Below are positions 1 through 64,000 of a stretch of 64,000 bases of DNA, piece by piece. This stretch comes from Picocystis sp. L7. Taxonomy: Eukaryota; Chlorophyta; Picocystophyceae; Picocystales; Picocystaceae. Made by a program: the position numbers and the translations under genes. The stretch lies in contig QXJR01000009.1 of NCBI GenBank assembly GCA_020975725.1, forward strand, positions 744,001 through 808,000, given 5' to 3'. Each line of letters opens with the position of its first letter. Position 1 is the first letter of the stretch. The notes below the pieces were generated by a model, which saw only the letters and a list, made by a program, of their open reading frames with translations, ran no database searches and was not told where the DNA came from.

Positions 1-3000
1 CCCTTGGATGGGCGAATGAAATGGACGCGATGGGGAGGAAAGGTACCCGGCCACCCCATGGGCTCGGGAGGATTTCAAAGAGGTGCATGGAAATGCACCG
101 CCATGAGGGGTAGAAACATGGTCGATTCCAAGGATGGAGGCCACCATTTCGGACACGGGCCCTTTCATCCCTCTCCGTCCCACCCGAGGCTAAACATTTT
201 CCCGCAAACGCACACTGGGGCAGGTGAGTCCAAGGGGAGGTGAGACAACACGGGAACATTGGCTTTGTCATGGAAATTGTCCCGTGAAAACCTTTGAGAA
301 GGTCCCATAGGTGGTGTCTTGTTAGTGTCCACAAATTGCGTTGTACACATCGCGAATGTTGTATTTCACCAAGCCATTGAATGTCCATCACCAAAAAAGA
401 GATAGACATAGTTTTCATGAACCATTCCCGTTGAAGTTGATCATCCGTCCGACGTTTGTGATGTACTACGATCGCTAATGTCATAGAGGTGCACCGTGAC
501 TTCGAAATTTTCGACGACCCATGATTCACGGTCCAATTACCTCGTTGTAAACAACTACGAAGACAAAGTCGATCCTACACAATAGAATTAGGAGCTCCGT
601 TCCTCAAACAAGGAAAGGATGGATGTTATTCTTGCTTCTCGAACTTTTTTGTAGAAGAGCATACAAAACGCTGTCGTTTTCATCGGTACTAAGAATAGAG
701 GAGCTATCGAAGAAAGAAGTTTCAAGCAAAATGCTTGCTTAACAAGAGTATCGATCCTTTGATTGTTTCATAAATTTCCGATTTGCTTTGGCGCATTTCC
801 ACACTCTTGGGCTCTACCAACGTCATAGACGATAGCTTGTTTGTGAGTAACCACGTAGAACACGTTCCGTGGACCCCAAAGCCTAGATCAACTCGCAAAC
901 AATATCAAGTTAGAAGTAGGTACACATTCTTTCGCTTTGATAGTGCATCCCTACCCTAATGATTTACTTACTCATGTTGCTAATTATAGTTCTTCATAGT
1001 TTCTTTCGCAACAACCTCTCGATATCTCCACAACATTGCACAGATACTTAATTTTAAATGGAAACATTTCTTTTTTATTGTTTCAAATGTTCATTCATAA
1101 GCCTTGAGCGGGAAACGGGACAGTTCCCGAATTGCCGTGCCCTGGACAAGGGGGGTTGCATGAGGATGATGCTTCGGTACGTTGCGGTGGATAGAGCCTA
1201 AGAAAAATGGATGGAGTGGATCAAGATGGTTGAGAGGTGAAGGGGAACAAAAATTGGTATCGAAGGGCGAAAGAGAAGAATGCAACTTGTCCAGACGTGT
1301 TGGTTCGTGCACCATCGGCATCCTTCCTTGTTTGCACGCAATATGACCATCAAGAATGCGGTTGTCAATATCGTGCGGATCACATGGCCGTTCCTCCCCA
1401 CGCTTCCACGGATCGGAAGGAACGGCACTAGAACATCTTGTTAGTTTCCCCATAGAAGCGCACGTGTGGGACCACGTAGGGAAAAGGCAAAGGGTGTTGT
1501 TCCGAGAACCCGGTGCACGACATGTTCGTTTTTGAGTCGTATTCTTGCTCCATTGACATTAGAAGAAATAGAGAAGGTAAGGATCACTTCTTTAGCAAGC
1601 TAAGCTAGCTATGCTAGATTTCTTGCAAGAAAAGAGACACATGATCATTGCCTTCTCCAACGCAGAGGTTGACAGCACATTGGTATTGTACAAGACTAAT
1701 ACTGGACATGCACAAGCTAAAGACTTCTCTGACCTTACGTTGCATCTTTGCACTAGAGTTCGTGAAAGAGAACCAACCTTCTTCGGCCCAAGGCCACCGT
1801 GGAGCCCCCATGGTTAACAATGCTTTTGGCCGGGAGGACAACAAGATAAGCTGAATTTCTCCTTGCTATAGAGGCAAGGCCTTGGACTTTCTTGGACTAT
1901 CTGCTACAAGAGCCTTTTGAACGTACTCGATTGCTACGTAGGTTAGTTCCATACCACGAGCTCTTGGATTACCATTACGAGCTCTCCTTCGAAAGATCTC
2001 AACTTGCATTGCAAGGTTGGTGCGGATCATATCGGGGGCTTCTCTCGTCCAATGCCGTAACACTGGCAAGTGCTCTAGACTTGCAGAGTGAACCGATGAT
2101 GCTTGAATGTCTTTGCATAACAATGAGACATAATGAAGGTACTCTTCTTTCTTTTCTGCCCAATCGAGACTCTTCACAACATTGGCCAAATGAGAACACG
2201 TGCTTACTACCAAAGGTAAGCCTAATGATGTATTATGCATGGATGCAACTTGTTCTCGTGCTGCGGTCATTTGTAAGAAATAATGTACCGAGGACCCACA
2301 CATCATGAACTTCGACTTCCCTCGCACTAAACTTTTCTAGGTCCCCCTTACACCGCGCACCATAGCGGAATGACCCGGTACACTTGGGAGAATACCGAAA
2401 GAATCTCCATTAGTTGTTTTGCTACAATGTGGTAGGCCACAAAGGGATTGATGCCCGCTAGTAGCACCCTTCGTTGCGAACAAGTCTCTCTAGGGATATA
2501 TTTATCATGGATGCATTTTGAGCGAGGGGATGCACATCTTTGAAGCGTTTTCTACAAAGCTCGCGCATTCGGTCCATGGTGGAGGAACAGTGACAAGGGA
2601 CATATCGGGCCTAAACTTTACCCCGCAGACAAACTAGACCCGCCTCCCAATGCTTACAGTTGGTTTTCGCAGCTTTTGCTGAGGAGTTGGTTGAGATGGG
2701 ATGCACCTCGAGCTGGCATGCAATGAAGCGGAATTCGATTTTCCTTGCATGCTCAACTTTCTTTCTTTACGAGTAAATGAAATGGAATTGACGGATCGCG
2801 TTAGCAGTGCGATTCTTGCGATATCGTTTTGTGTCCGCATCCGTACAAGCCATTTGATCCTTCACGAAAGCTGCCAATTAGCAACTCGCTTTCGATTTTA
2901 AAATCCATAGCCCTTGTAGCACGATTTTCTTCCGTTTTCTTCGAGGAGCGCTAACGTTCACGTCAAAGGACGAAGAAATCGGACAACTAACGGACGCATC

Positions 3001-3500
3001 TAACGCCGCGGTCAAGAGAATGTGGCGTTCACGCATGCCCAAAGAGGTATTCGGATTTCCCTCCCAAAACAAAGTGCGCTATTATGGGACCCTTGCCTCT
3101 ACGACGATTGGAAGGATGTATGTGATTAATACCAAAAGTAGGGATGGTCTGGTTCTGGTGCGAATGGCCAAGATATTGGTTACCGCAGGGATAGGACTTC
3201 CTCTTCAAAAGGAACAATTTAAACTGCAAGGCCGATTCTACTTCTAAGCATGGCTCGAAGAGGATACAAACCTGCTTTTGGTAGTCGAATGTCGTTTGAA
3301 TGGAGCGAAAGATGGACGCCATTGTAGAGACTAAGCCATTGATAGAGATCGACATCGATGCCGAGACCACCTAGGAGCTAGTCCTTGCGTCGGAGAAGAA
3401 GAATCAAAACGTTTTGGACGGAAAAACACAGACTTGCCCTCATCAACCAAACGTACTTGGACGACTGTTGTCCCATTGGCAAGCAAAGCCACAAGCATGC
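1..3500. other. Gene-poor, decayed DNA
   Basis: No intact gene is recognisable. The first ~240 bases are GC-rich and resemble the spacers later in the window. After that the sequence is of lower GC with frequent stops in all frames. The minus strand at 1866-2327 is open for 153 codons and looks somewhat protein-like, with neighbouring broken open pieces up to about 2840, but I recognise no family. It is probably an old mobile-element or gene relic. Confidence 0.5.
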
Positions 3501-3524
3501 TAAAGCACGGCATGGAGGAATTAG

Positions 3525-4178
3525 ATGGCAGCCCTCCAATTGCATCGCGATGGACTATTCGAAGGATTCGATATATCGGTGGACCCTATCGGGTCACAAC
3601 TTGGAACGATGATGGAACAACAACGAAAGCGGAATCAAGGCGCCCTTCGAGCCACCGGGCCCCGACGGGAAAGAGTACACACCAATCCAAAGGCTGGTGC
3701 GCAACACCTCCTCGACCTCCAAGACTGTGTGAAGGAAGATCGAGCGACGGAGAAGGAAGGAAATATCACCAAGCCCGCGAGGCTCGACGATCATGCAAAG
3801 GATGCTTTGAGGCGGTCAATGGAGACACACACGAAGAGATCCAGACACTCAAGATCGGAACAGAGAAGTAGCGGACCAAACAGGCGGCGTTCCAATGGCG
3901 TTGACTTTGATGCGAAGATGGCTGTTGTGACGGACTTTGCTCGCATTGCAATGGAGGAGTTCATGGAGCGAAACGCGAGGCTTGAGCGGGTGAAGCAAAT
4001 GATGCATCATGCCACCCATCCCACGTTGGCCGACCACCCGGGGCCGAAGGACGCTCAGGTTCAAGTTGCTGTTGCAACGGATCAAAGAAAGATGGCGAAT
4101 GTGACCACTCCGAAGCAAGTAGAGGCACCCGAAGTATCCTCCCAACGATGCGAAATGGAACCTTTCGTCGATATTTGA
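3525..4178 (+). CDS. Hypothetical ORF, 217 codons, possibly a transposon relic
   Basis: This is an open frame of 217 codons starting with MAALQLHRDG. I do not recognise the protein. It is hydrophilic and basic in the middle (KRSRHSRSEQ, NRRRSNG), followed by a probable helical or coiled-coil stretch (ARIAMEEFMERNARLERV). There is no membrane segment and no catalytic motif. It stands alone in a decayed block without supporting neighbours. Basic regions followed by helices are common in plant transposon accessory proteins (NAM-associated type), but that link is only a guess. It could also be a chance ORF. Confidence 0.2.
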   Translation: MAALQLHRDGLFEGFDISVDPIGSQLGTMMEQQRKRNQGALRATGPRRERVHTNPKAGAQHLLDLQDCVKEDRATEKEGNITKPARLDDHAKDALRRSMETHTKRSRHSRSEQRSSGPNRRRSNGVDFDAKMAVVTDFARIAMEEFMERNARLERVKQMMHHATHPTLADHPGPKDAQVQVAVATDQRKMANVTTPKQVEAPEVSSQRCEMEPFVDI

Positions 4179-6940
4179 CGCTTTCCTCTCGTGGACATGT
4201 AAGGTATCTTCCGACTTGCATCACTTCTTTTCTTTTTGGACGGCTTCAAACGAGGGGAGGAGGCATTTTCTCGTCGCGCGTACATCGATTACGGTAGACG
4301 TGGAAAGATTATTGCTTTACTGGACACAGATCTCAATACACAAAAACACAAGTTGGCAACAACATTGTCTACAAAACTATGCAAATGTCTCCATCACTTT
4401 AAATTGTGGAGGACACTATTTCACATCATTGCTTAATATACTTACTGTCGGTACCATAGAAAAAAAGTGCTAAGACGTCTTGGCATGTGCATCCTATGCG
4501 CTTCTACCTTGTAGGATGAATATGCCTTCGAGTAGAATCCTACTACTACTATTGCCATCGAGAAGAATTCTGCCGCTGCTGCTACCATCCATCGAGAAGA
4601 ATAATCTTGCTGTTGCCGCCATCCATCGAGAACAATCTTGCTCCTGTTGTTGCCATCGACATGACCTGTCACGTGCTTCCATTAAGTCTATGCATGGCTA
4701 TGTATATTGCCATCAATGGAGGCATTGTCTGATAGTAACTGTGCGCAACTCCACGGTAATGTTATGAGAGGAGGCTTAAGTGAGGACAAGGACTCTTTAG
4801 CAGAATGGCCTTGATTCGAACCAAAGCCCTTAGGGAAAAGGCATACTCACTAATAAAACTCGGATCCCCAAGTCGATAGGGATGGATCTCGGTCCTAGAT
4901 CCCGAATTGGCCCTCTCCATCCTAAGGATTCTCCCCATTGGATGGAGAGATAGCTTCGGATAGGGCAAGGCCCTAAAGGGTGTTGCAATGGACTCGGGGA
5001 CGTAGATAACCTTGTCTCTCTTAGTAGGTTTTTCAATTTTCAAGCCACCAAAGCTCCCACGCGACCTCCTCCAACATCTTGAGCACGTCGACGACTACGA
5101 GCTTTGGTCTCCTTGCTATGAAGCTTTTGGCGGAAGCCATAACACGTAGCGACATGTATGGTACTTGGTAACCAACGCAGTAACACAATCCTCCTTGCTC
5201 ATCGCGTACGGACCCGTCGTTTTTTGCCGCACGTCGGTCACGAAATGCCACAACTCGCCCATCTTCTCAAAGACCCATTCCACAAATTCACTATAATGCG
5301 ACGTGCGTGTCGTGCACTCCTACACATGTGACGTAAAATTGTTGCCTTTTGGAGGACGTAAAAGGACGTCGCTAATCGGACAAGCGAGGTCCCCATAGAT
5401 GCAAATCAAAACTCCAAGCCGATTACGCATCGCCCTCAGCCGAGCAACAAGATCCGATTGAGCCAGCATCTGCGCATCGTACGTGCACCCATCTGCAGGC
5501 CCAAATCAATCGCCATTTGGAAATTTTGGGAGGACGACTCACTGGTATTTTACCTTTTGCTGCCTTTTCCATCCACTGTACATACTTTCCTGTCCGTACG
5601 TTGGCTTGCAAATCGTGAACATAATCCCATCAATGAATCCAATGCAAACCGGCTCGGGTCAACCACACTCGCGGAGCACATCCGCGAACGAGAGAAGATC
5701 GTGTTCTCACACCTCCAAGTGCATCGCAGGCCCAGCATGAGTGTATACGTGGTTAAAAACTACGTTACACATCTCGGAGATTGCTGGAGGAGACCGTCCA
5801 AACACATTCGCGAGCTACCAACTCCATTCGCGCCCAGCAAGTCGTCGGAGCAAGAGCAAGAAGGCTTCTGCTCCCGCTAAGCGCCTCCCGCCCGCTAATC
5901 GTAACGTGTCCGGAATTCCTAGCAACCCTAATAGTTCCACGACGGTTTCCCTGTCAAACCGGAACGACGATTGTTACTCGTCGTCCGTGAAGGACTCGGC
6001 GCTTCTTCTGGGGCTCGTAGGACCTACTTGCGGGCTCCACCATTCCCGAAGTTTTTGCAAGCGAGCCTCACACTCGCTCACCAGACAATCAAGCTTGGCT
6101 GTCAACGCATGACCATTGTCCGGAGACCCATGCGCCACCACGAGCATGATTTTCTAGAGGCTCTAGAACTCCATGCGCTATTCTTGCAGCCGCATGATCT
6201 CGAGGATCCTCCCTTCCGTTGTGGCATGGTTCCATGCACTTCCTTCCCGCAACTTTGTGACAAGTTTCGTGCCATGAAGGAAGGGGAAGTCACATCTCCA
6301 CGCCCACGAGAGAAAAAAACCACGAAGCACGTGTTCGAATCCACCAAGAAAGATCGAACCAATCTGACTCTTGTCTAGAGTTTTAAGCAGGACCCTTAAA
6401 GGAATCCCCAAAATTTTGGTCAAAGAACGGGAGCTTTTTGCCAAAATTATCCATTTTTTTTCGATCACGGAGAGCCAACAATAAAAAATCGAGGCAAACG
6501 CGGAAGGGAAAAATATTTTGCCAAGTTTGTATTCCTCTATTGAGGTGAGTTTCTCGTACTCCACTCCTGTTCATAACAAGCATGTACGTGCGCAATGTCG
6601 TACGTAGAAATTCCAAAAACCAGTACCTTGCGATGCTTTACTCAATCTTCATGGTTTCAGTGGGAAAGAATGGTGCGGTTTGGTTCGCAATAGATTTCGA
6701 AGCAATCGCGTGACACACATGCCCAACAATGGGGCGTCGAATGGCTTCACTTTTCCAATGCGCCGACTGCAATCCTATACGTAAGGGAACCTTTAATAGT
6801 TACAACGCCTCCGTTTTAGCTAAGGTAGGTTTGCTTCTTGAAGTTTATGGGTGCTTTACGGAGCCAGCGTCAATGCAAGACAAAAGACAAAGCGATATCG
6901 GACGAATTTGTCACATAAGGACAGAGAAGAACATAAAAAA
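4179..6940. other. Gene-free decayed DNA
   Basis: Lower-GC sequence with only short ORFs, none of which I recognise. It contains a degenerate tandem repeat (4530-4665, listed separately). The right end runs into the older copia relic. Confidence 0.5.
4530..4665. repeat. Degenerate ~34-bp tandem repeat
   Basis: About four imperfect copies of a unit containing CATCGAGAAGAAT followed by a CTGCTGTTGCC-like stretch. The copies differ in length and sequence. No function is evident. Confidence 0.6.
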
Positions 6941-7128
6941 GGAAAATGAGATCGGAGTCTTCTTCGCGTAAGCCAACTAGGTAAATCTCTTCATTTTCGA
7001 AACACTGGATGATACCCCTCCATGTCGCGATAGACAAAGGTGAAGCCATTGCACAGAAAGATAACAAACATTCAGATCAAGCACTTCCCTTCATGTGCTT
7101 GTGGTACACTAATAATTATGTCGATTCC

Positions 7129-7423
7129 TGTAAGAAGCAGGGTGTTGACTTTGGATACGTTCGTGGGTGGCCACCTTCGTAGTTGTGTATTACATGCAAG
7201 AATGAGTGGTGAGTATCCCCACTCAATGGCGGCTTCATCGACCGCAGAGGATCTCTCAGTAAACCGGGAACCCTCCTCGTCGGTATCGAACACTGCAGGA
7301 ATGGGCATCGCCCTTCGAGGACCCAGAGGGGCCCCATACTCCTCGAAGGTACTCGACCGAAACTCGGTCGTGGTCCCTAAGGGATTCGACCTCCAAGGGA
7401 CCAGGGCTTGAGCAGCCTCAACA
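7129..7423 (-). repeat. Copia LTR (3' LTR of the element)
   Basis: 295 bp. On the plus strand it starts TGTAAGAAGC and ends CAGCCTCAACA. It is nearly identical to 11265-11559 and is preceded by target duplication ATTCC. Confidence 0.95.
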
Positions 7424-7440
7424 CTCTCCCCTGCTCATGG
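7424..7440 (-). other. Copia polypurine tract
   Basis: On the minus strand the sequence just inside the 3' LTR reads GAGCAGGGGAGAG, a purine-rich tract expected to prime plus-strand DNA synthesis. Confidence 0.7.
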
Positions 7441-10400
7441 CCTGGTATTCCAACAAGCCCAATGTCTTCAATGCAGCTTGCAACTTGGTGGGTCCCAGGG
7501 CCTTGGTCAGGAAATCTGCCAGCTGGTCATTTGTGCTGATGTACTGGAATTTCAGCTCTCCCCGACTCACGCGGTTCCGCACAACATGATGTGCGATGTC
7601 GACGTGTTTCGTACGGGACACGGTCAGAGCGTTCTTCGTCAAGTTCACAGCACCTTGATTGTCACAATGAATGGTGATGCATTGGGCCCCAAATCCAATA
7701 TCATTCAACACCTTTCTCAGGTACAAAGCTTCTTTTGCTGCAGAAGCAGCAGCCATATACTCGGCCTCCGTCGTGGACACGGCAACTGTTTTCTGCAATT
7801 TTGTCTGCCAGGAAACCAAACTGCCGTGCAAAGTGAACACGTACCCAGTTGTGCTACGTCTGGTTTCTTCACAGCCTCCATAATTGGCATCACAATAGCC
7901 TTCCAGGAAACTTGGGGAGCTGTCACCCAGCAAGATACCAACTGCCTTTGTGCCATGCAGATATTTCAGGACCCTCTTGGCCACGGCCACGTGATTGCTA
8001 GTTGGTGCAGAGACATAGCGGGCCAGACGATTGGTCACATAAGCTACGTCAAGTCTTGTGGAAAATGCCAAGTACATGAGACACCCAACCAATTCCTGGT
8101 ATGGAAAGTTGGATTCTGTCGTTGTTGCATCTGAGGTCCATTTTGTTCCAGGTTCCAATGGCGTAGAGACACTGTAGCAATCTGCCATTCTGAACCTTTC
8201 CAGCACGTTGTTCACGTAGGTCTCTTGACTGAGAAAGACCGTTTTTCCAGTTCGGTCACGTTCCATTTTCATTCCCAGAAACTGATCCGTGGGCCCAAGG
8301 TCTCTGCCTTCAAAGGTGGTCAGCAAGGATTGCTTGACATTTTCTACTTTTGATCTGCCATTTCCACAAAGCAACAGGTCATCCACGTAGACCATCAGCA
8401 ACATGTCTTCACCCACGTATAAGCCCGGATCTGCAGTGGAGCATCTGAATCCAAGCTTTTCCAAAACATCCGTGAGTTTGATGTGCCAGGCACGTGGGGC
8501 TTGTTTAAGACCATACAGGGTCTTTTTCAATTTCCAAACTTTGCCATCCAGCTGAAAACCAGGTGGCATATCCATGTAGATTTCTTCGTTCAGATCACCG
8601 TTGAGGAAAGCCGTTTTGATGTCAATGTTTTCGACTTCCCAGTCTCGTTTAGCAGCCAAGGTCCACAATAAACGTAAAGTGCTTTTTTTTGCCACCGGTG
8701 CAAACGTTTCACCAAAATCAATGCCTGCAACCTGTTTGAATCCTTTGGCAACCAGGCGAGCCTTGAAACGTTGGATGTTCCCATCTTGGTCGTATTTTAC
8801 CTTGAAGACCCACTTGCAAGGCAGAGTCTTCAACTGAGGCGTTCGGTCCACCACATCAAAAACATCCTGCTCGCTCAAACTGGATACTTCTTCCTGCAAG
8901 GCCAGTTTCCAATCATCGTGCTGGGGGCTACCTAAAGCCTCATCCAAAGTCAAAGGATCGGTCAAGCAAACATTTGCAGTCCAATATGGCTGTGGTGGAC
9001 GACGTTCACGAAGTGGGTAGCGCCTTTCTTCAGCAGCCGTATTGCTGATGTTTCTGCATCTTCCATTCCCTCGGTTGTTTCGTGCTCTGGTAATTCCACA
9101 TTTTCAATTGTACTGTTCTGCCTCTCCCCCAACGAAACGGGTTCCAATGTTTCTGACGCGGTAGGCATAGGCGTTATGTCTTCCTGAGTGTCATCTGGCG
9201 ATGCTGTAGGTTTCTCTGCCACACCAAGAAAAGTGACGTTTCTGGACAGTACCAATTTTTCACCACACCAAATACGGTACGTGTCTTTTGTTCCAGGCTC
9301 GAATCCAACGAAATGACCTGGCTTACTTTTTGCATCCATTTTTCCAGTTGTCTCAGTTGGATTCTTAAACACATAACACGTTTCACCAAATATGTGCATA
9401 TTGGAAACATCCGGTTTCTGACCAAAAACTGCTTCGTAGGGTGTACGGCCATGAGGTTTGCAAGGCACACGGTTTCTGACAAGAGCACAATATTCCACGG
9501 CAAAGTTCCAAAAACGTTTGCCCAGACCACCATCCAAGAGCACTGCGCGCACTTTTTCCAGAATTGTCCTGTTATATCGTTCTGCGTTTCCATTTTGTTG
9601 TGGAGTGTATGGTGCACTCGTCTGTTGCTGGATGCCGTTTTCTTGCAGAAAGTTTTGTAGTTCTGCATTGAGAAATTCGGTTCCACGATCCGAACGCACA
9701 AACTTCACAGCATTTCCAGTTTGTTTCTCCATCAGCCGAATCACCGTTTTGATGACAGCTGCTGCTTGTGATTTGTTGCAAATAGGTTTTGCAACCCCCA
9801 GTTTGCTTTTCTCGTCCAAAATGCTGACAATGTATTTTTCTCCGTTCTTTCCAGCAGGCGTGATGGGTCCCATCAAATCCATATGCAACAATTCTCCAAC
9901 ATTTGCTTGATTTTCTTCATTTCCTTTGGGGATGGCAGATCTGGCTTGTTTGGCTTGGATGCACGTTTCACAACTGATTTTGGCCCACTTTAGATTGTCT
10001 GGTACACCTACCACGGTGTCGTGCAGCTTTTCCATCTGGCCAAAATGAGCCAATTTTCTGTGCCACTCCATGGCTGAGAAAACGTTTTCCAATTTTCCAC
10101 AGATCACGTAAAGACCATTTTTCTGCACCGCACTGAGGACTTTCTGCTTTCCTTTCCAAATCGCACATTCCCCATTTTCAAAGTACACGTTGCATCCACG
10201 TTCCATCAGTTTTGGAATCGAAATTAAGTTCACCCGTAGTTCCGGGCAAAACAGCACCTTCTGCAATTCCACGTTTTCAGCAAGAGTAACGGTGCCAGAT
10301 TGCTTGGCGTGCACTACTTCTCCATTTCCAACCAAGATGGACTGCGGCGATGCTTCTTGTGTCAGGGATGTAAACATCTCTTGTTGAGCGCAAAAATGAG

Positions 10401-11250
10401 CGGTGGCGCCGCTGTCCACGATCCAGATGTTTTCCAAACAGTTTGCTTCTCCACATTCCAAAGCGTAAGAGACCAGTGCAACCTTTTCATCCGTCTCCCT
10501 ATCGTTTCTGGGCTGTTTCTGCAGATGTGGAGGCAATCCGTTCAGGTACTAGCATTTCTCACGGCCATGTCCACTTCTGCCACAATAGCTGCAGGTAAAC
10601 TTCGGGCGTCGGTTCTGCGTAGCGAAAGCAACCTGGCCTCTAGATGTCTCTCGCACGGTGATGGCACTTTCTGCCTGGAGCAGCTGATTCTGAATTTTGA
10701 GCATGTCTGTCTCTCCCAAGGTAGTTAGCATCTCTACCTTGTTGGCATACTCCTCCGGGAGGCCCGATAAGATCGCATTGATCAGATGGATGTCGGTCAC
10801 CGACCCATCGATCGCGCGCAGGTTGGTGCAGATCTGCTTTCCACGCATGATGAAGCTCATCATGCTTTCCTCCGGATTCTTGGTAAGTCCTGTTAACTCC
10901 TTGCGCAGGGTGAGACGGCGAGCGGCGGTTTGACCCGCATGCATGTCCTCGAGCATCGTCCACGCATGCTGCGCAGATTCAGAGTTCGCCACCAAATCCA
11001 CATACTCATTGCTCACACACAAGCACATGAGTGCCAATGCCTTTTCGGAGTGTTCACTGTCTTTGTTTAAGATGGCTTCTCCGACTCCCTTGGTGACCAG
11101 CAAAGCTTTCATCCGATGTTTCCATATCGGGAAGTTTTCGGAATTCAGTTTTTCGAAATTCACTCCTTCCATTTTGTTTTTATCCTTTTTTTTTTGTTTT
11201 CCTTGTTCTTTGTTTAGTTCTGTTGTTTCCTGTTTTCTTCTGCTTCAAAC

Positions 11251-11264
11251 GGGCTCCGATACCA
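11251..11264 (-). other. Copia primer-binding site (tRNA-iMet type)
   Basis: On the minus strand the bases directly after the 5' LTR read TGGTATCGGAGCCC. This is close to the TGGTATCAGAGC site, complementary to initiator tRNA-Met, that is typical of copia elements. Confidence 0.85.
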
Positions 11265-11559
11265 TGTAAGAAGCAGGGTGTTGACTTTGGATACGTTTGT
11301 GGGTTGCCACCTTCGTAGTTGTGTATTACATGCAAGAATGAGTGGTGAGTATCCCCACTCAATGGCGGCTTCATCGACCGCAGAGGACCTCTCAGTAAAC
11401 CGGGATCGGTCCTCGTCGGTATCGAACACTGCAGGAATGGGCATCGCCCTTCGAGGACCCACAGGGGCCCCGTACTCCTCGAAGGTACTCGACCGAAACT
11501 CGGTCGTGGTCCCTAAGGGATTCGACCTCCCAGGGACCAGGGCTTGAGCAGCCTCAACA
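11265..11559 (-). repeat. Copia LTR (5' LTR of the element)
   Basis: 295 bp, followed by target duplication ATTCC at 11560-11564. It differs from its partner at roughly nine positions by eye. Confidence 0.95.
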
Positions 11560-12720
11560 ATTCCTCCATTTGTTTTGATTGCAATCACGCAAAGATGACA
11601 CTGGTCGAAGGGATTGTTCCAGACTGACCATCACTACTTAAACAGTCTTTGCGCGATATAGCTAATGGGACTCACAAAGAAACCAGAGGAAAAGAAGGAT
11701 GCAACCTTTACGCGTGGAAAGGAGATCTGCATCAGGAATCACGCTATGGATTATTCGGTGATGGAAAACGATCTTCTCGATTTGGTTTTATAGCGTGCAC
11801 ACGCGTAATATGCGAACGAGGTGGAGATACCGAGCATTTTGTGAAACACAAGTGTATCAGAGGAACAGAATGACTTGCTCCTAACAAAGAAGGGTGCAAA
11901 TGTAATGGCGAATCCCAACGATAGATATCGTGTTCCACGTTGAACAGTTACCCAGGAATTCCCTGAGTCATCTAATGCTGAAGGATTTAAGCAAGTGGAG
12001 AACGCTGCTGTGTCAGTGTTAGTCATTCGTAGCACAATGACTAGCCGAAATCATGCCGCTGAGAAAAAGACACTGATGAATTATTTCATACTCTTTCAAG
12101 TTGAAAGGGGGAAGATTGAAGACAACTGGATTGTTGATAGCAGCACTACAGCTTCTCTATGTGAACAGTAACAAGTACACAATGCTTAACAAAAGGAAGC
12201 TCATATTTAGACTATCTTGGTCAGTCAACTGTGATGTTCCCACACAAAAGTATGAGGAAGCGTAGCACTTGGAGAAGAAACGATAAGAGAACTTCTTTTC
12301 CAGTCCAAAAATAAAATCAACAAGTTTATGCCTCCAAGCTTGTAAATGAAAGAAGCAAAGTTGAAGGTATGAGGAGTGTAAAGTACGGAACGAAAGCATT
12401 GAAAATTGTGAGCCATGATGAAACGGATAAAACTTGGATAGGAAGCAACCTATGGAGAGCACTTCTTGCATTAACATGGTATATGAGAATAGCACGACTT
12501 TGTCAAATGGCAAATTAGCTCAACAACAAAGCGAGCAGTTCACCTTAACGACATGCAGGAGTAAAGATACAAGAGGCATGATCTCGAGCAAATTGGCGAA
12601 ATCACGCGGAACATGTATAGATCGATAAAGGCTAATCATTTAAAAATTAAAAGTTGTACATATAATTGTCGCCACTCGAAATACCTGAACAAATAGGAAA
12701 AGTACATCAAATATACTGTC

Positions 12721-13013
12721 TGTAAGAAGCAAGGCGTTGACATTGGATAGTTCGTGGGCTACCACCTTCGTAGTTGTGTATTACATGCAAGAATGAGTGA
12801 TGAGTATCCCCACTCAATGGCGGCGGCATCGACCGCAGAGGACCTCTCAGTAACCCGGGATCGCTCCTCGTCGGTATCGTTCACTGCAGGAATGGGCATC
12901 GCCCTTCGAGGACCCACAGGGGCCCCATTCTCCTCGAAGGTACTCGACCGAAACTCAGTGAAGTCTCGAAGTGATTCGACCTTCCATGGAGCAGGGCTTG
13001 AGCAGCCTAAACA
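12721..13013 (-). repeat. Solo copia LTR, same family, no target duplication
   Basis: It is clearly the same LTR (TGTAAGAAGC at the left, CAGCCTAAACA at the right), in the same orientation as the LTRs of the nearly whole element, but more diverged. No internal region is attached. The five bases before (CTGTC) and after (GAGGG) do not match, so it arose by recombination or rearrangement, or its target duplication has decayed. Confidence 0.9.
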
Positions 13014-13474
13014 GAGGGCATTGTTAATCAATACATTGTGATAAACGACGCACGTAAACGGATTCTTATGTGAGACACATCGCTCACACACACATTTTTT
13101 TGCTTACAGGAAGGATTGGCTGTAGTAGGGAAAGCAGCGTTGCAGCTTCTTTTGTTCCTGACGAAAAAATCCCTTTACCAAGACCTTGCAACCAACCATG
13201 CTACGAGGCAAGTAGACGAAAACCAGGTGTCTGACGCCTTCGTTCATTAGTATGCGAGGGATAATCCTTTCACACATTAGGACGTTTAATAAAAAGGCAG
13301 ATTCCTGAAGGAAACTTGTCTGGCCCACGTGTTGAGAACGTGCCAAGGGGGACATTGTACTTTTGATTTCGATGCTGTGAGTGGAGCAGATGGTCAAAGC
13401 TGCATTGCCAAGTTTCGTTCTGTCGGACTGTGAAGTCAAGGCTCAATGGTGTCGGTGCCCACTTCCTTTACCTT

Positions 13475-13766
13475 TGTTGAGACTGCTGAAGCCTTGGTCC
13501 CTGGGAGGTCGAATCCCTTGGGGACCACGACCGAGTTTCGGTCGAGTACCTTCGAGGAGAATGGGGCCCCTGTGGGTCCTCGAAGGGCGATGCCCATTCC
13601 TGCAGTGAACGATACCGACGAGGAGCGATCCCGGGTTACTGAGAGGTCCTCTGCGGTCGATGCCGCCGCCATTGAGTGGGGATACTCATCACTCATTCTT
13701 GCATGTAATACACAACTACGAAGGTGGCAAACCACGAACGTAACAAGACACTTCGTGCTTCTTTCA
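13475..13766 (+). repeat. Solo copia LTR, inverted, with ACCTT target duplication
   Basis: 292 bp of the same LTR family in the opposite orientation (TGTTGAGACT at the left, GCTTCTTTCA at the right). It is flanked by perfect 5-bp repeats ACCTT at 13470-13474 and 13767-13771. This is the footprint of a full insertion that later lost its internal region by LTR-LTR recombination. Confidence 0.92.
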
Positions 13767-13771
13767 ACCTT

Positions 13772-16520
13772 TGGTGAAATTGAAAGACACAATGTCTTAA
13801 TGTTGAAATCAAGATAAGTCTCCAAGAGGTTGGCCCTTAGTGTCGATTTCATTCCGCTTTCATCCTTGAGAATCATTTTCACATTAGCCGCAAGTTTGAT
13901 GTATGTAGTAAAAAGATTGCTTTGATTTGACATGCGGAACGCTTTATCAACCATAGCTTTCTCTTCGGTATCATGTGCTGCAAGTTTGTGTACATCCCGT
14001 TGAAGGACCCCCAATAGGATCATACGGCACATAATGAGTTGTCTTATCTTTGTCTTTAGCCTATACACTTATCTGTTTTAGTGTGAGCCATACATTGAGT
14101 ACCGTCAGAAAACCTACAAGACCGATGTTGATTTACTCTCATCAATTTTTGTTTCCTTTTTTATGAGCTCTTCATCCTAGGTATGGTGGAGAATTCGATA
14201 TGTTGCACGTTTGCGCTGCGTATTCAACCACGACAATTCTTCCTCGGTGGCGATTGAATGCTCGTCCTTTCCCTTTCGATATACTCCTTGTCCTGCCATT
14301 ACGCCTAGGTGTTAGTCATTTTAACCATTTGCAAACATTTAAATCGTACGAGCGGATTGGAAAGGAAGAGAAACACTTGAGCAATTGCTAAACGCCACGT
14401 TGGTTGGCAACCATGCTTCTCAACACCATCGAAAGAATTTCGGGACACTTCGCTATGATGACTGATGGTTGGTGGCAACGCGCGAAACCAACATAATTGG
14501 GTGGTTGGTCGACACGGAGTATGCAACCTCTTCGGCGGGTGTCTACATCTGCATCATCCGTCAAGCTTGCATTGCTTTTTAGCTCTCGATAGGGCCATTC
14601 CCTATTTCTAAATGTCGGATGCCACCACTTGGTCCCTTGTTTGACTGCTTGTCGTGATGCACTTGCACTTCGCAACGCAGTGGCTTAGACCACTTCTCTT
14701 CAACTTTTGAACTGTGCTTTCTACGATGACAGACGACAAGGCTTCACACTTTCGTGGTAATCAAAGTAACATTTGCAAAGCATCTTGCACCTCAATATGT
14801 TCTAAAAGGATCTTACTCTGGTGTTTGATAGGGTGTCTCCACAAGTTCGATTTGGTAACAATGCATTGGCTAGAACACAATGCCCTTATTTGTTCTTTAC
14901 AACCTTCTAAGATGAGCAGCCACCATCGTCCTCGGCGAGTCGCAAGTGATAAACATGAACGGGTGTGCTCCTAGAGTCCTCACAACGCACCGCAAAACCA
15001 GCGATGCAAGGAAGATCCTGAAAACTGGCCACTTTGTTGCCCTGGTGATATAATAAATTTGAATCATTCCGGTTCGTCCACAGGTCACTCAACGTTGATC
15101 CAACAATCATAACGCGGGCTCAAACACATACCCATTCTCGAGGTACGAGGATCTTGGCCCAACATGTAGCCGAGTTCACCACACTCCGGATAGAAGACGT
15201 CATTTCTTTAGTGGTTGCGATCATAGTTGGATATAGTTGTCTTGTGTGGGTTTTCACTCCCACATGCTTTGAAGGAGCATCAAGGGAAATCCCAAAGAAG
15301 AAATACGGGAGACGTTTCGTTGCCAAGCTAAGATGCCATTTTTTTGCGTTCCGTTTTCTCCCATCTTGTTCCCACACTCTCACTTTGAGACTCCTTTCCA
15401 ACAGGTGGAATTTTCGTCATGAATTCCGACACCACTTTCTCGTGGCATCAACTTGTACACGGTGCCAATCGTTGTGCCATTCCCTTTCACGTGCTTGATT
15501 CTCGTATCGGGTGGTGCCAACTCGCATCGGCCAATGCGAGCTATGTTTCATCGAAGCTGGTTGCGTTGATTTGTTCCTTGTTGCGCGTCATTCGCTTCCG
15601 TTGCGTGGGTTGTGCGTAGCTTTTGGTCCATCTGATGCATGGCATCTCATCCATGAAAGGATGTCGGATGTTGTTTAGCTACACTGGCACACCCACCTCA
15701 GCGCCCTCCGTCTGGCCCAATTCCGGAAGCAAGAAGGAATGGCACTCGCACCCCGATGCCCGTCTCCTTGTGCATGCTTCGCCGGGCGTGTCGGAGGACG
15801 ATGCGGACGACACCTTGAACCTGATCGGGATTCGCTTTGTTGTGCTTGTCCTTATACGATCGAGCACGGTGCTCCGAAGCGTCCCACCACATGCTGAATT
15901 GCATGGTTGGGGTGGGATGCATTGCCTCGGTCGTGCTCTGTGGTGGTTTTGGTGGTGGATGGGAGGAGGTGGGGTGGAAGGATGGCATGATCCAAAGGAG
16001 GGGTGGAATGGCAACAGGTGGATCGGATCGAATATTTGGAGATTAGTCTTCCTCACCACCAACTCCGTCTGCATATCCCTTTGCCCAGAGGAGGAAGAGA
16101 GGAAACGCCTTCGTCCGTGCCAGCCAAGGATCGAATTCCGCATCCGCAACGGTACAAGGGATCAGGACCGGACGAAGGACGTGTTCCACGCCACCCTCGA
16201 AGACAACGAAAGTTCGTGATCGTCCGAGGTGGACGTGCACGAGAGGGAGGGAGAATCGAACCCGGTCAAGGGGAACAGAGAACACAAACAAGGAATGGGA
16301 GGACGATCAAACCCACTTCGAGTGCACAGGCGAAGCGGCCAGTAGAGCACGTCTGCAACGGCACTGGAATCGCGAGTGCAGTGCAAGCGACTTGCTGCCT
16401 CGTCCGACACACATGCATCAACAATTATAACGCTGCATCGAGGAGCTGCTGCCGGAACGAGAACGAGCAGAACACCGAACGCAGCTGAAGGCAGACAGGT
16501 GGGAACCAAACTGCTCCCCC
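13772..16520. other. Gene-free stretch
   Basis: To about 15.6 kb this is lower-GC decayed DNA. The minus strand at about 13800-14068 is open and appears to continue beyond the inverted solo LTR, suggesting an older coding relic interrupted by that insertion, but I do not recognise it. From 15.6 kb GC rises towards the first sulfotransferase-like gene. The several open frames there look like composition effects rather than genes. Confidence 0.5.
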
Positions 16521-16523
16521 GAG

Positions 16524-17876
16524 ATGGTGAAAATGCTCCTGCCCGTCGTCCTGTTGCTGGGGACAGTTGCAGACAGAAGTGCTGCCATCCGTTCCAGGAG
16601 CGAAACGCAAACGATGCAGGATGTACCAGCCAAGCGCACACCAGTTGCCGCTGGTGAGTCAGCCGATCACGGAACAGGGAAACTTCAGGAAGATACGCGT
16701 TTGACAAGGGGCAGCACGTGGATCCGAAAACTTCTGGACTGGAAGCACGTCCTTCCCACTGCACCTCCAGCAAGCATCCAAGAAAACCAGTTGAGCCCTT
16801 CAGACCGGGCAGGATCGTACAACATCGCTATCAAGCATCCGCTTTGGATGGACGAGTCCACTGCGAGGTCGCCAGCCAGTGCAGGGATACTTGAGGCATA
16901 TCGAGGCGACCAGGATGAGACAGCAGGCTTTCACGATGGTAGCACAAATCGTGGCGGAAACGAGAGCGTTCACACCGCCTTTCCAAGTGCAGGACGGTAC
17001 CTCGCCGAAGAGGACGAGGAAGAACTGCCCCACGAGTGCACGCTTAGGCCGGTAGAGAAGGATGTGGTGAAGGAGAAGCTGCTCGTCTTGAGAGAAAAGT
17101 GGAAACAAGGCAGGATAAAGGTTTACGTGCAGCACATGAACAAGGGCGGTGGCACGACCCTTTGCCGCTTTTTTAGCAAAAGCGCGCTCAGCGTTCCCCA
17201 AGCATCTAATTGCAATGGCAAGCCATCTTTTGCTCCGTACACCAAAGGTGATGCACGATCCATGAAAGAGTTGTTTGAGATCAAGCCGTACCAGGTGTAT
17301 TTCAACGAGGGTCCGATGTTTCGGCAACCTTTGGACACCAGTCACTTCATCTTCTTGACTTCGATTAGGAAGCCTCACTACAGGGTGATTTCGCAGCTTT
17401 TGCACCATTGGCAAGGAAAGTACAGATATCTGGAGAACGGAGCCGTCGATGGACTTGAAGAACTACTGAAGAGGTACATCGACCACGGATCTCTACAAGG
17501 AAGGCGATCCATTTACACGCAAAATATGCAGACCTGGCACTTGCTGGGCAGGAAAAATGCAGATGACCCTGCTGTGGCTTTCGAGCAAGCGGTCGATCGG
17601 CTTTTTGAGTTTGCACTTACTATTCCCACAGACGAAATGGGTCAGGGACTCGACAACCTTGGAAGGCTGTTCTACCCCAGCATGCGACCTTTGGCGCACA
17701 ACAGCCACCTGAACGTGCACGATGCTGCTAGCCAAGTAGACTTTCTGCTGAGGGACAATGCAGATTTCTTGGCCTCCTTGAAACAGCAGAACATGTACGA
17801 TCAATGCCTCTACCACCAGGCAAGGGCGTTGCACAAAGTGCAAACCGAAGTGCTTAAGGAGCTATCGCTTGAATGA
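16524..17876 (+). CDS. Sulfotransferase-like type II membrane or secreted protein (copy 1)
   Basis: 450 codons, no intron seen. The N-terminus (MVKMLLPVVLLLGTVADRSA) is a signal peptide or signal anchor, so the protein probably acts in the secretory pathway. After a low-complexity stem region, residues ~200-217 read YVQHMNKGGGTTLCRFF. This fits the PAPS 5'-phosphosulfate loop of Golgi carbohydrate sulfotransferases (consensus around H.PKtGGTtL). Residues ~276-296 contain SIRKPHYRVISQLLHH, matching the 3'-phosphate-binding site (R.P..R..S). The likely reaction is sulfate transfer from PAPS to a glycan; the acceptor is unknown. It is related to the gene at 19632-20840: both share CNGKP, the SIY..NMQT.HL block and the TIPTD.MG.GL.NL block. 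The family call rests on motifs only; a glycosyltransferase-like relative is the main alternative. Confidence 0.65.
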   Translation: MVKMLLPVVLLLGTVADRSAAIRSRSETQTMQDVPAKRTPVAAGESADHGTGKLQEDTRLTRGSTWIRKLLDWKHVLPTAPPASIQENQLSPSDRAGSYNIAIKHPLWMDESTARSPASAGILEAYRGDQDETAGFHDGSTNRGGNESVHTAFPSAGRYLAEEDEEELPHECTLRPVEKDVVKEKLLVLREKWKQGRIKVYVQHMNKGGGTTLCRFFSKSALSVPQASNCNGKPSFAPYTKGDARSMKELFEIKPYQVYFNEGPMFRQPLDTSHFIFLTSIRKPHYRVISQLLHHWQGKYRYLENGAVDGLEELLKRYIDHGSLQGRRSIYTQNMQTWHLLGRKNADDPAVAFEQAVDRLFEFALTIPTDEMGQGLDNLGRLFYPSMRPLAHNSHLNVHDAASQVDFLLRDNADFLASLKQQNMYDQCLYHQARALHKVQTEVLKELSLE

Positions 17877-19631
17877 GAACGCTTCCCTGCATGCTCTTTC
17901 TCCTGCAACGCCTCAGTGCCTGGATGAAGCACACCACCACCACACGACTTCCCTTTCATAGGAGTATCCTGGTTTGGGTTCATGGCGTCATTGCTTGGCC
18001 GACCTCGATCCAGCAGAGAGTCTAGGCGATCGAGCTCCAGGCAGAAACCACTCAGTTTCCTTTGTCACAAACCGCAAGGGTGCAAGCTCTCTTCGGGCAA
18101 TGTTGATCCCGTGGCCCGAACCGGCGTGCGTCCACGGACTCGGTTATCCCTTCTTGTTCTTGCACGCCCGGGAGGGCCGTTATCGCTTTTGGATCCCACT
18201 CCAGTACACGCTGCATCGTGTCTCCCGTAAATGCGGGCAGGCGCTCCCGTCCTGTGGTTTCTGCTTTCCCCTTGCCTCGGAATCTCTGTTCAGAGGGAGC
18301 AATGGACGCGACCCCCCTCCTTCCGGCTTGTTTCTTTGGTGGTGTTGGGTATCGCAGGGATGCACGTCTGCTGCAACGTACGATTCCGTGCGAGCCAAGC
18401 GGCGTTGGTTTTCGTCTCTTTCCGCGATAGACCGGTGGAAGGAGGATCCGCCGTCCGTTTCCGTGTGCATCCTTTCCTCCCTGGCTACGTTCGTCTGCTT
18501 TGCACGGTTGTTTCGGCCAGGCATGGGATGACACGCAACGGCGGGGACGTTCTCGTGGGACGACGCCCGTCGCGTGGATGGAAATTGCATCGTCCCTTTC
18601 ATGCATCGTCGATGGTTGACAACGAGCGGGCGAGGACGGAGACCCTCCCTTGGATGGGATCCCTTCATGGACCACGTGCTCGCGTTTGGGAGGGGATGCG
18701 TGGGGTTGGATGCACAGGATGGGTTGCTGGTGCGCGTGGATGTTGTTTTCCTTCGATGTCCCGCATCCCTCGGACAATGCCACCCACGAAAGGTCCTCGA
18801 CCCTGTGCTGTCCACCATTTCGCACACCTTCCACCTTCACCACATCCTTGGGAAGGCGAACCGTTGGAACGATCCCTACCCCGTCCTCGTTTTCTGGGTT
18901 GGGTTGGGTTGGCTTTCCTTCGGGGAATGGGAAAGGACTTCGGTCGGGATCTTCCCTTGAACCGGGGATGGGTTTCCTTTTCGAACCGTTTCCTTCCCGG
19001 GATCCCCACCCGTCGGCCCCACGATCCTTCTCTTTTCCACCCCGACCGGACGTGGGATGGCTTGGGTTCCCTTTCTCCCTCTGGATCTACCCATCCTTTC
19101 CAAGGGAATCGATGGGGGAGGGGATCCGAATGGACACCCCTTTCCCCCCTTTCCTCGGTCCCATCGTCACCGTTTCGGATGGGAAGCGAACAGGCACACA
19201 CGCCTGGTTGAACGTGGTGTTCCTTCCACCCCGTCCAAGACGAACGGGTCGGAAAGGGATACCAAGGCGACTTCCCACCACCACTCCAGGAACGAACGTG
19301 TGTGCGTACCAGGTGGGAGGTGCACATTCGATGCATCCATCGGAAAGGAAGGTGGGTGGGTCTCCACGTGGAGATGCCAACGGTCTTCCTCGCAAGGATC
19401 CAGGTCGGATCGACGTACGTGGTGGAAATGGAACGAACAGAAGCAGGAGAGACGAGGCTGACGCGTGAACCATCCCAACCACACACGTGGGACACCGAAC
19501 ATTCCCTCCCACGCACCCGCGGATGCGATCCCACCTCGATGGGAGGATGGGTATGGGATCCTGGATGACGATGGGAAACGTAGAGATGGACGTGGAAAGG
19601 GACCGCCGTGACCTTGACCTTTGGGATTCCA
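17877..19631. other. GC-rich spacer, open in many frames on both strands
   Basis: A 1.75-kb spacer between the two sulfotransferase-like genes. It is rich in words such as GGATCC, GGGATC and GATGGG and poor in TA, so stop codons are scarce. Open frames of 270-370 codons overlap in at least four frames. The translations are arginine-, proline-, serine- and tryptophan-rich and resemble nothing, so I treat them as non-coding. It probably holds the 3' end of copy 1 and the promoter of copy 2. Confidence 0.6.
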
Positions 19632-20840
19632 ATGATATGGACCGTGTTCTTGGTGTTCAGGACGACAATTCCACCCATCCAGGAAAACGTGGAACCTGCA
19701 ACCATCGCAAGAAAGGTTGCTGCCCAAACCGGCCAGACCAAGAACGAGCTGGGACTGCAATACAACATTAACACAGACGTCCAGCGTTGGACAGCGTTGC
19801 AGCACTCTCACCTTCATGGTGACGATCCTGAGGAAACCAACAGTGCAGAATACCAAGGTGCTCGTTCCGAAAAAATGCCCCCTCCCTTCATGCTTGCTAG
19901 CAATGCGAAAGACCTGAATTACCTTGAACTTGAAGGTAACCTTTCGGCACAAGCAAACCGTCCTGTAGGTCGACATGCCCATCGCACGTGTACACTCCGC
20001 ACCAGGAGTGAACTAGAACTACGCAATCAGATGAGGGAGTACGCCAACGCCTGGAGAGAAAACAAATTGCACTTGTATGTGCAACACATGAACAAGGCCG
20101 GTGGGAGCACGCTTTGTGGCTTTTTCGGAACTAGCACTTTTCGCGTTCCAGAACAGAGCAACTGCAATGGAAAACCAGAGTTGAGCAATATCTTGAAAAC
20201 AGACACCATGCAAGTGCAAAGACTGATGAGTGAAAATGAGTTCGACATATACTTCAACGAGAACCCAATGCATTCTGGAGACTTGGTAAACGATGTGGCT
20301 TACGTGACATCTATCAGGAAGCCTGAAGATCGCATAGTCTCTCAGATGCTCCACCATTGGGGGCGTTTTCTTGAATTCGACGGCGAAGGGAGGCTTGTCA
20401 ATCTTTCACGGAACATTGACAGATATCTTGCAGAGGATCGCTTGGGTGGTGTAAAGTCAATTTATCTATCAAACATGCAAACAAGGCATCTTGTTGGTGT
20501 TGGAACTGAAAATGTAGACATGGAAGAAATATACAGAAAGGCTGTAGATCGATTGGCAAAGTTTGTATTCACGATACCCACAGATAGAATGGGCGAAGGG
20601 CTCGTAAATCTAGAGTTCTTTCTTGGGCACCGAATTTGCAGCCCGACATGTACCAGAATCAGGCGCAACACACATGGGGCCGAGTCTCAAGTGCGTCTAC
20701 TAGTTCAGACAGATGTAGCATTGTACGAACGCTTGTTGGACGAAAACTTTTACGACACGTGCTTGTACCTTCAAGCACAGCTGTTTCACATTGAACAAAG
20801 CAGTGTTCTGAATATGTTTCGAAGATTCAATGCCGTCTAG
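19632..20840 (+). CDS. Sulfotransferase-like type II membrane protein (copy 2)
   Basis: 402 codons from the first ATG; the frame is open slightly further upstream but only from a GTG. MIWTVFLVF at the N-terminus is a hydrophobic signal anchor, giving a type II topology with a lumenal catalytic domain. Residues ~149-166 read YVQHMNKAGGSTLCGFF (PAPS 5' loop) and ~222-242 contain SIRKPEDRIVSQMLHHW (3'-phosphate site). It is clearly related to the upstream gene (450 aa) in the same orientation, so a tandem duplication is likely. Its third codon positions are visibly less GC-rich than those of copy 1. It converges on the BEACH gene with only about 200 bp between stop codons. Substrate unknown. Confidence 0.65.
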   Translation: MIWTVFLVFRTTIPPIQENVEPATIARKVAAQTGQTKNELGLQYNINTDVQRWTALQHSHLHGDDPEETNSAEYQGARSEKMPPPFMLASNAKDLNYLELEGNLSAQANRPVGRHAHRTCTLRTRSELELRNQMREYANAWRENKLHLYVQHMNKAGGSTLCGFFGTSTFRVPEQSNCNGKPELSNILKTDTMQVQRLMSENEFDIYFNENPMHSGDLVNDVAYVTSIRKPEDRIVSQMLHHWGRFLEFDGEGRLVNLSRNIDRYLAEDRLGGVKSIYLSNMQTRHLVGVGTENVDMEEIYRKAVDRLAKFVFTIPTDRMGEGLVNLEFFLGHRICSPTCTRIRRNTHGAESQVRLLVQTDVALYERLLDENFYDTCLYLQAQLFHIEQSSVLNMFRRFNAV

Positions 20841-21046
20841 AAAGTAAACACTCTTAGAATTGGCAAGTGGGGTTCAGAAGCTCTCAATACGGGGTCACTT
20901 GACTGGCACAAAGTAAACGATGTATTCTTCAACGCTACTAAATTATTCAAAGATGATTTTTGACTTGAAACTCTCTAGCAAAGCTTGCTTCATCTCCTTG
21001 TGTAAACCCTGCATTTATTGGACCCCAAATTTGCGAGGACTACTTC

Positions 21047-24000
21047 TTATTCCAGTGCAAGTGGGAAGGCTACTATGCTTCCATCATGCATGCCAATTAG
21101 AAGTGATTTCTCTTCTGGTGACAAGGATAGGCAAGAGGCCCTTTCTGGTATTGAGAACTCTTCATGAATGGCAAGGGTGGGTAGCCTGAGGATCAGACAA
21201 GTAGTGTTGGTGAGCACAGCAAGAAACGGACCAGTCTTTGCCGCTTCGATGGTCTTGCAACTTTCTAAGGGGCAGCTACCAATATGAGCGCCATTTAGCG
21301 TGTAAACAAGCAACTTTGACGCCGCTTTTGGCACATCAGAAGTTTTTCTTGTAAGGGACACTGTATGTACCACCACTTGTCCTTCTCTGGTAACCAATAG
21401 ATCAGATACGATGGAATCTTCATCGGGAACGAGTAAATCTTCTGACGTGCCTTTGGTAGCATGAAGTGCACCTTCCATGGTTGGGGTAAGAGACAGCCTA
21501 CGTACTACATTACCATCCTCCAAATCGTGAACCATGACTGTGCCACCATCTGACGCCGACCCGGAAAAGACAAGACCTAAAGTGACATCGATCGCCAAGC
21601 ATGTGACCGCACAAACATGCCCGTAAAGTACTCTCCGAATGCGGGGAAAAGTTGCATCCTTGCTGCCAGCGGTCTTTTCAGCTCTCAATAATCGAAGCCC
21701 TCCCAAGAGAGTAAAGTCTTCATCTCTGCCGTACTTCTTGGACCTGGAGTACAACAGCTCTTCAGACTCGAGGTGCTCCTTCCCAGAAATGCTGAGAATC
21801 CAAACTGTTCCATCACCAAGTCCGACGACTGCAAGGCTCCCCCCCGGAGTTGACTGAATCGATGTGACCATGGATGGATGCTGGGTGGCACGGAGCGTAC
21901 CTTCAGTAAAGCTAGAATTCCTACCCTTTCTCGCTTGCTGCAACGAGTCAGCGTCAAATGCACACCAAGCACTAGCGCTGTTTTCAAGCCCCCCAACTAT
22001 GACCGTAACTTTTTTCTTCTTTGGAACCTCTTCAAGAAAGCAAAGTGGGATTCGAGGCAATGGCGGACACCTTATGGAAGTAAACGAAGGCAGTTTAGTC
22101 TCAATCAAGTATTCTTCAGGCTTGACGACATTGATGTGCTGTATGTGTGGCAAAACAACACCAATGTCGCTTTCGGTGGTCGACGGGGCGTCTTCTCTGA
22201 AGCCAAGCCTGTCCAGAAACCCTGGTTTTGGATGCAAAACATGTAAGCCTTGGGGTCCAGATAACCAGCCATATGCTGCCAGTAATCCACTACTGTATAG
22301 GACCATTACCTTACTCCCACTCAAAGAAAAGTATATTCGTATGACCGAACCTTCTGCCGTTTTAGGGCTTAGCAATGTTTGAGGATTTCTGTGATTATTG
22401 CCGCTCTCTGGTGAGGAGAGAGGCAGTGCTTCGCCTCTGATTTTCTTATTAAAGAAAAAGCTACCAGTCTTATGAACTGCGGCTTGAACCAGACCATCTG
22501 TAGATGAAGCCTCACATGCTCTGGAAGGGTGTGGTGCTGTGAAGAGCTGGGCAGGAACTTGTCCAAAATTAGCAATTTGTGACTCGTAAGCACTCCTTGT
22601 CACTGGATCTTTGATGGCATCAAGATCCACAGAACCTTCATATGTCAGGTAATAAAATACGTTGTTTGCTTCTTCAGCTTGTATACCACGCTGTTTGTAA
22701 CCAAAAACCAGATCAATCCAGTGATGCAGGTTTTGACTGACATATTCAGATTCAAGTGCGGCTCGATGCAGACGCACAAACTCTGATGGCGAACCCTTAC
22801 ACCAAGGAGGAAGAACAACATGTGAAACAACTTCTCCGTCTTGACGTGTCCCAAGAGGTAAATTTGAACTGTTGCAGAATATGTCTGGCAGGTAAAAAAG
22901 TTCTGGTATCAGCTCTTTGACATCCGCAGGAGAGTTGAAGCAGTTTTCCCACGTATTTTTTACTGAGAAAAAGAGACGATCTGCATGATCAAATTTGCCA
23001 CTCTGCAAAGCAACATGAGCTCCAGTAAAAGGTTCCAGCCGAATAAGAAAGTAGAGAACACCCCCTGGTGTACTGTAGAAGCTCCCGTACATAAACTTTG
23101 GAATCACCTCATCTTCAAAAGAATCGTAGCGTTCCCTTATTTGCTTGAAACGGTCGCTGTTTAATGCCCCTACAGGCTTCGAAAGATCTCTGTAGATAGC
23201 TGGGTCGGTAAGGTCAAGCTCTTCAGAGTCGTAATCAACCAAAACCCACGGAAAAATAGGATACTGTGCCAGATCATTGTACGTTCGACCAGCCGCGGTA
23301 TTAAGTAACATGAGGTACTCAAAGTTACTAAGCCCCCCGTTGACCCAAAGTTCTGTCCAGCGGTTCTCTTGCACAATATTCCTCGGTTTCAGGAGACGGG
23401 GGCGTGATATTGCACTTAAGACCCTTGGTTTTTGGGAAAGGATTGTTTTGAAGAGCAATTTCGACTGCAAGTCTAGGTAATCTTCCCCACCTGAGAAGGC
23501 AAGGAAGACGGTTGAGCCCCCCAAGACAAAGAACTCCAGAGCACACCGGCGCAGCAAGTAGCGGCGGAACTGAATGTCATAAAGGAGATCTAAAGGCCAA
23601 ATATGGTGTTCAACGTTGTCTTGAAGTTCTGCAGTTTCTGACGATCCACCCTCCAGTGCCGCGAGATCATGAGTAACTTCTGTAACAAGAAAAACCATGA
23701 ACTTGTTTGTTAGAAAAAGCTTTCCTTCTAGCACTTTCAGAGGTTTTATAAGCTTGCATGAAACTTCTAGAATCGTACTATTCAAAATGGATATGAATGC
23801 GCCAGATGGCTGGGAAGCCTGCTTGTAAACAGTGCCTTCATCGTCTTTATTGCCTAGCAAGTTGTGTTCTTTCATGGTTCGAGCACTTTGCTGGAGACTA
23901 GAAGAGAGGATAATTTCTCCAAGTATACGTTCTGCCATCTGACGGCCAACATTTCCCGAGGTATACGTGTCCGAGTGTTCTTCATCCTCACTGTCATCGG

Positions 24001-27000
24001 TGTTCATGTCTGGACCCTGGATCGCTGCTTTGTATTCAGTTGCCAACTCCTGACCAATTTTGAACAGATCACCCTCATCGACCGACGGCATCTTTGCGCT
24101 ACTCATCAGGGCCGAGCTTTCCCTAGAGCTCCCCGCAGGATTAACCGTAAGTAGTTGTCTCATCCTAGCCCTTCCTTCCCTCTCTGACAGTTTCCAAAAC
24201 AAGTCTTTAGGGTCTGCGTATTTTGACAACCATAGAACACCAAAGGATGCATCCGTAGCCATGTTATTCAAAAGGCCACCGATACAGCTTTTTTTACTGT
24301 ACGTTGTCTGATGGGAGTATCCAACCAGTACGTCCTTCGGGGACTTTGCCAGCTGTCCAAGCAAGATTCTTGGATGCTCCATTGTATCCAATGCCGCATG
24401 CAATTTATTCTCACAACCTGTAAGAAAGGACTCTGTGTTCGTTTCTGCAACTAAAGTTGAGGGAGTGCTACCATGGTTGTTGAAATGTGGGATCGAATGA
24501 AGCCAGCCTGCCCGGTGGATGGTATCTACCAACGAGTCAAGGGCATTCCACTTGTCACCAGCATCAACAAAAACTGGATTTCTCATCCATCCTGACAATT
24601 TTTGGAACACAAAACTCCACTCAGAATTGCTTCTGATCAAGCTACCCATATCTCTCAAAAAGGGCGTGCCAAACTCCCCGAGACCGTCATGTACCTTTTC
24701 TGCAAGAAGGAAGGCAGTCGCACAAAGTGTTGTCAATGCTCCCTTGGACGCACCGGTGGCAATTGGACGACACGAATCTGCCACATGCATTCGATCAAGC
24801 ATTGACACAAGGTCTGGCAGAGTCGAGAGCGCAACAAATCGAGCTAGAGAAAAATGCTGTTCCTCAAGCACAACAAAGCTGTCAATGCTTTCTTCAACAT
24901 GGCTGTCCTTGCTTTTCCATTCCTGCTGCTGAAACAGGTGCGAAGAATTCCCCAAGTTAGCAGAACCTTGACTACCAGGGACCCACTCGCGTGCGTGAGC
25001 TTCGATATCTTTGGTATTCGAAAATCCAACCGCAAGGAGGAAATCTTTCAGGTCATCTCTTGCAGCACTGACAATGTCTGCGCGCTCAAAACATTTCGTG
25101 GTAGATTCAACGTTATATAAGTGGTACCTCAGGACTGTGCGAAGGGAAACCGCCTTCAACAATGAATCTAACAGGACTGGCATGTTATCATCCAGTTGAA
25201 TCAGGGCACCTGACAGAAGGTGGGGCAACGATGCGATACCATCTCTGCAAGCTGAACACAGTCTTGGGGATTCGATCGATGCCAGGCACATTGCGCAAGG
25301 TGATGCCACCGTACATCCTTGATGTGGTCTACGGGCCACAATAGGAACACTTCCAACTGCAGTGCAGATGATTCCAGAACGCGCGCACCATGTGCAAAGA
25401 TGATCCTGTATTTGCCCTTCAGTAGGCCATGCAGGAAGAGCCCGTGGCACTCCTCCGAGCAAGGCCATGTCGGCAAGACAAGTCCGAAGACCCCAAGCAA
25501 GTATTTGTTTTTCTTCTGTCTCTGACTCTTCTACAACTCCCATCCATGATTCCATCATGGAGGAAGGGGAGCCCATCGTTTTAAGAGTAGAGTGAGCAGC
25601 ACTCACCTGATCTTGAACTGCAGAGGGAGAGGTGCAGGGTTCAACATTAGAATTATCCTTGCATCTTGAAGTGCTCATCCCAGTACCAAGTACCTGCTCA
25701 CACGCCATTTCCACTAATGGAACAAGCACAGCACGCCACAGATTCACTGTCCTTTGTGCAGAGGCACGCTTGAGTCGATCTCGAACAAGACCAAGTGCAG
25801 TCAGCCAGAGGCGAGAGCAAAGTACTTGATCTCGTTCAAAGCCAAACCAGGCAGCAAGAATATGGCTATGTGTTTCTTGTGCTGCAACTGTGGCGTGATT
25901 TAGATCCTGTTCGCGCATCTCAGCTTCAAGTTCATCTTTCACGAGTGATTCCAGTCCACGGTGACCTGCAGGATGCAAGAGAAAAGTACCCAGTGCACAA
26001 ACCAGCATGCGCGCCAAGGAATCAGTGAGTACATTACTCCGTGCACGCAAGAGGAGGGGGGCTAGAAAGGATGCCCACGCCGTCCTGCATCCTCCTTCTG
26101 ATGCTGCACACAATGCGATACGGCAGCAAGCACTCTCTCTCGACAGGACAGAGTTTATGCTTGGCATCAGCATTGTCAGAGTACTCTCAGGGGCATCTTG
26201 TAGACGCAGACAAAGAATCAAAAACAAAGGTGTTGCGTGCATGTGAAGTTCAACTGGAATGGATGCCCCAGCACGAGAAGGGGAAGAAGTTTGTCTCACC
26301 TTTGCATGAGCAGGGGAAATGCTTGGATCTGCCTGCGAGCTACCACCTACCCGCAGGACATCGGCTTCACCGACCTCAGAAAGCATTGGCAGCATTGCAC
26401 GAGCTACGCTTGGTGACATAGGATGAGATGCCAGAACAGCATTGAGCCTCCGTGCACAAGGCCAGCTAACTCGGACTCCAAAATGCAGGCGTGGGCGTGC
26501 ATGAGAACTTGCATGCCCCACTTCAATATTTGAGTGGACAGCTTTGATCGCTTCTGTGGAACAGACCTGAAACAGCTGCAGTCCAAGAATACGGGTCCTA
26601 CTAGAAGTGCTGGTGAGCAAAAGTGCAACCAAACACTCAAAAGCTGACGGAGAAGTTGAGTGCATGTGTCCTCCCACATGCTGTGTCTGCTCTTTGTCAC
26701 AAGCAGCACTACTCTGAAGAGAATTTTGACGGAGCTTGGTGTAAAGAGGAGCACCTAGACGTCCACTCCCTTCCCTTGTGGATGCACGCAGTTCGGCCAC
26801 CGTCGATTGCACCAGAACTTCAAGGCCCTCGTGGAGAACTTCGAGGTAAGCAGACCCGTTTCCGATCGAATGTGTAGTCTCTTGAAGTTGGTCTGTCACC
26901 CTCGCTATCGAGCCATAGATATGATACGTTGATCTCAGCATCCAGGAAAACGCGTCCTCTGCTGCTTGTGCCGAAGCTGCAGTGCCTGCAGCCCCAACAA

Positions 27001-29467
27001 GCAGAGCGTGCACATGGGCATGTAGAAGTTGCCTAGCCTCACCTCTGAGTCCATCGTCGGCATCACATCTTTGGGCAAACATGGTGGTGGCATCAAGGGC
27101 CCGTCCTGCATCGAGTCCTTCAGTAGCTGCATCACCACTGGCAGACAACTGCAAGAGCCTCGGCAGTTCCGTACGTAGAAGGATTAGCTGTGCATGCATC
27201 GGAGCATCTCGCCAAACACTTGCATCGGCAAGAAGAGTAATACAGGCGTTCAATCGTTCCCCACTTTCTGGACTATCGGGAACGTGGCGCTGTATTCCGG
27301 AAACACCCAGAAAAGCCTTCATGTCGGACGGCGTCCAAAGGTCTTGATCCGGCAAATCAACATAAGGCATGCCTGTGGAAGTGGCATTGCTTTTCATAGG
27401 ATCAAATCGATCTGGCACATTATTTCTAGTTGCTCCCCCGCCAGGTCCAGCAAAGGATTTAGAAGCAGGACCAGGTGTTGCAGCGAGCCCGGTCGCATCC
27501 TCTCTTGCATCAATGGCAAAGGCGACTTGCTTAACTCCCTCGAGCACTTCTTCAGAAAGGCAGCGTGAGGGCGGGAGGCATCGGACAAGTGTGGCCAGTG
27601 ACTGTGCCAGGCTCCCCTCCCGTGCCAGTGCCCTTGCCCGTTTTCCGTCCCTAATCATTTCTGACATCCAATCGAGGACTTCCGCCAGAGCCGGCCCATC
27701 CAGCCCCCTGCCACTGCATGGCACTGGAGCGCGCCTTCCTAACGTTCCCGGGGGTCTGTTCATAATCATCTCTGGTTGCAAAAGCAAAGGAAGTAGCTGT
27801 ACAGCTCCACCTGCTGCTTCCATTGCATCCAATAGCCCGTAGCATATTGCTTGCTCCGTCCAACCTGGACAGCATGGCTTGGGACGGATGTTCAGGTCTG
27901 TGGCACTGGTCCCGGCCAGCATGGAAGCCTGCAATGCCCCCGCCATCGCCTTGGGCGGCCGCAGTCCGCAACGTGCATCACATGCAGCACACGGAACAGC
28001 ACGTGTGGCCTGCACGAGCAGCTCTATCCACCGCGGCTCTAGCAAGAGGGTACCAGGTAGATGAAGGCCTCGCACCTGCGCATCATCAAGGGCGGTGTAA
28101 AGCACGGCTGCTCCAGCCAACTGCCCTCGAGAGCAGGCCAGCATATGGGTGGTCGGGGCTGCGGTTTGCTTGCCGCCCCACAAGCTCCGGGTGAATTCGA
28201 TGGGTCCCCTTGTGGAGCGCTGCGCAGGTAAATCCGGTCCGCTTCCAAAGGTCCAGCTCGGCCTCCCCCTCCCCGCCGCCAGGAGGGCAGCGGCTGGGGG
28301 TGCAGGAAACTTGGTGTGTGCAGTAGCAACGCGGTCTCCGTCAAGGTACATATCCAATCGGGAGGCAGAGAGTCGTCCCTTGCGATGTACAATCACCAAA
28401 TCATGCCACATGCGCAATGCGAAGCCAAAGGTAACCTCCAGCCGCACTGTTTCGCTTCCAGACGAGGCTCCTCCAGGTTGGCGGACGTGAACTACCAGCT
28501 GCACCTTCACCGACGTGCCTGGTCCACCACCCTTGGTGTCAAAGGCGGATGAAGCCGAGGTTCCCTCACTTGCGTCTCCTTCCCGTGCATCGGAGACCTC
28601 GCCCTGCGGATTGGAGCTACTGGTTTCGACTCTCGGCCTGGGTCGCGAGAACCAAGACATGGCATTTCTGGCGCTCTTAGGTTGTGCATTATCTGCATGT
28701 GCTTTTTGTAGGTGCACGGCCACGATGGGCCCAAACGCGTTTCCCGTACCGGTGTCCATGCGGTAGATGCAGATTCCCTGCGGATCTAATTCTTCCACGC
28801 GCATGGAAAGGAGGACAGTGTAGCCGCGGTTGGGCCAAGTCGCACCCGGTCCATGTTCTTTCCAGGTGGCTTCCACCCCTTCCCAGACCCTCGTGCATCC
28901 TCCTTGTCCTGGAGCTTGCGGCGTTGCTCTCTCAGGCTGGGTCGACGTCGTCTGTTCGTCTCGCTCTCCTTTCCCTTGGCGTCCATCTCGAAGGTTTTCG
29001 TTTCCTATGTTCCAGAAGGTGAGTGGTCCATTCCATGCTTTCCTGATTTTGCAGGCTTCCTTCATGGCTTTGGCCATGAGTTTGGCATGGACCATCCGTT
29101 TGGTTCCCGCCATCGTCCTGACGGCCCTCCTGGCGTCGCCCAAGTCCGGCAGAGACACGGCCAGGAGCACGGACCACAGAGCAGCGGCTTGCCTTGCGCT
29201 TTCCACGTCTCCGCGCTGTTGCCATTGGTCCATCCTTCTCGGCAACGCTTTCAGTGCTCCTTCTTGGACCCAACGCACGGATTGACGATGGTGTACGATT
29301 GCCAGCCGGGCCATGCGTTCCATGGCTTCCTTCCTTTCTTCGCCTGCTTCCAGTGCGTCCAATCCCATCTTGAACGAACCTCCTTTGACGCCATCTTCGT
29401 GCGCAAACGCCATCGTCGCGTGTCGCGTGTCGCGTGGAGACCCAACTCGTCCCTGGGTCCAAACCAT
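21047..29467 (-). CDS. BEACH-WD40 protein with LamG-like domain (neurobeachin/SPIRRIG class)
   Basis: One uninterrupted frame of 2,806 codons, within the usual 2,500-3,700 of large BEACH proteins. Order: N-terminal helical region; concanavalin/LamG-like domain at about 210-440 (FGFALRMWHDLVIVHRKG, LDMYLDGDRVA); a long helical, ARM-like middle; PH-BEACH domain at ~1900-2015 (IWPLDLLYDIQFRRYLLRR); BEACH domain at ~2030-2312 (ELWVNGGLSNFEYLMLLN, YPIFPWVL, FDHADRLF); and C-terminal WD40 repeats from ~2500 to the end (LYGHVCAVTCLAIDV, VFSGSASDGGTVMVHDLEDG). Large BEACH proteins are scaffolds for membrane traffic, vesicle fusion or fission and autophagy. The start could also be the ATG at 29413 (MAFAHEDG). 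The 5' third is much more GC-rich than the 3' part. No intron is needed. Confidence 0.93.
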   Translation of the reverse strand: MVWTQGRVGSPRDTRHATMAFAHEDGVKGGSFKMGLDALEAGEERKEAMERMARLAIVHHRQSVRWVQEGALKALPRRMDQWQQRGDVESARQAAALWSVLLAVSLPDLGDARRAVRTMAGTKRMVHAKLMAKAMKEACKIRKAWNGPLTFWNIGNENLRDGRQGKGERDEQTTSTQPERATPQAPGQGGCTRVWEGVEATWKEHGPGATWPNRGYTVLLSMRVEELDPQGICIYRMDTGTGNAFGPIVAVHLQKAHADNAQPKSARNAMSWFSRPRPRVETSSSNPQGEVSDAREGDASEGTSASSAFDTKGGGPGTSVKVQLVVHVRQPGGASSGSETVRLEVTFGFALRMWHDLVIVHRKGRLSASRLDMYLDGDRVATAHTKFPAPPAAALLAAGRGRPSWTFGSGPDLPAQRSTRGPIEFTRSLWGGKQTAAPTTHMLACSRGQLAGAAVLYTALDDAQVRGLHLPGTLLLEPRWIELLVQATRAVPCAACDARCGLRPPKAMAGALQASMLAGTSATDLNIRPKPCCPGWTEQAICYGLLDAMEAAGGAVQLLPLLLQPEMIMNRPPGTLGRRAPVPCSGRGLDGPALAEVLDWMSEMIRDGKRARALAREGSLAQSLATLVRCLPPSRCLSEEVLEGVKQVAFAIDAREDATGLAATPGPASKSFAGPGGGATRNNVPDRFDPMKSNATSTGMPYVDLPDQDLWTPSDMKAFLGVSGIQRHVPDSPESGERLNACITLLADASVWRDAPMHAQLILLRTELPRLLQLSASGDAATEGLDAGRALDATTMFAQRCDADDGLRGEARQLLHAHVHALLVGAAGTAASAQAAEDAFSWMLRSTYHIYGSIARVTDQLQETTHSIGNGSAYLEVLHEGLEVLVQSTVAELRASTREGSGRLGAPLYTKLRQNSLQSSAACDKEQTQHVGGHMHSTSPSAFECLVALLLTSTSSRTRILGLQLFQVCSTEAIKAVHSNIEVGHASSHARPRLHFGVRVSWPCARRLNAVLASHPMSPSVARAMLPMLSEVGEADVLRVGGSSQADPSISPAHAKVRQTSSPSRAGASIPVELHMHATPLFLILCLRLQDAPESTLTMLMPSINSVLSRESACCRIALCAASEGGCRTAWASFLAPLLLRARSNVLTDSLARMLVCALGTFLLHPAGHRGLESLVKDELEAEMREQDLNHATVAAQETHSHILAAWFGFERDQVLCSRLWLTALGLVRDRLKRASAQRTVNLWRAVLVPLVEMACEQVLGTGMSTSRCKDNSNVEPCTSPSAVQDQVSAAHSTLKTMGSPSSMMESWMGVVEESETEEKQILAWGLRTCLADMALLGGVPRALPAWPTEGQIQDHLCTWCARSGIICTAVGSVPIVARRPHQGCTVASPCAMCLASIESPRLCSACRDGIASLPHLLSGALIQLDDNMPVLLDSLLKAVSLRTVLRYHLYNVESTTKCFERADIVSAARDDLKDFLLAVGFSNTKDIEAHAREWVPGSQGSANLGNSSHLFQQQEWKSKDSHVEESIDSFVVLEEQHFSLARFVALSTLPDLVSMLDRMHVADSCRPIATGASKGALTTLCATAFLLAEKVHDGLGEFGTPFLRDMGSLIRSNSEWSFVFQKLSGWMRNPVFVDAGDKWNALDSLVDTIHRAGWLHSIPHFNNHGSTPSTLVAETNTESFLTGCENKLHAALDTMEHPRILLGQLAKSPKDVLVGYSHQTTYSKKSCIGGLLNNMATDASFGVLWLSKYADPKDLFWKLSEREGRARMRQLLTVNPAGSSRESSALMSSAKMPSVDEGDLFKIGQELATEYKAAIQGPDMNTDDSEDEEHSDTYTSGNVGRQMAERILGEIILSSSLQQSARTMKEHNLLGNKDDEGTVYKQASQPSGAFISILNSTILEVSCKLIKPLKVLEGKLFLTNKFMVFLVTEVTHDLAALEGGSSETAELQDNVEHHIWPLDLLYDIQFRRYLLRRCALEFFVLGGSTVFLAFSGGEDYLDLQSKLLFKTILSQKPRVLSAISRPRLLKPRNIVQENRWTELWVNGGLSNFEYLMLLNTAAGRTYNDLAQYPIFPWVLVDYDSEELDLTDPAIYRDLSKPVGALNSDRFKQIRERYDSFEDEVIPKFMYGSFYSTPGGVLYFLIRLEPFTGAHVALQSGKFDHADRLFFSVKNTWENCFNSPADVKELIPELFYLPDIFCNSSNLPLGTRQDGEVVSHVVLPPWCKGSPSEFVRLHRAALESEYVSQNLHHWIDLVFGYKQRGIQAEEANNVFYYLTYEGSVDLDAIKDPVTRSAYESQIANFGQVPAQLFTAPHPSRACEASSTDGLVQAAVHKTGSFFFNKKIRGEALPLSSPESGNNHRNPQTLLSPKTAEGSVIRIYFSLSGSKVMVLYSSGLLAAYGWLSGPQGLHVLHPKPGFLDRLGFREDAPSTTESDIGVVLPHIQHINVVKPEEYLIETKLPSFTSIRCPPLPRIPLCFLEEVPKKKKVTVIVGGLENSASAWCAFDADSLQQARKGRNSSFTEGTLRATQHPSMVTSIQSTPGGSLAVVGLGDGTVWILSISGKEHLESEELLYSRSKKYGRDEDFTLLGGLRLLRAEKTAGSKDATFPRIRRVLYGHVCAVTCLAIDVTLGLVFSGSASDGGTVMVHDLEDGNVVRRLSLTPTMEGALHATKGTSEDLLVPDEDSIVSDLLVTREGQVVVHTVSLTRKTSDVPKAASKLLVYTLNGAHIGSCPLESCKTIEAAKTGPFLAVLTNTTCLILRLPTLAIHEEFSIPERASCLSLSPEEKSLLIGMHDGSIVAFPLALE

Positions 29468-31721
29468 CCCGGATCTCCTTTGGAAACCACACGCGAACCC
29501 GAACGAGGGCGGGTCTGAACCGGATGGGATCCCTTTTAAATCCCCCCTTGATCAAGGCAGGGGAACGAAAGAAAGAATCGCGAACACCGAACTACACCAC
29601 GAAGGGTCGAATCGAACCGAAAAGAACGTGTCCATTGCCCGAGCAACAAGACAGCAAAAACAAACGCTCGTGGAAGGAGTAAAGAATCCGCGCCTTCCTC
29701 GGACCGAGCTGCACGCGACAAGCCGAGCTGTGGAAAGCATCGTGCACGAAGCTTTGCGATCGTAAAAGAAAGACAACTCGAAGCACGCGGTCAAATTCCT
29801 TGAAGCCGATTCGTCGTGGCGTGGATGGGTCGAGGCAACGGGCAAGGTCCATCGGGAAGCAAAGACTCAAAAGTGACTCGGAGCTTTCTCGAAAAGACAA
29901 GCAAACATCCCCACGATAAAGGATGGCAAACGTGCATGCTCAATCAGCGTCTCGTTCACTTCACTTCCCAACACATACGAAAGGTAAGGAGAAGATCGGA
30001 AAGATGCGTCTACCCAATGCGCATGGCATGATGCACCAAGAGACCACGGGGGCGAGAAGTTGGGGGACGCGTGCACCGAGCCAATTAGCACGTCAATCCC
30101 GGACTTGGAAATTTCGAAAGCAGTGGTCTCGTTGGAAATTCCGCCACCACATCATGCTTCGTGCACCATTGCTTCATGTTGAACCTCGCTTTGAAAGGTA
30201 CCCAAATGTCTCCAAGTTTGCGCAAAGGCCACTGCTATGCGTTTCGAGCTATCTTGTTGGATCCATGCGATGGAGGAACGACAAGGAATACCATCTCCAT
30301 GAATCCTTTAGGCAAACGGGCTTGGCTAGAGAAGAGAAAAACCAAACGGTCTCGTTCTCATGAGCTACTGTTGTTTGCGAAACGACTCGAAAAACGCGAT
30401 GTGAACGGTGGATTGTGGGATCGAATTGCAAGGGATGGAAGAGTCTCGCCTTTGTTTGGCATTCCGTTGGGATTTCTTATGCAACAGCCAAAATGTGAGC
30501 CAACGCATCCCTTTACCGTTGTTGAGGTCGTCCGAGTGTAGGACTTGTGCGGGATCGAGGTGGAAAAACGTTTCGATTGTAGAAGAGGGTTCGGTCACAA
30601 CCGTTGTTGCTATCTATCTCGTGCGACCACGCACAATCCGTATCGTAGTTCGCTTGTTGCCCAGTGACGGAATTTGCACTTGCGCGGTGCGACGGTGTGC
30701 GTCCGAGTGGAATGCTTGCATTGGAGGGATGGGTCGGTGGGTGTGTCCGTTTGTTTGATTCCGCCATTTGCCATGCGTCTACGTATGTGGCAGGATCTCG
30801 GTGTGGAACGGAATGCACGAAGGGCTTCGAACTCGAGCTTGAAGCTCTCGTTTTCTTTTGTCGTTCGCCCATGGCTCACAATCCGCATCGCGTTGCCCGT
30901 TTGCGCGTGCGATTCTACTCGCTACCACGCGCGTGGTTTTTCTCTTGCTACAAGTTTGATTGGTCCTTCGCGTGATCGATCACGAAAAGAGAGGGCGGAG
31001 GGTTCCATTCGTGGGCATTTCCTCGTCCCGTTGCTTGGATCGGGCGGTCCGCCCGGTGGATCCCGTCCCTTGTTTTTTTTTTCCTTGCTCGTTGGATTGT
31101 CCCTTGTTGTGTCTTTCTCCAGGGTGGGGGTGGGGGTGGTGGGTTTTTTGCCATGGACGTCTTCTTGATGCTTCGTTCCGCTTCCCACTCGCGAAAAGGG
31201 ACGGCGTTGTTGTTCGTACGGGGATGGACCGTTCCAGGACCTCCCCCCCCCACCTCCCCGTTCGTGTTCCTCCGTGCCATGGATCCCCCCCCCCGCGTGT
31301 GTGTGGTGTGGTGTACGTTGGATCCCCCCCCCCACGTGCGTGTGAAATGGGATGGTGGAATCCACCCACGAGGGCCACTGGGATGGGGGTCGGTGCCCCT
31401 TCCTCCCATCTGGGGGGGTGTGTGTCTACGAACGGGAGGGTGTGACTGCCCACCCCCCTCCGTCCGCGGGGCGAGGAGGGACCCCCCTTCCCCCCCCTCG
31501 TGTGGCGGCGCCCCCCTTTCCTCCTTCCCGGGCAGATGCACCCCCACACCCCCGCCCCCAGGTCCCTCTGGGGTGGCGGTTGACGAAAACGATCCATTCT
31601 TCCATCTTCGCGTGTGGATCGCGCGCGCACCTCTGCGCCATCGCCAACCACCAACTTCGCCTTCGCCTCTGCCTCTGCCTTTCGAAAGGGAAGACCTCGT
31701 GGGAGACACCGACGCGGTGCC
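29468..31721. other. Gene-free stretch between the BEACH and SR-like genes
   Basis: 29468-29560 is probably the BEACH promoter. 29560-30950 has lower GC, many stops and no recognisable protein on either strand, like the decayed block at the left of the window. 30950-31721 becomes GC-rich with C and G homopolymer runs and stop-poor frames, and leads into the SR-like gene. Confidence 0.5.
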
Positions 31722-32846
31722 ATGGCGTCCTCGCCACCGAATGCGGCTGCCGGTGCCGTGGAAGACGAAGCCGGATGGGGAGCAGGGAGTCCAGGTGGAT
31801 CGCCGCCGCCTTCGCCGTGGTCCGCGCGTCCGGAACCCAACCGGACGTCCTCGCCGCCGCCAACGATGCCGGATGCAAGGCAAGAAAGGAACGACAGGGA
31901 TCCAGAAGGAGCCGCACCCCAGCTCCATCGCGTGTTCGTCGGTGGATTGGCCTGGACCATCGACGATCGAGAGCTCGAAGCGACCTTCGCCAAGTTCGGA
32001 TCCGTTGGTGAAGCCAGAGTCATCCAAGACAAACACACCGGTCGATCCAAAGGGTTCGGATTCGTCGGCTTCCACGACGAAAACGCCATGAAAGAAGCCA
32101 TGCAAGAACTGCACAACGCAGAAATACAAGGCAGGACGGTGTCCGTCACCCCTGCACAACCCAAAGAATCCATGCCGCCCAGAGAAAGGACCCGCAACCC
32201 ACCGTACGGCGGCGGTGGAAGCTCAGGATACGGAAGAAGAGACGATCCCATGGAACGAGGAGGTGGAGGAAGCATGGGCGGGGGAGGAGCAGTCAAGTAT
32301 CGTGTGGAACTGGAAGGACTGCCGCCCAACGCGGATTGGAGGATGCTCAAGGATTTCTTCCGCAACCAAGGATCCGAAGTGGCCTATGCCAACGTAGACC
32401 GCATGGATTCCACCCGCGGAGTGGTGGACTTTGTCACCGATGGAGAGAGGAGAAGAGCGCTGGACAGCCTGCAAGGTGCCGAGATGGAAGGGGCACGTAT
32501 TGCCCTCCGCGATGCGGGCACGGTCGAGGGAGGCCCCGTGCGCAGGTATGGAGGCGGCGGTCCCCGAGACGATCGCGATGGGGGGTACGACCGTCCTCCC
32601 TCCCGCTACGACGACCGCCCCCGTGGTGGTGGTGGATACGACCGACCTCCGCCTAGGCATGGAGGATACGATGACAGGGACCGTGGATACGGCCGTGGTC
32701 GTTACGATGATCGTGGAAGAGGACAGGGACCGCCCCGTGAAAGGCGCAGTTATGATGATGGACCCCGTGGTGGTGGGCCCGATCGCGGGTCACGCGGTGG
32801 ATACCGCAGTGGACCCTACGATAGGGCAGCTCCTTACCGCGATTGA
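31722..32846 (+). CDS. SR/hnRNP-like splicing regulator with two RRMs
   Basis: 374 codons from the ATG giving MASSPPNAAA. The frame is open 108 bp further upstream, but that stretch reads like leader sequence. RRM1 (~70-145) has RNP2 VFVGGL at 71-76 and RNP1 KGFGFVGF at 110-117, a canonical RNA-binding surface. The second domain (~193-262) reads YRVELEGLPPNADWRMLKDFF and resembles the pseudo-RRM of SRSF1-type SR proteins (SWQDLKD motif), with W at the matching place. The C-terminal ~110 residues are RGG/YDR-rich (RGGGGYDR, RGYGRGRYDD), typical of hnRNP-like tails, instead of a plain RS domain. It is probably a nuclear pre-mRNA splicing regulator. A glycine-rich hnRNP identity is the alternative. 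Confidence 0.8.
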   Translation: MASSPPNAAAGAVEDEAGWGAGSPGGSPPPSPWSARPEPNRTSSPPPTMPDARQERNDRDPEGAAPQLHRVFVGGLAWTIDDRELEATFAKFGSVGEARVIQDKHTGRSKGFGFVGFHDENAMKEAMQELHNAEIQGRTVSVTPAQPKESMPPRERTRNPPYGGGGSSGYGRRDDPMERGGGGSMGGGGAVKYRVELEGLPPNADWRMLKDFFRNQGSEVAYANVDRMDSTRGVVDFVTDGERRRALDSLQGAEMEGARIALRDAGTVEGGPVRRYGGGGPRDDRDGGYDRPPSRYDDRPRGGGGYDRPPPRHGGYDDRDRGYGRGRYDDRGRGQGPPRERRSYDDGPRGGGPDRGSRGGYRSGPYDRAAPYRD

Positions 32847-34584
32847 AGACCCATTGCTCCGTAGCCCGCTCAAACCCATCCGCATGTGCGCAGCGTTGAA
32901 GACAGTTGGCATAGCTGTGGAGAAAGCCCTGGTGGCTTCATTTGCTTGTGGACAAATGTGCGCATGGACCTTTGAAACGGGACGGTGCGCAATGCATGCA
33001 TGTTGGACAGGAAATCGGCTCAAGAGGAAATGACCAGCGATGGCAATCTTTCACCTTCTCGTCCCTCTGCTTGGGCGAGGGCAGCTCTGGTGTGGTGCGC
33101 GTGGGTCTTTTTATTTGTTTGTTTGTTTGTTGTAGTTGTGCCTTGATAGAGACCAGTTTACGCTCCTGTGGAGACAGTCAATAGTATTTGCTTTGTTGTG
33201 CAGTGATTTGCCCGTGACACGCAGCTTTCCTCTCGCTGGTTTTTGTGTTCATTTCTCCTTCGGTACCATATCCTCCAGATCTCTGTTTTGTGTTCCTTAC
33301 TCGGCTCATCTGGTGCTTCATTGGCAACAAAATCGAGAAGTCATCAGCTAGAATGCCTAGACTCACCACTCTGACAGTTCACATTCCAATGAACTTGTTC
33401 ACCACTCCAACATGGTAACCGGGGAGGGATGTGCACGGGCAGAGAGGCATGGACGGTCTGGGGTCTCCCAATCTCCATCATGGTACCTCGAGCACGGTGG
33501 TATCGTGTGTGCGCTCTTCCTCCAGCGCTGAGGTTAGAATGACATCGTCGTTTGGGATGGCAAGCATTTTCGAAGAAAATGCATATCTTTCCCCGATGGA
33601 ACTGCGACCTTTGAAAGCTTGCCGGTGCATGTCGGGCTAGGACAGAACTTATCATGTCATTCTTTAAGTGTACATTCACGCAGATGGTGAAGCAATGGTT
33701 TCTCTCTTTCTCGCCACTCTGACTATCTCGTCAATGGTTTGCTCCCTCTTTTACTTTTCTCTGGGTGATGGCACCTTCTTTCCTATGGAGCATGGCGACA
33801 GCGATGGTGTGCAGCATGTTCCTTACAACCTGCAGGCGGCAGTGCTGAAATGAGGACGGTAGAGAAGTGGTTGGCATCGCATTTGATCTTTTCCTCCTGT
33901 GTCCGAATTGAGACCAAAGTGATGTGTCCAACCACTCCTCTGCTACCCTTGAAGTGAATGGTTGGGAGCGGCTTGGAGTTGTGTCCGTCCTCTCGTGAGG
34001 CCATTCTTGTTGGTGTTCCATCGAGGATCTGGTTGCGTGTTTCCCTTGGGTTGGCCAGTGTTTGTAAGGGCCAACGGGGCTGATGCGAGGGATGAATCGC
34101 CGATTGTGGCCAGCCAAGTGCCCCAACCTGTTTGAACGAACCCCGCCGATGCATGGTACGCACGTTCTTTGCACCTGTTGTTTTTTCTTTGCATTAGTTC
34201 CTCTATGGGCGGGTTTTGCTTCACCTCTGGTCCTGTTCTGCCGCCGTTCACAGGTTCCATCCCTGTTTTGGACGGCTGGGATTGGATGCCAGGTGCTTGG
34301 ATGCATAGGCAAGTGGGATGGCACGCGTTGTGCCGTTCTTCCCCGTGGTTGCCTTTCCTCGTACGCTTACGCACGGTTCACTCCTCCCTTTGCTCGTTAG
34401 TTTGTTTGTTTGTTTGCTGTCCTATTCATCTGCATCCATGGGTTGGTGGTGGTGGTGCCTTGGTGTGTTTTCCACCCTGTCCGTGTTCCCATCCTGGACA
34501 TGGGATGGGATGCATCCCAAGACAAGTGGAGAAAGAGTTGCCATTCCTCCTTTTCCTCGATTGCACGCCGGATCGCACGTGTCC
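32847..34584. other. Spacer between the SR-like and neurochondrin-like genes
   Basis: No gene seen. It contains TTTG tandem runs near 33110-33130 and 34395-34418. The frame of the downstream gene is open back to 34318 and would add a hydrophobic W-rich stretch, but that is more likely leader sequence. Confidence 0.45.
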
Positions 34585-37071
34585 ATGGCGTCTCCACCGT
34601 CGAACGAAGCGCCACGTCGCACGTCGCCTCCTCCCACCGCCGCGGATTCGCAGGCAAGCGTGTCTCCTGCGCCATGGTTGGCGATGCTGCGTCCTACCAC
34701 GTCGCAATCGCATCCACGTGAGTCGCGTTTGGTGGGACTCCTCCTGGCGGCCAAGCTGGGCGTGTTGTCCACATCTGCAGGGAGGATGCAAGTGCTGAAA
34801 GAATTGCAAGGACAAGACACATGGGAGAAACAAGTGGTGAAAGACGATGGGGAAGACCAAGCCTGGAGGAAACAAGCACAGGATAGGCATGCCTTGCGGT
34901 GGTTGAGAGCACCGTTGAAATCTACACAACCAGGTGCCATCCAAGCAGCCTGTGCAGTGCTGGCGGCTCTGCTGCAGGAAAAAGAAGCGGCCGAGTGTGC
35001 CATGAAAGCAGGATTGGGACCGCTCCTGGCAGATGCTTGCAAATGCAAGGAGGACAAAGAGGTCAACGATCCAGCGCAAGAGAAGAAGAAAACAGAGGAT
35101 GCGTGGAGAGCCTTGCGACACCTCCTCGAAGCGGTGGAACCCACACCGGAAACCAGCCAAGAAAAACCGTGGGATGAAGACAACGGGCTAAACCAAGCTG
35201 CTTCCAACAGAGATCTAGAGTGCAAGGTGTGGGAAGCAGCGCTGGGAGCCGTGGCAGACAATCCAGATGCCAGATGGGCGGTGAGAAGAATGGCACGACA
35301 ACACCTGCTCCGTGGGGACACCAGCCTGGGAACCGCCGATCCATACCTCGGACCCATGCTGGACAAGCTCTTGGATCTGAACGTCCAATCCGGCCTGAGG
35401 GATGGTGGCGCGAGAGACGTCCCAAACAGAGAGCAGGGAAAGGGTGGAGACCTGCAGGAACGAGGAGAGCAGTCAACGGAAGACAACAAAAGGATCCAGG
35501 AAAGGAACGAAGACCTCAGGGTCACATTCGACGCTGCGCTAGCCATGCCCGCTTTTCAAACGGCCATCCATGAAAGGTCAGATTCAGAAGGAGGAAGACG
35601 CTGGAATGATCAAGCCAGGAAGCACGTGGTGGCCGTCCTTCAGACACGTCAACGCGGGAGTGCAGGTACGCATGCACTGCGTCTAGCCAGTGCCTGCTTG
35701 CAGGCATTAGGACCTAGATGGATTTTGGAAGCGACAGAATCGAATGCATCCGCCTTGATGCTCTACCTCGTTGAGAATGCCAGGATCGAAGCTTACGTCG
35801 CAGCCCAGTCGGAGCTCAGGTTTAGGGCGAACGATAGCGGTGTTGTTGAAGAGGACGCAGAGCCTCGTGCAAGTTCCAGTATGAATACGTTTGGGTTAGA
35901 GGATGGCGGAGGATTGGAGGAAGTGGCGGAACTCATGTGCCTTGCCTGTTCTTTGATGGAAATCTGCATTGATGTGCTGGTGCTGGATGAGGGTACAGTC
36001 CTTGCCTCCGTGGCTTCTCGTGCTATATCCACTGCAGGGCGCTTTGCTGACGAGATGGCCGAGTACCTGGAAGAGTCCCAAGCCAACGGTTTGCCTGCCA
36101 CAAACATGCAGGTGTCAGCTGCGAGATCGCTAGCCCGGGTACTGGCTGAGGCACCTTCATCGGCTAGGGACGCACTGAGGGTGATTTTAGCACCCACCGT
36201 GATACCTGCAGGAAAGCCTGCTACTGCTAAAGAATCAAGACCAGGAAAGCCCGACCATGGACATGACAGCGATACCATGGAGACCAGCCTTGGTGCAACG
36301 GACCCTCGCGAATCCGATGGTCAAAGGTCTTTCCTCTCCTTCCTCTTTTCACTGCACGGTCTTCATGCAAAAAACACACCTGTGCTGGCGTTCTTTCTTC
36401 CTTGGATGCTCCTTTGCGCTTCCGATGCGGAATGGGATGGTGCTCAGGGGGCTGCTCTGCTGGGTGCCGGGGCTATCCATGCCATTGCGGGCACTTTGGC
36501 AGAAAGGAGTGTGGACGACGACCTACAGGATAATGCTTGCAAAGTGGCCTTGCTTTGTATCATGACGTCCGACGAACTTGCATGCTGCAGGAGAACAGTG
36601 TCTCAGCTTGTGGTCGGAGGAACAGGTGGGATGGGGGGATCAGCTCGAACCAGCGCTGAGATCCTGCAGGGAGGAACTATGGATGAAGGCGAATACGACG
36701 GGATTCTCTGGACCCGGATAGATTCCCGAGAAGACGTAAAAAAGAAACAATTGCGTCAAGCTGCCTGTGCCACCGCTTTGCCAGCGCTCCCCCTTCTAAT
36801 CGGTGGGACGACCTCGCCGTTCGTGGCTGCATTCTGTGCTGCTGTGCTTGACGAAGCCGGTGAGCAAAGGTGGGGCGTCGATGGCGTTTCAGGCTCGATC
36901 CAACAGCTGCAACGAAAGTTCCACTCTAAAGGGAAGCTTGAGAACACCGAGCGGACTCTCGCCCGGACAATCGCTGACTACCACTGGAACAGAATGCTCG
37001 AGCGGGGTGCTGTGGATGATATGCTCATGGATGAACGGACCAATCGTACTGACAATTCACGACAACAATAA
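34585..37071 (+). CDS. Helical-repeat protein, probably neurochondrin-like
   Basis: 828 codons from the ATG giving MASPPSNEAP. The whole protein is alpha-helical and ARM/HEAT-like (for example LLAAKLGVLSTSAGR, AIQAACAVLAALLQEKEAAE). The order of blocks resembles neurochondrin: an N-terminal repeat block, a block around ELMCLACSLMEICIDVLVLD followed by QVSAARSLARVLAEAPSSARDAL, then FLPWMLLCASDAEW with GAGAIHAIAGTL. Neurochondrin is a cytosolic protein of about 700 residues implicated in signalling and SMN-related traffic in animals and present in plants. The match is by eye and weak, so a generic ARM-repeat protein is a real alternative. There is no catalytic motif or membrane segment. Confidence 0.5.
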   Translation: MASPPSNEAPRRTSPPPTAADSQASVSPAPWLAMLRPTTSQSHPRESRLVGLLLAAKLGVLSTSAGRMQVLKELQGQDTWEKQVVKDDGEDQAWRKQAQDRHALRWLRAPLKSTQPGAIQAACAVLAALLQEKEAAECAMKAGLGPLLADACKCKEDKEVNDPAQEKKKTEDAWRALRHLLEAVEPTPETSQEKPWDEDNGLNQAASNRDLECKVWEAALGAVADNPDARWAVRRMARQHLLRGDTSLGTADPYLGPMLDKLLDLNVQSGLRDGGARDVPNREQGKGGDLQERGEQSTEDNKRIQERNEDLRVTFDAALAMPAFQTAIHERSDSEGGRRWNDQARKHVVAVLQTRQRGSAGTHALRLASACLQALGPRWILEATESNASALMLYLVENARIEAYVAAQSELRFRANDSGVVEEDAEPRASSSMNTFGLEDGGGLEEVAELMCLACSLMEICIDVLVLDEGTVLASVASRAISTAGRFADEMAEYLEESQANGLPATNMQVSAARSLARVLAEAPSSARDALRVILAPTVIPAGKPATAKESRPGKPDHGHDSDTMETSLGATDPRESDGQRSFLSFLFSLHGLHAKNTPVLAFFLPWMLLCASDAEWDGAQGAALLGAGAIHAIAGTLAERSVDDDLQDNACKVALLCIMTSDELACCRRTVSQLVVGGTGGMGGSARTSAEILQGGTMDEGEYDGILWTRIDSREDVKKKQLRQAACATALPALPLLIGGTTSPFVAAFCAAVLDEAGEQRWGVDGVSGSIQQLQRKFHSKGKLENTERTLARTIADYHWNRMLERGAVDDMLMDERTNRTDNSRQQ

Positions 37072-37381
37072 ATTACCTTGGTGTACTTCACGCATGAGCG
37101 TTCCTCGACCACGCCGGTGCTTTCCTTTCCATGCACACACCTTTCATCAGTTTCGGTGCTTGCGAGCTACCAGTTTCCATCCTTGCCTGCAGGTACCAGC
37201 TCGAAAGGAGAATGCCTCATGCAAGTCCAAACGTAAGCCGTCGATCGTACAGGGACCGAGCTTGCGACATTCCCATGCAATCTAGGTGAGGCAGGCTCCT
37301 CGCGGTCGGAGGTGCGAGGCACGGGCCCAAGCAAGGTCTTGGTATCACCCCTCGACTCGTCCAGACAGTTCACTCCACGCA

Positions 37382-38135
37382 TCAACGGATGTCCAATGCA
37401 GCATCCCCAGAGGTGAACGGCGCGCTGTGTCTGTCCGTTCCCACGCATCCTGCCATGATGACGGGTTCCCTGGAGTCGTCGTCGAGGGGCTGTGCACAAG
37501 TATTTCCTCCCAAGCATTGTTCGGCATTGCATCCGCTGCACTTGCTCCCGTACCATTGCAGCCTGGACAATTGTCCCCCGTCGTAGCTGAATTGCAGCAA
37601 GAGATCCGAGGCGAATCCGGTCCCACCGGTGGCTTCGGAGTCATTGCTGGCAAAGTACCTGGGTGGAGACACCACCGTGCCTTGGAAGGCCACTACGCTA
37701 GCGACCCTCGGCATGCCCTGGACGTCTTCCACCAGTCCCAATCGATCATTTCGGGTCATGTTCAGCCACGTGGTCCTCTCGGCCTGGAACGCGGCGTTAT
37801 CGGGTCCGGGTGCAAGCCGGGCGTTGTCCAGGAATGCATCATCATGGGGTTCCACGAACGGGCGTTCCACGTGGGTCGGGGCGAGCATCGTGGATCGCGC
37901 CGGTGCATCGCGTTGGGTCCGATCCTCGGTCAGCTTGCCATTCGCAGGGTCACCGGGGTCTGGCATTCGATGGTCCTGTGTGGATGGATCGGCGCACCTT
38001 CATGTTGTACACGGCCAGCTTCACGTTGGCTTGAGTGCGGTTGCTTCTCACTTGTAGATCGCACGGTTGGATGTCGTTCCAGCTTTCGATCGTTCCGCCG
38101 GGCCAGAACGCGAGTCCGAAGGAGACGTAGGTGTC
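37382..38135 (-). CDS. Partial multi-exon gene, Cys-containing protein of unknown function
   Basis: Two minus-strand pieces read like protein and join through a plausible 76-bp GT-AG intron (37976-38051; donor CAA|GTGAGA, acceptor CACACAG|G). The 5' piece (38135-38052) gives DTYVSFGLAFWPGG and SWNDIQPCD and begins after a good acceptor (CCCACAG), so at least one upstream exon is missing. The 3' piece (37975-37382) includes RTTWLNMTRNDRLGLVEDV and a Cys-rich segment (YGSKCSGCNAEQCLGGNTC). Cysteine spacing and N-glycosylation sequons suggest a secreted or lumenal protein. I recognise no family. It converges on the neurochondrin-like gene (stops ~310 bp apart). An upstream frame with a hydrophobic run near 38520 could be the signal-anchor exon, but I could not connect it. 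Confidence 0.4.
37976..38051 (-). other. Putative intron, 76 bp
   Basis: Donor CAA|GTGAGA, acceptor CCACACAG|GAC, phase 0 on both sides. Removing it joins two protein-like frames. Frame logic only. Confidence 0.4.
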
Positions 38136-38139
38136 CTGT

Positions 38140-39736
38140 GGGTGTTCTCGACCACCGCAAGCGCGTCGTCCGTCGCGTGCGTGTCGCGCGGTGGGTATCC
38201 CAGCCCGTCGCGTGCACGTGGGTTCGCATGGATGGTCAGCCTTCGCCTGATCGTCTCCTTCGTGCGTTCGGTTTCGTGTTTGTCCTTCCATTCCGCTTCC
38301 TTCCTGGCAACAACAACCACAACACGAACCGACGAACGAACCGACCAGCACGTGTGTGGTTCGGTCGTCGTGCGTTTGGATGTGGCGAGACGTGACGCAC
38401 CTGTTGGACCCTGTCTTGGACCTCGCATGGTCGCAGTGTCGCACGGACGAAGGTGGTCCATGCACATCCAAACCACAAGGCAAGCCACCACCACCTCGAG
38501 CAGCAGCAGCAGCAGCGATGCGTCCACGTCTTTCCATGCATCGCGTGCACGGTGGTCGCGGACATCCAGGAAGGGATCCAATGGGAGTGGAAGGGATCCA
38601 CACCCGTTCGATGACCCAGGAGAATAGAAGGAAGAGAAGGAAGAGAAGAAGGAATAGAAGGAAGAGAAGAAGGAAGAGAAGGAGAAGGAATAGAAGAAGG
38701 ATTAGAAGGAAGAGAAGGACCAGTGGGAAAGGAAATGGGGGGTGGATCCGACCCCAGGACGTCCCTCGGTCGTGGGGGAACCCCGCCCCACCCGTCCCGC
38801 GGCTTCGATGGTGGATCGATACCTCTACCCCCGAATATCGATATCTCTGGGTCGAAACCATCGATACCTCTCGGATCGGGGATCCCGCCCCGGTCTCGAA
38901 GGGAAATCGACCGACCCTGTAGCAGGTGGGGGAGGGCGAGGGAGGGTGGACCAGACCCTAAACCCTGAAATGGAGGGGTGGACGTGTGCCACGTAGGATG
39001 GAACATACACACGTGGATGCAGATCTTTCCGACCAAAGAAGAACCAACCCTGCGCACAGGAGCGTGCAGCTGAAAATCAACACCACGCAGAAACCGATGC
39101 AATCCAGAAGCAAACGTGCCACGGATGCCCATGGAGCATCCCGAAACACGTACATACATGAAATGTGCAGGAGGAGAAACGATCAACGATAACAAACAGG
39201 AGAAGGCACCGCAACGAAACCACCCGAGCAAAAAATAGATTGGAACGGTCCAAGGTTCAGACTCGCACACCAGGAAACGGCGGTAGAAATCCAAGCAAGG
39301 GATTTACCTGCTCCTTTCCAACCCTTCCCGTCCACACGTGGCCATCAAGTACGAATTACATCGCTCCACCACATGGCAACAATTCATGATGCAACCGTTG
39401 CTGATAGGAGTCGGAAGGCCGGCACTGCCTCGCTCGAGACGCACGCACCGTCCGAATGCTGCGGGTGGTTGGAGGAACCCCCACCTTCCCCGTGCTACAG
39501 CGTGACAGGACGGACATGTCAGGAGTACCCCAAAGTTCATGGCCGCCATGATCCACGGCCACAGAATGTGAGAATGGACCCCGTCTCCCCTTCAAGACAG
39601 TTTTGTGGAAATCAATCGACGATCCAGGTCCGTCCAGGGCTCCCGCTGGCACCATGAAGAGATGTGCCATGAACGAGCAGTCCCCATTCGCATGTCTGGC
39701 TGACTGAACCAAGTCATTTCAGCGGTTCCCATGGAG
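38140..39736. other. GC-rich spacer with purine repeat
   Basis: It may hold the 5' exon(s) of the unresolved minus-strand gene. From 38.6 kb it is a GGATCC-rich, stop-poor spacer with a purine tandem repeat. 38990-39736 lies downstream of the desaturase-family gene and shows no convincing ORF. Confidence 0.45.
38618..38722. repeat. Purine tandem repeat (GAAGGAAGAGAAG-like)
   Basis: About 105 bp of nearly pure purines built from GAAGGAAGAGAAG/GAAGGAATAGAAG units. Such tracts can form triplex (H-DNA) and are common in promoters. Confidence 0.8.
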
Positions 39737-40755
39737 TTATTCCCTCGACCGGGGCTTGAGGTACGTGCCATGGATGGAATCCATCCAGATAAAGGGAAAG
39801 GCATAGTTTACGTTGTACATGGCATGATGCATGGCATGATCCCTGGTATCGTACAGGTAGGGTATGGTAAAGTCCAGACCGCTGTTGCGCATCGCACAAA
39901 CAAAGCATGCGTCAGCCTCCTTAAGAACGGGGTGGTGGTCCTGGCAAGCGGTATTCCAGCCGACGACGTACGAAGGGCTCACCTGTGATCCAGCACTCCC
40001 AGTATTCCCATAACGCCCATGTATGCCAAGAACGATCCCAGAGGCATGGGTCCCAGCACGAAAGCTGGCGAGTACAGGATGCAGAAGTACCCGAATGCTT
40101 CCGCCGGATGGATCAGGAGATCGTCAAAGGGTCCTGGATCCTTGTGATAATGATGCAGCTTGTGAAATCTTCGGTAGAACCAAGGCAGGTGCATGAGTCT
40201 GTGCCAATAGTACTCCAAAAAAGCTTGCCAGGCAACGGCTTTGGCCAGCGGCCACCACTGCGTGGTCTCCCACGCTCCACGTATCATCCAGGTGGGCCAA
40301 GGTCGCGCGGTCTCCTCTTGTTCAGGCCCCCAAGGCACCACCAGTGCGCTCTTTCCTCTCGCGGTCGCTTCGGCAACGCATCCGGCCACGATGGCAGACA
40401 CGGTGAGATTGAGTGTGGCAATCAGAGGTTGCTTGGGATGCATGCGACGAGGTGTGTGTGTGATGCCAACCATGGCCAACCATGGCCAGACCCCTTCCCA
40501 TGTCTTTTGCTCCGACGTTCCCTTCGCTTCCGCTTCCTTCCGACGCTTGTGAAGCAGCCAATACGACAGCAACACGTATCCCACGAACTGCACCGCAAAG
40601 GCCATCGTCGATGCCGCATGCAACGCCATCGCGTCGGCGTCGATCGACGGTTGGTGGTCGAATGCCAGCTCCATTCGAAACCGTCCCCCACCTCCTTGCA
40701 TGGAATCCATCTGGGCTGGTTTGGAACCGGGACCATGGTGGGAAAGAAGATGCAA
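39737..40755 (-). CDS. Sterol desaturase / fatty acid hydroxylase family membrane protein
   Basis: Two exons: 40755-39983 and 39881-39737, giving 305 codons. The intron (101 bp) falls between the codons of DH and SGLDF, and splicing restores the expected family sequence. All three histidine boxes of this non-haem di-iron superfamily are present: HRLMH and HKLHH in exon 1, HAMHH in exon 2, followed by NVNYAFPFIWMDSIHGTY, the typical end. There is an N-terminal hydrophobic segment (AFAVQFVGYVLLSYWLL) and further ones between the His boxes, so an ER membrane enzyme is expected. The family oxidises sterols (C-5 desaturation, C-4 methyl oxidation) or hydroxylates fatty acids or carotenoids; the substrate cannot be fixed here. 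The start may instead be the ATG at 40710. Same strand as the dynamin gene, ~340 bp downstream of it. Confidence 0.88.
39882..39982 (-). other. Intron of the desaturase-family gene, 101 bp
   Basis: Donor CACAG|GTGAGC, acceptor CAACAG|C, phase 2. Without splicing the protein stops before the third histidine box. Confidence 0.85.
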
Positions 40756-41095
40756 CAGTCACTGTTCCGGTCTGCCACTGTGTTTGTGTGAATTTGTGCA
40801 AGAAAGAGAAAGAGAGGATGCCGCATCATCCATGAACGGACGATGGGGCTTGCAGGCGGCCATGTGTGGACACGAGGTAGGAGGGAGAACAGGAAGCGAC
40901 CCGAGAGGGATGCATGCAGATGGAAAGGAATTCAATAAAGTAGCGATCATAGGAGGAACGCAAAGAGGGGGTGGATCCAAAGCGTGGACCGCCTTGGAAA
41001 TGGCCAGGAGAGTCTTCGATGGCCACCACGTGACGCTTGGCAATGGCAGCGGCCCGCGCATGGGGGACGGGCGTGCAGGACGGACACCGTGCTGC

Positions 41096-42997
41096 TCATC
41101 TCCCGTACTGCAATCCCATCTGGGCCGTGGCGGCGGCGATCTCTCCTGCGGCTTGCTGCAGCAGCTCCAATCGATTGGAGCAGTCCGTGCGACGCTTCAG
41201 CACCGCCTCGTCCTCCGAGAGCAAGCGTTGGAGGCTGTCCAATCCCATACCGGCCACCTGCATGTTCCAGGACTTGAGCAGCTCCTTCTTCGAGCTAAGG
41301 ACCAGGGAATGCACCACGGCCTTGGGCACGGTGGTCTTGAGCTGATCGCACACCGCCGCCACGTAGGCGGACACGTGCGCGGTGATGCGGCGCAGGTGCA
41401 GCTCTTCCGGGGGGACACCTTCCGTGGCCGCGCTGACCGGCACGCCGTTCAGCGTGCGAATGTTGAGCGCCTCCGGGCCGGCGTTGCTCCCGGCCATCTG
41501 CGCGCTGACCACCCTGCGGAAGAATTCCGCCGTGAGGTAGGAGGATTCCATCTCCACCATGATGGTGACCATGCGCTTGGTGTCGTCCTTCTTGGCGTCC
41601 AGGGACGCGTAGGCCACCCTCTGCATCTCCGTGCGTAGGGTGGGATACCTGGCCAGCTCCTTGCACTCGTGGATGGCGTTCTCCACCAATCCGCGCAATA
41701 TCCCGTGGACCTCTTCCACGCAACGCTCGGAGGGACCCTTGAGCAGGGCCAATCCGCTCTCGATCAGACGACGGTATCCCATCTCCGGGGCGATCAGATG
41801 AGGCTGGTATCCGTCCGCCTCGTTGATGATCTGGGCGACGTTCTTCATCGAGTAGAGCTCCTTGAAGGGCAGGTTGCGGATGTTCTGGACCAGCTTGTGC
41901 TCGAAGGCCTCCAGGATGCTCTCCCCACCCCCGCGTCCTCCGTCCAGCAGGTCGGCGAACTCCCTTTCGAAGGTGCGGCAGAGCTCGAGCACCATGTGCA
42001 GCATGGCGCCGCGATCGCTGGGGATGTGCACCCCCAGATCTTCCAGCTCGCGATGCAGGTCGAGGACGCTGTCGTTGAGGTAGGATTGGATCTGGGGCAG
42101 CTGCCTGAGGATGGCCTGCTCGAGGTGGTTGACCACCTTGCTGGAGAGGTTGCTCATGCCCACGTTCTTGAGGCCGGCGTATTCGCTGTCCTTGAAGAAC
42201 TTCTCTTCCTGCATCCTGGCCTTTTTCATGTCCACCTTGCCGTTGATGTCGGCTTGGGATCGGTTCACGACCCCGACCCATCCGTGCTTGAGCACGCAGG
42301 ACCTCCCTTCCAGTATGTCCAGGGCGTTGGTCCCACGATCCATGATGTCCAGCTTGGTGAGCACCCCGATGGTGCGATCCCCGTCCGGATCCACGGACCT
42401 GGCCATGCGTATGGCGTCGGAGGTGGCGATGTCCGCGTTGGCGGGGGATACGGCCAGGATGATGACGTTCTCTCCCTTGACGAAGTCCATGACCATGTTG
42501 TCGATGTCCTGCACGATGCTCTTGGGCTGTCCTTCGATGGGTATCTTGGTGAGTCCGGGCATGTCCACCAGGGTGAGTGTGGGCACTTGCGTGGAATGCA
42601 CGGTCAGTTGGATGGGTTCCGGGGAGACGGCTTTGCTGGGTCCCAGCGACCTCCTGGTCTCGTCTTCGATCTCTTCGCGCACGGCATCGAAATCACGGAA
42701 CACTTCTCCCTTGAGGTGCAGGAATTCCGCCCGATCCGATCCTTCTTCCGTCTTGATGAGCTGGAGCACCAGTGGCCTCCGGGTGACGATTCCGGATCCA
42801 CGCGGCAAGAAATCCCTTCCCACGACGCTCTCCAGCACGCTGCTCTTTCCGCTGCTCTGTCCACCGATCACCACCACCTGTGGCAGTGCGTTCCACAGGC
42901 TGGGCAGCGATCCGTCTCCGCTGGATGCGTTGTCTCCCAGCAGGCTGCACGCGCTCTGCAGGCGGTTCACCAGCGCCACCAGCTGGTCCAATCCCAT
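41096..42997 (-). CDS. Dynamin-related GTPase without PH domain (DRP1-like)
   Basis: 633 codons from the ATG giving MGLDQLVALV. A much longer open frame continues upstream, but that part is spacer. The GTPase domain has G1 GGQSSGKS at 45-52, G3 DMPGL at 145-149 and G4 TKLD at 214-217, all intact. A stalk follows (GYQPHLIAPEMGYRRLIESG, VEMESSYLTAEFFRR), then a C-terminal GTPase effector domain (HLRRITAHVSAYVAAVCDQL, KTTVPKAVVHSLV). There is no PH domain between stalk and GED and no proline-rich tail, as in plant DRP1 (~610 residues), which acts at the plasma membrane and cell plate, or Dnm1-like proteins of organelle division. It shares a ~1-kb upstream region with the divergent gene at 43992. 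Confidence 0.93.
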   Translation of the reverse strand: MGLDQLVALVNRLQSACSLLGDNASSGDGSLPSLWNALPQVVVIGGQSSGKSSVLESVVGRDFLPRGSGIVTRRPLVLQLIKTEEGSDRAEFLHLKGEVFRDFDAVREEIEDETRRSLGPSKAVSPEPIQLTVHSTQVPTLTLVDMPGLTKIPIEGQPKSIVQDIDNMVMDFVKGENVIILAVSPANADIATSDAIRMARSVDPDGDRTIGVLTKLDIMDRGTNALDILEGRSCVLKHGWVGVVNRSQADINGKVDMKKARMQEEKFFKDSEYAGLKNVGMSNLSSKVVNHLEQAILRQLPQIQSYLNDSVLDLHRELEDLGVHIPSDRGAMLHMVLELCRTFEREFADLLDGGRGGGESILEAFEHKLVQNIRNLPFKELYSMKNVAQIINEADGYQPHLIAPEMGYRRLIESGLALLKGPSERCVEEVHGILRGLVENAIHECKELARYPTLRTEMQRVAYASLDAKKDDTKRMVTIMVEMESSYLTAEFFRRVVSAQMAGSNAGPEALNIRTLNGVPVSAATEGVPPEELHLRRITAHVSAYVAAVCDQLKTTVPKAVVHSLVLSSKKELLKSWNMQVAGMGLDSLQRLLSEDEAVLKRRTDCSNRLELLQQAAGEIAAATAQMGLQYGR

Positions 42998-43010
42998 CTC
43001 TACCTCCTCC

Positions 43011-43037
43011 TTCCTTTCCTTTCCTTTCCTTTCCTTT
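43011..43037. repeat. Pentanucleotide repeat TTTCC
   Basis: About five copies of TTTCC in the leader just upstream of the dynamin start codon. Confidence 0.9.
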
Positions 43038-43160
43038 CGAGGCGCACCACACGTCCGTCCGTTCGCTTCTCTGGCGAATGGCAGTCGGTCGGGGTCGAAG
43101 CAGTGACTGAGCACGTCCACGAACCACCACCACCACGAAAAAGGGGAACCACGAGCACAA

Positions 43161-43208
43161 GCAGGTGCAGATGCAGAAGCAGATGCAGATGCAGATGCAG
43201 AAGCAGAA
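43161..43208. repeat. GCAGAT/GCAGAA hexamer repeat
   Basis: About eight hexamers, GCAGAT alternating irregularly with GCAGAA, in the shared upstream region. Confidence 0.9.
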
Positions 43209-43991
43209 GTGAACAAGTGAAGGAATGGCACACGGACTCGATGCGAAGGGACACGAAGGGGAAGGGGTCCTTCCTCGACGGGGAGGGGAAAGGGGAAGGG
43301 GTGTTGGGGGAAGGGGGGAGAAGGGGAAGGGGGGAGGGAACGACGGGGATCGAGGAGGGGGAAGGCAGGGGGCCTCGGGGGGGATCGAACCCCGACGCCG
43401 TCCCCCCTCGGGTGGAGATCTCGATCCAAGAGGGGTGGATCTCGATGGAAAAAGAGGGGAAAGGTATCGATCGATTCCGTCGGAGGGGGACCCGCTGCAG
43501 CCCGTCCCCCCGGGTTCGATCCCACGAGGTTCCTCGACGACACACGGACCTCTTGCCCGGTTTGGTCCCCTCCTTCCTCCCTTCCCTTCGACGAACCTAG
43601 GCCGCGGGCGGTGGAGGAAAGGGGGTCCCGTTCCCGCCCCTCCAACCCCCACCCTCTCCCACGAACCTCCCCCCATCGCCATGGGCATCCGTACTCCCCG
43701 GTGCGACGTTTCGAGGACGCCTTCCGACACGTGGCGGATGGCGTCGCGTCGATGCTTCCCACCTTTTCTTCCATCCAAACGCACGGGCACTTCCCATCCA
43801 TCCGAGGCTGAACGAAGGCGTGCAGATCACCAGGCATCGCCTCTGCCACCTCCCGACGGATCCACAAGCGCACGTGCAAGCGCCGCCGGTGGACCGTCCG
43901 ACCAGGAGATCCAACGCCAATCCACCTCCATCCGAAGACGAAACCGACAAGGAACGGACGGACATCCATCCATCCGAAGCATAAAGCAACC

Positions 43992-46187
43992 ATGGCCACG
44001 GTGCGGAAGTTCCAGGTCGGAAGCAACTGCGACCTGTGCGTGCACGCGACGGTGAAGCGGGAAGGAGCCTTCCTGGGAGGACACGAAGTGCAGGAACTGG
44101 TGGATGAGGTCGAGAAACGGATCCAAAAAGCAGAGAACGCCATGGCCGCGTGGGAAGGAAGGACCAAAGGGACCATGGACGTGGCCAATGCCTTCCGAAA
44201 GTTCGGAGAAACGGCCAGGAAAACGTTGCGAGCGCCCCAGCTGGCCAGGGAACTGGCCGAAGCGCTGGGTGAACCTGGCATCGTGGAAAAGCTCAGAAAG
44301 CTGCCCGTGGAGAACATACTGCAATGGGAACACGTGGAAGAAACATGCAGGACGTCCGGCGGATACCAATCCCACCTCCTAGCACCCGACCAAGGTGCAA
44401 GAGCACTCGTCGCCGAAGCCGTGGAACTCACAAGGACCCCCGCCCTGGAAGCCGTGGAAGACGTCCACCATGCGCTGAGAAAGGCCATCGATCAAGCAGC
44501 AGAACAAAGACTGGCCAAGTCTCAGATGCCCAAAGCAGATGCTGCGGCCGCCAAAGTGGCCAGGGAATGCCTGGAAGAATGGAGAGCGGAAGCCATCGCC
44601 TTGGTCAATTCCAGAATCGACATGGAAAAGGACTACGTGAGGTACGTGCACGAGTCGAACGAACGGGAAAGTCAAGGAAACAATCGAGGGTAAAGGACGG
44701 GGCCATTCATGCACCACCACGTGTCGTTTCCTCTGAAGGAGCGCCACGGACCGTCTTGCAAGAGGCAAGCAGGCGATCGAGGACCATCAAGCATCGACGC
44801 CCCGGTTGCTGCCAAGCTCTTCCTCTGCTGCGCGCACGACGAGTTGAAACGCAACGTCAAAACCACCAACCGAACGATTGACTAACCTCTCCGGACTCCT
44901 CCCGTGCTAAATCTGCGCAGCCCCGCGTTTTTCCGACGCCTCGCCAGGACCAAATTCGGTGAATCCACAGAAGACAATCAAGGGTGGAGCATCCAAGCAG
45001 AGCAGAACACCTTGGAATTTGCAAACCAAGTTCAAACCAAGCTCTCCCTCACCTCCAAAGCGGAAGGGAACGATTACTTGATGGGGTTCCTCGAAAAGCG
45101 TGTCGAAGGGGGAAAGTGGCAGAAACGTTGGTTCGTGCTGGATCCACCCAACCAGGTCCTTCGCTACAGAAAGTCCCCTGCCAACCAACGGTTGAGCCAT
45201 CAAGACGATGTGGTGATTCCTCTGTCGCACGTGAAGATTGAAGCAATCACTTGCAAGGACGCAACGAAGCCCTATGAAACTCCCCGAGAAGGCGCGAGGG
45301 TTTTCTGCAAGCCAAGCCCGGCAGAGAAGCCATCTGACAGTCCTACCAAGTGGGTTTTCCTCATCCAGGCAAAGGACGACTCCACCCTCGTGAAAGGCAA
45401 GAGCGCAATGTACTTGTCCGCTCAAAGTGAAGGAGCAATGCAGGCTTGGATGTCTGGAATAGCAGGCGCTGCAACGGAAGGAGAGAAGCAGCGAGCCGGG
45501 CAGAAGCACCTCGCGGAAAAAGATGCTGTCTCGGCACCGCTTGTGTCCCCGAGAGTGGGCGGGTACTCCTATGGACCTGCATCCATGCTTCTACGCACTC
45601 CCCGGGATGTGGACAGCCTCAAGTATGGTTCCTCGCCCTTGTCATCCAAGTATAATGAGGGTGATCATTACACACTCAAGCGTGTGGCAGAAGAGGTTTC
45701 TGCTTACGTGGGATGTACCCTGTCCACGCTTGCTAGTGCTATTCCAAAGGCGATCGCCTACTGTATGCTTCGCCCAGCGAGGAAGAGCCTTATGGACAAG
45801 TTGTACACCTGGGCTTGCAACATGGCGCAGAATGGTGGACTTGGTCTTCAGCTGCTTGCTTCGGAATCTGAACAACATTCAAAGGAAAAGGAAGCCATGG
45901 AGGCAGGGATCAAGACGCTGAATGAGCTACATTCCGTTCTATCGACTGCAAAAGTAGGGAGCTCAATCGTTGTGCCTATCGAGGCGCTGGAACTCTTGGA
46001 GACGTTCCACCCCTCTCCCCCTCAACCCCGTGTAGTAGAGGAGGAAGAGGAAGACTTCGATATGGCCTGGGATGGCATGGAGATGTGTTCAGGTGATCCA
46101 AGCGCAGATCAAGGCACACTGGGCGTGGGTGTTTCCATGCTAGCAAAAACACCCTCTGTTTTCTTTGGTAATTCCCTTGGTGGCTGA
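43992..46187 (+). CDS. Dynamin-like protein with stalk, PH and GED but no GTPase domain
   Basis: Exons 43992-44641 and 44921-46187 (intron 279 bp), 638 codons. The N-terminal 60 residues (MATVRKFQVGSNCDLCVHAT) are unfamiliar. Exon 1 then aligns to the stalk of the neighbouring dynamin: GGYQSHLLAPDQGARALV versus DGYQPHLIAPEMGYRRLI. Across the splice the protein reads DMEKDYVSPAFFRRLA, matching EMESSYLTAEFFRRVV. Exon 2 continues with a PH domain (GFLEKRVEGGKWQKRWFVLDP) and a GED (LKRVAEEVSAYVGCTLSTLA, IPKAIAYCML). Stalk-PH-GED is the order of animal dynamin and plant DRP2. The G1-G4 motifs are absent and I find no upstream exon supplying them. It may bind phosphoinositides and co-assemble with the GTPase-bearing partner, as an adaptor or inhibitor. 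Alternatively a distant GTPase exon or a truncated gene explains it. Confidence 0.8.
44642..44920 (+). other. Intron of the GTPase-less dynamin-like gene, 279 bp
   Basis: Donor GTGAG|GTACGTGC, acceptor CTGCGCAG|C, phase 2. Exon 2's frame has no ATG at its head (only a GTG), and the joined protein aligns gap-free to the paralogous stalk. Confidence 0.85.
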
Positions 46188-46585
46188 TTCAAATCGAATT
46201 CCGACACCGCGTGTGCTGCTTCGCCGTTGCTTGTTTCTAAAGCAGGGAAAGCAGCAACGCACATTCGGAATACCATGCGCTTTGTCCTAAGGAAACCTTC
46301 CATGCTACACGTAAACTTTCCATTTATTATTTCAACAACCACCGTTTCTACCCAAAAAGAAAAGCCTCAGAGAAAGGCATCTGTTGTTGATGTGCTGTGT
46401 TATTCATATTCCCTGCTCTTTCACACCATTGGATACACCCGCAAACCCCACAATGGGATTGAATCGAAACCCCAAGAGACAGGTAACCTATTTGATCTTG
46501 CAGATGGACAGGCTCATCTGACGAGACTCGCCTGAGCCTTGCTGCCATGTAGATCTAGCAGGTTTTCGAATATCCATCTCGAGGC
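46188..46585. other. Convergent 3' spacer
   Basis: 398 bp between the stop codons of two convergent genes. Lower GC, no ORF of interest; 3' UTRs of both are expected here. Confidence 0.6.
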
Positions 46586-48220
46586 TCACTCCACAACAAC
46601 GCGGTCTTCGCTCCACAGGGTGAAAGCCAGTCCACCGATAACGAGTACGGAGGCCACAGCAAGGTATACAGCCCTCCAGTTACCTGGCCAGCGTGCCAAG
46701 CACACTCCAGCAAGAGTGGTAGAGGCCATACCGGCCAACGAGGCAATGGTGTTGCAAGCACCCACCATCGCGCCGGCACGTTGTGGAGCGACAATTTCGA
46801 TTTCGCTGGATGCAAACCCAGCTTGTCCAGCTGCCAGGCAACCCATCGCTATGCAGAAGAGCACACAAGCAAAAATGGGAGAGGCCGTCTCCGACACCAA
46901 TGCGAGCGAAGCAAATGCACCAGCAGAAGCAAAGGAACCGATAGCTTGAGCCCCTCTCCTGGCCAGAAGCCTTGAGAGTCCACGTGCCATAACTGCGTCC
47001 GCTATTCTTCCCCAAAGCGGAGAAAACACGGCAATGGCCACCCAAGGAATCGTAGCCAGCTGCGCTGCTTTTTGCAAGCTCAACCCCTTGGCGGATGCAA
47101 AGAATGTGGGGGTCCAAGAAAGGACAACAAAGAAAGCAGCATGGTTGGCTGCATGAGCCATCATGGCTCCCAGGCACGCTTTCGGGCGCAGGAGCGGCAA
47201 GAACGCGTCGGAAACTTTCTGGAATATATGAGTTCTTGCACTGTCGCGTTCTGTTGCCATGAGGACATCTTCGGACATAAACGATCCTGCTTGCATCACC
47301 ACTGATTTTACACCATCTGTTACTAGTTTCGGCGCTTCCAGGGTGGCTTGCGCGGGATCGAGTTCGGGAACGTTGCCCATCGTCTCCTCCACGCGTGCGA
47401 GCGTTTCTTTGACATCCATCAGTGGCGAGCGTTCGCGAAGCAAGAGGTTCCAGACCAGCAGGACTGGCATTCCGAGCATGCCATAGAAAACAAACAGTCC
47501 CTTCCATCCCCACATGGCCACCAGCTTGGGCGAGACCAGCAGTCCCAGCACGTTCCCAGCGTGAAATCCTGCGAACACGACACCCAGGGCAGACGCTCGT
47601 TCTTCTCTGGACACTTTGTTGGCAATGATTTGGTTCATGGCAGGCATGGCCACACCTTGCCCTGCGCCCGCGATCCATCTCAGGAGCCATGCCACAGTCA
47701 AGGCGGTGGTCATGGCCGTCCGTCCCACTGTGGCTGGGAGAAGCAACGCTGCCAGTGCATTGATGGCCATCCCCCAGGCCAGGACTTTCTTGCCGCCTTG
47801 TTGGTCTGCCGATGCACCGCCCATGGCTTGTGTGCCTGCATATCCCAACAGGAATGCACCTTGCACATGTCCCACGGCTTCTGGATTCCACTGCATGGCC
47901 TGCGCCATAGGAATCAAGGCCACGCTCGTGGAAGACCTGCATGCACTGCAGTATCCAAGTGCCAAGGCACATGCAGACACCGTGGCAGGCGTGGACGGAG
48001 CATTGGCCTGCGCTTCCGCACCTTCGCCAGCCGGCACGGTTGCGTCGGCTGCAGAGGCTCGTGGCCACGTCCACGATCCATGCCGTCGTCCGACGCGACG
48101 TTCGGCTTCCGAGGGACACGTGTGGGTCTTCCGACGTCCCATACGTGTGCTCTTCATCCTCCTTCTCGTCGCGAAGTGGCGTCGAAGAGGCGCGCGACGC
48201 GCCGCTTCCATCTCCATCAT
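46586..48220 (-). CDS. Major facilitator anion/phosphate transporter, PHT4/SLC17-like
   Basis: 544 codons from the ATG at 48220 (MMEMEAARRAP). About 12 hydrophobic segments. Signature stretches fit the SLC17/PHT4 anion:cation symporters: VGHVQGAFLLGYAGTQAMGG, then WLLRWIAGAGQGVAMPAMNQ (family pattern GEGVAMPAMN), and FAGFHAGNVLGLLVSPKLV. Plant PHT4 proteins move phosphate, ascorbate or other anions, mostly across the plastid envelope or thylakoid. The first ~100 residues are basic and rich in R, S and T and could be a transit peptide, which would fit a plastid location. The exact start is uncertain (48361 is also open). Substrate not determinable. Antisense frames over this gene are shadows. 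Confidence 0.85.
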   Translation of the reverse strand: MMEMEAARRAPLRRHFATRRRMKSTRMGRRKTHTCPSEAERRVGRRHGSWTWPRASAADATVPAGEGAEAQANAPSTPATVSACALALGYCSACRSSTSVALIPMAQAMQWNPEAVGHVQGAFLLGYAGTQAMGGASADQQGGKKVLAWGMAINALAALLLPATVGRTAMTTALTVAWLLRWIAGAGQGVAMPAMNQIIANKVSREERASALGVVFAGFHAGNVLGLLVSPKLVAMWGWKGLFVFYGMLGMPVLLVWNLLLRERSPLMDVKETLARVEETMGNVPELDPAQATLEAPKLVTDGVKSVVMQAGSFMSEDVLMATERDSARTHIFQKVSDAFLPLLRPKACLGAMMAHAANHAAFFVVLSWTPTFFASAKGLSLQKAAQLATIPWVAIAVFSPLWGRIADAVMARGLSRLLARRGAQAIGSFASAGAFASLALVSETASPIFACVLFCIAMGCLAAGQAGFASSEIEIVAPQRAGAMVGACNTIASLAGMASTTLAGVCLARWPGNWRAVYLAVASVLVIGGLAFTLWSEDRVVVE

Positions 48221-49223
48221 CGTGGAAACCGGTGAAGGGAGAATCGAGGACGACCTTCCCTTTCGTGTCTGGGTCTTTCCTTTCAAAGGAACGGGTCGGA
48301 TTGGGAAAGGAATCCTCGATCGAACCCGGATGGAAACCGAATGCGATGGACCAGGATCCATGGGGTGCCTTCACATCGGTGCTGTGATGAGAAGGGGAAG
48401 AGAGGATCCCATGTGGAAGCTTCTCCAAGTGGAAACGAAGTCCATTCATACACAACTCCATCCACCAGGACCAAATCTGGTCTGTGAAGTCTTGGGACAT
48501 CCACGGGTCGTGGGACGGACGGCAGGAAGGGTAGAGTGCAGACCGGATCGGCGTGTGGATCGTTCCTGGATCTCCCTCGAGATGGAAGAGGCATCCATCC
48601 TGCATGTCCATTGGATGCGACCGTCGTGGCGCCACCACGCCTAGAACGATGGGTTCCTGGACACATGGGAATCCTGAACAGGAAAAGATAACCCTGAGCC
48701 AGCTCACCCATGGAATAACGCTTCATCCGCTGGGAAAAACAAACCAACAGGTGCAACGATGGAACGAGCCGTCCTCTGAGCAACCCCCGAACGCGAACTA
48801 TCGGATCGCCTCGTTCTCGGCATCCAAGAGGTGGCGTCCGGCTATCCCAGCAAAACGTGTAGTGGTGCAGATGGTAAAGCCTAATCGTAAAAGCTTGGAA
48901 TGCATGCGCAGATAAAAGAGCAAAAAGATGAGAACAAAGCGAATTGTTGAGTATGTCCAATGATGGCGGACGAAGCGTCGACAGTCAACATGCAAGCTGC
49001 AACAAGAAGGCGCCTCTATCTTTGCCCGCACGACGACGGGCTTCCGTTGACAGCCAATTTGGCCTGGCCAGTCGCTTTCGGTGCACAAGGGGCAGAAGCC
49101 CGCTGGCAAAGGAAACTATGTTCTCGCGAGCCCGGCTGAAGATCTTTGCCCCAAAGGTTGTGTTTGAGTCAGCTCGACACCGTCGTTTCTGAGCCCATCG
49201 TCCAACCCCTCCGTCGCGGCGAC
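48221..49223. other. Spacer between the transporter and ArfGAP genes
   Basis: About 1 kb upstream of the transporter and downstream of the ArfGAP gene. The transporter-proximal part is stop-poor and GGATCC-rich like other promoters here. An open minus frame at 48798-49109 lies in the expected ArfGAP 3' UTR and looks accidental. Confidence 0.5.
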
Positions 49224-50507
49224 CTACCCGTAACGGTCGTTCAAATCATTGAAGAAGTTGCTGGCAAAAGCTTGGAATCTTTTGCTGGCTGCGCCTGCCA
49301 CATCGCGTAGGCTAGCCGCATCGGCTCGAGCTTGAAGGCTGAGTTTGGAGAAGAGCTCGCCGCCGGAAATGTCGAGCGGGTCCTCGCCACCTTCCGGCTT
49401 GCCAAAGAACGCGTCCGACGAAATTGCCGAGGCCCCTTCAAACTGCGAGATCCTCCCTCTGACTTCCATGTCCACTTCTTCGCTGCGCCCAAAGAACTGG
49501 TCGGATGAAATCGCCTTGGCGCTGGAAAATTTTCTTTGGGCCGTCTGATCGAGGTCTTCCTGCCCTGCGGGCGTGCCGGCATGCATCACACGTTGCCTTC
49601 CAGACAGAGAGAGCGTCGGACGCCTCTCGCCGAAGAAATCTGTGTCGTTGGTGATGGAAACGTGACCACGAGGTTTGCTATCGCTCTCTTCCTCCCCCCA
49701 GGAATCCATTTGGAATCGAGACGCAGCCGATGCGGGACGCGGGGCCTGCGCGCTGGTACCTCCGTTGGCGGTCTCTCCTTGTCGCGCATCGGGGGGTGCG
49801 ACCGGTGCAGCGGCAGGAGATTGTTCGAAGAGTCGGCTGTCCACCGTGCCGCTGACCTTCTTCACGCCCAAGCTCCCGCCGCCGGTCTTCTTGGCACGTC
49901 CTCCGGTGGAACTGGTCCCGGTCGCCGGCTTTTTGCCCAGCACCAGTGGTTTGGAAGCGGCGCCAGTGCGTGCAGGTGGCTTGTTCGGTTTGGATCTGGG
50001 TTCCGTTTCCTCTTCGATCGGGGATTCCACCATGGGGAACTTCTTCTCCTCGTCGAACTGGATCCCTTCCGCTTCCTCGTGGTGTTGGATGGCGTCCGTC
50101 ACGGCACGCACGGAGCTCCTGGCTTCTTGGGCCTCTTTGGCCAGCATGGCACGGTAGCTCTTGGCCGCTCTGGAGGCGTACTTCTGGGCGATTTTACCTC
50201 GTTCGCTGTCGCTCCATCCGTGTTGCGTGAAGTACTTGGTGGCTCTGGCGTTTCCGCCGGACGCCACGAAGATGGACAGCTGTTCTTCCGTCCAGGTGTC
50301 GAAGTTGGTGGATTTGACTTGCGACACGTGCACGCCTAGGCTGCGATGGATCCCGCTGCAGTCCATGCAGATGAAGATCCCGTAGGGCACCGAGGCCCAC
50401 CTCGGATTGGCGGCACCGCAGTCGAAGCACCTGCGGTTCTCCGGACGCGCCTGCAGCTTCGCGAACAGGCGATCACGCGGTGCGTTGGCGCCTTTCGGAC
50501 TCGCCAT
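49224..50507 (-). CDS. ArfGAP of the Glo3/ArfGAP2-3 type
   Basis: 427 codons from the ATG giving [10 protein letters not shown]; the frame stays open upstream but that is spacer. The N-terminal ArfGAP domain has the zinc finger Cys27-X2-Cys30...Cys47-X2-Cys50 ([19 protein letters not shown]), followed by [15 protein letters not shown] with the catalytic arginine finger (Arg55). The middle is a low-complexity linker rich in K, P and A. Two copies of the motif AISSD(Q/A)FFG at about 332 and 361 match the Glo3 regulatory motif, found in yeast Glo3 and animal ArfGAP2/3. Those proteins stimulate GTP hydrolysis by Arf1 and act in COPI coat function at the Golgi. The C-terminus ([12 protein letters not shown]) may be an amphipathic helix. 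The family length of 400-520 fits. Confidence 0.92.
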
Positions 50508-51687
50508 GTCGCGCGTGCGGGTGTCTTGGCGATCTCCCTGGACGTCCACGAGGCGCGTCCCGCTTCCGATCCTCGCCTGGCACCTCTCTGGTGCGTTCCT
50601 AAGGTCCTTTCGACCGCGTTCGAGCGCCTTTCCTTCGCGAAACGTGCGCGCGCGTGGTGCGCGCCTTCGCGACGGCGAAAGGGAAGAAATGATGGCGTGG
50701 ATCGGCGGATGGGAGGGATAAAGGGAGGTTCGTAGTAGGGACAGACCGGGGACTCGAAAGGGGAAGGTTCGGGTTCGAAAGGGGACGGTAGGGGGTCGAT
50801 CGAAACCTTCCATTCGATCGGGCACGAGGGCGGGAGGAAGAGGATTCCGCCCCTGGAGCAAGAGGGGGGGGAGGCGTTTCGAACCCGGGGGGGGGGGGGG
50901 GAGGGGGGGTCTTCGGGACGGGTTCCGGGTCGGGAACCTCGAGGGAGGTAGGAGTGGACGAACCCGTCGAAATCGGACGAGGATCGCGGAGGAAGGCAAC
51001 CGCGGTGGGAGGGATGGCCCAGGGGTGGAGGGAAACAGGTGGAAACACCACACAGAGACCATCCTGCTGGTCCCAAGGATGTGAAGGCAAAAGCTTTGGC
51101 TCTCCCATCGTGCCGAGGATCATCCATGGCCATCCAAACCAGGAACGACCACACAAACCACCCACCCGATCGTGCCTGGGAAACGGGGACCAAGCCCCCT
51201 TTGCACGGGGAGGTCCAAGCGAACGGTCTTGGGCGTCGATGGGGACAGAAACCACCCCGACCAGGAATGCATACCCGAACAAACGTCCATGAGGCAGAAG
51301 CGTGCAAGAGGATACGATCCCATCCGGATGTCCGTGCAGGAGACCAACCTCGGCACGGACATGGGAACCGATGAATCACGTTGCGGCTCGAACGGGGAAG
51401 CAATCGTGCGTGGGCTGCCAACGAGAGAGTGGCCAAGGGAGCGGCATCAAAGCTTGCGTCGAATGCGGCACGAGCCAACGCAAGGATCCGGTTGTCCAGA
51501 TGTGCTGGGGTACAAGCAAAGATAAAAATGCCACTCCAATCATGCAGCGAAAGAAAATGTACAAAAATACTGATGTGCAGGGTGACTCGTGCGAAGGCCT
51601 TGTCCTCGCATCCGGCAGCCTCTCCAACTTCAGTGCGTGCGTCCAAAAAAAACAGAGTGCGTGCGGTGCGCCTTTACACGGGCGGGT
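50508..51687. other. Spacer with long G-runs between the ArfGAP and thioredoxin genes
   Basis: 1.18 kb upstream of the ArfGAP and downstream of the thioredoxin gene. Very GC-rich near 50600-51000, including a 15-base G-run. Open frames on both strands look compositional. Confidence 0.5.
50887..50909. other. G15-A-G7 run, G-quadruplex candidate
   Basis: Fifteen Gs (50887-50901), an A, then seven Gs, about 380 bp upstream of the ArfGAP start codon. G-quadruplex capable. The length of such a run is also prone to assembly error. Confidence 0.8.
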
Positions 51688-52329
51688 TCATTCCGAGCCT
51701 CTCACGGCCTCCTCCAGGGCAGGAGGTAGGCCCACCATTTCCAAGAGGCAGCTATCCGGCGATTGGTAGTACTCTACAGCGGCGCGCAGCCTGCGCAGCT
51801 TGTCCGGCATGAGCGAGGCATTGAAGTGGGTGACGATGCCTTCCCCGCCGTTGTAGAACTGGAAGTACGGGAGCCTGGTGACGCCCAAGCTTTCGGCCAG
51901 GTTTTCGTCTTCTCCGACGTTCATTTTGACGAAGGTGACCTGTGGGTTCTTCTCGGCAAGCTGCAGGACTTTGGGAAAGAGGGTCCGACACCCGTTGCAC
52001 CAAGGCGCGAAGTACTTGACGACGACGAGCTTGCTTTCACGATCTGCCTTTTCAGCGGCGCCTCGCAACACCCGTGCGAGTTCTTCCAGTCCTTTGACCT
52101 CCATGACGTGCGTTTCATCGCCGCTTTCCCACCAGCACGTGTTCCTTTCGGCATCCACGCCATCCTTCCTCTGTTCGGCTCTCCTGGCCTCGGCTTGCTT
52201 CCTCCTGCGCAAGGCGTCGGGATGTCCGCTCTCCACCTTGGCTCGCAGGCGCGTGGGTGCCTCGGAGACGCGCCTGGAAGCTCCGTGTGCGCTCGCATGC
52301 GGACGCACGTGCGCCATCGGTCTCGCCAT
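51688..52329 (-). CDS. ACHT-like atypical thioredoxin, probably plastid
   Basis: 213 codons from the ATG giving MARPMAHVRP. The thioredoxin fold is C-terminal: KYFAPWCNGCRTLFPK carries the redox pair Cys111 and Cys114 (WCNGC instead of WCGPC), and Pro154 (TRLPYF) is the cis-proline. The sequence after the active site (CR.LFPK...LAEKNP...FVKMNV) and the altered active site fit the atypical Cys/His-rich thioredoxins (ACHT) of plant chloroplasts, which oxidise target proteins in the light-dark response. The first ~70 residues are basic and could be a transit peptide. The frame also opens at 52419. It is divergent from the bL25 gene with 711 bp between starts. Confidence 0.85.
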   Translation of the reverse strand: MARPMAHVRPHASAHGASRRVSEAPTRLRAKVESGHPDALRRRKQAEARRAEQRKDGVDAERNTCWWESGDETHVMEVKGLEELARVLRGAAEKADRESKLVVVKYFAPWCNGCRTLFPKVLQLAEKNPQVTFVKMNVGEDENLAESLGVTRLPYFQFYNGGEGIVTHFNASLMPDKLRRLRAAVEYYQSPDSCLLEMVGLPPALEEAVRGSE

Positions 52330-53040
52330 TTCTGCGGCTTCCCACACGTCGTGTCCAGGGTTCCAGATGGCGAAAGGGGGGCATTGAAGGTGCGAAAAGG
52401 AGAAAAAGAGCACGTCCACCCCCCTCCTGGGGGAGGGCGTGGGCCCCGCGGATCGATCCTACGTGCCTTTCGTGCAGAGGACGTGCGAGGATTGAGGGGA
52501 TCCTCCGCGGGCGCTGGAACATCTCGGCCGAGGAGGAAGCGGGTGTCGGGGTCGGAGAATCGCACCGTCCCCGCAGAGGAGACTTCAGCTCGACCTACAT
52601 CCTCCACGGGATATGGAACGTCCGTACGATCGACGCGGGCGGGATCGTGGTCCTTTTTCGACCGCGACCATCGAGGATCGATCACGTTTTTTCCCTCCTC
52701 CCCCCTCGATCGAGGGGGCCTTCCTCTGCGCTTCGCACCGGTCTCGTCTCCAGCTGGCGGACAGGACGGCTCGGTCCATATGGACGGTCGCCCCCGAAGA
52801 GGCGCACGTGCTCCTCCACCCCCCCACCTCGATCCCGGACGGAAAACCCCCACCCCCGTTCCTAACCGGATGGTTATACCATCCACACCCGTTCTGGATC
52901 GCAACCGTTCTTGGTTCCGTTGTGGGTATCGTATCCGGTTTTCTCGCCGGGGTGGGGACGGATGTGGTCGGTTTCGCCATCGCCATTCCATCGCGCGTTC
53001 GCGTCGCCTTCGTCGCGCTCTGGCGCATCGCGACGTGGCC
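52330..53040. promoter_or_regulatory. Divergent promoter region (thioredoxin / bL25)
   Basis: 711 bp between two start codons pointing apart. It is GC-rich, stop-poor and rich in GATCG words. It contains one copy of the 12-bp motif AAGGGGGGCATT (52374-52385), about 45 bp upstream of the thioredoxin ATG. Confidence 0.55.
52374..52385 (+). promoter_or_regulatory. AAGGGGGGCATT motif, copy 1
   Basis: One of five exact copies in the 52-62 kb interval, all in spacers. Function unknown. Confidence 0.5.
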
Positions 53041-53895
53041 ATGTCGATCCTGCGAACGCTCGTGGAGGCTTCCAGGGGTCGTGGCGGTCCGTGTACGTCG
53101 CTGCTGGGCGCGATTACCGGTTCTGGGTGGCCCCACGCCGCGAAGGCGTGCGTCCATCCGCCGATGTCGACGTCGGCCATGGCGTTGCAAGAAGCCATGG
53201 CGGAAGAACCGAAGGTGCCAGAGGTTCTGGGCGAAGCGTCAGCACCCCTTCCGACGCCGTTCGCATCCGTGCCGATGGTGCGGAGGGAAGAGAGCGGAAG
53301 CAGACACGCAGAACGGCTGCGTCGGCGTGGACTCCTACCTGGCGTGGTGTATGGCGGCGGGAAGGAAGGCAACGAAATCAACGTGGCCGTCCATCCGAAA
53401 GCGGTGAAACAGCTCATGGGAAAGGATGGAACGCCAGGCATGCTGGGATCGAAAGTGCTGGCGTTGCACTGGTGTGAGAAAGAAGAAGACCTGCAACCCG
53501 GTGGGATCCAAGAGCCATCCGCTGGAACGGGACAAGAATGGGTGCTCATCAGAGATGTGCACGAAAACCCAATGAACGAGAAGATGGAAAACGTGTCCTT
53601 CTTGCGAGTCAAGAAGGGAACGCCCGTCCGAGCATTCATCCCACTGCGTGTCAATGGAGAAACCCAATCGCCCGGCATCAAACGAGGAGGGTTCCTGGAA
53701 GTCATGCATCCCACGGTAGAGGTCTTCTGCGCACCAGAAGATATCCCGGAATGCTTCGAGCTTCAAGTGGGACACCTGGAAGGAAAAAAGTGCATCCGGT
53801 ACAGTGACCTGAAGACCCCAGAGCGTGTGCGAGTGATGGTGAAGGACGAAACGCAGCCAGTGGTCCGTATCGGTGGAAAAGTGAGAAGGACGTAA
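53041..53895 (+). CDS. Organellar 50S ribosomal protein bL25 (TL5/CTC type)
   Basis: 284 codons from the ATG giving MSILRTLVEASRG. The N-terminal ~75 residues look like a mitochondrial or plastid targeting peptide. The bL25 domain then follows (GSRHAERLRRRGLLPGVVYGGG, like the bacterial start GK..RRLR..G.VPAVVYG), with VAVHPKAVKQLM and the C-terminal beta-barrel of the long CTC/TL5 form (FIPLRVNGETQSPGIKRGG, HPTVEVFCAPEDIPECFEL). bL25 binds 5S rRNA in the large subunit. The frame is open far upstream across the spacer, but nothing there resembles the family. It converges on eIF5B with 268 bp between stops. Confidence 0.85.
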   Translation: MSILRTLVEASRGRGGPCTSLLGAITGSGWPHAAKACVHPPMSTSAMALQEAMAEEPKVPEVLGEASAPLPTPFASVPMVRREESGSRHAERLRRRGLLPGVVYGGGKEGNEINVAVHPKAVKQLMGKDGTPGMLGSKVLALHWCEKEEDLQPGGIQEPSAGTGQEWVLIRDVHENPMNEKMENVSFLRVKKGTPVRAFIPLRVNGETQSPGIKRGGFLEVMHPTVEVFCAPEDIPECFELQVGHLEGKKCIRYSDLKTPERVRVMVKDETQPVVRIGGKVRRT

Positions 53896-54163
53896 CCGTT
53901 TGTCTTGCCTCTGATAAAACTGTCGATGGGTCCTATCCTGCCCCTACGCAGGAAAAGGTACCAACAAGCAGGTGGAACATACCAAACAAGAGGACGAGTT
54001 GGAATCCAAAGGATGATGGCCTTCTCGGCCTACGCAACAGGAGAGGCGATATTGCAGCTCCCAGTGCTCGCAAACCAGTCAAACCTGTGGGTTGCCAGAG
54101 CCTACCAATGGACCCCACAGAACCAAAGAAGAACGAGCACCAATCCATGAGACACGTGAAATA
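53896..54163. other. Convergent 3' spacer
   Basis: 268 bp between the stop codons of bL25 and eIF5B. No feature seen; 3' UTRs expected. Confidence 0.6.
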
Positions 54164-57100
54164 TTACATGATGTCAAACAGCTTCTTCAGCTTCACGACA
54201 AGGATCCATTCCTCCTTGTTGAGATCGTTCCGGTAGTTTTCTTTCAGCAGATCAATCGATCTTCTGCTGATGAGACTAACCAGCTCATCGTCTTCAAAAA
54301 AGTGCCGACCCACCATGCGTGTGGACTCAGTGGGATTTGTGCTGTTGATTTTGACTGCCACAGAGTCCCCTTTCCTCGCCACGGGAACCGATTTATGGTT
54401 GTTCTCTATGGAAGATATCCGCCCGATGGTCAAAAACCCTCCATCCATTGGGTCTGGGCGATTGGGCACACACAGCGGAGTGCCAACCTTAGCGATGCCC
54501 TCGAGTACTTCGCAACCCAGGATGATTGGGTCTTTCTTATTAAAGACACAATTGGGTAGGATCTTTAGAATGCAGGGGAAGACGGCATCAAACTCTGCAG
54601 CTTTACGCTTCTCTTCCTTCACCTTCGCCATATATGAGACAAACTGGTCAAAGAGATGATAGATGATATCTGCAGTGAAGATCTTCACCCCGAGCTCCTC
54701 TGCCATTGCAACAGCATCTTTTTCGACTTTCACATCAAAAGCAAGGATCACCGCAAACTCCTTCCGTTTCCTTTCAAGCATTACGCTTGCCCTCATCACA
54801 TCTTTCTTGTGAATCGGACCGATGTTTATACCAGATACTGGGATCTGCACTGCGGGGGACTTCAAAAATTCCAGAAGTGCTTCGAGGGAACCGAGGGTGG
54901 ATGCCTGAACGCACACCCCTTCGCCACTCTTGTCCACACTACCAAGGATATGGCTCATATCTGCCATTGCCTCGTCCTTCAACTCTTCCAGGTCATCATC
55001 CGGTCCAACAGCAAAAAGCTGCGTTCCGGCAATTGCTGTTTCCAAGCCATTGGCAGTAATTTTCACCCCCTGCGCTGCCTTAATCTCTTTGTGGTGGATG
55101 TATGAGCCCTTCACACGAAGCTCGCGCATTGGATGCGGTGTTAGCAAAGCCCTGACTTGTGTAACAATGGGACCTTGGAGTCCACAAACAACAATTGTGT
55201 CTCCCTCCCGCAAAGTGCCATTGACTAGAATGACATCAATAGTTGTGCCGAGGCCTTCGATCATCTTGACCTCCAGGACAGTGCATTGGGTGTCTTCCAC
55301 GTACATAAGTCGGTCCCGCAGTTTCTCCTGTGTGAGCTTGCACAGCAGCTGAAGAATGTCCGGAAGTCCCTCTCCAGATATGGCACTGGTCGGAACAATA
55401 TTGACATACTTTCTCACGTCAGGGTTTTTCCAGTATGGAGCCACGTTAAGCCCTTGCTCCTGAAAGGCCAATATGGTTTTGTCAAACCGTTGTTCATACT
55501 CGTTGATGACATAATCCGGCTGGTTGTCAAGCGCTTTCTGAATGGGTGCATTCGGATGGCTTTTCCACTCAAACATCCTGTCGACCTTATTCAAGGCAAT
55601 GATGAAAGGGGTTTTACGCATGCGTAAAAGGTTCAAGGACTCGAGGGTTTGCTGCTCCAAGCCATGCATAATATCCACCACAAGAATGGCTATGTCACAT
55701 AGACCACTCCCCCTTGAACGCAAATTTGTGAAAGATTCATGCCCCGGAGTGTCAATGACAAGCAGCCCTGGCAGTTTGAGATCCATAGCCCCTTCGTTTA
55801 ACTCAAGAGTACGGTCAATGATGGCCTGCTTGGGAATGTAGGTTGCACCGATCTGTTGTGTAATCCCTCCTGCCTCTCCGTCCTGGACATTGGTGCCCCT
55901 GATTTTGTCAAGCAACTTGGTTTTTCCTGTATCAACATGGCCTAGAATGCAGCAGATCGGAGACCTGAGATTGTTTGCATCTCGTTCTGCAAGAGCTTTT
56001 TCCAAGCGCCCCTGGCGCAGGGCCTTGGCCTTCTCTTTTCTTTCTCGCAATGCTCGTTCTTCCTCGTCCTCGTTGCTGTCAGAGTAATCGCTATCACTGT
56101 CATACGAGGAGGCTGCCAGTTCCTCTTCTGCGTCTTCTCCATTGCTCTCTTCCAACCGCAAGCGCTCTCCGTCCTCGCCATCCACTTCCCCCTCCTCCAT
56201 ACTTACAGACTCCTCCCAGTTCTTCTCTTCCCAGTCATCAGGGGCATCAAGAACAGCAGTCCCCTCTTCTGCAACCTCAGCTGACCCGCTTTCTTCCAGG
56301 GACTTTTCAACCGGGATCTCTGCTTTGTGAGACGGCAACTCGACAGTCTTCTCTGCGTCAATCTTAGTCGGCTCTGGAGTGGTTCTTTCTTGGGGGATCT
56401 CTTCCTGGGGGGGCGGTGCCTTTTTCTTCTTCTTGGTGTAGACCACCTTTTCTTTCTTATAAGCTTCTTGTTGCCCTTCTACAAGTTCCTGAACATCGCT
56501 CACACCAGCTGCCTGGAGCATCTGCTCCCTTACCATTGCTAGTCTACGCTGTTCCTCTTTCTGCTTGGCGGTAAGCAGTTTGCCATCTTTTTTCATCTGC
56601 TCTCGCCTTGCTTTCTTTTGCTCCTTCTTCCTCTGCCGCTCCTCTTCTGCTTTTCTTTCCTCTTCTCTTATCCGCTCCTCCTCTTCTGCTTCTTTGCGAA
56701 GGCGCTCTTCTTCCTTTTTCTGAGCTTCTTCCTCCAGCCTCTTTTTCTCTTCCAACGCTTCCTGCATCTTTCTGATAGCTGCATTGACGGGCTTTGTCTT
56801 CTTTGGCGCAGTGCTTTCTTCCTTTGCGGCTTCTTTTTTGGCTTTTTCCTTCTCCTTCTTTTTCAGCTTCTTTTTCTGAGCGGCAGTCAGTTCTTTCTTC
56901 TCTTCCTCTTGATTTTCGAGCGGCGCTGTCTCTTGAGAAGCTTCAGCTTCAGCTTCCGGAGCCACGGGTTTGTTCAGGGACAGTGGAGGATCTGTTGTGG
57001 TGGTAGCTGCCTTCCCTTGCGCAGCCTCTGCTGCTTTTTTTACTGCATCTAGATCCATGGCGGGCTCCTCTTCTTCTTTTTCTTTGGGTCCTTCCAGCAT

Positions 57101-58510
57101 GGCCAGGATGGCGTCAATCTCTTCCTCTTCCTGCTGTGTTCTTTGTGCTTTTCCTTTCTTGTTCTTCTTCTTTTTGGAATTTGGTTTGTGAGCTTCAGCC
57201 TCGGTGCTCTTCTCCGTCGACTTTGCCTCTGCCGATGGAGCTGTGGTCACCCCGTTGGCTGCATCCCCTGTGCTATGCTCTAAAACAGCAAGCAAGTTTT
57301 TCTCATCGATCGTTTTTTTTCTTTTTCTTCTTGCCTTCAAAGACCACTGGCTCCTGTGCAGCATCAGCTGCTTGTTCAGCCAGCATCTTTTCAAGCTCAT
57401 CACCCCCTTTCTTTTTTTTCTTCTTCTTTCCTTCAAATTTCAGCTCATCGTTTCCTTGGGGACACTCTTTCGTCGGAGCCTCGGCTGGAACTGACGATCC
57501 AGGAACGAGAGAACCAGGGAGCACGATCGCACCTTGTGCTTCTTCGTCCGCCCAACCTGCATCCTTTGCAGAGCACAACATCCCAAAGCTATCGACACCC
57601 CTGAGAGAAACCTTCTCGATCTCAAGACCTGTACCTGGAGTCACGCATCCAATGGGTGCAAAGACAGTCCTCATCCCTTGAGAAACGTTCGTGGCATTCG
57701 TCACGACCTGCACCTGTGTGCCTTGCCCTACGTCCAATTGGCACACCCTGCCCATCAAAAATACGCCGGATCGACTTCGTTAGCACGTTCATTCATGGAA
57801 GCATTCGCTCAATCGGCGAGACGCTTTGGAGCACGACTTGCCCGTCGTCCGGTATTCGTTCATTCTCCCGCATCCGACGCGTACCTCAATCGATCTGCTT
57901 TGGGGTGTTTTACGACAGCTGCGATGGTCGCCACCTTCAATTGTGGGATTCCGGATCCGCCGGCATGAGCAGAACCTTCCTGACGTTCCAATTTCTCTTC
58001 CGGACCTTCCTCTACCAGCTCGGCACCTTCGTCCAGCAAAGCGAAGGAGGAACCTCCCGTCGTTCCCTCTCCAACTTCTGCTTCGACTTGGTCGCGTGCA
58101 TCCTCTCCGTCGTCTTCTTCTGCCAGAAGATCGAATCCGGTCGCCGCACTCGTCCCCGATGGTTCTTCCTCTTCCTCTTCTTCTCCTTCCTCTTCGAGGA
58201 GCATGTGAAAGGCGGTGGCGGTTGTTTTTCCGCTCGCGCCTCGGTTTTCCTCCTCTTCTTCATCCTCGGATTTGCCGACTTCGCCAGGTATGTCTCCTAG
58301 CTGTATGTCTTCTTCGCCATCGCTCTCGACGTCCAAGGCTGCACGACCACCTTTCTTCTTCCCTTTCTTCCCTTTCTTCTCCTTCTTCTTCTTCGTCTCC
58401 ACCGCCTCTCCGCCGTCTGCGGGCTCCTCGGAGGCCCCCTTCCCCTCGTCTCCATCCAAGAGGTACTCGTCGTCATCCACCAACCCCCTGTTCCGCGATT
58501 TACGTCCCAT
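54164..58510 (-). CDS. Translation initiation factor eIF5B with an internal tRNA-binding OB domain
   Basis: Exons 58510-57885 and 57747-54164, about 1,402 codons. The start MGRKSRNRG fits eIF5B. Order: acidic/Lys-rich tail; a PheT/EMAPII-type tRNA-binding domain at ~190-295 (VKHPKADRLR | VCQLDVGQG, LRGVDSFGMLCSAKDAG); long charged Lys/Glu coiled coil; GTPase with GHVDTGKT (~810), DTPGHES and NKVD; GIXXXD-like end (NKEEWILVVKLKKLFDI). eIF5B joins the 60S subunit and places initiator tRNA, and is a single-copy essential GTPase in known eukaryotes. The tRNA-binding domain is not part of the eIF5B proteins I know. The reading frame shifts by one base at an A8 run in a polylysine stretch (57313-57320, T8 on plus): seven As would keep it open. 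That could be an assembly error, +1 frameshifting or a real defect. Confidence 0.9.
57748..57884 (-). other. Intron of eIF5B, 137 bp, inside the tRNA-binding domain
   Basis: Donor TTGAG|GTACGC, acceptor GGGCAG|G, phase 2. Splicing joins KADRLR to VCQLDVGQG, exactly the continuous family sequence. Confidence 0.88.
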
Positions 58511-58599
58511 CTTGAGCGCAGCAGAGCGCAGCACGAGCGCCGCCGCGCACGTCGAAATGCCGATGGAAGCGCGGAGCTCCGGGACACCCTTCCCTGCAT

Positions 58600-58741
58600 G
58601 AATGCCCCCCTTTCTGACACGGTCTCTACGGTCTTTTTCCTTTGAATAGACAGCCATTAACCGCCGGTATTTCAAAGACCGTCAATGGACCGTCAAAGAG
58701 ACCGAAGCACGACGGTACTTCGGGTCATAAGGGGGGCATTG
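58600..58741. repeat. Inverted repeat bounded by AATGCCCCCCTT / AAGGGGGGCATT
   Basis: The left end reads AATGCCCCCCTT and the right end its complement, AAGGGGGGCATT. Inside, GGTCTCTACGGTC on the left faces GACCGTC and AGAGACCG on the right. The two arms therefore match imperfectly over ~60 bp. It could be a small MITE-like element or a symmetrical bidirectional promoter element, about 90 bp upstream of the eIF5B start. Confidence 0.6.
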
Positions 58742-59390
58742 CGGGTTAAGGACCTCGAAGGACGAGGTCCACCTGCGCTTCGGCGTTTCTTCGTTGGATC
58801 GATCCACTTCGCGTGGACATGTCCGACTTGTGCCGATTGTGGCAGTGTCGGATGGGCGAAACCGGAACCATCCAAGCACGGGAGATCCATTGAACGAGGG
58901 ATGCACCCGACCTTGTCCGTTGGAACACGAACGGCGGTGGGAAGGAGCACGGACCGTCCTTCGTCCAAAACCAGTGGACATGGAGACAAGAACGAATCCG
59001 ATGGCGTTTCGAGGGAGAGGAGCTACCAACCTTCATTCCCTCGGCGGAGAGAAGGACACCTTCATCGACTGGACCCGGATGCATATCTTGCGCTTGACAA
59101 GTGCGTTTCGGTGGAGTTTCGAGGGTCAAGGGAGCACAGACGGATCCAGCGTTGGTGGGATCGAATGGGCGAGAGGGAATTCGACGCGGAATGGTCCCCG
59201 TCGGAACGGAACGAGCTTGGGAACGGAGGATTGGAGGGAGAACTAGACGGCATGATACGTTGGGGATGACAAGGACACGGAATGAGAGAGAAAAGGACCG
59301 AGAGGGGGATGGGAGGGAGAGAGATCGAGGGGGAGACAAGCGGGAGGGAGAGGGACCGCGATTGAGAGAGGAGTGGAGAGGACTGCAGGG

Positions 59391-59463
59391 AGAGGGAGAG
59401 GGAGAGAGAGGGAGAGGGAGGGAGAGGGAGGGAGAGGGAGGGAGAGGGAGGGAGAGGGAGAGG
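59391..59463. repeat. GAGAGGGAGG purine repeat
   Basis: About 70 bp of GGGAGAGGGAGGGAGAGGGA-like units, just upstream of the RMI1 start. Confidence 0.85.
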
Positions 59464-59494
59464 GTGAGTTGGTTCGCTTGTGTGTTTCTGTCGC

Positions 59495-61087
59495 ATGGAG
59501 ATCGGCGAGGACGATGGCCAAGGCATGGCATCTCGCCTGGCGCAATTGCACATCCACGTGGATCCAAGGTGGGTGGCAGAAGCCTCCAGCTTCCATCCAG
59601 GTGACCTGGAACGTGTAGTGGACGCGTACCTGAACACAGACCTGCGTGTTTGTGGACGTGGGACCCTGCCTGGTCCCGTCGATGCCATGGAAGTGCTTCG
59701 TGGAAAGCACGTCTTGCAAGTGGACGAAGCCGTGGACGTGTCCTTGCCCGCGAAAGAAAGGTTCCAAGCCAAGCCAAAACACGCCAATCGATGCTTGAAA
59801 CTCGCACTCACCGATGGGAAGACCGACCTGGTGGGATTCGAACGAACACTCCTCGCTTGGGATGGAACCGCCGAAGATCTCGTCGGCAGCAAAATCCTTG
59901 TGGAAGACGTGGAAGTCAGAAGAGGTGTGCTCGTGCTCGTGAACGAGCGCACGATCGTGCTTGGAGGCAACAGTCCGACCATGCGTGAGGCGCGAGACCG
60001 GGCATTGGGCAGGTGGAATGCCAGAAGAACCAGAGAAGAGATGAGACAGGGATGCTCTGTCCAAGGCAGGGTCCAAGAAGCCAGGAGAGCCGCTTGGGAA
60101 GGGACCGGACAAGAAGCAGCTCCTGGATCTGAGACCAGAGGTGATGCACCGAACGGAAGAGCCGATGAAAATGTCTGCCAACGACAAGCATGGGAGCACC
60201 CGGAAACACGGAACGTGGGAGATGGGGCTCCTGGGTCGACGGTTGACGGATGGAATGCGGGCCTGGGAAACAATCGCACCGCCCCCTTGGCTCCGTGTGA
60301 AATGCGTCCAACTGGGAATGAAGAGCAACAAGAAGGACCTACCGACGAGGAACTCGAGGCCATGAGAGCAACAGAGGCACCCGTACAGATGCCACCCATT
60401 CACGCACATGTGGAGAATTCCGGGCCACCCCCGGGCACAAACACCATGGTCCCAAATCCCACCACGCAACTCACCTTGAACGCAGTATCTCCAGTGGGTG
60501 CTGCGGGCGCACCAATGGTAGAGGAAGCAGTAGAGCCAACAAGTTCGCCATCGTTGGTCATGCCCTCACCTGTGCTGTCCGTAGAGCAGCCATCCGCCCA
60601 GCACCTGCTAATTTCTCCTTCGCAAACGCTTCCAGGCAAATCAGATGTGGTTCCACTCCATCTACATGTACGGTGTTTGAAGGAGGTATTGGAGCACAAT
60701 CAGTGCTGTGAAAGAACAGATGCCCTGGAAAAGGTCTACGTGCAGGGGGTGTTCACACACTTGCAAATGGATGTATCAGAGACCCAGTATTCTGCTGTTG
60801 GCATTCTTGAAGATGGTACAGCAAGCGTCGAGGTCCGTTTTCCTCATACCCTTCTAGAAGAGAGGTTGTTCGAGGTTTCGCCAGCCCAGTTTGCTCTGGT
60901 AAAGGAGGAGGAGGAGATAAGGACGAAAATTGCTGACAACCTTGCTCGGTTTTCGGATTTTGATGGAATCGCTCATATCTGGATTCAACCGACCAACCTG
61001 CGGGCTTTCGTCATTGCACTGCATGAAATGGAGGGGGAGTCTTGCAAGGGCCTGGCACGGTCCATCCTCGGCGGGCTCGCTCTGTAG
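59495..61087 (+). CDS. RMI1: RecQ-mediated genome instability protein 1
   Basis: 530 codons from the ATG giving MEIGEDDGQG; the ATG at 59525 (MASRLAQLH) is an alternative. The N-terminal helical domain (WVAEASSFHPGDLERVVDAYL) and OB-fold 1 (LRGKHVLQVDEAVDVSLPAK, CLKLALTDGKTDLVGFER, GSKILVEDVEVRRGVLVL) match RMI1. A long disordered, P/E/T-rich linker follows, then a C-terminal OB-like domain (VYVQGVFTHLQ, ILEDGTASVEVRF, ALHEMEGE) consistent with OB2. RMI1 partners with topoisomerase III-alpha and a RecQ/BLM helicase to dissolve double Holliday junctions in the nucleus. The length is within the plant/animal range (~600). It converges on the bZIP gene with ~160 bp between stops. Confidence 0.85.
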   Translation: MEIGEDDGQGMASRLAQLHIHVDPRWVAEASSFHPGDLERVVDAYLNTDLRVCGRGTLPGPVDAMEVLRGKHVLQVDEAVDVSLPAKERFQAKPKHANRCLKLALTDGKTDLVGFERTLLAWDGTAEDLVGSKILVEDVEVRRGVLVLVNERTIVLGGNSPTMREARDRALGRWNARRTREEMRQGCSVQGRVQEARRAAWEGTGQEAAPGSETRGDAPNGRADENVCQRQAWEHPETRNVGDGAPGSTVDGWNAGLGNNRTAPLAPCEMRPTGNEEQQEGPTDEELEAMRATEAPVQMPPIHAHVENSGPPPGTNTMVPNPTTQLTLNAVSPVGAAGAPMVEEAVEPTSSPSLVMPSPVLSVEQPSAQHLLISPSQTLPGKSDVVPLHLHVRCLKEVLEHNQCCERTDALEKVYVQGVFTHLQMDVSETQYSAVGILEDGTASVEVRFPHTLLEERLFEVSPAQFALVKEEEEIRTKIADNLARFSDFDGIAHIWIQPTNLRAFVIALHEMEGESCKGLARSILGGLAL

Positions 61088-61245
61088 TGTCTAGGACAGA
61101 ATCGAAGCTCGCTAAATCTAGCAAGACCCGTCACTAGTGATCGAATCAGGACGTGACGTTCATCCATGATTACATGCAGTTCTAATAAATGTTCATTGAC
61201 ATACCGGGCGCCTTTGTGCCCTATCGGTCACCGTTCCCTTCCTGT

Positions 61246-61932
61246 TCACAAGGAATCGATGAACTCATACTCGTTCTGTTTTGCCTTCCTCAGGTCTATT
61301 TCGCCCTTCAGCTGCACAAAGACGGTGCGCAGGGAATCGATCTGCTCCCTCAGCCTTGCTTGTTCTTCCTTCATGTGAAGGATCTGCGCTTTCATGCGCT
61401 CTTCCTCCTCCTTTTTCTTCGCTTTCGATCTCGCAGCAGCTTCGCGGTTGAGGAGGATCCTTTGATATCGTTTAGGGTCTTCTTGCCTGAGCCTTTCGAG
61501 CTCGGTGTCACTCGCTGGCTTCTTGGTCTTTCGAACGTGCGAGTCTCGTTGTTCCAGGACAGAGCGAGTGAGTTGCTCCAACACCTCCTCTGCTCCGCCT
61601 TCTTCTCCCTTGATTGCGAGAGACTTCTGCTTTTTGTTTTTGGACACCATCCCAAGGACGCGATCCAATCCATCTTTGGATTTGAGCTCTTGGGCGAGTG
61701 TGCCTTGGAACTTGCCCGGCGAGCTGATGACGTGTTCGATCATCATCTTGAGGAACTTGGGACTGGCTCTGCACGTTGGCTTGTTGAAGCTGGATGCCCT
61801 AGGCGTGGCCAGCAGATCCGTGGTCTTGCTGGAGTTCTTTTCCTCTTCGGAACTTTCGCCATGATGCCCCGCTTCTTTCCAGGCCCTCTTCTTGGCCTGG
61901 ATCGGTTCCGGCGACCCTTCTTGCAACGACAT
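61246..61932 (-). CDS. bZIP transcription factor
   Basis: 228 codons if it starts at MSLQEGSPEP; the frame remains open to 62403 (385 codons), so a longer N-terminus or an upstream exon is possible. The upstream part contains two copies of the spacer motif, which argues that it is non-coding. The C-terminal 76 residues are a bZIP domain. The basic region DPKRYQRILLNREAAARSKA has N-X7-(R/K) spacing (Asn, then Ser-Lys) like plant group I (VIP1/RSG), followed by a heptad leucine/isoleucine zipper (ILHMKEEQARLREQIDSL). Upstream is an S/K-rich, presumably disordered region. It should be nuclear and DNA-binding; its targets are unknown. Confidence 0.85.
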   Translation of the reverse strand: MSLQEGSPEPIQAKKRAWKEAGHHGESSEEEKNSSKTTDLLATPRASSFNKPTCRASPKFLKMMIEHVISSPGKFQGTLAQELKSKDGLDRVLGMVSKNKKQKSLAIKGEEGGAEEVLEQLTRSVLEQRDSHVRKTKKPASDTELERLRQEDPKRYQRILLNREAAARSKAKKKEEEERMKAQILHMKEEQARLREQIDSLRTVFVQLKGEIDLRKAKQNEYEFIDSL

Positions 61933-62111
61933 GTATGGCTCTGGAGCCTCTCCAGCCGCTCCGGTGCACCTCGCAAGCGCTCTTCGCGCCGCAATCTGTT
62001 GCACTTCGGATCTGGACGAACACGTGGATCGATCCCTTCGGTTAACTCGATCGTAAACACGGCGACCCTGGGCGTCGACGGTCGGCGTCCAGGGTCGTCG
62101 ATGCGTTCCCG

Positions 62112-62123
62112 AATGCCCCCCTT
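62112..62123 (-). promoter_or_regulatory. AAGGGGGGCATT motif, copy 4 (minus strand)
   Basis: Exact 12-mer on the minus strand, 180 bp upstream of the chosen bZIP start. Confidence 0.5.
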
Positions 62124-62173
62124 CTTCTGCCCCCAAACCTCCGGTCCGAGGGGGTGGGGTCCACGAACCCTCC

Positions 62174-62185
62174 AATGCCCCCCTT
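62174..62185 (-). promoter_or_regulatory. AAGGGGGGCATT motif, copy 5 (minus strand)
   Basis: Exact 12-mer, 62 bp from copy 4 and in the same orientation. Confidence 0.5.
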
Positions 62186-63856
62186 TTGGGAGGATCCTCC
62201 ACCCGGGCTCGTGGGGGAGGGGAGCCACACAGGGGAGGTGGCAATCCGACCGTTGGTGGGGGGTGGGGCTTGGCTGGCAGGCGACGAATTCGAACCCCAG
62301 AGGTCCCTTCCGAAGACGTCGGATTCTCGGAAGGGGTTTCTTGCATGACGCGACGTCCAAGGTGACGTCGACGGAAGGAGAGGATCGCGATGGGATGGGA
62401 CAAGGGCAGGCCTCGGACGAGATGGCGGGTCTCACCGTCGTCCGTGGAAGGCGATGGGATTGTCGGACGCGCTGTCCCATTCCCCGAACCAGGTTACGGC
62501 ACCCGATTCGTCTTCTCGATGACGGTCTCGGTGGAGGTCGTTTTGCATGACCCGTCCCTTCGACGAGTGGCCTCGACGGTCCAGGTTTTCCCTATTCCAG
62601 CTCACGGACGAGCCGGTCGAACCCCATCGATTCGTGGACGAGCAAGAATCGGACGGTCCTGTTCGTCCTTGGCAACCCGTTCCCAGGAACGATGCCTCGG
62701 ATCCGTTCGTCACTCGATTCCGACGTCTCCGAGACGCCGTCGACGCGAGTCGTTCGCCTGTTCCCATTCGTCTGGAGCGGCAGGAACGTTCCCTTTCGAA
62801 GCAAGGGAAGGGTAGTTTCTTCCACCGTCGGTTGGACCCCTTCCGAACCTTCCCTCTTTGGTTTCGGGAACACAGCTGGCAGCCTGTTCGGGGTGGGACG
62901 GATCTCACGTCATCCTCCCCCTCCTCCAAGGGGGGGCAGGAGGGGAGAGAGACCCAGCCCCTTCCTGTGGGATCGGGATGCACCCAGGGAAAGGGACGTC
63001 GATCCTGGGTTTCACACCTCACGTGCGCTTTTTCGAGCGGGCGGGAGAGCGAGAACGCGTCCCGGGTGGAAAAATCTGGATCGGACGGTGGAGGTGGCGG
63101 TCCTTCCGCCCTCGAGTCGGGGAGATGGGGCCATCCGACGGTCGAGAAGCCACGGCTGCCACCCAGCTGGCCCGGGGGCGACGAAATTCGGGCGAATGTT
63201 CTTCGGTCTCGGAGAGATTCGACGGCATCTCGTGGGACGTATCCCCGCATCTGGACGTGTCGACGAGGCCGTCCTCGCAGAGGATCGCCCGGGGGCGCAA
63301 CCCTTGGGAAAGACCCCCTTCTCCCGCAGAGGACATCAGCAGTAAAACAGAACCATTCCTCTGCACCGATCGTAGTTCCTGCGTCGCGGGGAGGGTTCCC
63401 CCTGCCGATCCCTGCTTCTGCACCGTCCTTTTCCTCCCCCCCACCGCAAATATCTCCGTCCTCTGCGATCCAAGCTCCCCTCCGCCCTCCCTCGCCCTCC
63501 CCTCGCCCCTCTCACATCCTCCCTCCCCTCCCCTCCCTCCCCCACTCATCCGCGAACCTTTCAGCCGCGCCTCTCTTCCCTTCCCCCGACCGGGCCCGTC
63601 GCGGACAAAATATCTCCGCGTGGGTCCAGCCAGGCTGCGTGCTTCCAGTCGTCCAGTATCGCTTCGACGCCATCCCATCCGCCACACGCAGCACGCCAAG
63701 CAAGGACGTGCGTCGCAGATCCGCAGCCGCAGGACGCAGCCGAAGAGGCGAGGCGTGCCACCGTCGAAAAACGAGAGAAAAAAGAAGAAGGGAGACGAAG
63801 GGAAAGGGTGGCGGAGCGGATCCAGAACGGGAGAACCCACGTCTCCAAAGGACGAG

Positions 63857-64000
63857 ATGGGAAGCGGACAAGTGCCGAAGACGATCAAAGGCGCTTGGAA
63901 AGCACAGGAAGACGAACTGCTCAAGCGATTGATCGAAGCCCACGGGGCCAAGAATTGGACGGTCATCGCACAAGGCATCCCGGGTAGATCGGGAAAAAGC
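63857..64000 (+). CDS. R2R3-type MYB transcription factor, 5' end only
   Basis: The first 48 codons before the window ends. After MGSGQVPKTIKGAWKAQED comes a MYB repeat of the R2 type: tryptophans at the expected spacing (GAW, NWTVIA), then IPGRSGKS, which continues into SCRLRW in plant and animal R2R3 proteins. R2R3 MYBs are nuclear DNA-binding regulators. The repeat begins within ~10 residues of the start, so this is R2 with R3 presumably beyond the window edge. The start is supported by the short distance to the domain and by the pyrimidine-rich upstream leader. Confidence 0.85.
   Translation, partial: MGSGQVPKTIKGAWKAQEDELLKRLIEAHGAKNWTVIAQGIPGRSGKS

Follow-up and report, generated by a model that had tools for sequence, protein, structure and literature searches.

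Does the eIF5B gene of the green alga Picocystis sp. L7 encode a tRNA-binding OB domain in front of its GTPase, as a first reading of the DNA had suggested, and if so, of which type is this domain, where did it come from and what could it do there? eIF5B is a universal factor, whose N-terminal tail is usually treated as variable and dispensable. The locus was studied in a window of 64,000 nucleotides (contig QXJR01000009.1, positions 744,001 to 808,000); genome-wide searches covered the assembly of the strain (20.5 Mb, 30 contigs). The fusion is a real and recurrent domain architecture of eIF5B in green algae.

Gene structure and identity of the inserted domain

Table 1. Features of the eIF5B gene of Picocystis sp. 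L7 (positions in the window)
Feature	Position	Strand	Remarks
eIF5B exon 1	57885..58510	-	ATG 58510; eIF5B-like N-terminus, charged tail, first 19 OB residues
tRNA_bind OB domain, part 1 (aa 191-209)	57885..57940	-	PF01588
Intron within OB domain	57748..57884	-	137 bp, GT-AG
eIF5B exon 2	54164..57747	-	Remaining OB domain, long charged linker, eIF5B core; TAA 54166-54164
tRNA_bind OB domain, part 2 (to aa 293)	57495..57747	-	PF01588; PheT structures, best 5.2e-17
LRGVDSFGM motif (aa 257-265)	57579..57605	-	Predicted 3'-CA pocket L257, R258, S262, M265
Trp274, fusion-specific tryptophan	57552..57554	-	Alignment columns
A8 homopolymer with one-base frame break	57313..57320	-	Probable assembly indel
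GTPase domain (PF00009)	55331..55960	-	Pfam
Domain II (PF03144)	55025..55249	-	Pfam
IF-2 domain III (PF11987)	54641..54982	-	Pfam
Domain IV (PF14578)	54281..54577	-	Pfam; in eIF5B contacts methionylated CCA end of initiator tRNA (PMC4236685, available part)

The gene consists of two exons (Table 1). The N-terminus encoded by the first, MGRKSRNRG..DDDEY, resembles that of eIF5B proteins, such as MGKKKQRKGAPDLDDDDF of Trebouxia P0008. When left in, the intron brings in-frame stops into the reading frame of the Picocystis sp. L7 window; after its removal the junction reads KADRLR/VCQLDVGQG (the slash marks the splice site). Removal restores the sequence of the family, since the score of the Pfam profile tRNA_bind (PF01588) climbs from 41.1 bits with exon 2 alone to 62.4 bits (E 4e-17, cut-off 27), the match extending over aa 191-293 and profile positions 1-95 of 96. 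The gene prediction of a metagenomic relative, P0001, begins MGR/VCQLDVG, i.e., it reads the 3' end of the intron; that end thus exists in P0001 too.

The preliminary description had claimed an eIF5B with a built-in tRNA-binding OB domain, complete but split by an intron whose removal restores the family sequence, and had proposed a PF01588 search as a check. Both claims are borne out by the full-length profile match above the cut-off, together with the full core and independent homologues, and the interval of 57400-58100, which had been given for the domain, covers both of its parts (57940-57885 and 57747-57495) with flanking linker. Two statements stood only in part. The domain does precede the GTPase, but it lies inside the charged tail and not after it, since about 500 tail residues still follow before the P-loop (about aa 810); and of the "PheT/EMAPII" type the first half was retained as PheT/YtpR (2.2e-32 in a PDB profile search), but not EMAPII (about 5e-5).

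As printed, exon 2 loses its frame at the A8 run, a break that the preliminary description does not mention, and terminates at 57303 (KKKKKKNDR, then a stop). Taken literally, this would make the OB part a separate 355-residue protein in this Picocystis strain, i.e., two genes or one broken gene, a reading which is almost certainly wrong: P0001, 99% identical over the matched region, is continuous across the run, reading KKKKKKTIDEKN, and so are P0002 and P0003. Thus the break probably reflects an indel in the homopolymer rather than the end of a gene, the base count of the window at the run being probably off by one. The same architecture in distant algae and in P0010 speaks against separate genes as well. 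This last fusion protein bears the label MMETSP1473, which we take to denote a transcriptome project; this would argue against two genes.

The core is that of an eIF5B. The four Pfam domains GTP_EFTU, GTP_EFTU_D2, IF-2 and GTP_EFTU_D4 were all found above cut-off and in order; the whole-protein model PRK04004 was passed with 599.4 bits (cut-off 468), and TIGR00491 gave 521.4 bits, under its own cut-off of 554.75. The fusion gene is the cytosolic eIF5B of Picocystis sp. L7. Just two other PF11987 matches occur in the assembly, L005 (contig C1) and L006 (contig C4); both score above the cut-off of 424.4 for bacterial-type IF2 (TIGR00487; 569.6 and 681.3 bits, respectively) and are presumably organellar. 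The PF11987 search thus revealed no eIF5B besides the fusion, and the idea that the genome might also encode an ordinary one was rejected.

Which family the OB domain belongs to was judged from several searches. PheT structures were best in a PDB sequence search (5.2e-17); with profile A1 the PDB search gave 2.2e-32 for PheT, 6.8e-29 for 3bu2 (presumably a YtpR-like structure), about 5e-5 for EMAPII and 0.013 for Trbp111. An EMAPII-type origin was rejected, since PheT/YtpR structures score far better. Among NCBIfam models, YtpR (NF045760) reached 91.6 bits, below its cut-off of 100, and pheT_bact (TIGR00472) 87.6 bits, far below its cut-off of 402.65; the PheT domains B3_4 and FDX-ACB were not found in the Picocystis fusion protein by Pfam profile search. 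By these similarities the domain is assigned to the PheT/YtpR type.

The surroundings of the gene may be described briefly. Head to head with eIF5B lies an RMI1-like gene (59468-61087, plus strand; RMI1_N_C 54 bits, RMI1_C 29.5 bits), with a low-complexity repeat of the GGGAGA type between the two (59388-59459). An open frame resembling a bZIP transcription factor was seen at 61246-62493 on the minus strand (bZIP_2 30.2 bits), and a gene for a bacterial-type ribosomal protein L25/TL5 (53200-53895, plus strand; PF14693 62.5 bits, PF01386 44.9 bits) is convergent with eIF5B.

Distribution and origin of the fusion

A homologue search with the domain yielded, among the best 120 of 382 matches, 24 eIF5B and 96 PheT proteins; 22 of the 24 carry a precomputed PF01588 annotation, the exceptions being P0002 and P0003, whose predicted genes start inside the domain. 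A search with eIF5B (best 120 of 5821 matches) added 99 new proteins, seven of them with the OB domain. Thus 31 of the 123 eIF5Bs among the matches listed have the domain (24 + 7), many of them from green algae; to look for the same architecture in related algae had been a preliminary proposal. Since several of the 32 fusions (Picocystis included) are near-copies (P0001-P0003; P0016-P0019), these counts are not independent. Named carriers include Parachlorella kessleri, Myrmecia bisecta, three Trebouxia, Symbiochloris, Volvox africanus, Auxenochlorella and Botryococcus braunii (named from the JGI code Botrbrau1); the eIF5B search added, among others, Coccomyxa, Elliptochloris (P0147, with only the first part of the domain, profile positions 3-69) and the zygnematophyte, i.e., streptophyte alga, Closterium. 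The possibility of a unique oddity of one genome was rejected, as 31 of the 123 listed eIF5Bs share the architecture, and so was that of an annotation chimaera, as independent genomes, metagenomes and the transcriptome-labelled entry agree.

PF01588 was not found in the remaining 92 of the 123 listed eIF5Bs with filters off (hmmsearch --max), 14 of which are undecidable for want of the N-terminus (P0122 and 13 proteins of fewer than 950 residues). Many of the other 78, which are intact, are nameless; the named ones are all from land plants except P0121, which is labelled as the chytrid fungus Siphonaria sp. JEL0065 and flagged as a contaminant. No named land plant among the matches listed carries the domain. 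The domain-less P0152 has a locus prefix which we take to be that of the zygnematophyte Spirogloea muscicola; its gene model may miss the true N-terminus, since its start, MARAERED, is atypical. Mamiellophyte algae, Klebsormidium and Chara were not recognised among the matches listed. With the divergent P0035 domain as query, P0035 itself was the sole match among 188 candidates.

A tree of the eIF5B core was calculated by a quick method, with SH-aLRT support only, from 59 rows. The domain is present in 31 of them (Picocystis and 30 proteins); 17, out of the 78 intact eIF5Bs, are without it, and 11 are undecidable. P0021 and P0190, which have no core anchor, were left out. The clade that includes the named chlorophytes (support 94) contained 29 rows with the domain, nine undecidable ones (N-terminus missing) and no intact one without it. 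Closterium and P0035 carry the domain; it is missing from their sister, P0152, and from the land plants. The Picocystis row is placed, without a resolved branching order, at the base of the chlorophytes. By label count alone, two gains are favoured over one gain with losses, because the core tree needs only two changes.

The tree of the domain itself was built from 118 columns, with 22 eIF5B domains, 36 bacterial rows picked by similarity (20 of 80 loci and 16 of 96 PheT proteins, without cyanobacterial sequences) and two rows from the own genome; its bootstrap had not settled. All 22 eIF5B domains formed one clade (99/96), adjoining bacterial PheT; within it the two streptophyte domains group together (100/97), as do those of the chlorophytes (99/91). 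The place of the clade is among mostly proteobacterial PheTs, at weak support (94/94, then 83/29); that none of the 80 bacterial loci has a cyanobacterial title says little, these being the best 80 of 585 candidates. A further mark of the fusions is a tryptophan after the motif SAxDxG (Trp274 in Picocystis), present in 29 of the 31 other eIF5B fusions (exceptions are P0053, with Ala, and P0147, with a gap), compared with none of the 96 PheTs among the matches listed; it is likewise absent from the 80 bacterial loci, i.e., the best 80 of 585 (77 PheT and 3 YtpR-like by length). The single domain clade and the shared tryptophan which is absent from PheT suggest one old fusion with later losses. 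Most likely, as judged from these sequence comparisons, the fusion arose once, before or near the split of chlorophytes and streptophytes; the lineage of the land plants and some streptophyte algae would have lost it afterwards.

The genome of Picocystis contains three further PF01588 matches. The frame of L002 reads as MetRS, and L001 and L003 look EMAPII-like (the homology search was made with the L002 domain only). In L003, on contig C24, the Arg of the pocket is replaced by Ala (LAGRVSQAM). A bacterial-type PheT was not found in the assembly by profile searches for B3_4 and FDX-ACB. Each gave one match, on other contigs: the gene with B3_4 reaches 496 bits with TIGR00471 (cut-off 283), the model of the archaeal/eukaryotic beta subunit, and the one with FDX-ACB reaches 428 bits with TIGR00469 (cut-off 258), that of the mitochondrial-type single-chain enzyme. 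As no bacterial-type PheT was detected, the OB domain may be what is left of a bacterial PheRS that has otherwise disappeared. A wider scenario, which we consider unlikely, would have the green-plant ancestor fuse the OB domain of a lost bacterial (organellar) PheRS into eIF5B and so acquire a second, cis-acting hold on the 3' end of initiator tRNA, i.e., a partly eIF2-independent capture of start tRNA that would have been kept by green algae and dropped by land plants.

The 3'-CA pocket and a possible role

In Trbp111, according to the available part of PMC11286949, C75 of the tRNA lies against F78, and A76 between M85 and R75/I77, hydrogen-bonded by S82; no residue affects binding more than R75. 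The affinity for tRNA is about 3 micromolar, and the 3'-terminal CA is required: a UUUU extension abolishes binding and a 3' phosphate much reduces it, while some 3' adducts are tolerated, and aminoacyl-tRNA may be accepted (same source). For Arc1p, the accessible portion of PMC12021450 names the matching K, R and S as contributing most to binding; MCP1 needs each of them for deacylation, which is abolished by changing K326 to Ala, and domains of this class are able to deacylate tRNAs with small amino acids.

When the residues were mapped by position onto these proteins (PMC11286949 and PMC12021450, each in part), the pattern R/K-G-x-x-S-x-G-M was held by 31 of the 32 fusions. The sole miss was P0147, a gene model without that stretch, and the column count agrees (30 of 31 and one gap); this number of misses is the real test of the pocket, since the search pattern itself demanded R/K/Q, S and M. 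The I77 position is L, V, I or M in all 31 pattern-bearing fusions, and equivalents of R331 and S335 are kept in 31 of 32. In 28 of 31 fusions, A, T or V stands at the position of R75; Ala is found there in 74 of the 96 PheTs among the matches listed and in human EMAPII as well. At the position of K326 in Arc1p/MCP1, Lys occurs in one of 31 fusions versus 73 of the 96 PheTs, and the triad K326-R331-S335 is thus incomplete. From this comparison, capture of the 3' CA by the OB domain appears plausible, and deacylation does not.

The preliminary suggestion that the domain could help to hold initiator tRNA or to tether aminoacyl-tRNA to the initiation complex is plausible: in structures of such OB domains the target is the 3' CA of tRNA (PMC11286949), and domain IV of eIF5B acts there as well (PMC4236685). 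We propose tentatively, at somewhat less than an even chance, that a weak grip on tRNA 3' ends by a domain on a long flexible tether helps to hand Met-tRNAi to domain IV of eIF5B. The OB domain, carried on the charged, presumably disordered N-terminal tail, would weakly capture the exposed 3' CA of tRNAs, like Trbp111 with its micromolar affinity; through the tether, tRNA 3' ends would become locally more concentrated; and Met-tRNAi could then be passed to domain IV, the holder of the methionylated CCA end during subunit joining. The effect should be greatest when delivery by eIF2 is limiting. Contact of domain IV with the methionylated CCA end is described in PMC4236685 (in the part available), and a 2012 review (PMC3434475, available part) stated that binding of eIF5B to Met-tRNAi was unreported in eukaryotes and that an eIF2-independent case suggests it. 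Several points speak against such a grip. The R75 position is mostly A/T/V and the K326 position has lost its lysine. A basic surface is not evident, since the mean net charge of the eIF5B OB domains is slightly acidic, -4.2 (n = 22; Picocystis -1), as against -2.9 in a set of 36 bacterial domains which includes 3 YtpR-like ones. Identity between close relatives is 77-82% in aa 222-300, the compared part of the domain, and thus no better than in the K-rich linkers next to it (74-81%); the acidic linker is less conserved (59-61%). Moreover, the fusion counts include near-copies, and the N-terminal part of eIF5B/IF2 was called dispensable for initiation in the portion of PMC4231746 available.

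The same acidity, together with the loss of lysines beside the pocket (Lys at S-9 in 73 of 96 PheTs versus 1 of 31 eIF5Bs, at S-6 in 72 of 96 versus 4 of 31), could mean that the domain was re-used for docking to a partner, e.g., the ribosome, MetRS or another factor, with the tryptophan found in 29 of 31 fusions and in none of 96 PheTs marking the surface. This deserves more weight than the remaining alternatives but is doubtful, since 31 of 32 fusions have preserved the R/K, S and M of the pocket. That retained pocket would also suit a sensor of uncharged tRNA, which would prefer the free 3' CA of deacylated tRNAs and tune eIF5B to the amino acid supply; the need of Trbp111 for a 3'-terminal CA and the fact that no eIF5B other than the fusion was found in the Picocystis assembly agree with it. 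We regard it as rather improbable, since Trbp111 tolerates some 3' adducts and may take aminoacyl-tRNA (PMC11286949, in part), and the fusion protein has no further accompanying Pfam domain. An editing deacylase like Arc1p and MCP1, for which the R331 and S335 equivalents and the ability of the OB class would speak, is very improbable and was rejected: the lysine whose Ala mutant is inactive in MCP1 (PMC12021450, in part) is lost, and the domain is predicted not to deacylate tRNA.

A folded domain of a tRNA-end-binding class has been kept across a group of green algae and is missing from the sampled land plants, so initiation may differ mechanistically between algae and plants. The initiator-tRNA step is normally dominated by eIF2; the OB domain, as a cleanly removable module, would make it possible to study how eIF5B acquires or holds initiator tRNA. 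No description of an eIF5B-OB fusion was found in the open-licence full-text literature, going by titles and abstracts; in sequence databases both Pfam domains are already annotated on fusion proteins, so that the architecture can be seen there, but apparently it has not been remarked on in the literature. The fusion seems to be an ancient variation on translation initiation in green algae, one apparently not described before.

Comparison with known systems

Canonical eIF5B, as in land plants and fungi, shares with the fusion the four-domain IF2-type core and the variable charged N-terminal tail, but is without the OB domain (92 listed proteins with --max, 14 of them without N-terminus). Closest in sequence to the inserted domain is the OB domain of bacterial PheT, presumably its B2 domain, with 5.2e-17 in the PDB search and at most 54% identity over part of the query among the matches listed; the RGVxSxGM motif is common to both. 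The fusion domain differs from that of PheT by its own tryptophan, by the lysines at S-9 and S-6, which are mostly gone, by VVTNA in most fusions where PheT has IVCGA, and by its location outside a synthetase. YtpR has a nearly equal profile score (91.6 versus 87.6 bits for pheT_bact), but it is a stand-alone protein, and the fusion stays under the YtpR cut-off of 100. Trbp111, the C-domain of Arc1p, EMAPII/AIMP1 and MCP1 give much weaker profile scores than PheT, and the lysine of Arc1p and MCP1 is absent from the fusion domain; yet they belong to the same OB class and have the Ser, Met and R/K of the pocket in common with it.
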